Of a stretch of DNA of 34,321 nt, positions 1 to 34,321 are shown one piece after another (the first letter of the stretch is position 1; every line of letters starts with the position of its first letter). A program made the translations under genes and the position numbers. Origin of the DNA: a virus; the IMG/VR virus record IMGVR_UViG_3300021247_000872, positions 1 to 34,321 of that record; one strand, given 5' to 3'. The notes below the pieces were generated by a model. The model had not been told where the DNA came from. It saw only the letters and a program-made list of their open reading frames with translations, and made no database searches.

Positions 1-276
1 AGTCCAAGTACCAGAAGTTACAAATGTACCATCAGGCAATCCTGTTGTAGCATTAAGACCTTGTATTCCTACATCAAATGTATTAGGAGAAGGACTTGTA
101 GTAATTGTGTAGAAAAAAATTATTTGAGTTAATGTAAAGTTTTCATAAGGAACAAAAATAATAGCAGCACCAGCATTACTACCATTTAAGTTTATAGATG
201 CTGCTCCCCAGTTATTAGTAGCAAAACCATCAAGAGGAATAATTAATTTATCTGTTGGAACTGTTATAGTAGCCAT
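1..276 (-). CDS. Fibre/tail surface protein, N-terminal part (cut by window edge)
   Basis: This is the first 92 codons of a gene that runs off the left edge. The protein starts MATITVPTDKLIIPL and continues as a Gly/Asn/Thr-rich beta-type sequence. Its N-terminus resembles the start of the neighbouring protein at 276-1376: both have a short MAxITV opening, a later FDVGIQG/LDVGLMA strand and a GLPDGTF/DLPSDTY turn. The start codon overlaps the stop of the upstream gene as TAATG, which implies translational coupling in the late operon. The likely role is a virion surface or receptor-binding protein; this is inferred from context and paralogy, not from a recognised domain. It may be the other end of the gene cut at the right edge (33837-34321). 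Confidence 0.75.
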   Translation of the reverse strand, partial: MATITVPTDKLIIPLDGFATNNWGAASINLNGSNAGAAIIFVPYENFTLTQIIFFYTITTSPSPNTFDVGIQGLNATTGLPDGTFVTSGTWT

Positions 277-1376
277 TATCCTGAAAATCCTCCACTAAAC
301 ATAGGAGAAGCATTTACATAACCACCAGCACCTCCACCAGCATTATCAAACCTAATAGCATCAACTTCAATATGAAAAGGCATAAACTTTGTTGAAGTTT
401 CAGTTATTACACCACCAGAACTTCTATTTGCATAATTAGCAATGTATGCTCCATTTGCTGATCTCATAGAAATATCAAAAGTAAATGAAGAAATAGTAGG
501 AGCAGTAGTAAATGTGCCAGTATAAGCCATCATTAAATAATATTTAGTATTTGGTTCTAACCAAATATCTGAACCACTTTGATTATAAAATAAAGCATTT
601 CCTTGACCAGTACCAGTTCCTATTCTATCTGTGTCTATGTTAGCAAAAGAGTATAAAAGAGTTCCAGCAGAGTTTCTTATATTAACTAAAAATGACATTC
701 CTGGTTGGTTAGTTGCATTCAAAGAGTTTGCAAAAGAAATACTTCTAACTTTTACTGCAGGATGATTGGAATCTAATGTAAAAGCAACACCATATTCTTG
801 GTTAGCAGCAGCAGTTATTGGAGATGCATCATCAGTAACAGTTGCCATATCAAGACTATACCAGTTAGTACTACTTCCATAAATTACGTTAGAACCAGTA
901 GTACCAGAACGAGACCATACAGATGATGTTCTTGTTGCTGGTCTCCAAGTTCCATTATAAGAAGTGGCTCCGTAAAATGCTTGGTTAATGTTCAAACTTC
1001 CTGAAAAAGAAGCATTAGGTCTAAATGTAAGCCAATAAATATTACCTTTTGTTACTGCTACAGAGTTTGTTAAATTAATAATATAATTTGTATTTGTAGC
1101 ATTTGCAGAACCAGAAAAAGTATTAGGAGTAGCAAGATATGTGTCTGATGGTAAATCTCCAGCAGCATTAGAAGCCATAAGTCCTACATCAAGATTTGTT
1201 ACGTTAGATGATAAAACAGCAGTCATTACTACTCTTGTAATATTACCTGTAAACTGTGCTTCAAATGGCAAAGAAAGACCACCACCAGTTCCAGTTACTG
1301 TAAATGCTGTTGCTGTAGGTATGGCTCTTAAATCAAAACCTATTTTAATGTTTGTGTTAACTGTAATTATTGCCAT
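276..1376 (-). CDS. Putative fibre/virion surface protein
   Basis: A 366-residue protein rich in Gly, Ser, Thr and Asn, without membrane segments, built like a beta-sandwich fibre protein. The C-terminal half, from about residue 195 (the YGVAFTLDSNHP stretch), aligns by eye with the protein cut by the right window edge. Shared features include NHP, VRS/LRS, a VNIRNSAGTLL-like strand, a KYYLMMAYTG-like strand and a C-terminus ending in FSG. The N-terminus resembles the partial gene at 1-276. It sits between the head genes and the tail genes and overlaps both neighbours by one base (TAATG). A receptor-binding or capsid/tail decoration role is inferred; no enzymatic motif was seen. Confidence 0.7.
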   Translation of the reverse strand: MAIITVNTNIKIGFDLRAIPTATAFTVTGTGGGLSLPFEAQFTGNITRVVMTAVLSSNVTNLDVGLMASNAAGDLPSDTYLATPNTFSGSANATNTNYIINLTNSVAVTKGNIYWLTFRPNASFSGSLNINQAFYGATSYNGTWRPATRTSSVWSRSGTTGSNVIYGSSTNWYSLDMATVTDDASPITAAANQEYGVAFTLDSNHPAVKVRSISFANSLNATNQPGMSFLVNIRNSAGTLLYSFANIDTDRIGTGTGQGNALFYNQSGSDIWLEPNTKYYLMMAYTGTFTTAPTISSFTFDISMRSANGAYIANYANRSSGGVITETSTKFMPFHIEVDAIRFDNAGGGAGGYVNASPMFSGGFSG

Positions 1377-1645
1377 TAAACAATCCTTACAATATTGCCA
1401 TTAGGTTCTGCTAAATCAAAAACTAATTTTTTTCCAGCAAGATTTGATCCACCAAAATGAGCGCAATAACAAACAATATATTTTCTTAAGTTTTCTATAG
1501 TTTCATTATCATAATCAGTACAAGCAAAATCTAACATTTGTTCATTTATATATGTAAATGCCAAGTTATCACTAAAAGAAACAATTATTTCTCCACTTGG
1601 TAATACATCATAAGAATATAATCCTAATTCATAATATTCATTCAT
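1376..1645 (-). CDS. Unknown 89-residue late protein
   Basis: A small, slightly acidic, Tyr-rich protein (it opens MNEYYELGLYSYDVL) with three cysteines in the middle. No membrane segment or family was recognised. It is tightly packed in the late operon: its start overlaps the stop of the holin-like gene and its stop overlaps the start of the fibre gene, so it is surely translated. The position between a holin-like gene and fibre genes suggests a small virion or assembly accessory protein, but this is only inference. Confidence 0.6.
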   Translation of the reverse strand: MNEYYELGLYSYDVLPSGEIIVSFSDNLAFTYINEQMLDFACTDYDNETIENLRKYIVCYCAHFGGSNLAGKKLVFDLAEPNGNIVRIV

Positions 1646-1884
1646 TATTCTTTAACCTCTTTTTGATTGTTTGTAAGATAACCTAAAATAGAGGCCAAAA
1701 TAGCTGAAATTGCAGGTTTTATAGATGAGACAACACTAACTTCAAGAATATGTAATAAATCGCTAAATGATGCGTTATTTGGCAGATTTACAGAGTTTAA
1801 TGTTACAGAAAAACTGGTAAAAAATGTAATTATAAATGCCATGATTATAACTACAAACATTTTACTAATGGATATGTTTTTCAT
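1645..1884 (-). CDS. Small two-helix membrane protein, holin-like
   Basis: A 79-residue protein with two hydrophobic segments, about residues 9-28 and 49-70, and a short charged C-terminus ending NNQKEVKE. This size and topology fit class II holins, which let the endolysin reach the wall, but no specific family was recognised. An in-frame ATG 42 bases further upstream exists. The start at 1884 was chosen because a GGAG site lies about eight bases before it. It overlaps the upstream coiled-coil gene by 20 bases. The endolysin is about 15 kb away in this window (20139-20660), which is unusual for a holin, so another membrane role in the virion remains possible. Confidence 0.6.
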   Translation of the reverse strand: MKNISISKMFVVIIMAFIITFFTSFSVTLNSVNLPNNASFSDLLHILEVSVVSSIKPAISAILASILGYLTNNQKEVKE

Positions 1885-2161
1885 GATTTTTCTCCAACAT
1901 TTCAACTTTTGCTTGTAATACTCCAACAGCTGTATGCAGTTTATTTACTGCTTGTTCATTATTTTCAATTTTATTCTCTATTTTTTCAATCTGTTTGGCC
2001 ATCTTTTCAACATCATCTTTTACAGTTTTAACATTCATTGATACAAAATCAATTTTTTTTGTTAAATTAAAAAAAAATAATGTTCCTGGTGCAACGATTG
2101 TGGTAAGGACCAATATTCCATTTGCAACTACTCCATTTATTACATTAGGATCGACGTTCAT
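1865..2161 (-). CDS. XhlA-like membrane-anchored coiled-coil protein
   Basis: A 98-residue protein with one hydrophobic segment near the N-terminus (about residues 8-32, VVANGILVLTTIVAPGTLFFF) followed by a long charged helix (about 35-95) with heptad-like spacing. This is the reverse topology of haemolysin/XhlA-type lysis proteins, which carry the coiled coil before the membrane anchor, so the similarity is general only. It overlaps the next, holin-like gene by 20 bases and starts on the stop of the head-tail gene (TAATG). Together the two membrane proteins form a plausible lysis or membrane pair embedded in the head module. The function is inferred. Confidence 0.55.
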   Translation of the reverse strand: MNVDPNVINGVVANGILVLTTIVAPGTLFFFNLTKKIDFVSMNVKTVKDDVEKMAKQIEKIENKIENNEQAVNKLHTAVGVLQAKVEMLEKNHEKHIH

Positions 2162-2532
2162 TAATTAAATCTCTCTATTACAGTGGCATTATTAAATAAT
2201 CCTTCAGTAGCATATTCAACACTGATGATTTCAAAATATCTGTCGCAATTATAGTCAGATTTAAGTTTTATTTTGTCATTTTGTCTTAAATCAGCTTCAA
2301 ATGGAAAATGTATCTTAAACTTACTATCTTCAAATACAACTCCGCCATTTTGTCTTGTATCTTCTAATTTAAAAACGAGCCTACAAGGATAATCTTTTAA
2401 TTTTCTATAGTCATTACTAATTCCACCATAATCATCTGTTTCTGTAACCATTCTATAAACAGTAGCAGAATCAGATAAATGATAGAGTGCTGACACATTT
2501 CTATAAATATCGAGAAGGCATTTAGGTGGCAT
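2161..2532 (-). CDS. Head-tail adaptor / head-closure protein
   Basis: A 123-residue protein with the small beta-rich look of phage head-closure proteins (SPP1 gp16 / HK97 connector type). It contains a YRMVTETDDYGGISNDY turn, a polar YPCRLVFKLED strand and a late DKIKLKSDYNCDRYFEIISVEY strand typical of these barrels. Position supports this: it directly follows the gp6-like connector and the capsid gene. The start lies one base after the stop of the preceding gene. It would sit under the portal and connect head to tail. The family call rests on length, fold impression and gene order. Confidence 0.6.
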   Translation of the reverse strand: MPPKCLLDIYRNVSALYHLSDSATVYRMVTETDDYGGISNDYRKLKDYPCRLVFKLEDTRQNGGVVFEDSKFKIHFPFEADLRQNDKIKLKSDYNCDRYFEIISVEYATEGLFNNATVIERFN

Positions 2533-2533
2533 T

Positions 2534-3016
2534 TTAATAAATCTCTATAGGTCTAAAAAGATTGGACATCTTTATACATTGCTCATAAACTTTGCTTAAT
2601 GAAAGTTTATTTTCGCCATCTTCTACATCAGTAAGATTAGCAACAATTCCTGCTTTTCTAATCCAAGCAGCTCTGGCAGCACTTCTTACATCATAAATCT
2701 CTTCTTGTGCTGGACCATAATCAACAAATAATAAATCTCCAACATCAGAAACAACTTGTCCTGTGTAACCTTGTGTTGGAAAGTTTGGTTCAGTAGTTCC
2801 ACTTGTTCCAGGCACAATTACACGATAAAACCTGCCATTTGGAACAGTAGGCTGAACAATAGAACCATATGAATAGAATTGAGAAGCAGTCCATGATGTT
2901 GAGCGAGTATTTTCATCAATAATTTCATTTAAAATATCAACATTTAAGACAGGAAAAATATCTGCCTGACACATACTTGCTAATTTATCTACTGCTTGCT
3001 GTTTTGTTAACGGCAT
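2534..3016 (-). CDS. Head-tail connector (gp6-like adaptor) with inserted beta module
   Basis: The ends look like an HK97 gp6-type connector: helical N-terminus (TKQQAVDKLASMCQAD) and helical C-terminus (VRSAARAAWIRKAGIVANL and a final KVYEQCIKMSNL helix). Between them, about residues 38-90, lies a Trp/Tyr/Pro/Gly-rich insert containing YSYGSIVQPT, NGRFYRVIV and GTSGTTEPNFP. This resembles the small beta modules phages attach to virion proteins for surface or carbohydrate binding. A GTG codon at 3025 is in frame, but its bases form part of the GAGGTGG ribosome site, so ATG at 3016 is the likely start. A TGATAAAATA element lies just upstream, after the capsid terminator. Confidence 0.6.
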   Translation of the reverse strand: MPLTKQQAVDKLASMCQADIFPVLNVDILNEIIDENTRSTSWTASQFYSYGSIVQPTVPNGRFYRVIVPGTSGTTEPNFPTQGYTGQVVSDVGDLLFVDYGPAQEEIYDVRSAARAAWIRKAGIVANLTDVEDGENKLSLSKVYEQCIKMSNLFRPIEIY

Positions 3017-3036
3017 TTTTACCACCTCGATATGCT

Positions 3037-3046
3037 TATTTTATCA
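3037..3046 (-). promoter_or_regulatory. TGATAAAATA element (candidate late promoter) before connector gene
   Basis: On the minus strand the gap after the capsid terminator reads TGATAAAATAAGC, about 20 bases before the connector start. TG-A-TAAAAT fits an extended -10 box. It follows directly on the T-rich tail of the capsid terminator, so it could restart transcription of the connector genes. No -35 box is evident. Confidence 0.5.
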
Positions 3047-3051
3047 AAACA

Positions 3052-3085
3052 AAAGGAGACAATACCTTTCGATATTGCCTCCTTT
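3052..3085 (-). terminator. Rho-independent terminator after major capsid gene
   Basis: A 13-base stem (AAAGGAGGCAATA with TATTGTCTCCTTT, one G-T pair) and an 8-base loop. On the minus strand it is followed by TTTTGTTTT. It lies about 20 bases past the capsid stop codon. It would end or attenuate transcripts after the most-needed structural gene. Confidence 0.85.
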
Positions 3086-3106
3086 GAAAATAATCTTAAA
3101 TAAAGA

Positions 3107-4411
3107 TTATGTGGTTCTTTTAAGAACGATGATTGATCCAGCAGCAGATGAAGTACCAACATCATGAGCAGAGAAGCCAATTCTTTCGACGGCCTTAAAT
3201 GCAATTTCATCAGTGTTGAATAGATAATCAGTAGAAACTGAAATCTGAACACTTCTGCGATCTCCAAGAACTGTACCAGTCTTGAGGTTTGCAAGCGCAC
3301 AAAGATGTGTATTAACAGTACCAGCAGCTGTTGATGCAAGATGTTGAGAGAACTCAATTGGATAACCATAAAGAGTTGGTCTACCATTTTGGAAGTTCAT
3401 TAAGTCAAGAGCAGCATTACCTGAAAGTGCGTCAAGTCTGTTACAAACAACATCATTAAAGAAAGCCTTGGACATATACCACTTTGCATCAGCATTATCA
3501 GCATATAAAGGCAATTTACCAACCATTGTACGGAAGTTAGCAAGAGTTGTAGCATTGTAGTTAGCAACAGTACCTGTAGCAGCAGCAACTGTACCAGCAT
3601 TAGAAGCAACAGCCAAGTTTGCAGTAATAAAGCCATCAATGTTACCGTCAGTAGCATTCGCTGCAGCACCTAACATCATAACTCTATCTTCTTCTTGAGC
3701 AAACTTCCATGCCATATCTTGAGCTAATGCAGTACCAATTTCAATGATAGAATCTTCATTAACTTCAGAAGTTACAGCAGTAAGAATACCAAGTTTCTTT
3801 GCAAGAACCTGTACACGATCAAAAGTAGGCTGCGATTGAGTAATAGCAGTTGATTCACCTACCCAGTAAGCAGTTGTAGATGCACTATTTTTTGGAATCC
3901 AAAGTGTATCAGAGTTCATAGTTCTGATAGTAGCATTGCGTCTTACAACACCGTATTGCTCACGGAGGAAGATAAGTTCAGCAACGAGTTCATCTGGTAC
4001 TAAAAATCCACCAGCACTGTTTGTACCTTCGTTGACTGCCTTATAGGAAGTATTTTCCTTCAACCAATTGATAGCTTTTTGATTGCCACGAGTTGAAAGA
4101 GCAAACATACCAAAAGCATAACCTAACTTTGCTTTTTCATAACCACTTTCAGGAGAGAATGGCAATGACTTATAACTCATTGCTGCTCCTGGAAGAATAA
4201 TATCAGATGTATTTTCCACAGACTTTACCTCATTACTAATAGGAAGGATTTGCTCATCAGCAGCCTTCAAAACATTAATTTTTTTTACAATTTCTTCATT
4301 TTCAGAAAGAAGTTTTTGTGCATCTTCGACAACACCATCTTCTGAAGACAAGATATCTTTTGCCTTAAGAGCATTTTCTCTCTTTTTGGCTTCAAGAGCT
4401 TCAATATTCAT
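3107..4411 (-). CDS. Major capsid protein, HK97 fold
   Basis: A 434-residue protein with the HK97-family layout. A charged helical N-terminal domain (about residues 1-65, the scaffold-like delta region normally removed by the protease) is followed by a linker. The shell domain begins near GTNSAGGFLVPDELVAELI and includes the typical RRNATIRTMNSDTLWIP strand, the AYWVGESTAI loop and the late GYPIEFSQHL and RSVQISVSTDYLF strands. Start choice: an in-frame ATG four codons upstream is part of the GGAG site, so ATG at 4411, which has correct spacing, is preferred. The gene begins one base after the protease stop and is followed by a strong terminator. Confidence 0.92.
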   Translation of the reverse strand: MNIEALEAKKRENALKAKDILSSEDGVVEDAQKLLSENEEIVKKINVLKAADEQILPISNEVKSVENTSDIILPGAAMSYKSLPFSPESGYEKAKLGYAFGMFALSTRGNQKAINWLKENTSYKAVNEGTNSAGGFLVPDELVAELIFLREQYGVVRRNATIRTMNSDTLWIPKNSASTTAYWVGESTAITQSQPTFDRVQVLAKKLGILTAVTSEVNEDSIIEIGTALAQDMAWKFAQEEDRVMMLGAAANATDGNIDGFITANLAVASNAGTVAAATGTVANYNATTLANFRTMVGKLPLYADNADAKWYMSKAFFNDVVCNRLDALSGNAALDLMNFQNGRPTLYGYPIEFSQHLASTAAGTVNTHLCALANLKTGTVLGDRRSVQISVSTDYLFNTDEIAFKAVERIGFSAHDVGTSSAAGSIIVLKRTT

Positions 4412-4412
4412 T

Positions 4413-5795
4413 TTAATCTCCAATTAAATCCAACATTGCTTTTTTGAGAAGCATTAGTTTAATATTTGAATTATCTTCAACTACTTCCTGTTCAGCTTCA
4501 ACAGTTTTTGTTTCAATAACTTCTTCTTTAGTCTCATTTGCATCGCACAAAGTAGTCCAAAGAACATTTGCGAGCTTTTTAGCTTCGCTTCTGCTTAAAC
4601 ACATTGCCTCTCGCAATGTTTTTTCAGCATCTCTAACGTCAGTAGGTCTATGACTCTCTTTACTGACTAAATATTTCATTTCAGCTGCTATATCTGTTGA
4701 TTTTGCTTCTAATTTGCTTACTAAATCCTTCGCAAGAACAGCAAATTGATCAAATACATAATTTAAATCAACATTTTCGCCTTCTAAATACAATAAAACA
4801 GCTTCATCTACACGCTCAAAAAGTGTTTCTAAACCTTCAGAAACAAGTTCTTTTTCAACATCATAAAATGGATTTTCTGGCATGATTGGAGCTTCTTCTT
4901 CTCCATTATCCTTTTTAGGCTTACACATCTTACATTCTTCGCCAGAATACATTTTTTCACACATATCACACATTTTTAAGGCAATATTACAATCTGGACA
5001 ATAATCAGATGTAACAACTTTGCCACATTCAGGACAATTCATAGCAACTTCCTTATATGGTTTCTCTATTTTTGTTAATGCTGATGCTCTATGTACAGAT
5101 GTTGCATTTCTCATTTGATAAGAACCATCAGGCTGCTTTTGATAAACTCTAATTTTATAAACAGGATCTTCTTCAGTTCCTACGATTGTTGTACCAAGCG
5201 GCTGACCAACAAGAGGACCATCTTTTCTAATTTTTATAATTTGACCTCTTACAGTTGTTCCATATGCATGCCAAGATACATAATCTCCAACTCTTAAGTC
5301 TTCAACCATAGCTTTTAACATTTTAGCAGTAACAATATTTCGACTTTCAGCTGGTCTTGGAGTTAATGAAGCTTCAGCAAGTGTCCAACGCTTAATTTCA
5401 TAAGCTTTTCCAACACTTTTTCTCTCAACCATATGACTTGCAGCACCACTTGAATAGCCTAATTTGCCTTGTTTTGCGAGCTCCATGATCATTTGATTAT
5501 ATTGGTCATTCATTTCAATTTGAGCTTCATACCATAAACCTTTTTCATCCATCTTGACAAAACCAGTACCAATACTTTTAGTACCAATTACTCCATCTTG
5601 ACCATGATGATAATAAAGATTTAATGCAAACTTTTGACCTTCTTTAAGAGGCCTACCAAAATCTGTCTCTTTGGTAAAATAATCGCCTTCAAGATCAGTG
5701 TCATTAGGATTACCAAAACGAACTAAATAACCTTGAACTGTATTACCAACAAGTTTAATATTTTCGCCAAAGAAATATAAGTTTTCGTCCATCAT
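4413..5795 (-). CDS. Prohead protease (HK97 S78 type) with TUDOR-like and zinc-ribbon extension
   Basis: Residues 1-160 match HK97-type prohead proteases. The candidate catalytic histidine lies in LYYHHG (H63/H64) and the serine in GKLGYSSGAASH (S115/S116), followed by the conserved LAEASLTPRPAE. Beyond this, about residues 166-245 (LRVGDYVSWHAYG through VHRASALTKI) look like the TUDOR-type domain known from other phage proteases. Two zinc-ribbon knuckle pairs follow (CPEC/CPDC at 254-269 and CDMC/CKMC at 276-291), then a helical acidic C-terminus. At 460 residues it is about twice the size of simple proteases. It would cleave the capsid delta domain during maturation; the added parts may handle scaffold or DNA. 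Two adjacent ATG codons compete as start. Confidence 0.85.
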   Translation of the reverse strand: MMDENLYFFGENIKLVGNTVQGYLVRFGNPNDTDLEGDYFTKETDFGRPLKEGQKFALNLYYHHGQDGVIGTKSIGTGFVKMDEKGLWYEAQIEMNDQYNQMIMELAKQGKLGYSSGAASHMVERKSVGKAYEIKRWTLAEASLTPRPAESRNIVTAKMLKAMVEDLRVGDYVSWHAYGTTVRGQIIKIRKDGPLVGQPLGTTIVGTEEDPVYKIRVYQKQPDGSYQMRNATSVHRASALTKIEKPYKEVAMNCPECGKVVTSDYCPDCNIALKMCDMCEKMYSGEECKMCKPKKDNGEEEAPIMPENPFYDVEKELVSEGLETLFERVDEAVLLYLEGENVDLNYVFDQFAVLAKDLVSKLEAKSTDIAAEMKYLVSKESHRPTDVRDAEKTLREAMCLSRSEAKKLANVLWTTLCDANETKEEVIETKTVEAEQEVVEDNSNIKLMLLKKAMLDLIGD

Positions 5796-5807
5796 TTGCC
5801 TCTATTG

Positions 5808-5817
5808 TATTTTATCA
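5808..5817 (-). promoter_or_regulatory. TGATAAAATA element before prohead protease
   Basis: Minus-strand TGATAAAATACAATAGAGG lies between the portal stop and the protease start, within a 27-base gap. It combines the shared 10-base element with the ribosome site. No -35 match was seen. Confidence 0.45.
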
Positions 5818-5822
5818 ACCAA

Positions 5823-7439
5823 TCAATCTTCACCATATTTTTTAACAATATTTCTACTCCAGGAAAAACCAGCATCGCCTCCCCAGAGATCCCAGGCAAC
5901 TCTACCATTAGAAGGAAAACCTTCTTCTCCTTGATTAAAACCTGGCGCCTTTTTATCTACTTCATGTCTACTAAAAAATGAATACATTCTTACAACAGTA
6001 TCAAAAGATAAGTTTTCTTTATTAGCTAATTGATGAGCTCTTGCAAAACCAACAGCTGTACCACCATCAAATCCTTCATCTTTCCATTTAAGTGCTCTTT
6101 TAGCATTATTACTCATAGCATCAGTTGGAACAAAAGAATCTGGAACAGCTTTAACTGTTTCTTGTGTTTGTGGCTTTACTATAGATTCATCAGAAACAGT
6201 TGGAGATCCTGTATTTGTAAGTCCAGCAATTAATTTAGCCTCTTCTAAAGTAGCAATTCCAGCTGTGTAAAGTAATTCTGCTCTTTTTGCAGCTGAATCT
6301 AAATCATCAGCTAAAGCTCTTACATTACTAACATCAAACTCAAAATAGTCGCCTTCTCTTGTTTCTGGATACTCATACATTAAATTAAATGAAATAACTT
6401 CTGCTAATTGCTTAAGTAGAGGTATCATTCCATCTTCCCAGGCTTGTTGCTGACTTCTCTCATAATTTTGATATGTACTTCGCTCCAAACCAGCACCTAA
6501 ACCTAATACCATAGCATTAATACCAAGAGCAGCAGTAATTCTCTCCTCTGGTAAACGTCTAATAGTATCAAGTGTTAATTCTTCAGGAGACCAAGAAACA
6601 CGATCCATTTTATAAGGACCTGTCATAACTGCTACTTGACCAGCATTATCAGCAGTAAAATCTTCTTGTAACTTTCTCTTTACAGTTTTTGCATCATCAG
6701 GAGAAATATCAACAGACAAATCATTAGCATCTGGACCTAAAATCATCGCAGGAATAGGACCATTACGCATCAAACCAAAAGCAGTGGAAGAAGCATAGTT
6801 ATCTGTAGCAATTTCTCTTAATACACTTGATACAGGACTTCTACCTAAACGTAAATCATTAGGATCTCTACCATAACGGAAATGAATAACATCTTTATTC
6901 TCAAGTTTATAACTCTTTCCATCAACTGTATATGTCCAATATTCAATAGGATTTATTGCACTACCAACAGGCATTACCATATCAGCAGGTAAATATTGTA
7001 AACTTACTACTTTATTATTTACTCTGATCTTTCTAACATAAGCATTACCAAGTAATTTATAATCTCCTATAATAAATGACCAGAAAATAGAAGAAACATA
7101 CAAACTCGAAGGATTTTTTATTAGATTTATAATAGGATGCTCAATACTATCATCCTGCTGTGTTGTTGATGCACGATAAACTTTAGGAACAGCTTGAGAA
7201 AAATTACGATTATACCAATCAAGAGAAATAGCAACAATAGAGTTAAGACCTAAATCTCCAGCTTCTTTACTCCAATCTCTATGACTTCCTGGCAGCTGTC
7301 TTGTTAAAATACTTACTAAACTACCATTACCATAAGCATTAAGCCTATTAAATCCACTTTGAGATAATGGAAAAGGAGCTTGAGAACCTGATGGCAATGT
7401 ATCAGCCTTCTTGCTCTTAAAAATATCAAATAATGCCAT
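5823..7439 (-). CDS. Portal protein with C-terminal accessory domain
   Basis: A 538-residue protein. Residues 1 to about 415 match HK97-type portals: WYNRNFSQAVPKVYR, the FIIGDYKLLGNAYVRKIR and QYLPADMVMPVG strands, KDVIHFRYG, and the late GLGAGLERSTYQNYERSQQQAWEDGMIPLL. The C-terminal stretch of about 95 residues (NNAKRALKWKDEGFDGGTAV, then SFDTVVRMYSFFSRHEVDKKAP, then GRVAWDLWGGDAGFSWS) is a separate module that I know as recurring in phage head proteins, of unknown role. The portal forms the ring through which DNA enters. A TGATAAAATA element and GAGG site precede the start. Confidence 0.9.
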   Translation of the reverse strand: MALFDIFKSKKADTLPSGSQAPFPLSQSGFNRLNAYGNGSLVSILTRQLPGSHRDWSKEAGDLGLNSIVAISLDWYNRNFSQAVPKVYRASTTQQDDSIEHPIINLIKNPSSLYVSSIFWSFIIGDYKLLGNAYVRKIRVNNKVVSLQYLPADMVMPVGSAINPIEYWTYTVDGKSYKLENKDVIHFRYGRDPNDLRLGRSPVSSVLREIATDNYASSTAFGLMRNGPIPAMILGPDANDLSVDISPDDAKTVKRKLQEDFTADNAGQVAVMTGPYKMDRVSWSPEELTLDTIRRLPEERITAALGINAMVLGLGAGLERSTYQNYERSQQQAWEDGMIPLLKQLAEVISFNLMYEYPETREGDYFEFDVSNVRALADDLDSAAKRAELLYTAGIATLEEAKLIAGLTNTGSPTVSDESIVKPQTQETVKAVPDSFVPTDAMSNNAKRALKWKDEGFDGGTAVGFARAHQLANKENLSFDTVVRMYSFFSRHEVDKKAPGFNQGEEGFPSNGRVAWDLWGGDAGFSWSRNIVKKYGED

Positions 7440-7465
7440 CTTTTACCTCATTAACCATTTACGCT

Positions 7466-7475
7466 TATTTTATCA
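7466..7475 (-). promoter_or_regulatory. TGATAAAATA element before portal gene
   Basis: Minus-strand TTTTTTGATAAAATAAGCG lies in the 43-base gap between the terminase stop and the portal start. It shares TTTTGATAAAATAAGC with the copy before the connector gene. A loose TTGGAC lies 18 bases upstream of GATAAA, but no consistent -35 is shared with the other copies. Confidence 0.5.
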
Positions 7476-7482
7476 AAAAACA

Positions 7483-8886
7483 TTATGCTGCTGTCCAACC
7501 ACTTCTACTTCTACTTACTTCTGAATAAGCATCAGCCAAAGCATCAACAATATCATCATTCTTACCTAATGGAAAACTTCTTAATTCATCAAGTAAATAT
7601 CTATTCCAATCAGCTCGCAACATACTTACATTTTCAGCAGCTATCTGACTACCAATAGGATCAGCTCTTAATTGCTTACTACCACTAACAGGCAAGAACA
7701 CAATTGGAAAACCTTGTAATAATTGAACTAAATGCAACTTTTGACTCTTACCTGCTTGTCCTGGATCCTGTGGCATTCTAATTCTTGTCTCTACACCATC
7801 TAATTCTGCTGTTTGTCTAATTATTCTATCTCTTGTACCAGCATCATATTGGCCTCTAATCATATCTAATATCCAAATACGATTATCAACATCCTTACCT
7901 AATAATATTCCAACAGTATAGTCTCCAGCATTAGCAGTGGAAGCAAGGTCCCAGGCTCTTATCTGTCTTATAATTTTAGGCTTAAATGGCTCAATTTTTA
8001 TCTTTTCTGGACTAAAATATGCACCAGTACGAGGAATTGGATTTTGCTGATAAAGAGCATTCCAACCATAATCGCCACTCTGTGCAACCATAACTTTTTT
8101 AATTTTATTTAAATCAACCTTACTATAACGCTCCTTCCAAAGAGGATCGCCAATCTTTCTACCAATAGGATCATCATCAGACTCGCAAATAGCAGGTAGG
8201 TTTAATACTGTCCAACTTTCAGGTTCAGAAGCTAAAGCACGAGCAGCAACATCATCCTCATGCCATCTCGTACAAACCATAATAATAGCTCCACCAGGCT
8301 CTAATCTTGTAAATAAATCATCAGAATACCAATCCCAGGCCTTGTCTCGCATAATAATAGATTCTGCATCTTCTCTACTCTTAATAGGATCATCAATTAA
8401 AATTAATTTAAAACCAACACCAGTAGGAGGAGAACCAACACCACGAGCTAAAAATGTACCACCTTCTGGTAAAGTCCATTCATCTTGAGCAGTAGAATCA
8501 TCAGAAAGAGGCCTACGCTCCTTTACAATTTGCCTACTCTTTCTACTAAAACGCCTTGCAATTCTCTCATTATAACCAGTAACTAAAACATTGTCTGAAG
8601 GATTACGCTCTAAAAAATAAGCACCAAATCGCACAGTAATAGTTTCAGTCTTACCATGACGAGGAGGCATATTTATCATTAACCTCTTTATCTCGCCTCT
8701 TTCAACCATATCTAAATGCTTACAAATTAATTTTATATGTTTAGCATCTACACTCCAACCTTTTGGCAATGTATCAATCATGTACTGTAAATAATTGTCA
8801 GGAGGTAATAAAATCCTATCTCTACTTGTTTTTTGCTTCTGCTGCGGCTTCAAGAAGTCGAATTGTAAACTGTCCAATCTTTTCAT
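7483..8886 (-). CDS. terL: Terminase large subunit
   Basis: A 467-residue packaging motor and nuclease. The ATPase domain shows Walker A-like PPRHGKT (residues 74-80), Walker B LILIDD (161-166) and the CTRWHEDD coupling segment (205-212). The C-terminal nuclease domain shows acidic residues in AWDLAS (D313), PQDPG (D374) and NDDIVDAL (D444/D445). It would dock on the portal, pump DNA into the prohead and cut the concatemer. The gene overlaps the small subunit by 65 bases in another frame. Confidence 0.95.
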   Translation of the reverse strand: MKRLDSLQFDFLKPQQKQKTSRDRILLPPDNYLQYMIDTLPKGWSVDAKHIKLICKHLDMVERGEIKRLMINMPPRHGKTETITVRFGAYFLERNPSDNVLVTGYNERIARRFSRKSRQIVKERRPLSDDSTAQDEWTLPEGGTFLARGVGSPPTGVGFKLILIDDPIKSREDAESIIMRDKAWDWYSDDLFTRLEPGGAIIMVCTRWHEDDVAARALASEPESWTVLNLPAICESDDDPIGRKIGDPLWKERYSKVDLNKIKKVMVAQSGDYGWNALYQQNPIPRTGAYFSPEKIKIEPFKPKIIRQIRAWDLASTANAGDYTVGILLGKDVDNRIWILDMIRGQYDAGTRDRIIRQTAELDGVETRIRMPQDPGQAGKSQKLHLVQLLQGFPIVFLPVSGSKQLRADPIGSQIAAENVSMLRADWNRYLLDELRSFPLGKNDDIVDALADAYSEVSRSRSGWTAA

Positions 8887-9193
8887 ATAAATTACCTAAA
8901 TCTCCTGCCTTCTGATTTAATGTGTAACCTGGATCTAATGCTTGTTTAGATATCTGACGTAAAGCTCTTGTATTCTCTGTAATCAAATCAGCTAATAAAT
9001 CATCTAAACGCTTATTCTCCGTCCAATCATCAGCCATCTTAATACTCTGCTGCATACGCTCCTGAATAGTCTGAATAGTAGAAACAGGCAATTCATAAGT
9101 TTTTGCAATCTTACTCTCCGACATTCCAATCATTAAAGCATTCTGAACTTCCGCATAAATCTCTGGATGCCTAATTAATTCATTGTAATCCAT
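8822..9193 (-). CDS. terS: Terminase small subunit
   Basis: A 123-residue, mostly helical protein immediately upstream of and overlapping the large subunit gene. The N-terminal part contains a helix-turn-helix (about residues 22-50, MSESKIAKTYELPVSTIQTI) for recognising the packaging site. The central and C-terminal helices (NKRLDDLLADLITENTRALR and YEKIGQFTIRLLEAAAEAKN) fit oligomerisation. Identification is by position, size and HTH. It overlaps the sigma-factor gene by 14 bases, so the three genes are co-translated. Confidence 0.8.
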   Translation of the reverse strand: MDYNELIRHPEIYAEVQNALMIGMSESKIAKTYELPVSTIQTIQERMQQSIKMADDWTENKRLDDLLADLITENTRALRQISKQALDPGYTLNQKAGDLGNLYEKIGQFTIRLLEAAAEAKNK

Positions 9194-9977
9194 CTCTAAA
9201 CCACTCCTTTAACGCAGCATTTGTCTTCAGTTTTTCCATAGCAGAAGAAAAATAATCCTGATACTGATTACCATTTATGTTGAACTTCTTACAAAACTCA
9301 ACCATATTAATTATCTCTACACCTAAACCATAAGTGTAAATAACAACAAGCCTTTCCATCTCATTTAATTTTTCTAAACTATCATAAATCAACTTAATAC
9401 CTTCATCCTCAACTAAACTGTCAAATAACGGATCATCGCTGTCATTTGTTCTAACACTGTAAAAATCATACTCCTCATCATTGCCACTATTATCTAAACT
9501 TAAAACACTTATCTCCGCAGCATTTATAGAGTTCAATACACAATTTAAACTTTTACCTGTTAACTCCACAACCTCTAAAATACTCAAATCCTGCAAATTA
9601 TTCAACTGTTTTATAGTTTCCTTAATATGAACAGGCAAACGTATTAAAGCAGCATTATTCTCTATATTTCGCTTTATTTTTTGAGAGATCCAATAATAAC
9701 AATAAGTGGAAAAGCGATTACCTTTACTAACATCAAACTTTTTAGCAGCAATTACTAAACCAATCATTCCAGAAGAAAACAAATCAGCATACTCTACACC
9801 TAAACCACTATGCTTATGACAAATCTTATGTATCAAATTAACATTACATTTTAATAACTCCTCCAATACTAATAACTCATCATCATCAATAACAGAAAAT
9901 AAAAATTGTTCCTCTTCAACGCTTAAAGAAACTAACTCTCTGCCTGTCCTTATCTTTTTGTAAATCTTCCAATTCAT
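9180..9977 (-). CDS. Phage-encoded sigma70-family sigma factor
   Basis: A 265-residue protein. Region 2 spans about residues 41-110 (core-binding ADLFSSGMIGLVIAAKKFD; -10-reading RFSTYCYYWISQKIKRNI at 88-105). Region 3.0 is RLPVHIKE (113-120). A region-3-like helical part follows, then an acidic linker (161-192) and region 4.1 (LEKLNEMERLVVIYTYGL). Compared with housekeeping sigma, the aromatic pair WW becomes YW, Q is kept and the following T becomes K. Region 4.2 (VEFCKKFNINGNQYQDYFSS) lacks the usual arginines of the -35 recognition helix. It would redirect host RNA polymerase to phage promoters. It lies between an HTH regulator and the terminase genes. Confidence 0.85.
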   Translation of the reverse strand: MNWKIYKKIRTGRELVSLSVEEEQFLFSVIDDDELLVLEELLKCNVNLIHKICHKHSGLGVEYADLFSSGMIGLVIAAKKFDVSKGNRFSTYCYYWISQKIKRNIENNAALIRLPVHIKETIKQLNNLQDLSILEVVELTGKSLNCVLNSINAAEISVLSLDNSGNDEEYDFYSVRTNDSDDPLFDSLVEDEGIKLIYDSLEKLNEMERLVVIYTYGLGVEIINMVEFCKKFNINGNQYQDYFSSAMEKLKTNAALKEWFRDGLQ

Positions 9978-10290
9978 TCTTAATCGCCTTGTTCTTCTCT
10001 TTGATCTTTAATATCTTGGCATACGCATCTCTTCTACCTTTTAAAATACGAGACAAATCATAAGCATCCATCTCCAAAATCCGAGCCAATCCAAATAAAT
10101 ATTCCTCGCTTATACCTTTCTTACCTCTAAACCAATCAGAAATATGACTCTGCTTCGTACCTAACAAATTAGCTATCTCTGACTGCGTATAACCTTTCTG
10201 CATAATAGCTACATCCAAATCTAACTTAACACTAAACATACGCTTCTCTTCTATAGGCGCAAATGATACAGGCTTATTAAAATTATCCAT
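9916..10290 (-). CDS. HTH-Xre family regulator
   Basis: A 124-residue protein with a lambda-repressor-like helix-turn-helix at about residues 26-80 (GYTQSEIANLLGTKQSHISD is the core) and a charged coiled-coil C-terminus. In-frame TTG codons lie upstream. ATG at 10290 is chosen because GAGG sits six bases before it. The gene is the first of the late operon, overlaps the sigma gene by about 60 bases, and faces a repeat-rich intergenic region that could carry its operators. It may repress, activate or time the late operon. The absence of an integrase argues against a classical lysogeny repressor. Confidence 0.8.
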   Translation of the reverse strand: MDNFNKPVSFAPIEEKRMFSVKLDLDVAIMQKGYTQSEIANLLGTKQSHISDWFRGKKGISEEYLFGLARILEMDAYDLSRILKGRRDAYAKILKIKEKNKAIKNELEDLQKDKDRQRVSFFKR

Positions 10291-10317
10291 TATCAACCTC
10301 AAGTATATAATTTGTTT

Positions 10318-10327
10318 TGTTTTATCA
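10318..10327 (-). promoter_or_regulatory. Variant TGATAAAACA element before HTH-sigma operon
   Basis: Minus-strand TGATAAAACA differs by one base from the element in the late operon. It lies 28 bases before the HTH start. A second possible -10, TATACT, follows about ten bases downstream. Which one is used cannot be told from sequence. Confidence 0.35.
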
Positions 10328-10530
10328 TATATTTTTTAAGAGGCCAAAAAGTTAGGTATATAAAAGGTGTGGAAAATTGGTGTGCTTTTTAAAGAGGAGT
10401 GGTCTTTTGGTTTTTCGCTTCAACTCTTTTTTGTACATTGTAAGAAAAATCTATCAAAAAATCTTCCAACGTACAAAAATAAAAATAAATAAAAATAAAA
10501 TAATCTCTGGCCTCTTTTTTATTTATTCAT

Positions 10531-10543
10531 GTGCGCCAAAGAT
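10531..10543 (+). repeat. GTGCGCCAA(A/G)GAT box, copy 1
   Basis: GTGCGCCAAAGAT here and GTGCGCCAAGGAT at 10729-10741 match in 12 of 13 positions, in the same orientation. They look like binding boxes of an initiator or regulator. Confidence 0.6.
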
Positions 10544-10678
10544 CTACCACCAATTTCCGCCAGTATAAAAATAAAATAATAATAAATAAAAAATAAATAA
10601 AAGCGGCCAATAGAAATAATAAATAAATCTTTGGCCTCTTTTTTTAAATAATACTGGCGCCAACATTTTCTGGTATCC

Positions 10679-10787
10679 TGTGCGCCTATTATTTATAACA
10701 ATTTTTTTTATAATTTTTTTTTATTAGAGTGCGCCAAGGATAGAGGAGTTTTTTATTATTTGTCAGTATAAGAATAATAGGCGCACA
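10679..10787. repeat. 15-base perfect inverted repeat pair
   Basis: TGTGCGCCTATTATT (10679-10693) and AATAATAGGCGCACA (10773-10787) are exact reverse complements separated by 79 bases. One GTGCGCCAAGGAT box lies between them. The spacing favours two oriented protein-binding sites or a large cruciform rather than a short terminator. Confidence 0.8.
10729..10741 (+). repeat. GTGCGCCAA(A/G)GAT box, copy 2
   Basis: Second copy of the 13-base box, located within the large inverted repeat about 100 bases before the plus-strand gene at 10838. Confidence 0.6.
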
Positions 10788-10837
10788 ATAAAAATAAATA
10801 AATGGCGCCAATTCTCCAAACATAAAGGAATAATTTT

Positions 10838-11539
10838 ATGGAACCAACAGTTAATAGAGGAGATAAAGATCCAGACAATCTTATCTCCAATCGTATCAAA
10901 CATTACGGCACAACATTTTCAGTTTATGACATTGATACTGCTGAAGACAATACTTACCAAATAACAGTAAATGGCATGATAAATAAAACAATTGAAATAA
11001 AAAGAGCTTCAATTGACAGTAATGGTATAATTCATCTTCCTTACGCAAAACCAGGACAATTACAATACTTACATAATAATTGGTATGGATCTTTTTTGGC
11101 TTATTGTATCGTTTATAAGACAGACGCAATAAATAATAAAAAAATAATTGAGGATAATTTATTTTTTTATTTAGTATCTCCTTGTAATTATAGAGGAGCT
11201 GTTGAAGAAAACATGCTAACCTTACAATACATGACAGAGGAGCAATTTCAATACTTCTTCTCTGCTTCTGGCTCAAATGAAGGTACTAAAGAATTATCTG
11301 ACAAAAACATCAAAGAAGACATCAAAGGCTATCGTTATTACACAGCTGACGGTAATTTTAGAGATTATAAGCAGCCAGAGTATTTTACCGTTGAAAGAGT
11401 TTTACAAGTAGCTAATAAAAATAAAAATAAGCAGCCATGTATTAAATCTTGGACCGAAAAAATAGAGGCCAAGACAAAGAATTATTTTTATCAGAAGTAT
11501 TTGTCTCTTCAACAGGCGGTATTAGATAGTACTTCCTAA
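10838..11539 (+). CDS. Unknown 233-residue protein beside candidate origin
   Basis: No family was recognised. The N-terminal two thirds look globular and mixed alpha/beta (many Tyr and Asn; strands such as GSFLAYCIVYK and NLFFYLVSP). The C-terminus is basic and helical (NKNKNKQPCIKSWTEKIEAKTKNYFYQKYLSLQQAV). It has a good AAAGGAATAA leader and its own downstream terminator, so it is a single-gene unit read away from the repeat-rich region. By position it could be an initiator binding the iteron-like boxes or an early takeover protein; there is no motif for either. It is the only plus-strand gene in the left half. Confidence 0.7.
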   Translation: MEPTVNRGDKDPDNLISNRIKHYGTTFSVYDIDTAEDNTYQITVNGMINKTIEIKRASIDSNGIIHLPYAKPGQLQYLHNNWYGSFLAYCIVYKTDAINNKKIIEDNLFFYLVSPCNYRGAVEENMLTLQYMTEEQFQYFFSASGSNEGTKELSDKNIKEDIKGYRYYTADGNFRDYKQPEYFTVERVLQVANKNKNKQPCIKSWTEKIEAKTKNYFYQKYLSLQQAVLDSTS

Positions 11540-11546
11540 AACACAA

Positions 11547-11578
11547 CAAAAGAGGGCTCCACAGGGCCCTCTTTTTTA
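11547..11578 (+). terminator. Rho-independent terminator after 10838 gene
   Basis: AAAGAGGGC pairs with GCCCTCTTT around an eight-base loop and is followed by T-rich TTTATT. It starts about ten bases after the stop codon. On the minus strand the stem is followed by TTTTGTTGTGTTTT, so it may also stop the convergent early operon. Confidence 0.88.
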
Positions 11579-11650
11579 TTGGATACTAATAGTTTATAAT
11601 TTTACCACTTACATCTTATTACTGCGAGTGGTATTTATTTTTATTAATTT

Positions 11651-11962
11651 TTAAGCATCCATCATTTCTACTTCAATAATTTTAACACATCTCAATTGAT
11701 CTTCGTATTCACCGTCAGACAATAATAAAACATAATCTAACGGACCTTGAATACAACATGAATAAACACCAGATACATCAGCTACATTTATTTCATTATC
11801 GTAGTAGTAAGAATACAAGGCCTTAAGAGCATCATCTACATTATCAAAATAGGCCTCTAATACATCAACATAATCATTTGTATAGTATTCAACAGGCTTA
11901 CCGTCTTTTGTAAATGAGTAAGGCTCTACAGTGGCAATTTCGAGTTGGTATTTTGTATTCAT
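11651..11962 (-). CDS. Unknown acidic early protein (103 aa)
   Basis: The last gene of the minus-strand early operon. It is acidic, Tyr-rich and globular (it opens MNTKYQLEIATVEPYSFTKD), with a cysteine pair in SGVYSCCIQG. It is preceded by AAAAGGAATAAAATAAA, which also encodes the end of the upstream gene. No family was recognised. The convergent terminator at 11547 lies downstream. Confidence 0.65.
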   Translation of the reverse strand: MNTKYQLEIATVEPYSFTKDGKPVEYYTNDYVDVLEAYFDNVDDALKALYSYYYDNEINVADVSGVYSCCIQGPLDYVLLLSDGEYEDQLRCVKIIEVEMMDA

Positions 11963-11968
11963 TTTATT

Positions 11969-12415
11969 TTATTCCTTTTCTTCTTTCACTTCTTCTTTTA
12001 ATTTATTTTGTAATGATAAAATGTTTTTTTCTGGAATAATTTCTACACTTGTAATTTTTGGAATAAATGTCCAGTAATTATCATAAACTTCACCATTACA
12101 AGTAGTCGTATTCTCAATTGAAAACTTATAAATCTCACTTGTGTATTCAAAATCTAAACCATCACCATTTGTTTCAAGAAGTGTTTCAATAAGATTAACT
12201 TTGAATTGTGTTTCAAAACAATCAGGAGTAATGTATGCTAACATCTCTGTGTAAAAATCTGACATAATTGTGTGTAATGGCCTATCAAACCATGTCTTGC
12301 TATCTTTAATAATGTAAGTAGTGCGCCAATCTGTAGTTAAATCAAAAAATCTTGGCACCTTATTAATTATTGTTTCTTCTACGAGAGCAATTTTAATTTC
12401 TATCTTGTGTCTCAT
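11969..12415 (-). CDS. Unknown early protein (148 aa), paralogue of next gene
   Basis: An acidic protein of unknown function. It shares layout with the upstream neighbour at 12417-12890: a beta-strand opening (KIEIKIALVEE vs KVKILLVQIVEP), a helix with LHTIMSDFYTEMLAYI vs FHTIGNLMSEMLVRLD, a helix FKVNLIETLLE vs QKIEIIDNLFD, and a late strand pair FIPKITSVEI vs FVPVIENLEY. The two therefore look like an old tandem duplication. The ribosome site is AAGGAGAATAAA. The C-terminus is a Lys/Glu-rich tail. Confidence 0.65.
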   Translation of the reverse strand: MRHKIEIKIALVEETIINKVPRFFDLTTDWRTTYIIKDSKTWFDRPLHTIMSDFYTEMLAYITPDCFETQFKVNLIETLLETNGDGLDFEYTSEIYKFSIENTTTCNGEVYDNYWTFIPKITSVEIIPEKNILSLQNKLKEEVKEEKE

Positions 12416-12416
12416 T

Positions 12417-12890
12417 TTATTCTCCTTCTTCCTTTACATCAATTTCAACAGTATCGTATTCCAAGTTTTCAATTACTGGTACAAATCTATGTATTTCATT
12501 TATTTCATCATCAAAATAAATAGTAATTTGATAATTTTCCAATTCAACACATCTAATACAGGAGTTTTTTAATTCCCAGGACAAATCAAATAAGTTATCG
12601 ATTATTTCAATTTTTTGTGCTTCAACTTCATGATTACCAGATAAATCTAATCTTACTAACATCTCTGACATAAGATTACCAATTGTATGAAAATCTGCTT
12701 CTGAAGACGTAGCATTAGAAGTCCATTTTCTATTTGTGTTAGAAAAAATGTGGCCTGTTTCTCTTTCAAAAATGTAATTCAGAGTTTTGAATAGAAATAA
12801 TCTTCTACCTCCATTTTCATTATTCCAGTGTGGTTCTACAATTTGTACTAATAGTATTTTAACTTTAACAACATCTAATTTTTGCTTCAT
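12417..12890 (-). CDS. Unknown early protein (157 aa), paralogue of following gene
   Basis: An acidic protein with the same order of strands and helices as 11969-12415, but with an added N-terminal part (NNENGGRRLFLFKTLNYIFE). No catalytic motif was seen. It starts with a weaker GAAAGAATAAA leader after the hairpin that follows the helicase gene. It ends one base before the neighbour starts. A host-takeover or DNA-replication accessory role is possible from location only. Confidence 0.65.
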   Translation of the reverse strand: MKQKLDVVKVKILLVQIVEPHWNNENGGRRLFLFKTLNYIFERETGHIFSNTNRKWTSNATSSEADFHTIGNLMSEMLVRLDLSGNHEVEAQKIEIIDNLFDLSWELKNSCIRCVELENYQITIYFDDEINEIHRFVPVIENLEYDTVEIDVKEEGE

Positions 12891-12926
12891 TTTATTCTTT
12901 CAACCTTTTATCTTTCTTTTTATGAG

Positions 12927-12959
12927 GAGGATAAATAATTTTTATTTTTATTTATCCTC
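12927..12959 (-). terminator. Hairpin after helicase gene
   Basis: A 12-base perfect stem (GAGGATAAATAA with TTATTTATCCTC) lies between the helicase stop and the next gene. On the minus strand it is not followed by a clean T-run, so it may attenuate or stabilise rather than fully terminate. Confidence 0.6.
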
Positions 12960-12978
12960 TTACAATTTATTATCTATC

Positions 12979-13941
12979 TTAATCGAGTGTTTCTGTATCT
13001 GTGTCCGTATTTTTTATCAAGGAAAATCTAACACGTTGGCCTCTTTTTGGTTCTTTAGGAAACTGGCTAATAATTCCAAGTGTTGTCATGTTCTTTAGGC
13101 ATTCAGAAGTATCTTTTCTATTTCTTCCTATTGCCTTACTTATTTCATTTCCAGATAATTCGCCTGTTTCTAAAAGCCTGATAACCTGTGCGATCATGGT
13201 ATCATCTCTATCAATTCCAGTGCCAACAATTTCTGTACCAATAGTGTTTTCTTCTGTACCAACAAATCTATAGGTAATGTCTATCCATTTGTCATAAGGA
13301 TTAAGTCTATCTTTTGTTGTTTTGAGTTTAAATGTATCAGCATTTTTGGTTAGCATAAGGACAGTATCGGCTCCAGCTGCTATACTTGATCCACCACGCA
13401 AACTTTCGAGAGAATTATCATTTTCCGCTCCTTTTCGTTTATGGTGGAGAATTATAAGAGAAATACCATTATCTCTGAAGGTATAGAGTTTTTTCATTAC
13501 GATAGCCTGTTGAGAATTATTATTTTCTTCAGCGCCAATTGAGAGTTGAGAGTAGCTATCAATAATAAGGAGGCCAATTTCTTGTTCTTTTAGTGTTGCG
13601 ATTAATTCAACAATTTTTTCATCATCAAATAAGCTAATACTTGTTTCTTGATACCACAGATTATCAGGAATTGCTCTTGTGTGTTTTTGGAGCCTATAAC
13701 AAAACATGCCGGATCCCATTTCCAAGTCAAGAAACATCACATTAGTTTTAGTTGTTTTGTGTCCGAGCCATTCAGAGCCTTTTGAGAGTTGTAGCATTAA
13801 GTCTGTACAGAGAAGAGTTTTTCCGCTGTTAGAAGAGCCAGCTACGAGAGTAATTGTATTTTGTAGGATTATTCCATCAACGATCCATTGTGGTTCTGGC
13901 AATTTAGACCAGACAGTATAAACATCACTTAATCTATTCAT
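12979..13941 (-). CDS. RepA-like hexameric replicative helicase/ATPase (RecA fold)
   Basis: A 320-residue protein with Walker A GSSNSGKT (residues 35-42), a catalytic-glutamate segment LDLE (71-74), Walker B LLIIDS (124-129), HHKRKG (166-171) and RGGSSIAAGAD (182-192). This order is that of RSF1010 RepA / AAA_25 helicases. The C-terminus, about residues 245-312, is a winged-helix-like part (LETGELSGNEISKAIGRNRK). It is the only clear replication enzyme in the window. It probably unwinds the phage origin while host polymerase and primase do synthesis. The leader is GAAGGAATAAAATA. Confidence 0.88.
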   Translation of the reverse strand: MNRLSDVYTVWSKLPEPQWIVDGIILQNTITLVAGSSNSGKTLLCTDLMLQLSKGSEWLGHKTTKTNVMFLDLEMGSGMFCYRLQKHTRAIPDNLWYQETSISLFDDEKIVELIATLKEQEIGLLIIDSYSQLSIGAEENNNSQQAIVMKKLYTFRDNGISLIILHHKRKGAENDNSLESLRGGSSIAAGADTVLMLTKNADTFKLKTTKDRLNPYDKWIDITYRFVGTEENTIGTEIVGTGIDRDDTMIAQVIRLLETGELSGNEISKAIGRNRKDTSECLKNMTTLGIISQFPKEPKRGQRVRFSLIKNTDTDTETLD

Positions 13942-13964
13942 TATTTTATTCCTTCGTTTCCTAA

Positions 13965-14225
13965 TTATAAGTTTTGAATAAAAACTTTACATTCCAACAT
14001 AATTTCTAATAGTGTTGTTTCATCAACAGTTTTTACATTTAGTGTTTCTAAAATAGTATTCCAGTTAATCTCTGAAACCACTGCGTTTTTATTTTTACCA
14101 TTAGACAGCCAATAATTTTTGAAAATGTTATAACTTTCAGCTTCATTAGCATTATGATTATTGACAAAATAGTTGAGTACCATGCCAAGTTCTTCGAGTG
14201 TAAGAGATACGTTTAAATCTATCAT
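13965..14225 (-). CDS. Unknown 86-residue early protein
   Basis: A small helical protein (LNVSLTLEELGMVLNYFVNN opening; ends LLEIMLECKVFIQNL). No family was recognised. It lies directly upstream of the helicase and has an identical 20-base leader and start, AACGAAGGAATAAAATAATG. Its start overlaps the stop of the 33-residue gene before it. A helicase partner or loader is possible by position only. Confidence 0.65.
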   Translation of the reverse strand: MIDLNVSLTLEELGMVLNYFVNNHNANEAESYNIFKNYWLSNGKNKNAVVSEINWNTILETLNVKTVDETTLLEIMLECKVFIQNL

Positions 14226-14326
14226 TATTTTATTCCTTCGTTGTTTTGTTGCGCCCAGTGTTGTAATAATTGTATAGCTCTGTCTTTTGTAATTCCAGCA
14301 GCCATCAAAATGTCGAGTTGTGTCAT
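14225..14326 (-). CDS. Tiny 33-residue early protein
   Basis: A short reading frame starting MTQLDILMAAGITKDRAIQL and ending QQNNEGIK. It has a strong AAAGGAATAAAATA leader, and its stop overlaps the next start (TAATG). The sequence predicts two short helices around a Gly-Ile turn, loosely like a UBA or helix-turn-helix unit. The leader and coupling make translation likely; the function is unknown. Confidence 0.6.
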   Translation of the reverse strand: MTQLDILMAAGITKDRAIQLLQHWAQQNNEGIK

Positions 14327-14348
14327 TATTTTATTCCTTTATAAGAGA

Positions 14349-14376
14349 TAGGCCTCTTTTTATTTATTGAGGCCTA
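14349..14376 (-). terminator. Palindromic hairpin TAGGCCTC/GAGGCCTA
   Basis: An eight-base perfect stem and twelve-base A/T loop lie between the 14396 gene stop and the 33-residue gene. There is no T-run on the minus strand. It is a possible attenuator or mRNA end; GGCCTCTTTTT in it recurs elsewhere in the window. Confidence 0.45.
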
Positions 14377-14395
14377 AATCGTGTTGTTTTTAGCC

Positions 14396-14737
14396 TTATT
14401 TTTTAAATCTTGGATCCTTCTGACAAAGCTCAATTTCAGGCATGTATCCAAATGTCCTGTAATAGAGGCCTCGGCATTCATCGTTGTATCCTAATTCATC
14501 CTGTGTGGTAGTACAGTATTTTACAAATGTCATTATGTATCTATCTTCATAACCAAGTGCCATTTTTTCTTCATTAGGCATTACAAGATTATCAAGATAC
14601 AAGTCATTTAGTAAGATCCACTTATAGAGATTATTCAAGTATTCTTTCGAGATCTTGTCTCTTCTATGTCTCATTACCACAACTTCGTAATTGGAAGTTG
14701 AGTGTGTTTTGATGTATTTTGTGTTTTTGATGTCCAT
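14396..14737 (-). CDS. Unknown 113-residue early protein
   Basis: A Tyr- and charge-rich soluble protein (it opens MDIKNTKYIKTHSTSNYEVV), with a helical middle (YLNNLYKWILLNDLYLDNLV) and a basic end PRFKK. No family was recognised. The leader AAAGGATAAAATTGGA is a variant of the early leader. It lies 14 bases after the preceding gene. Confidence 0.65.
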   Translation of the reverse strand: MDIKNTKYIKTHSTSNYEVVVMRHRRDKISKEYLNNLYKWILLNDLYLDNLVMPNEEKMALGYEDRYIMTFVKYCTTTQDELGYNDECRGLYYRTFGYMPEIELCQKDPRFKK

Positions 14738-14751
14738 TCCAATTTTATCCT

Positions 14752-15246
14752 TTAGACAGTGGCCATTTTTTCTTTTTGGCCGAGCATTTCTAATTTTGTG
14801 TCAGTAATTTTCCTCATACAATCACCGAGCCAAAAATAATCAAAATAAATCTGATTAAGAATTGTTTCGTATTTTTTGCCGTAGTATTCTTTAGCATCAT
14901 CACAATTGAAGTCTAAATAGTCTTCCTTGTAAGTGTCAAAGGTATAAGTTTCATCAGTATCATCTAAATCGTTGTAAGTCCTAATCACTTCGAGCATAAT
15001 CATCGCATCAACATAATCTTCTTCATGTGCGAGTTTATTGTCGATAATAATTTCTTTGTAAGTGCTATCAAAGAGGCGCAATTCTTTATTAGAGATAGTT
15101 TTGAAGTCGAGTAATTGTCTTATAGCATTAGCCATTTCAAGATAATCTGCTTCAACGGAGAGTAAGTCCTGGAAACCGTACCAGTCATTTTGTCTTACAG
15201 CTGACATAATAGCTGTATTTACATCGATCAAGTTGTGTGTCTTCAT
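14752..15246 (-). CDS. Unknown acidic early protein (164 aa)
   Basis: A strongly acidic, mainly helical protein. The stretch from about residue 93 to 122 (NDLDDTDETYTFDTYKEDYL) is dense in Asp and Glu. No family was recognised. The charge pattern is compatible with a DNA-mimic or host-protein inhibitor, which is inference only. It carries a double leader AAAGGAATAGGAATAAATAAA before the start. Confidence 0.65.
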   Translation of the reverse strand: MKTHNLIDVNTAIMSAVRQNDWYGFQDLLSVEADYLEMANAIRQLLDFKTISNKELRLFDSTYKEIIIDNKLAHEEDYVDAMIMLEVIRTYNDLDDTDETYTFDTYKEDYLDFNCDDAKEYYGKKYETILNQIYFDYFWLGDCMRKITDTKLEMLGQKEKMATV

Positions 15247-15268
15247 TTTATTTATTCCTATTCCTTTA

Positions 15269-15652
15269 TTAATAATCTACATCTACAAGGCAAGCATCGT
15301 AGTGGCGGAAACCATGACAGATAGCTTCACATAATTCTTCAGATACAACAGGCTTAAGAGCAGCAATCTCTGGATAGTTGTAAGTGTTAGTATCATCATC
15401 AATTGAGCAGATAGCAGCGTACCATTCTACCACGTTTTCAATTGCGTGTATTTGGTATCCGTAGTTTTCAATGTTGAGACAATTACTTTCAATACCATAG
15501 CTGATAATTTCACAGGCAACTTTTTCTGTGTCTGTAAGTGTCCAGTGTGTATCAGTTGTTTTGCTATTGTCGATAAGGAGCTGTGTTAAATCTGATAATC
15601 TAACAAGCATAAGAGATACTGGCATAATAGCCTGTGTGTTTTTCAATTCCAT
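15269..15652 (-). CDS. Unknown acidic early protein (127 aa)
   Basis: An acidic soluble protein with several cysteines and a C-terminus ACLVDVDY. No family was recognised. It is the first gene after the strong promoter at 15740-15768. Its leader AAAGGAATAAATAAA lies directly after a small hairpin (AGGAG-CTAACA-CTCCT), so access to the ribosome site could be controlled. Confidence 0.65.
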   Translation of the reverse strand: MELKNTQAIMPVSLMLVRLSDLTQLLIDNSKTTDTHWTLTDTEKVACEIISYGIESNCLNIENYGYQIHAIENVVEWYAAICSIDDDTNTYNYPEIAALKPVVSEELCEAICHGFRHYDACLVDVDY

Positions 15653-15739
15653 TTTATTTATTCCTTTAGGAGTGTTAGCTCCTTTTTTATTAATTCTGTA
15701 TTCGAGTAATTTATTCCTTCATTTCTCGGCTACATAACT
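15653..15739 (-). other. Leader of the early operon with hairpins around AAGGAATAA
   Basis: The predicted untranslated leader contains an extra AAGGAATAAA enclosed by CGAG and CTCG, then the AGGAG/CTCCT hairpin, then the functional ribosome site. The extra AAGGAATAA has no reading frame of note: an ATG before it meets a stop after two codons. It may act as a decoy or standby site. Confidence 0.4.
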
Positions 15740-15768
15740 ATTATAGTGTTTCTTTCTGTTTCTCGCAA
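15740..15768 (-). promoter_or_regulatory. Sigma70-type early promoter
   Basis: On the minus strand: TTGCGA, 17 bases, TATAAT. This is a near-consensus promoter about 85 bases before the first start codon of the operon 15652-11651. An inverted repeat overlaps both boxes (see operator). Confidence 0.8.
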
Positions 15769-15775
15769 CACTATA
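15743..15775. promoter_or_regulatory. Inverted-repeat operator over early promoter
   Basis: TATAGTGTT and AACACTATA form a nine-base inverted repeat with a 15-base spacer. One arm abuts the -35 and the other overlaps the -10. This arrangement is typical of a repressor that blocks polymerase. The regulator is unknown; the phage HTH-Xre protein is one candidate. Confidence 0.6.
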
Positions 15776-15851
15776 CCTTCTTTTTTTTACAATTTTTACA
15801 ATTATTTTTTTTGGAGGCTGTTATTAGCAGTAATTTCTGGAAAAAGAGAGA

Positions 15852-15884
15852 GAAGAGAGCAGGAGTTTTTAGGCTCCTGCTCCT
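15852..15884 (-). terminator. Rho-independent terminator after 15890 gene
   Basis: On the minus strand GAGCAGGAG pairs with CTCCTGCTC across an eight-base loop, a few bases after the stop codon. It is followed by a pyrimidine-rich stretch (TCTTCTCTCTCTTTTT). It separates the first early gene from the promoter of the next operon. Confidence 0.75.
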
Positions 15885-15889
15885 TTATT

Positions 15890-16207
15890 TTATTGATCTA
15901 ACGCTACACTTTCAAAGGAGAAAGAAAACTTTGCGTATTTTTCAATAGAGAGTTGGCTGCTCTCGGAAAAGCAAACTTCGTTGATAGCCTCAAGTACCAT
16001 GGAAACATAAGTATCAGCTTCAGCAAGTACAACGCAGTAATCATCACCAGTTGTCCAGAGCTTATTCTTCTGGCTCTCAACTTCTTCCTTGACAGCTCTC
16101 TTGGAGAAGTGTAGGCCATTTTCGTTTATGGCCTGGAAAATACCGGAGAGTACATCGCTCTCTTTAGCAACAACTATAGGAGTTGTCTTAATCTTCATCT
16201 TAATCAT
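15890..16207 (-). CDS. Unknown immediate-early protein (105 aa)
   Basis: A soluble protein, basic at the start (MIKMKIKTTPIVVAKESD) and acidic later. No family was recognised. It has its own consensus promoter, AAGGAATAAAACAA leader and terminator, and is therefore a single-gene, probably highly expressed, immediate-early unit. Candidates are a host-takeover or anti-defence protein; this is inference from arrangement only. Confidence 0.7.
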   Translation of the reverse strand: MIKMKIKTTPIVVAKESDVLSGIFQAINENGLHFSKRAVKEEVESQKNKLWTTGDDYCVVLAEADTYVSMVLEAINEVCFSESSQLSIEKYAKFSFSFESVALDQ

Positions 16208-16223
16208 TTGTTTTATTCCTTGT

Positions 16224-16243
16224 AGGTAAGTGTGTGCTTACCT
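16224..16243. repeat. AGGTAAG/CTTACCT palindrome at predicted transcript start
   Basis: A perfect seven-base inverted repeat with a six-base loop, covering the predicted +1 of the 16207 gene. It could be an operator or a 5' RNA hairpin. Confidence 0.6.
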
Positions 16244-16249
16244 GTCTTT

Positions 16250-16277
16250 ATTCTACCTCTATTCAAGCAGTTGTCAA
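16250..16277 (-). promoter_or_regulatory. Consensus sigma70 promoter of 15890-16207 gene
   Basis: Minus strand: TTGACA, 16 bases, TAGAAT. The -35 is perfect and the -10 differs by one base. It lies about 45 bases before the start codon. Several TACCT/AGGTA motifs surround it. Confidence 0.82.
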
Positions 16278-16575
16278 GTGTTTCCTGCGTCCTACCTGTG
16301 TATTCCTATTATAGAGGAGTGTTGCCTACCATTTCTGTGTAGGTACTGACATTATACATCTTCTGTGCGGCATTTGCTTATTCCTTCTTCTAATCATGAG
16401 TGTATCTGTCTCTATTATCTTACGTTTCAAAATACAGACACACTTAAGTCAGCCAATTTCCGAAACCATCTTATGTTGAGTATTTCTGTAGGAATAATCA
16501 ACTTATTAATCCTGACTAAAATGATCGAAATAATCAACAAAGCGATCCAACACAGGTGTATTTAGGTTTTTCTGG

Positions 16576-16609
16576 AAATCTCTGAAACCCGGTTTAAAAA
16601 ATTATTTGG
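16576..16609 (+). repeat. 34-base direct repeat, copy 1
   Basis: AAATCTCTGAAACCCGG continuing as TTTAAAAAATTATTTGG. It differs from copy 2 at two positions. Copies lie 193 bases apart start to start. Confidence 0.85.
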
Positions 16610-16636
16610 TAATCGTTTTTTTGTATTCATGTTGTG

Positions 16637-16700
16637 TTTGTAATTGTTTTTAAGTTTTTGTAATTGTTTTATTTGTAAATCCAGGAATTGTAATTGAAAA
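16637..16700 (+). repeat. TTGTAATTG iteron-like repeats
   Basis: TTTGTAATTGTTTT occurs at 16637 and 16657, exactly 20 bases apart, and ATTGTAATTGAAAA at 16687. The even spacing, about two helical turns between the first two, suggests protein-binding iterons. Confidence 0.5.
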
Positions 16701-16768
16701 ATAATCTTGGAAAAATCTATCTACAATTTTATGAGCTGTTATGTGTGTATTATTTTGGAGCTCTCAAA

Positions 16769-16802
16769 AAATCTCTCAACCCCGGTTTAAAAAATTATTT
16801 GG
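16769..16802 (+). repeat. 34-base direct repeat, copy 2
   Basis: AAATCTCTCAACCCCGG continuing as TTTAAAAAATTATTTGG, 32 of 34 identical to copy 1. The intact GC-rich CCCGG in an otherwise AT-only region suggests selection. Confidence 0.85.
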
Positions 16803-17022
16803 AATATCTTTTTTAGGATTTTATTTTGTAGGTTTTTTCTTGTAATTTTTAGAATGAATTAGTAAGCGCTTTTTTATAAATTATTCCAGAAAAAAGTCCA
16901 CAGATTTTTCTACAGAATAAATAGGCAAAAATAAAGCATTTAAGGCATTTTTATTAGTGTTATGAGTGTTTGTATTATTCTTCTATAAAAAGCGCTAAAA
17001 CAATAAGATTTGAGGCTAAATT

Positions 17023-17148
17023 ATGATACTTCCAGAAGTTGTTAGGTTAGGTTTTATAGATTCTGTTATTATTGGTATTTATGTACTTTGTGTATGGAAT
17101 TGTATAGAATATTTTGTCAATTGGCTTAAGAAGAAGCGAAATAAATAA
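17023..17148 (+). CDS. Tiny membrane protein (41 aa)
   Basis: A hidden short gene with a good TTGAGG ribosome site eight bases before ATG. The protein starts MILPEVVRLG, has one hydrophobic segment at about residues 10-31, then a basic tail ending KKKRNK, giving an expected C-terminus-inside topology. Isolated in a control region, it resembles small phage membrane effectors (superinfection exclusion or host inhibition), but the function is unknown. Confidence 0.6.
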   Translation: MILPEVVRLGFIDSVIIGIYVLCVWNCIEYFVNWLKKKRNK

Positions 17149-17241
17149 GTGTGTCCAAAAGTAGTGTTTCCTTAATATATTACATATAGATACACTTTAA
17201 AAAGAAAAGAAAAAGAAGCAAAAAGAAAAGAAAGTATTGAA

Positions 17242-17259
17242 GCATTTGCAAGCAAATGC
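17242..17259. repeat. Palindrome GCATTTGC-AA-GCAAATGC
   Basis: An eight-base perfect stem with two unpaired bases; the first of the hairpin series. Confidence 0.75.
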
Positions 17260-17310
17260 GCTTATTCTACTCTTAATTGTTATTCTTTATTTATTTGTTA
17301 TTGTAGAGTA

Positions 17311-17330
17311 CATAACTCTAACGAGTTATG
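17311..17330. repeat. Palindrome CATAACTC-TAAC-GAGTTATG
   Basis: An eight-base stem with TAAC loop. The same 20-mer recurs in inverted orientation at 17587-17606, where the loop reads GTTA. Confidence 0.85.
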
Positions 17331-17331
17331 T

Positions 17332-17398
17332 TTCTGCTCTTCTTATATTAAGCTACAAGACTAACGTCTTGCTTAACGCTTAAATAAGAAGATCAGAA
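17332..17398 (+). ncRNA. Large two-level stem-loop, candidate structured RNA
   Basis: Outer stem: TTCTG and TCTTCTTAT pair with ATAAGAAGA and CAGAA, with one mismatch between the blocks. Inner stem: TTAAG/CTTAA and CAAGAC/GTCTTG with a TAAC loop and a three-base bulge. About 25 paired bases in 67 nt is far from chance. Transcription of this strand is assumed, not shown. Confidence 0.5.
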
Positions 17399-17399
17399 G

Positions 17400-17414
17400 T
17401 ACAGCTTCGCTGTA
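17400..17414. repeat. Palindrome TACAGC-TTC-GCTGTA
   Basis: A six-base stem and three-base loop directly after the large stem-loop, followed by a T-run (TACTTTTTTTTA) about 9 bases later. The pair could act as a terminator for a plus-strand RNA covering the hairpins. Confidence 0.55.
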
Positions 17415-17586
17415 TTACCTACTTTTTTTTAGAGAACACTTTATAGTAGAACAATATCTTATTCCTCCTATTCTGTTCTGGTTATTTATTTAAAAAGAAA
17501 AAGATAAGAGAAAAACTACAATGTCTCCTATGAATGAATGTATGACGAAGCTTTAGCGAGGAAGGAATGAAGAATAGGAGCATTAC

Positions 17587-17606
17587 ATAACTCGTTAGAG
17601 TTATGT
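17587..17606. repeat. Palindrome CATAACTC-GTTA-GAGTTATG
   Basis: The exact reverse complement of the element at 17311-17330. It lies just upstream of the TGATAAAATA element before the 17641 gene. Confidence 0.85.
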
Positions 17607-17612
17607 TGTATT

Positions 17613-17622
17613 GATAAAATAA
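17613..17622 (+). promoter_or_regulatory. TGATAAAATA element before 17641 gene
   Basis: Plus-strand copy of the late-operon element, 28 bases before the start and just before a GAGGTAG ribosome site. It is the only exact plus-strand copy noticed. It would link this gene to the same regulon. Confidence 0.5.
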
Positions 17623-17640
17623 TTATGAGGTAGTTTTAAA

Positions 17641-18066
17641 ATGACAAAGTTAGAAAATGTAAATATTCTTTTATCTGGAAAAATCTATGATAAAGTTGGT
17701 TATGTATTTAAATCAGAATTAAGTAAAGATATCAAAGGAACTGAAATAAAAGTTTCTATTGATGAGATTGTAGTTGATGATTATAATTTATTAGTTGCTG
17801 ATATTGTTGATTTAGATGTTTATGAAGTTAATAAAGTAGCTCAAGTATTAAGATGGAGTAATAGACCAGTATTTTTAGTACTTGATGAGAATGATGATAA
17901 TTTAAATGTTATTAGAAGATTTGAATATAATTATCATGTAGATGAGAAAAAGATTTATGCTTATTTTAATTTGCATCTTCCTACTTGTAAAGGTTGTTTA
18001 GAAAATCTTTACAATCCAAAAGAAATTGTAAATGAAGAAGGAAATAGTAATCCAGAAGTTGTATAA
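17641..18066 (+). CDS. Unknown 141-residue protein, possibly receiver-like fold
   Basis: An alternating strand/helix pattern (NVNILLSGKIYDKVGYVFKS, then YNLLVADIVDLDVYEVNKVA, then RPVFLVLDENDD) gives the impression of a response-regulator receiver or Rossmann-like fold, but no phospho-acceptor signature is complete. The C-terminal part has a CKGC pair (PTCKGCLENLY) that may bind metal. The gene forms a separate unit: a TGATAAAATA element and GAGGTAG before it, a strong terminator after it. No function is assigned. Confidence 0.65.
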   Translation: MTKLENVNILLSGKIYDKVGYVFKSELSKDIKGTEIKVSIDEIVVDDYNLLVADIVDLDVYEVNKVAQVLRWSNRPVFLVLDENDDNLNVIRRFEYNYHVDEKKIYAYFNLHLPTCKGCLENLYNPKEIVNEEGNSNPEVV

Positions 18067-18107
18067 GAATAGTAATACTCATTGGCATTGGTATTAAACT
18101 CCTAAAG

Positions 18108-18138
18108 AAGAGGACTATGTTAATTCATAGTCCTTTTT
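18108..18138 (+). terminator. Rho-independent terminator after 17641 gene
   Basis: AGGACTATG pairs perfectly with CATAGTCCT, extended by AAG/TTT-type pairs, with a six-base loop and a run of seven T residues. It lies about 40 bases after the stop codon. Confidence 0.9.
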
Positions 18139-18160
18139 TATTATTAATTGAGAAATAAAA

Positions 18161-18541
18161 ATGAAACAAGAAGCAAAGATACAAATAGAGATTTTTGATT
18201 GGATTAGAAATAATGAAGAAGAGTTTGAAGTATTAAAATGTATTTATCATACTCCTAATTCTTTTTTTGGAACAGGATTTGGAATTATAAATCATCTTAA
18301 AAAATTAGGAATGAGAAATGGTGTTTATGATATTATTGTTCCTATTGATAATGATGTTTATTCAGCTCTTTATATAGAAGTTAAAAGTAAGAATGGTAAA
18401 TTATCAGAATCTCAAAAGCAATTTAAAGATGTAATTATGAGACATACTTCTAAATGGCCTCTTTTTGTAGAGGTATTTGATAGTAATTCTGGAATAGAAC
18501 TAATAAGTAAGTATTTAGGCCTTTATGAAGAGGAAGAATAA
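18161..18541 (+). CDS. VRR-NUC domain nuclease
   Basis: A 126-residue stand-alone VRR-NUC protein of the PD-(D/E)XK superfamily. Diagnostic residues are E4 and Q8 near the N-terminus, HTPN (30-33), GVYDIIVP (54-61, D57), YIEVKSKNGKLSESQ (71-85; E73 and K75 catalytic), and the KQF helix. Phage members of this family act as junction or flap nucleases in replication, recombination or packaging. The ribosome site is weak (TTGAGAAATAAAA). It lies after the terminator of the previous gene, so it needs readthrough or its own promoter. Confidence 0.9.
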   Translation: MKQEAKIQIEIFDWIRNNEEEFEVLKCIYHTPNSFFGTGFGIINHLKKLGMRNGVYDIIVPIDNDVYSALYIEVKSKNGKLSESQKQFKDVIMRHTSKWPLFVEVFDSNSGIELISKYLGLYEEEE

Positions 18542-18608
18542 GAATACTTATAGAATTAAAAATAATGGCTAAATGAGCTTGTTTTAGGCTTAAAATTGAG
18601 GATTATAA

Positions 18609-18878
18609 ATGATTGATTACATTACATTTACAGATATTAAAATGTTTTGCGATATTTGGTGGAAAGCATCAGTTAAAGATGAAGAGAATAGTATTTATTC
18701 CAACGAGATTTTTACATTTAAGATTGCTGAACATGACAGTAGAGAAGCAATTGTTGTTGTCATAAGAACTGAAAATGGTGTAGTTAGTTTTTTAATTGAC
18801 AAATTATTATTAAGAGATAGTTTTATTCCTGAAGCAATTTTAGCTGATAATATTTGTCGTTATTTGAGTAAAATATAA
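18609..18878 (+). CDS. Unknown 89-residue protein
   Basis: A small soluble protein with mixed strands and helices (IDYITFTDIKMFCDIWWKAS; AIVVVIRTENGVVSFLIDKL). No family was recognised. It has a good TTGAGG site, and its stop overlaps the start of the following tiny membrane protein (TAATG), so the two are translationally coupled. Confidence 0.65.
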   Translation: MIDYITFTDIKMFCDIWWKASVKDEENSIYSNEIFTFKIAEHDSREAIVVVIRTENGVVSFLIDKLLLRDSFIPEAILADNICRYLSKI

Positions 18879-18967
18879 TGATAAAGAAAACACTTCAAAT
18901 TGTGGCATTTTTAGGCTTATTTTTAGTATTCTTATATAATATTGGTTTTATTATTATTGCGAGGTAA
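18878..18967 (+). CDS. Tiny membrane protein (29 aa)
   Basis: The frame starts MIKKTLQIVAFLG and continues as an almost unbroken hydrophobic segment (residues 6-28) ending IIIAR. Its start overlaps the previous stop, and its last codons carry the GAGG ribosome site of the next gene. It is a single-pass membrane peptide with positive N-terminus, of unknown function. Confidence 0.55.
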   Translation: MIKKTLQIVAFLGLFLVFLYNIGFIIIAR

Positions 18968-18970
18968 AAG

Positions 18971-19339
18971 ATGGAATATATTAGAGATTTACAACAAAAA
19001 ATTAAAGATTTAGAAGAAGAATTACAACAACAAAAAGCAGACTATACAATGGATAAAGCTCGTGTTGTTTATGCTTATCATATTCTTAATGCTGGTAGAG
19101 ATGAGCATGTTTTAATGCATATGGATGATAAAGCAAGAGAAGTTGTATTTTGGAAGATGAAGTATGATCAGGTTGTTTCAGAAGTTGAGCATTATAAAAA
19201 GAGTAATAAAGCTTGGCAAGAAAAGTATGAGAAATTATTTGAAAAGAATCAGATTACTTTAAATGCTATTGAAGAACTTGAAAAACATATTGACCAATGT
19301 TTAGATTGTAGACGTGGTATTAAGAGATGTTGTAAATGA
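18971..19339 (+). CDS. Coiled-coil protein with C-terminal cysteine cluster
   Basis: A 122-residue, highly charged, helical protein. Residues 1-30 (RDLQQKIKDLEEELQQQKAD) and 55-110 show heptad-like coiled coil. The C-terminus CLDCRRGIKRCCK has five cysteines, so metal binding or disulphide linking is possible. It is coupled to a following tiny membrane protein by an ATGA overlap. No family was recognised; a scaffold or membrane-associated complex is one reading. Confidence 0.65.
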   Translation: MEYIRDLQQKIKDLEEELQQQKADYTMDKARVVYAYHILNAGRDEHVLMHMDDKAREVVFWKMKYDQVVSEVEHYKKSNKAWQEKYEKLFEKNQITLNAIEELEKHIDQCLDCRRGIKRCCK

Positions 19340-19434
19340 ATGAGTTTATAACATGGCTTCATTTGATACAACTTATTCTTTGTTCATTTTATATTGGTTA
19401 TGTAATTTCTGAAAAAATAAACAATAAGAAATAA
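19336..19434 (+). CDS. Tiny membrane protein (32 aa)
   Basis: It starts inside the stop of the coiled-coil gene (ATGA overlap). The sequence opens MNEFITWLHLIQLILC, has one hydrophobic segment (about 5-24) and a basic tail EKINNKK. Overlap and topology match the other hidden membrane peptides in this region. Function unknown. Confidence 0.5.
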   Translation: MNEFITWLHLIQLILCSFYIGYVISEKINNKK

Positions 19435-19463
19435 ACACAAGGAATAATTTTTGTTTAATTTTG

Positions 19464-19469
19464 TATAAT
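19464..19469 (+). promoter_or_regulatory. TATAAT -10 box of candidate ncRNA
   Basis: A perfect TATAAT preceded by a T-rich stretch. There is no TTGACA at the right distance; AAGGAATA lies 17 bases upstream of it. The predicted transcript starts near 19476. Confidence 0.55.
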
Positions 19470-19476
19470 ATATATG

Positions 19477-19625
19477 TAAGGTCAGACAGCAGACAGAAAG
19501 TTGATTTTAGTCTCTTTGAAAAAACGTGGATTAGTCAACATTAAAATGAGCAATACGAGACTTTAAGAAGAAATAAAGCCACTTATCGTAACACATTTCT
19601 GTGCGAAAATAGGTGGCTTTATTGT
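19477..19625 (+). ncRNA. Candidate phage non-coding RNA, about 150 nt
   Basis: A non-coding interval with its own TATAAT and terminator. Pairings visible: GTTGATT (19500-19506) with AGTCAAC (19533-19539), and AGTCTC (19509-19514), which lies inside that loop, with GAGACT (19557-19562) outside it. Together these make an H-type pseudoknot. The 5' end carries repeated CAGACAG-like sequence (TCAGACAGCAGACAG). No known RNA family was recognised. An RNA that regulates host or phage mRNAs, or a packaging or defence-related RNA, are open options. Confidence 0.55.
19572..19623 (+). terminator. Long structured terminator of candidate ncRNA
   Basis: AATAAAGCCAC pairs with GTGGCTTTATT and extends inward by TTAT/ATAG. 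The loop holds a second small hairpin, CACA-TTTC-TGTG. It is followed by GTTGTATAAG, so the T-run is short. It is convincing as an RNA 3' structure. Confidence 0.75.
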
Positions 19626-19683
19626 TGTATAAGATAAATATAAAATAAAAGATCCCAGGTTTATTTTTAAATGAGAGCTATAG

Positions 19684-19721
19684 CCAACTTGTAAATAATA
19701 CTTACATGTTGGCTATTCTTT
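19684..19721. terminator. Bidirectional terminator between ncRNA and lysis genes
   Basis: ATAGCCAAC pairs with GTTGGCTAT, with an inner GTAA/TTAC. On the plus strand it is followed by TCTTTTATCTTTT. It lies at the end of the minus-strand lysis genes and so separates convergent units. Confidence 0.8.
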
Positions 19722-19903
19722 TATCTTTTGTATCTTTGAAATTGTTCTACATTTAGGATGTTAATTAATGCTGCTAAATCTTTTGGATCAAGTTTTGAAA
19801 TTGTTATTTTTTCTATCGTTAATGGTTTTTGTATCTTTACTTGCTTTGTATGATTTAGTAAAGGTACTTGTAATAAAAATAATAGACAGATTAAATTATT
19901 CAT
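19721..19903 (-). CDS. Small secreted/membrane protein of lysis cluster
   Basis: A 60-residue protein starting MNNLICLLFLLQVPLLNH, a short signal-like hydrophobic stretch without a lipobox, followed by a basic then helical tail (DLAALINILNVEQFQRYKR). A longer frame begins upstream, but this ATG overlaps the preceding gene's stop and has AAAGG before it. Position after the endolysin suggests a spanin-like or other lysis accessory role; no family match is claimed. Confidence 0.5.
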   Translation of the reverse strand: MNNLICLLFLLQVPLLNHTKQVKIQKPLTIEKITISKLDPKDLAALINILNVEQFQRYKR

Positions 19904-20129
19904 AGCCTTTTCCAATACCAGCATTACCAGAGACTGTTTTACGATGATATAGCTCAATTTGAACAGCTTTGTCTATTAGCTTCATATCATCATCAGAAAG
20001 TGTCTTAAACACTTGTTTTACGCCGTTTTTTTGAAGTTCTTGAATCAATACACTACCTAATGGAAGTTTATTTAAATCTACTTCTGGAATACCAATTTTT
20101 TTATTAAATAATTTGCTTAAAATACTCAT
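19896..20129 (-). CDS. Unknown 77-residue protein of lysis cluster
   Basis: A soluble helical protein (MSILSKLFNKKIGIPEVDL opening; DDDMKLIDKAVQIELYHRKT helix). It has no membrane segment, so it is not itself a holin. It lies nine bases after the endolysin and overlaps the next gene by eight bases. It has a good AGAGGT ribosome site. Function unknown; a lysis regulator or partner of the endolysin is possible from context. Confidence 0.6.
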   Translation of the reverse strand: MSILSKLFNKKIGIPEVDLNKLPLGSVLIQELQKNGVKQVFKTLSDDDMKLIDKAVQIELYHRKTVSGNAGIGKGYE

Positions 20130-20138
20130 AATTTACCT

Positions 20139-20660
20139 CTAATATGTCATCATAAAACCACCTTGAGAACCTAATGAGTTCCATGAGCGATTTTTTTTAT
20201 AAACACCATCTCCATTAGCTTCTACACCTTTACCTGGAGAAGTATTTCCTTCTACACTAATAAAACCATCTTTATTACTACTTATTACAATTCCACAATG
20301 ATAAATCCTGCCTTTATCTTCAGAATAAAAGAAGCAAGCATAACCTTTTTTAATTAAAGATGGATTTTTCTTTGCTGTAGCTATTGGTATCCAAATGTTA
20401 TTAGTCTGTGCGTAATTTTTCCAATCAGGAGTATAACCAGATAATTTTTTAAAACTTTCTGATAATTCTTCATTTAAATCTTTAGCAGCATCTAAATAAC
20501 GAAACTTGAGAAAAGCTGCACACCAAGCATAACCTTCATCGAGTCCTACTGTTTGAAGATATTTTTTTATTGCTTGTCCGTGGTTGTCTTTTTCTGTTTC
20601 TCCTACGCCAACATTTAATAAAGCCTCGTCTGCTGCTCTGATTGCAATTTCTTTTTTCAT
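20139..20660 (-). CDS. CHAP-type endolysin (cysteine peptidoglycan hydrolase)
   Basis: A 173-residue single-domain enzyme. The catalytic cysteine is in YAWCAAF (C47), the histidine in IYHCGIVI (H121), and the third member in VEGNTS (E137/N139), followed by the typical GDGVYKKNRSW end. These are the marks of CHAP / NlpC-P60-like amidases or endopeptidases that cut peptide bonds of the cell wall. There is no cell-wall-binding domain and no signal peptide, so release needs a holin. The ribosome site is weak. It is separated from the tail operon by a hairpin. Confidence 0.85.
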   Translation of the reverse strand: MKKEIAIRAADEALLNVGVGETEKDNHGQAIKKYLQTVGLDEGYAWCAAFLKFRYLDAAKDLNEELSESFKKLSGYTPDWKNYAQTNNIWIPIATAKKNPSLIKKGYACFFYSEDKGRIYHCGIVISSNKDGFISVEGNTSPGKGVEANGDGVYKKNRSWNSLGSQGGFMMTY

Positions 20661-20699
20661 TTTTTGTACTCATAGAAGGAATATTTATTTAAATTGTGG

Positions 20700-20705
20700 T
20701 ATAAT
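20700..20705 (+). promoter_or_regulatory. Extended -10 TGGTATAAT, possible antisense promoter
   Basis: Plus-strand TGG-TATAAT is a perfect extended -10 lying between minus-strand genes. AAGGAATA lies 16 bases upstream, as with the ncRNA promoter. It would produce a short RNA ending at the 20740-20772 hairpin, antisense to the end of the tail operon. Confidence 0.4.
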
Positions 20706-20739
20706 ATAAATGTTGGTGTTTGTTTTATTCCTTTCAACC

Positions 20740-20772
20740 AGAGGCTGTAGTCTTATTCCTGCTACAGCCTCT
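20740..20772. terminator. Hairpin between tail operon and endolysin
   Basis: An 11-base perfect stem (AGAGGCTGTAG with CTACAGCCTCT) and an 11-base loop. On the plus strand it is followed by TCCTTATTTT; on the minus strand there is no T-run. It may end tail mRNA, or the short plus-strand RNA. Confidence 0.7.
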
Positions 20773-20780
20773 TCCTTATT

Positions 20781-23675
20781 TTATGCGAATGTTTCTCCAT
20801 CATTAGAAGAAGATAATTGTTTTAAACCAGTTGCGCTATCAGAATAAACAACAATAACTTTATCTAATCTACAATAAGCTCCAATACCTTTATCTTCGCA
20901 AGTTGCAGTAACAATTGCTGATGCTGCATGAAAAACATTTCCTTGTACATCATAAACTGCTCTCATAAGATTTCCAGTACTTGTGCGCCAGAAATAGTAT
21001 TCTAATCCACTTTCATCTGTTGCTACGGCTGGACTACTACCTGTTCCTAATGTTATTGCCACGGATACACTTTCTCCATCATCATCTGAATAGTATTTCT
21101 TTATTGAACCATCTGTATGAGCAACTATAAAAAGTATTCTATGCTCATTTAATCTTCTGCTATATTTCATTTTTGCACAAGAAACATTTGTAATAGGAAC
21201 AGTTAAATTATAATAACTTGTAGGAGTAGGTTGTTCAGTTAAATATAATTTAAGAACATTACTTGCTACTTGTGCAAAAGCATGTGTATGAATAGGACTT
21301 TCATCTGCGCTTAAACATCCTCCAATAACTACAGAAGGATAAAAACTTGTTCTATACCTTTTAGCAGCATACATTGGATTTAATGCTTTTTGTTGAGCGC
21401 CAGCAGTGTATTCATTTATATGATTTTTATAAGATAAAGCTCTTGGTGCGCCTGTATAGTAATTTCCAAGTACATTAGTTGTTCCTGAACCTCTATTAAC
21501 AAGACCAGTTGTTAAGAGAAGGTTTACAACTTCTCCATTTGCTGGCGCTTTTGAGCTTGTAATAATAGTTCCATGTGTTTGGCCTCTTAAAATTGTAGAA
21601 GAAGCAAGTGTAATAAGAGGATAAGCATTATTTTTCCAAATGCCAAAAGGATCTCCATAGTCAGGAATTAATTCTGTTGTTATAAGTTCATCATAAATAG
21701 TTTGAGCAAGAACATCAGTATCAACTTCTGCTTGTTGCTGATAACAATTGAACCAGTCTTTTTGAACTGTTCCACCACCAGTATCAGCTTTAAATGTTAA
21801 ACCACCGAGCCAACAAGCATATCCAGAAACAGAATTGGCATAAGATAATCTACCACTTCCAGATGCTGTAGAAGCTGAAGCAGTCCAACCTTTATGATTA
21901 GCATTAACTCTTGATACAAAATTAGTTATTGTTTGATTAGCAGCAGTTAAAACACCATTTTCTTTAAAACAATCAAACTCTTCTTCATTTCTTCCTGAAG
22001 TATCTTGAGTCCATAATCTTCTACCAGTATAAACAATACCTCCAGCAGAGTCTGTTTGATATTTAATATAATATTCTGGTGCAAAACAAAAATTAGATTG
22101 TTCTGTTTGTGTATCAGCAACAAGAAACACTCTTCCTAATGTTATATTTGCATTTGCTATTGCTAATTGTGTAAGTCTTGTAACTCCATACCAATCTTTA
22201 TTTTGGCGTTCTTGAGCAGCATTAGAACCTGTAGAGTTTAAACGTGGATAAGGATCATCTTGGTCATCAATTCCTAATAATTTATTTTCAGGAATTAGTA
22301 AATCAAAGCGTTTTCTTTCATAAGTAGGAGAAGATGTACTAAATGACCATGTTTTAACGTCAGAACCAGGCTGACAAGTTAAAGATAAAGTATCAGATTG
22401 AGATGTTCCAGTATTACTTTTAACTTCAATTTCAAGCCATCTATAAGAATTAAAGTTTTCTCCTAATCCTGTAAATGTTCTTGTATTTGTAGTACCACCA
22501 GCAGTTATTTCAGTAGAGTTTGCCAGTTCCATATGAGCACCAGCAAAGTTCCATCCTCTAAATGGAAGACGAGTATATTTAGGATCATCTCCATTAGCTG
22601 TTAAAGTAGAAGCAATAATTTCTGTTTTTATAGATGCTGGAACGGTATAAACAGGACCAGTATTTACTGTTGTTGTAACTCCACCTAATCCTACTTGTAT
22701 TGATGAACTTAAAGAATAATCATAAAATGTATCGCTTTCATCATAACTACCTGTGCGAGTAATTGTTCTATAACCTAAACCAGCATTATCTACACCAGTA
22801 ATTTTTATTTGTAATGAATCAGGATAAGTAATGTCAAAAGCATTAATCTTACCTATTAATTTCATTTTTCTTTCTTGAGCTTCTGCCATTGTAGTAGTAA
22901 TGGTATTTTGTTGTGGATCTCCAAAAACATCATCAACACCAGTAATTTTAAACTCTGCTGATGTTCCTGTATGAGAAGCATATAAATCAGAACTAATAAA
23001 GTTTAAATGGCTATAACTTGGCATAGATAAAAGATTTGTTGTCATGCCAGAAATATTTAAAATACTAACACCAGCTGCTGCTCCTGCTTTATAAAAACTA
23101 CCAATATTACAATCAAATCTATAATCTGTACCAATACTTGTAGCAACAGTTGAACTTGCAGATACAGTGGTTCCACTAATTGTAACTTGACAAAGAGCTG
23201 TACCACCAACAGTACTTCTTTCATATTGTTTGTAAGTTGTGTATGGTGGAAAATCTAATACAGTAGTAGCTGTTTCATTTACATCATATTTAATATCTGA
23301 TGGTACTTCAAAATGAAATGTACCACTCATAGTTCCTGTTACATTACTAAAAGTAAAAGGAGCAATTCCAGTTTGACTATTTAATAGAATATCTTGTGTA
23401 TTAGTTGCTCCGTGTCCATTAGTTACTGTTACACGAGCATATAAATACCAGTTCCAGTTAGTTCCAGGACCACCAGGTTGTGTTTTTACAATAATACTTC
23501 TTATTCTTGCTGAACAATTATAATGACCACCAACAGTAAAATCAAAACCAGTTGATTGCATATAACTATTTGGTGGAAAAGCCCAGGTAGGATCTTGTTC
23601 TCTTGTATTAAATCCAATAAAAGAAAAAAGACAATCTTGTTTACTTGTTCTTGAAAGATCAATAAATGTAGGCAT
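20781..23675 (-). CDS. Large tail-tip/fibre protein with Asp-box (BNR-like) C-terminus
   Basis: A 964-residue Ser/Thr/Gly-rich beta protein following the putative hub protein and overlapping it as TAATG. The C-terminal 130 residues contain repeated strand units with SDDDGES and SSNDGET turns, resembling BNR/Asp-box beta-propeller repeats of sialidase-type proteins (HRILFIVAHTDGSIKKYYS; GLEYYFWRTSTGNLMRAVYD). A receptor-binding or glycan-degrading role is likely from this and from position. Catalytic residues of true sialidases were not identified, so binding alone is equally possible. Confidence 0.7.
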   Translation of the reverse strand: MPTFIDLSRTSKQDCLFSFIGFNTREQDPTWAFPPNSYMQSTGFDFTVGGHYNCSARIRSIIVKTQPGGPGTNWNWYLYARVTVTNGHGATNTQDILLNSQTGIAPFTFSNVTGTMSGTFHFEVPSDIKYDVNETATTVLDFPPYTTYKQYERSTVGGTALCQVTISGTTVSASSTVATSIGTDYRFDCNIGSFYKAGAAAGVSILNISGMTTNLLSMPSYSHLNFISSDLYASHTGTSAEFKITGVDDVFGDPQQNTITTTMAEAQERKMKLIGKINAFDITYPDSLQIKITGVDNAGLGYRTITRTGSYDESDTFYDYSLSSSIQVGLGGVTTTVNTGPVYTVPASIKTEIIASTLTANGDDPKYTRLPFRGWNFAGAHMELANSTEITAGGTTNTRTFTGLGENFNSYRWLEIEVKSNTGTSQSDTLSLTCQPGSDVKTWSFSTSSPTYERKRFDLLIPENKLLGIDDQDDPYPRLNSTGSNAAQERQNKDWYGVTRLTQLAIANANITLGRVFLVADTQTEQSNFCFAPEYYIKYQTDSAGGIVYTGRRLWTQDTSGRNEEEFDCFKENGVLTAANQTITNFVSRVNANHKGWTASASTASGSGRLSYANSVSGYACWLGGLTFKADTGGGTVQKDWFNCYQQQAEVDTDVLAQTIYDELITTELIPDYGDPFGIWKNNAYPLITLASSTILRGQTHGTIITSSKAPANGEVVNLLLTTGLVNRGSGTTNVLGNYYTGAPRALSYKNHINEYTAGAQQKALNPMYAAKRYRTSFYPSVVIGGCLSADESPIHTHAFAQVASNVLKLYLTEQPTPTSYYNLTVPITNVSCAKMKYSRRLNEHRILFIVAHTDGSIKKYYSDDDGESVSVAITLGTGSSPAVATDESGLEYYFWRTSTGNLMRAVYDVQGNVFHAASAIVTATCEDKGIGAYCRLDKVIVVYSDSATGLKQLSSSNDGETFA

Positions 23676-25975
23676 TAAGTTACAGCTCCTTCAGCATACC
23701 AAGCAGCATTTGTGCCTGTCATAACAGCTCTATATGTACATCTTTTAATTGCAAGTCCAGTAGCTTCCTGCTTAATTGTAATATCAGGAATAGCAATAAT
23801 TTGAAACTCGCCATAAATGTTTGTTCCATTTGGCATCATAATTCTTACATAATCGCCAATCCAAACAAAATCCATATTAGAACCATTTGTATATTGAAGA
23901 AGTTCGCTTTCAAACTCAATAATAGTTCTTCCTTTAGAAAGTCTATTAGCAAGAATTGTTTTACTATAATCTGCTGCTGCTTGTGTAGTAATTGAAGGAT
24001 CAATTAAAACAGCGGCCTTTGTTCTACCTACCCAGTTTTTAGGTCTGCTTGATGCAGCTGTATTAGGTGTTTGAGAAGCAGTATCATTATAAAAACTATA
24101 AATTAAATTACCTGTGCGATAATCAACTCCACAAACATAAATATGATTAGCTTCTGGTGCTTCATATTGCTTTTTTAGGCTATAAATTACTTGATTTTGA
24201 GCATTTGGTTGAGAAAGGTTATTAGGAGGACTAATAGCACTTTGAATGCTCTGAAATAGTGTTATTACAGGTGTTGTAGAAGCAGCATCAAGATCTGTCC
24301 AATAATAATAAGTACTTCCACTTAAATAATCTGGTCTCCATCCTGTATACCATGTAGCAGCATAATCTCTTTTCATTTTTTCAAGAATAGATGCAATAGT
24401 ATCTTCTCTTGATGGAGTTAAATTATAAGTGCCTGAAGCAATATCTGGATTAGTTGGAATTACAAAAGAGTTAGTAGAAACATAATAATCAGCAGAAGTA
24501 TAACCAATAGTTTTTATTAAGTTTCCAATTGCTTCAGAAAATGTCATACCATCAAGAGGAATAGAGTCTGTAAGTTGAGATATTTCAAAATCATAACTTC
24601 TATCTCTTAATTCGTAAGCAAGAGTTGATATTTTATAATTTGGATCTGATTCAGAATATGTAATGACAGGAGCACTCATAGTTCCTCTCATTAAGTCCAA
24701 ACTTACAGGAGGAGCTCCAGTATTATAAAAGTTCATTCTAAATGGTCTATCGCCAGTAATACCAGGCTGTGGAACACCTAAATCAAGAAGTTTTTGTCTT
24801 CTACAAATTATACTTCCAGTTCCTTTACCATCTTCTCCAATACTAATATGACATTCTTCAAGCGCAGTTGTAATATCTATTGGTGTAGCAGCTGTAGTTG
24901 TTGCTGTAGGATCATACCAAGCATCTCCACAAGCAAGAGCAACATTAGAAAGAGAGTTTGATGAAGTTATTGAAATCTTACAATTTGCAATATTTTTAAT
25001 ACCATCAGGAACAAAATTAACAAATGTTCCTGGAGAAGCACTATCTTCAACCATTGTAGGAGTTACAGTTAATGTACCTGAAGCGCCAAATACACCATAA
25101 ATTGATCTACTTTGAAGAGTTAAAGCTGTGTAAGAAGCTGGAGGAGCATATCTAAACTTTACAGGACTTCCAATAACACTTCCAATTGTTTTAAAATGAC
25201 ATTGAGAAAACTGAACACTTCCTTTTGCTTTTGGAAATCTAAAAGAAACTTGTCCTGCTGGTAAAATGGCATTACTTGTACTTGTTGGATCTAAATCTTC
25301 AAATGAAAATACTCCAGACGTGCCAAAATTGGTATGAATAAGTAAATCTCTATTGCGATAAGGAATGATTAAAATATCGCAAAACTTATTAGCAAGAGCC
25401 TGTGTATAGAATAATTGATTACCTGGAGCAAAGTTAAGTGTAGAACGATCTAAAATACCAGTAATTCTGCCATTTTTATATAATTCTATTTTGCCATTGC
25501 CATAGAAAAATAACTGTATGATTGTTCCACCAGTAAGATTATAATTAAAATCTACTTTTAAGAATACATCATCAGAGTTTGTATCAATACCAGAATTGAA
25601 AAAAGACACATTAAAGCAAGAGTTTTGAGCATAAGAAGCAGTTGTAGTAAATCTTTCTTCAGAGCCTTTATATTGACGTATAAAGTAGTCTCCTGTGCCT
25701 CTTATTTGTACTTGTTTAAAATTACCTGGAGTAATAAAAGAAAAACCAGATAATGCTGTTCTTACATATCCAGTACCAGTAAATGTAGTAGACCATGCTC
25801 CAGTAAGCGACAATGGTTTTAACATCATCGTACCAGTAACAGGATCTTGCCACATATCTGTTGAGTATGACATTTTTACAGAAGTACCATCAAGTCCAGC
25901 AACTAATCTGCCTAAATAAACTCTTGGTTCTGCTACATCAACTTCAAACTTTAATTTTAAATCTCTTACATTCAT
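23675..25975 (-). CDS. Tail-tip / baseplate hub-like protein
   Basis: A 766-residue protein directly after the tape measure, where distal-tail or hub proteins lie. The N-terminal half is beta-rich and looks like a jelly-roll binding domain. The C-terminal third (from about residue 480: FSEAIGNLIKTIGYTSAD, TIASILEKMKRDYAATWY, and a late MDFVWIGDYVRIM barrel) resembles hub proteins of siphovirus tail tips. It would close the tube and hold the fibres. The domain call is by gene order and pattern, not by a definite motif. The start overlaps the tape-measure stop (TAATG). Confidence 0.65.
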   Translation of the reverse strand: MNVRDLKLKFEVDVAEPRVYLGRLVAGLDGTSVKMSYSTDMWQDPVTGTMMLKPLSLTGAWSTTFTGTGYVRTALSGFSFITPGNFKQVQIRGTGDYFIRQYKGSEERFTTTASYAQNSCFNVSFFNSGIDTNSDDVFLKVDFNYNLTGGTIIQLFFYGNGKIELYKNGRITGILDRSTLNFAPGNQLFYTQALANKFCDILIIPYRNRDLLIHTNFGTSGVFSFEDLDPTSTSNAILPAGQVSFRFPKAKGSVQFSQCHFKTIGSVIGSPVKFRYAPPASYTALTLQSRSIYGVFGASGTLTVTPTMVEDSASPGTFVNFVPDGIKNIANCKISITSSNSLSNVALACGDAWYDPTATTTAATPIDITTALEECHISIGEDGKGTGSIICRRQKLLDLGVPQPGITGDRPFRMNFYNTGAPPVSLDLMRGTMSAPVITYSESDPNYKISTLAYELRDRSYDFEISQLTDSIPLDGMTFSEAIGNLIKTIGYTSADYYVSTNSFVIPTNPDIASGTYNLTPSREDTIASILEKMKRDYAATWYTGWRPDYLSGSTYYYWTDLDAASTTPVITLFQSIQSAISPPNNLSQPNAQNQVIYSLKKQYEAPEANHIYVCGVDYRTGNLIYSFYNDTASQTPNTAASSRPKNWVGRTKAAVLIDPSITTQAAADYSKTILANRLSKGRTIIEFESELLQYTNGSNMDFVWIGDYVRIMMPNGTNIYGEFQIIAIPDITIKQEATGLAIKRCTYRAVMTGTNAAWYAEGAVT

Positions 25976-28287
25976 TATCTACTGGTCCTAATGCCTCTTC
26001 CTGCTTTAGCTTTATTTTGATTTTCTCTATTTAAAGCATTGATACCTTTTTCCAGTTGATTAACTCCTCTTACTGGTCCAATACTAATGCTGTTATAATT
26101 AGATGGATCAATTTTATGAGAATTAATCATAGGCATTCCAGCAGCAGCAAGTTCTACACCAGTTACACCAATTTGCGATAATGGACCTAATCCTATTGTT
26201 TGTCTACGAAGATCAAATAAATCTACAAGCTTTTTGGAATTATCTACAAGTTGTTTAAGCTTTTTATTTGCATCTTCTTGAGCTTTTAGCATGTCATCGC
26301 CAGTATAAGGCTTATCCATTAAACCATCTTTAGTGGTTTTTTTGCCTTTTCTTGACATACCAAACAAGTTCATATATTTTTCAAAGTTTGTAGCAATATT
26401 ACTTGGTGCTGCTAATTGATCTCCAGCCAATGATGTTGCAGTTGAAAACATATCAGAAATCATTCCAGGAAGATTAAAATAACTTCTTGCTACTCTTCCT
26501 TGTGCTCTTAATTCTGGATTTGAAGAAGATTTTGATAATCCATAAGCAGTTTGTCCATAAATACCACCTGTAATTATATTTAATGCAGCAGTTTCAAATA
26601 AATCTTGAGGAGACATTTTTCCTGCATTAACATCTCTTGCTAATTGAGTAAGAATACCTGTAACTCTTATAAAAAATGAAAAGAATGATTTTAATTGATT
26701 AGGTATTTCTTCAAGTACAGCAAAAAATAAAGCACTATCTTGAACAAATTGAGGACTTTTTACATATTCATTTATTTGATCGAAGAAAGAAGCAATACTA
26801 TCTCCAAGAGTAGAAAACCAATCTTTAGAAGTAAACTCATTTAATCTATTACCAAGACTATCAAATGTAGGAATTAAACTATTAATAATTGGAGTAGCAA
26901 GTTTTTCAAGACTTCCTTGAAATCTATCTGTTAAAGAAGCAAACTTTGTATTAAAGTCATTTGCTGAAATTATAAAACCAGCACCAAATATTTTATCTAA
27001 ATATTTTTTAATACCATTTACAGCTTGAGGAGTAGGAGTTGTAAGTTTTCCTTCTTTATCAAATGTAAGTCCATATTTTTTAAGTTCTGGATTTGTTCTT
27101 GTCAAACCAAAACGAGCTGCTACTTCAGGATCAGGATAATCTCCATAAGCAAGTCTTTGAAATACACGAGCAAGAAGTTGTAATTCATTACCTTTTAATC
27201 CAACAGCTTGTCCAGTTTGAGCAACAGTATTTAAAAATCCATTAAGTGGTATTTTGCCAGTTTTAAGAACATTTGCAGCACCAGCAATTTCTGGAAGAGT
27301 ATACATAGACTTTTCAGCAATTGTTCTCATGTAAGCAAACTCTTTATTAGAAGTTGCTCTTGCAAGTCCTAATTTAGAAATATCTCCACCATATTGAGTA
27401 CCAAGAATAATAGATGTATTTGCAGATCTTAAACTTTGAAAATCAGCACCAATTTGTACTGCTGTCTTTACAAATCCTGCCATTGCTTGAGCGCCAGAAA
27501 TAACTGCTGATGAAAGCATTCTCATATAAGTAGCAAGAGCACTAATTGTTCCTACTAATAATCCACCAGCAGCAGCAATACCTGCAAGACCTGTTAAAGA
27601 TGCTCCACCACCAAATCCACCAGTACTTGTATTAAGCGCAGATAAAATACCTTTTTGTGTTAATCTATTTCCAAAATTAGCAGCATATTTTGTCATAATA
27701 TCAGGTAGTCCAAATCCACCAACTAAAAAATCTGCACCTGGTCCTTCTCCACCTCTTTTTTGTATTTGAGAATAGCCTAATCCTCGAAATAAAGCAGAAC
27801 GTGTTAATTGCCTACCAAAAGATGTTTTTTGAAACTCTAATTGTTTTTGTAATGATTGTTGGTCAAGTGTTCCAACTAAAGCATCTCCTATACCAGCTTT
27901 TCCACGAGATGCTCTTCTAAAAGCTAAAAACATTTTATCAAAGTCTTTATTAAAAGATGAACCAGATAATACTTTACCTGCAGCTAAAGTTTGTAAAGCA
28001 TCTCCAATACCTTTACCACCTTGTCCTCTGCTAAAATCTCCAATAATTCTTGCTGTATTTCGAAGAGTATAATTATAACGCTCTCCAGAACGAGTAGCAT
28101 TATCCATACTTTTTGTAATATTATCAAAAGTACGAAGTTGTGTATTAACAGTAGCAAAGGAGGCAGCTACATTACGAGCTAATGTATTAATTAACTCAAG
28201 CTGCCTCCTAATTTTTTCGAGGTCTTGAACAGCTTTGGAGGCTCCATCTATGCCAACTTTTACTGTAAGATTTCCTATTTCTGCCAT
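25975..28287 (-). CDS. Tape measure protein
   Basis: A 770-residue protein with a typical helical N-terminus (VGIDGASKAVQDLEKIRRQL), a central hydrophobic zone (about residues 228-280, LAGIAAAGGLLVGTISALAT) and a long helical tail. It lies directly downstream of the frameshifted tail chaperones. It sets tail length; with roughly 0.15 nm per residue the tail would be about 115 nm (inference). A SANDF-type start of the C-terminal half and charged C-terminus are ordinary. The ribosome site is GAGG with start one base after the chaperone-extension stop. Confidence 0.9.
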   Translation of the reverse strand: MAEIGNLTVKVGIDGASKAVQDLEKIRRQLELINTLARNVAASFATVNTQLRTFDNITKSMDNATRSGERYNYTLRNTARIIGDFSRGQGGKGIGDALQTLAAGKVLSGSSFNKDFDKMFLAFRRASRGKAGIGDALVGTLDQQSLQKQLEFQKTSFGRQLTRSALFRGLGYSQIQKRGGEGPGADFLVGGFGLPDIMTKYAANFGNRLTQKGILSALNTSTGGFGGGASLTGLAGIAAAGGLLVGTISALATYMRMLSSAVISGAQAMAGFVKTAVQIGADFQSLRSANTSIILGTQYGGDISKLGLARATSNKEFAYMRTIAEKSMYTLPEIAGAANVLKTGKIPLNGFLNTVAQTGQAVGLKGNELQLLARVFQRLAYGDYPDPEVAARFGLTRTNPELKKYGLTFDKEGKLTTPTPQAVNGIKKYLDKIFGAGFIISANDFNTKFASLTDRFQGSLEKLATPIINSLIPTFDSLGNRLNEFTSKDWFSTLGDSIASFFDQINEYVKSPQFVQDSALFFAVLEEIPNQLKSFFSFFIRVTGILTQLARDVNAGKMSPQDLFETAALNIITGGIYGQTAYGLSKSSSNPELRAQGRVARSYFNLPGMISDMFSTATSLAGDQLAAPSNIATNFEKYMNLFGMSRKGKKTTKDGLMDKPYTGDDMLKAQEDANKKLKQLVDNSKKLVDLFDLRRQTIGLGPLSQIGVTGVELAAAGMPMINSHKIDPSNYNSISIGPVRGVNQLEKGINALNRENQNKAKAGRGIRTSR

Positions 28288-28288
28288 T

Positions 28289-28851
28289 TTATAACCTCGT
28301 GCCTAATAATGCTTTTAATATTGATCCGCTATTTTCTGCTTCGTGTTTTTCTATTTCCTTTGCTATATAAGCAACTTCAGCAATTTGATCAATAGTTAAA
28401 TCTACCTCTGATGGATGTCTGTGTAGGTAACGCACACAATAATATAATATCTGTGGAGCGCAACCTACACTGATTCGTTTTTTGCTTCTTTAACCTTTTC
28501 ATCAATATCAGCTGTAGGAAAAGCTCCTAAAAATGTACTAATAATATGGAAAAATGCATCCTTATTTTGTCTTGCAATGTTACCAAGTTCTCTGAAAACA
28601 TTAAGTTCAGCAGGATCATCATGCTGTCTTACATAACATTTTGAAAGCAATGATAATTGATAAAGCATTGCATCTGGAAACTCTGGAAATTGAATCTTCA
28701 TATTTAAATTAGTATCAGGAAATAAATCAGCAGCCTTTGGCTCTCTAAAAACAATCTTACTTCCTTCTTCTTCTGTAAATACAGAAATATCAACTTCAAC
28801 ATTAGGTTTTCCAGGATTAACCTTTACCTTCTTCAAACTATTAAACGACAT
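28289..28851 (-). CDS. Tail assembly chaperone, -1 frameshift fusion (G-T type)
   Basis: The chaperone frame 28465-28851 ends KEAKNESV. Its codons GCA AAA AAC include the classical slippery heptamer A AAA AAC at 28477-28483. A -1 shift there continues without stop for about 60 codons (RISVGCAPQILYYC...IDQIAEVAYIAKEIEKHEAE...) to a TAA one base before the tape-measure ATG. This is exactly the G/G-T arrangement of lambda-like and many other tailed phages, in which both forms coat the tape measure during assembly. The extension lacks a good independent start. The frequency of shifting is unknown. Confidence 0.9.
28465..28851 (-). CDS. Tail assembly chaperone (short form)
   Basis: A 128-residue unshifted product. 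It begins MSFNSLKKVKVNPGKPNVEV and is mainly helical in its second half (DAMLYQLSLLSKCYVRQHDD; KDAFFHIISTFLGAFP). Length and place between tube and tape-measure genes fit gpG-type chaperones. The ribosome site is AGAGG. It ends a few codons after the slippery site. Confidence 0.85.
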   Translation of the reverse strand: MSFNSLKKVKVNPGKPNVEVDISVFTEEEGSKIVFREPKAADLFPDTNLNMKIQFPEFPDAMLYQLSLLSKCYVRQHDDPAELNVFRELGNIARQNKDAFFHIISTFLGAFPTADIDEKVKEAKNESV

Positions 28852-28882
28852 ATTTGTTAATAACCTCTATAGAAATTATATG

Positions 28883-29323
28883 TTAATCAACATACAATAC
28901 TATTTGTACTGCTTCTATTGCAGGTCCACCTTCATCTATTTTTAAATCTTGCGAAGAAACTACACCAAAATATGTAGTAGTATAAGAACCTTCTTGAAAA
29001 AGTATTCTTACATAGTAACCAATTTTACCAGCAAAAACTGGTGTTGGTAATATCTTTCCAGGCAGCATTTGATCATCAGTAAGCATAATTTCCATACTGA
29101 TTGAGCCAGATTTACCAACTCTTCTTAATTTATCATCTGTATTACATAAAGCTTTTAAGTTTGTAAAGTTCATCTTTTCAGAAACAGAAAAACTTTTGCA
29201 ATAGCAAGTAACAGGAATGTAATTGAGAGGATTTGTGGTAAATGGCGATGTTGCTGTACCATCTTGTAAAGGACCAAACTCGATGGTAACAGCAACATCA
29301 GAATACATTGTAATCTTTGCCAT
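28883..29323 (-). CDS. Tail tube protein, second copy
   Basis: A 146-residue beta-rich protein paralogous to the gene just upstream (29342-29821). Matching blocks are MAKI/MAKL, VTCYCKSFSVS/ATCFAKSISIS, LCNTDDKLRR/LCDTVQKMQI, KSGSISMEI/KSGTLDIEL, FAGKIGYYV/FEGKLGYFV and a late TYFGVV/TYTGVI strand. Two consecutive tube-like genes suggest one makes the tube and the other a terminal or decorated ring. Which is the main tube protein is unclear. Confidence 0.75.
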   Translation of the reverse strand: MAKITMYSDVAVTIEFGPLQDGTATSPFTTNPLNYIPVTCYCKSFSVSEKMNFTNLKALCNTDDKLRRVGKSGSISMEIMLTDDQMLPGKILPTPVFAGKIGYYVRILFQEGSYTTTYFGVVSSQDLKIDEGGPAIEAVQIVLYVD

Positions 29324-29341
29324 TAGGTGCTCTCAACTACC

Positions 29342-29821
29342 TTAAGTTACAGATGTGTCAGTTGAACCTGAAGTGCCAAATCCATTGACACCAAGAGTAA
29401 TTGTTGCTCTTTCTGTAATAGCATCATCCATACCTACATTAATAGATGTACTTGTAATAACACCTGTGTAAGTAGTTGCTGTTAAACCAGCAGCAGCGCC
29501 ATCAGCATCAAAAGCAATTTCAACAAAATATCCTAACTTACCTTCAAAGATATAAGAACCTAAACCACCAGAAGCTACTGATACAGGATCAACATAAAGT
29601 TCAATATCCAGAGTACCAGATTTTCTTGTAATTTGCATTTTTTGAACAGTATCGCATAGACCAGCAACATCTACTGTACCAATTGTTTTACTAATACTAA
29701 TTGATTTTGCAAAACAAGTAGCAGCAATAGCAGTTTCAGAAAATGTAGGAGCTGCTCCTGTCTGAATACCTGCTGAACGTCTAATGGTTACTGTACAGTT
29801 GTTGTACATTAACTTTGCCAT
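29342..29821 (-). CDS. Tail tube protein, first copy
   Basis: A 159-residue Ala/Thr/Gly-rich beta protein of tail-tube type, in the right place after the tail terminator gene. It shares the block order described for its paralogue 28883-29323, but has a shorter front and a longer C-terminal tail (GVNGFGTSGSTDTSVT). The ribosome site is AGAGGT. It is the better candidate for the major tube subunit because of its composition and first position, which is only inference. Confidence 0.8.
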   Translation of the reverse strand: MAKLMYNNCTVTIRRSAGIQTGAAPTFSETAIAATCFAKSISISKTIGTVDVAGLCDTVQKMQITRKSGTLDIELYVDPVSVASGGLGSYIFEGKLGYFVEIAFDADGAAAGLTATTYTGVITSTSINVGMDDAITERATITLGVNGFGTSGSTDTSVT

Positions 29822-29833
29822 ATATTTTTACCT

Positions 29834-30310
29834 CTAAACTGTAATTATCTCGTAAGAGAGCACCATACCATAATCTATTCTACCATCCGCAGAAATGTCT
29901 AAAATATTAGTTGCTCCAAGCCTTCTGGTAGTAAAGTTTGGAGATGTAGTTGTAATTTTCTTATTATTTAATAAGGAATCTACTCTATCAGCAATATTCT
30001 TAAGTTTAGCAAAAGATACTGCACCTTTCTGCCTATACCATACTGTAACTTTATAATTATGATAAGTAAAAGCTGTATCTCCACACAAAACAATATCGTC
30101 TTGTTTGAAATTACCAACATGACTTATTACAATATAAGGTACTTCTGGTATTTTGTTGCTTACCGGATCTTGATCAGGAGCAATATGTAAATAAATGCCT
30201 TTTTGATAACCTGGAACTTTGTTATTAATTGCAAGATAACCAGTCAATGTAGTATCAGCAGTTAATGTATCATGTATCCATTCTTCAATAATAATTGGTT
30301 CAAATGCCAT
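29834..30310 (-). CDS. Tail terminator / completion protein (DUF3168-like)
   Basis: A 158-residue protein with the layout of small tail terminator proteins: an N-terminal helix (IIIEEWIHDTLTADTTL), a strand with IPEVPYIVISHVGN, a middle YHNYKVTVWYRQKG strand, a helix (FAKLKNIADRVDSLLNN) and a C-terminal YGMVLSYEIITV strand. It would cap the tube at the head side. It is coupled to the upstream gp10-like gene by an overlapping TAATG. Confidence 0.75.
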   Translation of the reverse strand: MAFEPIIIEEWIHDTLTADTTLTGYLAINNKVPGYQKGIYLHIAPDQDPVSNKIPEVPYIVISHVGNFKQDDIVLCGDTAFTYHNYKVTVWYRQKGAVSFAKLKNIADRVDSLLNNKKITTTSPNFTTRRLGATNILDISADGRIDYGMVLSYEIITV

Positions 30311-30741
30311 TAGATATAACTCCTAAAGAATAGATTTTTTACATCTTTTTCAAAGTCAGGTTTCAATTTATCAATAGAAGGATTTACAAAAGGTCTTGGA
30401 AGTAAAACTCTATTTCCATATTTTGCACCATATTCTAAAGCTGCAGCATAATCAACTTCAATTTTAACTTGTCTAAAGCCAAAAGAAGGAGGACTAATAC
30501 TAATGCCAGCTATTAATTCTCCTGTCCAATTTGCAGGATAATTTCCAGGAGAAGAACTTATATGATTACCATAGACTCTTCCAGTTTTTGGAGTTGTCAT
30601 AATACCTTCAATCATAGTATTACGCAGCATAATACAATACTTTTGAGTAATGTCATCAGTACCATTTACAGCCTTTTTCATTCTTGATATTAAATTATCA
30701 AGTTTTCGCATATTTAATCTTGATTGAAAATTAATTTTCAT
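30310..30741 (-). CDS. HK97 gp10-like tail completion protein
   Basis: A 143-residue protein with the family pattern: N-terminal helices (LDNLISRMKKAVNGTDDIT, then YCIMLRNTMIEGIM), a PKTGRVYG...HISSSPGNYPANWTG segment with TGEL, then VDYAAALEYGAKYGN and a final RPFVNPSIDKLKPDFEKDV helix. Such proteins join the connector to the tail. It overlaps the preceding and following genes by one base each. Confidence 0.85.
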   Translation of the reverse strand: MKINFQSRLNMRKLDNLISRMKKAVNGTDDITQKYCIMLRNTMIEGIMTTPKTGRVYGNHISSSPGNYPANWTGELIAGISISPPSFGFRQVKIEVDYAAALEYGAKYGNRVLLPRPFVNPSIDKLKPDFEKDVKNLFFRSYI

Positions 30742-31454
30742 TACAAACTTCTTACTTTAATAGCTAAAGGTCCATAAGAAACAGTGTCAGTTGCACCTAT
30801 TCTTTGAACATAAGCATTGTAAAGACCAGCTGTTCCAGTTACAGCAGATGTCAAAGTAAATGATAATTCTCCATTAGCATCATATTGAATTGTTGGAGTA
30901 TAAGTAGCTACAAGTGTATTTGAAAGATTATAAACTTTGACAGTACAAGCTCTGTTATTTATAGCAATAGGAGCATTATTAGCATCTACTGTTTGAACAT
31001 TTACAACCAGATTGGTTCCTACAAATACATCAAGAGTATCATTACAATTTGTTTGATCTGATAATAATTTATAAGGAGCTGTTGCAAGAGTAGCTTCAGC
31101 AACTATTCCACCTAATTGGAATGAGAAATAAGCAGAAGAAGATGCTGAATAACCATGGAAACTAATCATTACTTGATCTTTTCCAGCAGCAATAGCAGCA
31201 TCAGGAACATCAAACCTATAGAGGCCTGGAGTATTAGTAGCATCAATTTCTTTAAAACCACCAGAAATCCAAGCTCCAGTTACAGTTTGATTGGCAAGAG
31301 TAATAGCTACAGGTACTTCTCCTGGTCTTGTATATCTTACAACCATACCAGCTGTATTATAAGCAAGTCCTGTAGCTGGATTGTTATTATTTTGTCTTAT
31401 TTCGAGCAAAACTGTTTCTGAAGTTGCTCCTGCTGGCATTATATGATAATTCAT
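30741..31454 (-). CDS. Fibre/adhesion protein with Ig-like BppU-type C-terminus
   Basis: A 237-residue beta protein. The first half (TAGMVVRYTRPGEVPVAITL through GLYRFDVPDAAIAAGKD) is a module often seen in phage virion genes. The second half (TNLVVNVQTVDANNAPIAIN to GPLAIKVRSL) resembles the BppU/Ig-like domain that also ends the next upstream gene (DTIYGGLEIQVRL). The two probably act together in the tail or neck fibre. The ribosome site is AGGTTATAAAA. Placement before gp10-like genes suggests neck or tail fibre. Confidence 0.65.
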   Translation of the reverse strand: MNYHIMPAGATSETVLLEIRQNNNNPATGLAYNTAGMVVRYTRPGEVPVAITLANQTVTGAWISGGFKEIDATNTPGLYRFDVPDAAIAAGKDQVMISFHGYSASSSAYFSFQLGGIVAEATLATAPYKLLSDQTNCNDTLDVFVGTNLVVNVQTVDANNAPIAINNRACTVKVYNLSNTLVATYTPTIQYDANGELSFTLTSAVTGTAGLYNAYVQRIGATDTVSYGPLAIKVRSL

Positions 31455-31456
31455 TT

Positions 31457-33805
31457 TTATAACCTAACCTGTATTTCAAGTCCACCATAAATTGTATCGC
31501 TTGTTCCATCATTTATTACAAGAACAGCATTATAATTTCCAGTAGTATTTGTTACTGTTGTATCAATATTAAAGCTTACTAAACCACCAGTAGCATAATC
31601 AAGAGTAGCAGCATAAGTTTGTACTAAAATACTTGCACTATTGTAAACTTTAACACTATGAGTATAAACAGCATTTAATGGAATATTCTCTCCATATTCA
31701 TCAACAACAGACATTTGAATATTTCTATTGTCGCCTTTAACTAAATCAAGAATATTATTTGGTCCTAAATCAGTAGTAGAAAGCTTAAATGGTCCTTGTT
31801 TTACAATTACACCACCACCGCCACTACCACCAGCAGTACTTACTCTACTATCCAAGAAATAACCAAATGTATTTGTAGCAGGTACTCCACCAGTTGGAGA
31901 TGCAGTTGATCTAACCTGATTCCAAATAGCTTGTGTAATAGCTGTTGTAGTAGGAGGAGTAGTATAAGTAAATGATGCCATTCTACTTGTAATAGTATCA
32001 TTTAAATTAGTACCAAGAATGTATCCTGCTTGACCTGTAGTAAATGTGCTTGGCAATGCTTGTTGCCATATTTGAGTTACAGTTGGTGGAGCAGTATAAG
32101 AAGAACTTGCTAATCTTGAAGAAATAGTATTATCTACGTTAGTTTTGAGTTGTAAACCAATACTATTAGTTGTATTAATATTAGCAACAAGATGATTCCA
32201 AATAGTAGATGCATCTGCTACTGATCCCACTGATCCACTAACGGAGCCAACACTTCCGACCACATTGCCTCCCACATTTCCAACCACGTTATTAACACTT
32301 CCAACTACGTTACCTCCTACATTTCCTGTTACAGAGGCAACACTGCCAGATACGCTTCCAACACTTCCGGTTGTGTTGAATGTTTGTGCAGCGGATAATG
32401 AATATCCAGTTTTATCAGATACAGTACCAGCAGTAACTGCTCCAGTTCCTGAAATTGCAAGAGTAGAGAAGTTAGTTGGTAATGTAAATGTAGCCATTCT
32501 TGAACCTACGTTGGTATCAAGACGGTTTCCTACAATATTTCCAGCAGTTCCAGCAGCATAAGTACCAGGAAGTGCTGTACTCCAAGGATCACCAGCAGAA
32601 GCAGCAGAGTTAAGTTTAGCACCAGCAGATCCAGCAGCAAATGATCCAGGAATTGGTTCTGTCCATACAGCTGTTGAAATACTACCAGCAGTTGGTATAG
32701 ATATAACATTATTAAAAGTCACAAATCCACTTGTATCAATAGCAAGAGAAGAGAATCTTGTAGGTAAAGTAAATGTTGCCATTCTTGATCCTACGTTAGT
32801 ATCAAGTCTATTACCAATTATATTTCCAGCTGTACCTGCTCCATAAGCACCTGGCAAAACTGTACTCCATGGATCAGCAGCAGTTCCAGCAGCATTAAGT
32901 TTAAATCCAGCTTGGCCACTTGTGTATGTTCCTGGTAATGCTTCAGACCATACTTGTGTAGCAATGGCTGCTGCTGTTGGAGGAATTGTATAGGTAAATG
33001 TAGCCATTCTTGATGAAATGGTAGTATCAATATTAGTCTTAAGTTGAAGACCAATACTTGATGCAGTTGTTACGTTAGCAGCAAGAACATCCCAGACTGA
33101 TTGGCTTGTAATGTCGTTAAAACCAGTAATTCCTGTTCCTTTAGCGAGAACTATATTAGTACCTGCTGATAATGTTCTTGTTGTAGCTGCCCAGATTGAT
33201 GTAGCAGTTCCTTGATCGAGTTTTCCACCAGCTTGAGTTGAAGTATAAGTTCCTGGAATAGTTTCTGACCATACTTGAGTAGCAATAGCAGCCGCTGTTG
33301 GAGGTGCTGTGGCTAATGAATAGCCAGTTTTATCATTATTAGTAGTAACAGTAACACCATTAGTTACTGAAACAACAGTTGAGATTGCTCCTGAACCATT
33401 AACAGCAATTTGGTTCGCACCACTTCCTGTAGTTGGAATAGCACCAAGAGAACCAGTAGCCACAGCAGGAATGGCAGACAAGCCAAGATTTGTGGCTGCT
33501 GCATAATCATATGCCATAACTTGACAAATAGCATTATAATCTCTTGATACTGTTGCTTTTTCAATATTTACAGCAATCCATCCTAATGTATCTACCTCTC
33601 CAGTAGTAAACTCATAATAATACTGACCATTACCTATTTCAGTCCAAGTACCAGCACCAGAAGCAACTGTAGCACCATTTTTAGAAATGTTGATAGTAGG
33701 AGTTACTACACCAACTTCTGGTGTAAAACCATCAGTTAAATCAACTAATAATACAGGTATTCTACGTCTTGCTGCTGTGGCTTCTGATTGCTTTATTTGA
33801 AACAT
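31457..33805 (-). CDS. Large repetitive fibre protein
   Basis: A 782-residue protein. The N-terminal domain (about 1-100, RRRIPVLLVDLTDGFTPEVG through GQYYYEFTTGEVDTLGWIAV) is a known phage fibre start. A long tandem-repeat region follows, with units such as PPTAAAIATQVWSE, PGTYTSGQAG, GNRLDTNVGSRMATFTLPT and IGLQLKTN. A Val-Gly-Ser/Asn stretch (about 480-530, repeated VGNVGGNVVGSV) is next, then more units. The C-terminus is a BppU/Ig-like domain. It is likely a trimeric fibre shaft with end domains. Repeat number may vary by recombination. A TGATAAAATA element precedes it. Confidence 0.75.
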   Translation of the reverse strand: MFQIKQSEATAARRRIPVLLVDLTDGFTPEVGVVTPTINISKNGATVASGAGTWTEIGNGQYYYEFTTGEVDTLGWIAVNIEKATVSRDYNAICQVMAYDYAAATNLGLSAIPAVATGSLGAIPTTGSGANQIAVNGSGAISTVVSVTNGVTVTTNNDKTGYSLATAPPTAAAIATQVWSETIPGTYTSTQAGGKLDQGTATSIWAATTRTLSAGTNIVLAKGTGITGFNDITSQSVWDVLAANVTTASSIGLQLKTNIDTTISSRMATFTYTIPPTAAAIATQVWSEALPGTYTSGQAGFKLNAAGTAADPWSTVLPGAYGAGTAGNIIGNRLDTNVGSRMATFTLPTRFSSLAIDTSGFVTFNNVISIPTAGSISTAVWTEPIPGSFAAGSAGAKLNSAASAGDPWSTALPGTYAAGTAGNIVGNRLDTNVGSRMATFTLPTNFSTLAISGTGAVTAGTVSDKTGYSLSAAQTFNTTGSVGSVSGSVASVTGNVGGNVVGSVNNVVGNVGGNVVGSVGSVSGSVGSVADASTIWNHLVANINTTNSIGLQLKTNVDNTISSRLASSSYTAPPTVTQIWQQALPSTFTTGQAGYILGTNLNDTITSRMASFTYTTPPTTTAITQAIWNQVRSTASPTGGVPATNTFGYFLDSRVSTAGGSGGGGVIVKQGPFKLSTTDLGPNNILDLVKGDNRNIQMSVVDEYGENIPLNAVYTHSVKVYNSASILVQTYAATLDYATGGLVSFNIDTTVTNTTGNYNAVLVINDGTSDTIYGGLEIQVRL
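32222..32370 (-). repeat. Val-Gly repeat DNA of fibre gene, GC-richer than surroundings
   Basis: This encodes a collagen-like VGSV/VGNV/GGNV series. The DNA repeats a unit reading CCTCCCACATTTCC / CCTCCTACATTTCC on the plus strand. Base use is visibly richer in C and G than the neighbouring coding sequence. It may be a hotspot for length change. Confidence 0.7.
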
Positions 33806-33829
33806 ACTTTGGACCTCATTTTAATAATT

Positions 33830-33839
33830 TATTTTATCA
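33830..33839 (-). promoter_or_regulatory. TGATAAAATA element before large fibre gene
   Basis: Minus-strand TGATAAAATAAATTATT begins at the stop codon of the preceding gene (TGA TAA) and lies 24 bases before the next start. Because the TGATAA part doubles as two stop codons, this copy could partly be coincidence. Confidence 0.4.
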
Positions 33840-34321
33840 GCCACTGAAACTATTAAATCCAGCAGGTAATGAAGATACTGTACTACCACCAGTTTGGTCA
33901 TATTTTATAGTGTCAAATAACAAATAACCTTGACAGATTTTTGTAGTGGTTTCTGTAAATGTAGTGCCATTATATTCCACCATATTAGCGATTATTCCAT
34001 TTCTAATGTCTGTTGGTATTTGAGCATTAGGTTGAGTAGCAGTTCTCATTAAAGGTGGAGTTCCAGTTGTACCTGTTAGCATAATGTAATATTTAGTTCC
34101 TGCTACAAAATCAACAGCATTATTAAACTCAAAAAATGGTAATGTAGAAGTAGTATTGAAATCTCCATCAACAGTAGCTGTAGCAAGTAAAGTACCAGCA
34201 GCATTTCTTACTCTTACTTCAAATGCTGTACTTGCTGCAATTGTTCCAGCAAGATTAAACTGCATACTTCTTAATGTAAGTGTTGGATGATTTGCTGGAA
34301 GTTGAAAAGTTGTTCCTATTT
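33837..34321 (-). CDS. Fibre/virion surface protein, C-terminal part (cut by window edge)
   Basis: The reading frame is open to the right edge, giving 160 residues beginning IGTTFQLPANHPTLTLRS. A downstream ATG at 34265 exists but has no good ribosome site and would cut into the conserved block, so the gene is treated as partial. It is paralogous to the C-terminal half of 276-1376 (NHP, VRVRNAAGTLL, KYYIMLTGT, ending GFNSFSG). It could be the remainder of the gene whose start is at 276-1, with roughly 100 codons missing between edges. Confidence 0.75.
   Translation of the reverse strand, partial: IGTTFQLPANHPTLTLRSMQFNLAGTIAASTAFEVRVRNAAGTLLATATVDGDFNTTSTLPFFEFNNAVDFVAGTKYYIMLTGTTGTPPLMRTATQPNAQIPTDIRNGIIANMVEYNGTTFTETTTKICQGYLLFDTIKYDQTGGSTVSSLPAGFNSFSG

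Follow-up and report, generated by a model that had tools for sequence, protein, structure and literature searches.

A hairpin field with a recurring asymmetric internal loop in an uncultured HK97-type phage: a possible leader RNA upstream of a conserved terminator

The oriV of RSF1010 carries inverted ssiA and ssiB hairpins that lie near direct repeats and serve the two strands, while REP/BIME palindromes are short, occur in opposite orientations and have many dispersed copies. In phages, the put RNA of HK022 (putL and putR) is part of an early leader and consists of adjacent stem-loops with bulges and internal loops, with terminators located downstream (PMC9378689). Also, UMAC loops are GNRA-like; in phage phi21 the N peptide binds a boxB with such a loop (CUAACC), and GNRA-like modules are recurrently found split across two strands (PMC12550061). 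Here we describe a hairpin field that we take to be a genuine structured element, outside any known family but present also in the sole relative found; the case is suggestive and not settled.

The window, i.e. the whole stretch of DNA analysed, is the complete IMG/VR record IMGVR_UViG_3300021247_000872 (34,321 bases), which may itself be a fragment. It belongs to an HK97-type tailed phage of a freshwater, uncultured lineage that encodes a sigma-like protein and an AAA_25 helicase. No near DNA match to the window was found among 50,697 phage records, the 60-bp matches of a distant DNA search corresponding to 18992-19051, within a gene. The terminases of named phages are all less than 60% identical to that of the window phage, and genome contigs gave only two terminase matches, both distant. 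Relatives were sought via the 17641, 18161 and 18609 genes, TerL, the endolysin and the DNA motif, and the only viral contig found with the field region was IMGVR_UViG_3300008113_000482 (37 kb, hereafter G001). The hairpin field is the non-coding stretch between two + strand ORFs, 17023-17148 and 17641-18066, and the features to which we refer are the following.

Left side of the window, all - strand: major capsid protein, prohead protease, portal and large terminase
17023-17148, + strand: small membrane ORF; G001 has a counterpart, and the distant relative L259 has a similar ORF (10430-10558, - strand)
17141-17304, + strand: conserved upstream block (E1, purine tract, E3, T-rich tract), with 76-79% DNA identity to two adjacent G001 copies
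17148-17155 / 17189-17196, + strand: hairpin E1, 8 bp
17242-17259, + strand: hairpin E3, GCATTTG..CAAATGC; both G001 copies have a counterpart with a different stem
17310-17331, + strand: hairpin E5, ACATAACTC-TAAC-GAGTTATGT, 9 bp, with a C-G closed UMAC-type tetraloop; absent from G001
17332-17398, + strand: two-level stem E6, 67 nt, z -7.23 alone
17356-17371, + strand: inner hairpin of E6, CAAGAC-TAAC-GTCTTG
17354-17355 / 17372-17377, + strand: internal loop of E6, UA / CUUAAC, closed by C17353-G17378
17399-17415, + strand: hairpin E7, GTACAGC-TTC-GCTGTAT, which reads GC-GAA-GC on the - strand
17465-17474 with 17571-17580, + strand: E9 pairing 1, 10 bp, which excludes pairing 2
17525-17531 with 17574-17580, + strand: E9 pairing 2, 7 bp, with a stem of 7 bp at the equivalent position in G001
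17585-17606, + strand: hairpin E10, loop GTTA, an exact inverted copy of E5
17641-18066, + strand: the 17641 gene, 141 aa, function not assigned, directly behind the field
18106-18139, + strand: intrinsic terminator, ending about 22 nt before the start of the VRR-nuclease gene (18161)

The field partly coincides with a frame of 48 codons that starts at TTG (17237-17383), and no matching reading frame was established in G001. Coding for a peptide was considered and rejected: hydrophobic frames exist in both phages, but they differ, and no usual start was found in G001. A second very short membrane ORF lies at 19336-19434.

The original prediction had described a set of strong palindromes, and all those named are present. 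The region also folds far better than shuffled sequences. The + strand of 17230-17620 reaches -104.4 kcal/mol vs -75.1 (sd 5.3) for the shuffles (z -5.52; 0/100 shuffles as good), and the - strand reaches -103.8 kcal/mol (z -7.69), again with no shuffle as good. When the whole window was scanned by 120 nt, 17281 and 4081 shared the best + strand score (z -6.4), and on the - strand 17281 came second (z -6.5). The G001 field also folds beyond its shuffles (z -2.46 on the + strand, -5.75 on the - strand), while the local hairpins of E9 (17525-17580) and their G001 counterpart are not significant when taken alone (single-hairpin z -1.5 and -1.6). No G-U pairs occur in E5/E10 and E6, and the whole + fold holds 5/88 in the window and 2/61 in G001; as the stems are nearly pure Watson-Crick, they would suit either strand. 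In E1, one pair is G-U in the window and U-A in both G001 copies, and would be a mismatch if read on the other strand.

The inverted 20-mer that had been reported is indeed there, at 17311-17330 and 17586-17605 (17587 should read 17586), with an exact match of 22 nt per arm. The arms of E5 and E10 are perfectly complementary over 22 nt each, and the fold model joins them as a 22-bp helix; E5 alone also forms its 9-bp hairpin, and E10, being its inverse, can do likewise. This pair is not conserved in G001. The shared TAAC loop holds for E5 and the inner hairpin of E6, whereas the third hairpin has the complement GTTA on the same strand. Among 2.9 million IMG/VR viral contigs there was no other copy of the TAAC-loop hairpin, of which the window phage has two. 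The proposal of a family of mobile palindromes was not borne out, given that 14/14 IMG/VR matches to the 20-mer pattern have other loops and represent one unrelated hairpin family. In fourteen viral contigs (L008-L021), CATAACTC-TWWA-GAGTTATG hairpins lie between the same flanks (gacaagaCATAACTC...tcttttgtcc) and form a conserved family of their own.

G001 is close to the window phage in its proteins, TerL being 94% identical and the product of the 17641 gene 76% identical in amino acids. The 164-nt block 17141-17304 is in tandem in G001 (L004 5296-5449 and 5449-5604), nothing is alignable at the DNA level over the hairpin field, and identity resumes from 17601. As this gap is flanked by the 164-nt block and by the sequence from 17601 onward, the field has diverged while its neighbours did not. 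Within the tandem copies (L004 5296-5604), hairpin arms are crosswise complementary between copies, as after template switching or inversion. In G001, an additional ORF of 417 aa (L004 7133-8386) separates the nuclease from the 18609 gene, and the G001 copy of the 17641 gene contains an in-frame TAA at L004 6349-6351. The distant relatives L257-L259 are without the 17641 gene, and the internal-loop motif is absent from them and from the TerL-group loci.

The decisive feature of the field is the asymmetric internal loop of E6 and not the apical TAAC loop, which had been stressed as the key one and is not conserved, since G001 has TGGC and AGA in its place. The window form is C-UA-[CAAGAC UAAC GUCUUG]-CUUAAC-G. 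In G001, copy 1 reads C-UA-[CAAAUC UGGC GAUUUG]-CUUAAC-G on a 15-bp outer stem (L004 5612-5665), and copy 2, located 61 nt on, reads C-UA-[AACC AGA GGUU]-UUUAAC-G (L004 about 5672-5724) and is weak by folding energy alone (z -2.3). Both are at the same place as E6 in the window, on different stems. Between the window and copy 1, 12/12 pairs are kept, 4 of them by double changes and 0 broken, and 8/8 loop bases are identical. Sliding the register destroys this covariation, and a column-shuffle control, in a comparison of only two sequences, reaches the same score in 28/500 cases. The motif occurs once in the window field and twice in that of G001 vs 0 times in 20,000 dinucleotide shuffles of each. 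A relaxed search through 2.2 Mb of loci gave one further match, in L188, which lies within a coding gene and was considered chance; in a scan for CTACAA...TTGCTTAACG, G001 was the only one of the loci returned with strong inner and outer stems.

In the relative, then, the stems are compensated and the internal loop is kept, whereas the apical C-TAAC-G hairpins, which it had been proposed to look for in related phages, are absent. The earlier suggestions of a common binding partner and of a structured RNA gain support as readings from the recurrence of C-UA / YUUAAC-G on unrelated stems in both phages. Because the loop is kept while the stems change, recognition should be of a single-stranded fold, whether RNA or DNA. 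Judged by its order of bases, C-UA / AAC-G may correspond to a GNRA/UMAC-like module split over two strands, a three-dimensional likeness predicted from that order only. With DNA parameters, a 2-bp UA/UA pairing with two bulges is a possible alternative at the internal loop.

What lies downstream bears on the possible role of the field. The terminator has the same stem and arrangement in both phages (-17.7 kcal/mol; z -7.0 and -6.7), and no promoter-like site was found between it and the VRR-nuclease gene. For this reason expression of the nuclease and of later genes probably relies on read-through, and the sigma-like protein of the window phage leaves room for unrecognised promoters after the terminator. 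The predicted structure of the 17641 protein has a pLDDT of 44.6, too low to use. A small hairpin after the 17641 gene (18072-18099) has a loop, AUUGGCAUU, identical in G001; one of its stem pairs seems compensated by hand reading and is unscored in the computed alignment.

Our preferred explanation, tentative as it is, is that the field is a structured RNA that acts in cis within the rightward (+) operon's leader, most likely aiding read-through of the terminator. Transcription would start upstream of the 17023 ORF, cross the field and enter the 17641 gene. If folded in the cell as modelled, the RNA would be a row of hairpins showing a common loop module, C-UA...AAC-G, either as a UAAC tetraloop or as a UA / YUUAAC internal loop. 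This module might be read on otherwise arbitrary stems by an RNA-binding protein of the phage or host, or by RNA polymerase itself, and the modified transcription complex would then pass the terminator at 18106-18139, which otherwise would cut off the VRR nuclease and later genes. Since the field is upstream of the terminator, a leader that alters termination would explain the arrangement of the nuclease gene. We propose this read-through mechanism by analogy with HK022 put or lambdoid nut. That the field has a + strand ORF on either side and a conserved terminator downstream agrees with a + strand RNA, as does the G-U pair of E1. Against it are the nearly pure Watson-Crick stems, the better z-scores of the - strand and a covariation that rests on two phages; besides, the apical UAAC loops, the E5/E10 pair and a boxA-like TGCTCTT are not common to G001. 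The fuller version, an antitermination or RNA-recognition element with a UMAC/GNRA-like module both as tetraloop and as split loop, whose partner reads loop shape alone and which gates the terminator before the nuclease, is a doubtful one. If the leader works as proposed, a hitherto undescribed RNA would join the few known phage RNAs that alter termination, and nature would offer an example of a single RNA loop module serving as tetraloop and as internal loop alike.

The same structural data would suit a + strand structured RNA with another job: it could govern how the 17641 gene is translated or how stable its message is (autoregulation, RNase III processing), or be a small RNA in its own right. 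We hold these together to be rather unlikely, with post-transcriptional control of the 17641 gene being a close second to the leader reading because about 69 nt, beginning slightly upstream of its start codon and reaching codon 22, are identical in G001, with synonymous changes at 0/21 in the first 22 codons vs 18/70 after (p 0.0098), a constraint at the nucleotide level. The two exclusive pairings at 17465-17580 could serve as an RNA switch, and E5/E10, joined as a 22-bp helix around a domain of 253 nt, would resemble a processing stem, but that pair is not conserved. In addition, the Shine-Dalgarno site of the gene is unpaired in the window fold and takes part in no more than a 4-bp long-range pairing in the G001 fold, and the best duplex between field and gene start in the window is at shuffle level (-26.3 vs -25.8). 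A serious rival of another kind, although we think it unlikely, is that the hairpins act as DNA, single-stranded or cruciform, which a replication protein recognises at a replication origin or primer site, with E5/E10 serving two strands like ssiA/ssiB. It stays serious because the stems hold almost no G-U pairs; the two strands also fold with nearly the same energy, and on the - strand the loops are cGTTAg, cGCCAg and GC-GAA-GC, the cGNNAg and GC-GAA-GC types being presumably stable DNA loops. The AAA_25 helicase is present, and so is a nearby pair of CCCGGTTTAA repeats that is paired in G001 as well. However, none of the proteins scanned was recognised as a primase, a PDB search with the helicase gave nothing at E 0.01 (a link to RSF1010 RepA was rejected on this account), the inverted pair is absent from G001 and the field lies within a + gene unit, and an RNA leader is favoured over a DNA origin. 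If the origin reading held instead, the field would show where replication begins in an uncultured HK97-like phage lineage. A packaging site, which had also been put forward, is unlikely, as the terminase genes are about 8 kb off. The repeat AACCCGGTTTAAAAAATTATTTGG occurs directly at 16586-16610 and 16780-16804, with CCCGGTTTAA at 16588 and 16781; CCCGGTTTAA followed by a T-run is also found twice in G001 (L004 4807 and 4924) and is absent from the unrelated loci examined, so these are candidate origin or operator repeats.

An improbable explanation is that the palindromes are functionless remains of polymerase template switching at quasi-palindromes. Template switching homogenises arms and inverts spacers (PMC8604942), and the perfect arms, the exact inverted copy with only the loop inverted and the fast turnover of stem sequences would agree with it. 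Nevertheless, arm correction would erase an asymmetric loop, yet UA/YUUAAC is present on three stems in two phages, and the position of the element is conserved. That the - strand encodes the structured RNA, as an antisense leader, seems to us very improbable. Its z-scores are better in both phages (-7.69 vs -5.52, and -5.75 vs -2.46), but the energies are equal and the gap stems from the shuffles, the + strand being able to form more G-U pairs; since only the shuffle background differs, the better z-scores are no evidence for a - strand RNA. The sole suitably placed promoter-like match for it scores 9/12 (17647-17619), in a class of matches no commoner than in shuffles, the best leftward promoter-like site lies past the field, and E1 fits the + strand better. 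That best leftward match, TTGACA-16-TAGAAT, is at 16277-16250 (-). Just downstream of it, before the leftward gene 15890-16207, a perfect palindrome AGGTAAG-N6-CTTACCT (16224-16243) is possibly a repressor operator.

Searches against known families agree with an element outside them. Rfam 15 gave 0 covariance-model matches at the gathering score in the whole window, the best permissive match in the field having an E of 0.13; weak Phe_leader matches in both fields (E 0.76 and 0.33) were treated as chance, and no tRNA was found. In lambdoid nut sites of the phi21 type, boxA lies 5' of boxB and the partner is an arginine-rich N protein. Matches to boxA in the window are at chance level (40 vs 42 expected), and the boxA-like TGCTCTT at 17335 sits in a stem and is absent from the field of G001. 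No antiterminator family or N-like protein was matched among the early proteins scanned, from which short divergent N proteins can escape.

Compared with known systems, the window resembles REP/BIME in having a short palindrome twice in opposite orientation, but differs in having only two copies, none with the same loop elsewhere. As in RSF1010 oriV, there are inverted hairpins near direct repeats and, here, an AAA_25 helicase; unlike an RSF1010-type ssi origin, the inverted pair is absent from G001 and no primase was recognised in the proteins scanned. The predicted adjacent hairpins of the field, with a terminator downstream, recall HK022 put, which brings about read-through without a phage protein, via the beta' zinc-binding domain. 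The two differ in size, put having two stem-loops in about 70 nt and the field covering about 300 nt, and no sequence relation was shown. Two C(UAAC)G hairpins of the window recall lambdoid nut and phi21 boxB in that a UAAC loop of the UMAC type tops a short stem; unlike in phi21 boxB, the tetraloop is closed by C-G and an internal loop would present the module in split form, and the G001 loops are UGGC and AGA. Finally, UAA/GAN and other two-strand GNRA-like loops are comparable in that a GNRA/UMAC-like order divided over two strands between positions 3 and 4 would fit C-UA / AAC-G (PMC12550061).

Follow-up and report, generated by a model that had tools for sequence, protein, structure and literature searches.

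The stretch at positions 19,464 to 19,625 of the window (the whole IMG/VR virus record of 34,321 bases, which represents an HK97-type phage) looks like a new, previously uncatalogued small noncoding RNA gene that carries a start signal and is conserved in related phages, as judged from sequence comparison. We propose, with moderate confidence, that this is a lineage-restricted, free-standing phage RNA gene whose product would act in trans, most likely through protein binding at an unpaired core. Five other IMG/VR contigs (L002, L004, L005, L006 and L088) carry the same element at the same place, beside the endolysin operon, for a total of six copies that represent four distinct RNA types.

The interval and its relatives

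The window contains Pfam matches to capsid, prohead protease, portal and terminase proteins. The RNA interval is flanked by a short plus-strand cluster on one side and by the convergent lysis genes on the other. It contains an exact TATAAT and a 15-bp terminator-like hairpin, separated by a core of roughly 90 nt. The initial annotation described it as a candidate structured RNA with a promoter, a possible pseudoknot and a terminator but no reading frame. All the letters quoted there (TATAAT, GTTGATT/AGTCAAC, AGTCTC/GAGACT and the 15-bp stem) are present exactly, and the list of open reading frames indeed includes none of at least 40 amino acids inside the interval on either strand. The features discussed below are:

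9180–9977, sigma-70 region 2 protein
18971–19339, plus strand, coiled-coil-like gene, the last of the short plus-strand cluster, upstream of the RNA site
19464–19469, plus strand, −10 hexamer TATAAT, no −35 box
19476, plus strand, predicted transcription start, G, RNA base 1
19477–19483, plus strand, 5' arm of the closing stem P1, TAAGGTC, pairing with 19559–19565
19484–19496, plus strand, conserved unpaired block 1, AGACAGCAGACAG
19500–19539, plus strand, variable hairpin P2, here with arms GTTGATT (19500–19506) and AGTCAAC (19533–19539)
19540–19556, plus strand, conserved unpaired block 2, ATTAAAATGAGCAATAC
19559–19565, plus strand, 3' arm of P1, GACTTTA, pairing with 19477–19483
19572–19623, plus strand, terminator-like hairpin from folding, 15-bp stem with an inner hairpin and a 3' side of the TTTATTGTT type
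19680–19716, plus strand, second hairpin with a T-rich tail, read from the sequence, before the convergent lysis genes
20139–20660, CHAP-like endolysin, one of the lysis genes convergent with the RNA site

Over 150 nt, the predicted fold scores better than those of shuffled sequences (z = −3.08). Given that the 92-nt core without the terminator does no better than shuffles in the window (z = 0.01, with 467 of 1000 shuffles equally good; −0.5 to −2.3 in the other members), this stability signal appears to be supplied by the terminator hairpin. Taken by itself, the window sequence would make a weak case for a structured RNA; the argument depends on the relatives.

An endolysin search matched six contigs, four of which reach the site, and all four carry the element (L002, L004, L005 and L006). 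A tail-protein search yielded two further contigs, L082 and L087, and its match L088 is the contig of L072. This contig was also added by a pattern scan of viral contigs; its tail protein has 35% identity across the aligned region, and the order of the coiled-coil-like gene, the RNA and the convergent endolysin is retained. In total, 10 records were checked over their whole length with the block 2 pattern and a covariance model, and 6 carry the element. The contigs L001, L003/L086 and L082 stop before the site and contain no element in their remaining DNA. In L087 (IMGVR_UViG_3300007559_000825), the site is cleanly empty, with the whole cassette missing (at about 3,580–3,760 on the locus); the gap is bordered by the small upstream gene and by the terminator on the lysis side. 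Compared with the carriers, L087 represents gain or loss as one unit. Its empty site suggests that the RNA is dispensable in that phage, no more than that, and provides a natural knock-out for comparison.

The coiled-coil-like gene just upstream of the RNA site is found in the window, L002, L005, L006 and L088, and is retained in L087 despite the missing RNA; most of the encoded proteins end in a Lys/Cys tail (RCCK, KCCKK). Elsewhere, a stretch of about 155 bases that is single in the window (17141–17304) matches two adjacent stretches in L002 (14741–15049), as if by tandem duplication.

The covariance model R1 was built from the window, L002, L004 and L006, with L088 and L005 left out. The covariance search, a check proposed in the initial annotation, recovers the left-out L088, the most distant member, with 68.4 bits (E = 3e-13), in agreement with conservation of the element in related phages; among 55 sources (690 kb), the best non-member is L042, with 26 bits, which had been collected because of its block 2 16-mer. 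Protein and pattern scans of viral contigs reveal no members beyond the six. Four pattern scans returned 48, 25, 32 and 91 stretches, of which the non-members were judged to be chance matches from their flanks (in one scan, letters were inspected only for new stretches with a 7-bp helix or TATAAT). An exact-pattern scan of genome contigs returned 27 stretches, none with the flanks of the element. Searches with R1 of 5 + 299 + 299 + 296 prokaryote genomes gave no match, which is weak evidence given that few candidates were scored per genome. Microcystis phage Mae-JY24 encodes a distantly similar tail protein and endolysin; R1 likewise finds no element in it. A blastn search of annotated phages and plasmids produced no convincing match (the best, with E = 0.001, is to the terminator part of L002). 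The statement of the initial annotation that no recognised RNA family is represented here holds for Rfam 15: the window falls below every gathering score among 4227 families, and E-value scans of the window, L002, L004 and L088 give a best E of 0.033, with all hits below gathering. The element is not named in the literature searched, and the 14-mer AAAATGAGCAATAC was not found in the papers searched.

Conserved sequence and structure

Over the region that runs from the −10 box through P1, the sequences are 82–92% identical at aligned positions in 12 between-lineage comparisons (each with 4–35 gap columns, mostly in P2, that are excluded from the identity). Four-fold degenerate sites of the endolysin genes agree at 13/30 to 30/45 positions (43–67%) in the same comparisons. 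Within the group of L004, L005 and L006, the RNA is 96–99% identical. The two unpaired blocks are almost invariant and P2 is not: block 1 is kept in L002 and nearly so in L088 (AGACAGCAAACAG), with its 3' half CAGACAG retained in L004, L005 and L006, and block 2 is identical in the window, L002, L004, L005 and L006, with one change in L088.

The conserved structure consists of the stem P1, which joins both ends around the two unpaired blocks and the variable P2. In P1, which is kept in all six members, the first 6–9 bases are paired with the end of the core (UAAGGUC/GACUUUA in the window, UAAGGUCA/UGACCUUA in L002, GUAAGAUCA/UGAUCUUAC in L088 and GUAAGU/ACUUAC in L004–L006). Over the five distinct rows, 94.7% of the cells are paired in register vs at most 45.7% when slid; the alignment used for this count contains N placeholders and thereby leans in favour of P1, and it was chosen because MAFFT misaligned the 3' arms, and RNAalifold run on the MAFFT alignment reports no pairs. 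When the last 16 bases were shuffled in 20,000 trials, an equal helix appeared in 189 trials for the window, 41 for L002, 8 for L088 and 1120 for L004. The sixth pair occurs as G-C, A-U and U-A. The covariation score is reached by 16 of 500 shuffles; two-sided changes are confined to one pair, a count that 359 of 500 shuffles reach.

The hairpin P2 has the GTTGATT/AGTCAAC form in the window, gives way to another hairpin, CTGGTATTTCTACCGG, in both L002 and L088, and is reduced to about 3 pairs in L004–L006. The RNAs of L002 and L088 are 92% identical (79/86) and have P2 in common, with endolysins that match at only 73/170 amino acids (43%); the window and L002 have close endolysins (148/173) yet differ in P2. 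These observations are consistent with phages having exchanged either the cassette or P2.

The initial annotation proposed a possible pseudoknot in which GTTGATT/AGTCAAC is interleaved with a pairing of AGTCTC (19509–19514) and GAGACT (19557–19562), and named compensatory changes in both stems as what would support it. In the relatives, it is P1, a different stem, that is kept, with a two-sided change at one pair. The pseudoknot is rejected: by inspection, its AGTCTC/GAGACT helix is absent from all five other members, and it competes with P1, whose 3' arm shares bases with GAGACT. The complementarity of these two 6-mers is therefore most likely due to chance.

Candidate start and termination signals

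The −10 hexamer is exact in all six members and precedes the first base of P1 by 5–7 nt in each. In the AT-rich window, TATAAT occurs 69 times (over 2 x 34 kb) vs 61.8 expected from shuffles, which is the chance level; what exceeds chance is the position of the hexamer relative to the RNA start, not its presence. The start predicted from the spacing to this hexamer would coincide in all six. There is no −35 hexamer, and a two-hexamer consensus scan of the window gives no promoter at the interval. The claim of a promoter belonging to the RNA stands with respect to the exact and consistently placed TATAAT, albeit in a form that lacks a −35 box and is missed by the scan. Proteins with sigma-70 region 2 are encoded in the window (9180–9977) and in L006 (11728–12498), and such a phage protein might read −10-only promoters like that of the RNA.

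The long terminator with an internal hairpin was described correctly in its parts: the 15-bp stem (19572–19586/19609–19623) encloses a small CACA/TGTG hairpin. It is not listed by the terminator scan, whose rule requires a loop of 3–8. The hairpin behind the RNA is good in the window and in L002 (shorter in the latter, at the same place) and is a weak A-T structure in L004–L006; L088 has none of its own, only the lysis-side hairpin. The second hairpin at 19680–19716, with analogs in L002, L004, L005, L006 and L088, is a possible back-up terminator. A second conserved leader (CCCAGGTTTATTTT..AATGAGAGCTATA) precedes this T-tailed hairpin at 19657–19716 and is common to L002, where the hairpin letters differ.

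Proposed mode of action and comparison with known phage RNAs

Under the preferred reading, the RNA would begin at 19476, which is the first base of P1, and would be terminated by the 19572–19623 hairpin or by the one at 19680–19716, for a length of roughly 150–250 nt. Both ends of this RNA would pair as P1, so that the 5' end is hidden, and the two almost invariant unpaired blocks would be displayed around the freely variable P2. The RNA could then bind a host or phage protein in trans, as a decoy, a sponge or a scaffold of a ribonucleoprotein. Action in trans through a protein is suggested by the anatomy, because the core is fixed and unpaired, the hairpin is disposable and there is no downstream gene to control. 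This anatomy, a closing stem with two unpaired blocks that do not vary, is testable and would offer a compact bait for a partner search.

The main rival is a base-pairing small RNA in which block 2 (ATTAAAATGAGCAATAC) or block 1 serves as a seed for host mRNAs, perhaps with Hfq; we consider this possible, if on balance unlikely. A most-conserved unpaired segment followed by a terminator has the general appearance of a seed region, and VpdS of phage VP882 employs Hfq on phage and host mRNAs, as described in a review (PMC12197685). However, a 17-nt block, a second block and a closing stem exceed the needs of a seed, and RNAduplex scans of phage DNA (60-nt windows, with three shuffled queries for each strand run at half the density) detect no target clearly above the shuffled queries in the whole window and 17–21 kb of four relatives. 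These scans, over the window and parts of the relatives, likewise count against antisense action on the phage's own messages.

A further reading, which we regard as doubtful, is that of a noncoding 'moron', i.e., a self-contained cassette of promoter, protein-binding core and terminator that would be gained, lost and exchanged, and whose product would use mimicry to disarm a defence protein of the host or an antitoxin-type protein. Its clean absence from L087, together with an RNA common to L002 and L088 despite their 43% identical endolysins and a different P2 in the window, fits such exchange.

It is rather improbable that the element functions as DNA, i.e., as an operator, origin or recombination site in which the inverted repeat of the P1 arms and the blocks are bound in double-stranded form. 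An inverted repeat would likewise vary symmetrically, and AT-rich DNA between convergent clusters fits an origin (GC skew is uninformative in this respect), but the −10 box, which precedes the stem by an almost constant distance in all six members, and the terminator-like hairpins that follow speak against this reading; the cleanly empty site in L087 implies that no essential origin or packaging site is located there. Very unlikely is a mere 3' end, a terminator region of convergent operons kept by recent common descent: the position between convergent genes and the terminal hairpins would suit it, but the terminators vary freely between members and the RNA is far more conserved than the adjoining four-fold sites, a comparison by which this reading is already disfavoured. 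Finally, a gene for a short peptide (MSNT...) with the conserved ATG as its start codon is extremely improbable and was rejected: ATG AGC AAT AC is kept in all six members, but the frames run for 4, 6, 20 or 21 codons and their tails are unrelated, a ribosome-binding site is not consistently present before the ATG, and synonymous positions are as invariant as the rest.

To our knowledge, free-standing phage noncoding RNAs are rarely annotated, and most of those described come from phages of model hosts. Several known systems resemble the present element in part. VpdS of VP882, 24B_1 and others are phage-encoded trans-acting small RNAs (PMC12197685). The likeness is that of a short phage-encoded noncoding RNA; as far as the review describes them, these RNAs work in known hosts through base pairing and/or Hfq, whereas here a stem closes the ends around an invariant unpaired core, and no sequence relation to RNAs of this type emerged in the searches run. 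RNA anti-CRISPRs (Racr), which mimic CRISPR repeats (PMC10651486), are similar as small phage RNAs that form solitary units. The closest in anatomy is the abiF antitoxin RNA (RF03085; RCd22 of C. difficile phage phi027, PMC12373285), which is phage-encoded, structured and about 100–130 nt long, with its own promoter and terminator. A toxin gene would be expected beside an RNA of the abiF or type III kind; no toxin family was detected among the neighbouring genes scanned, and RF03085 is not matched at the gathering score. The abiF RNA binds a protein, the mode of action that we consider most likely for the RNA described here.
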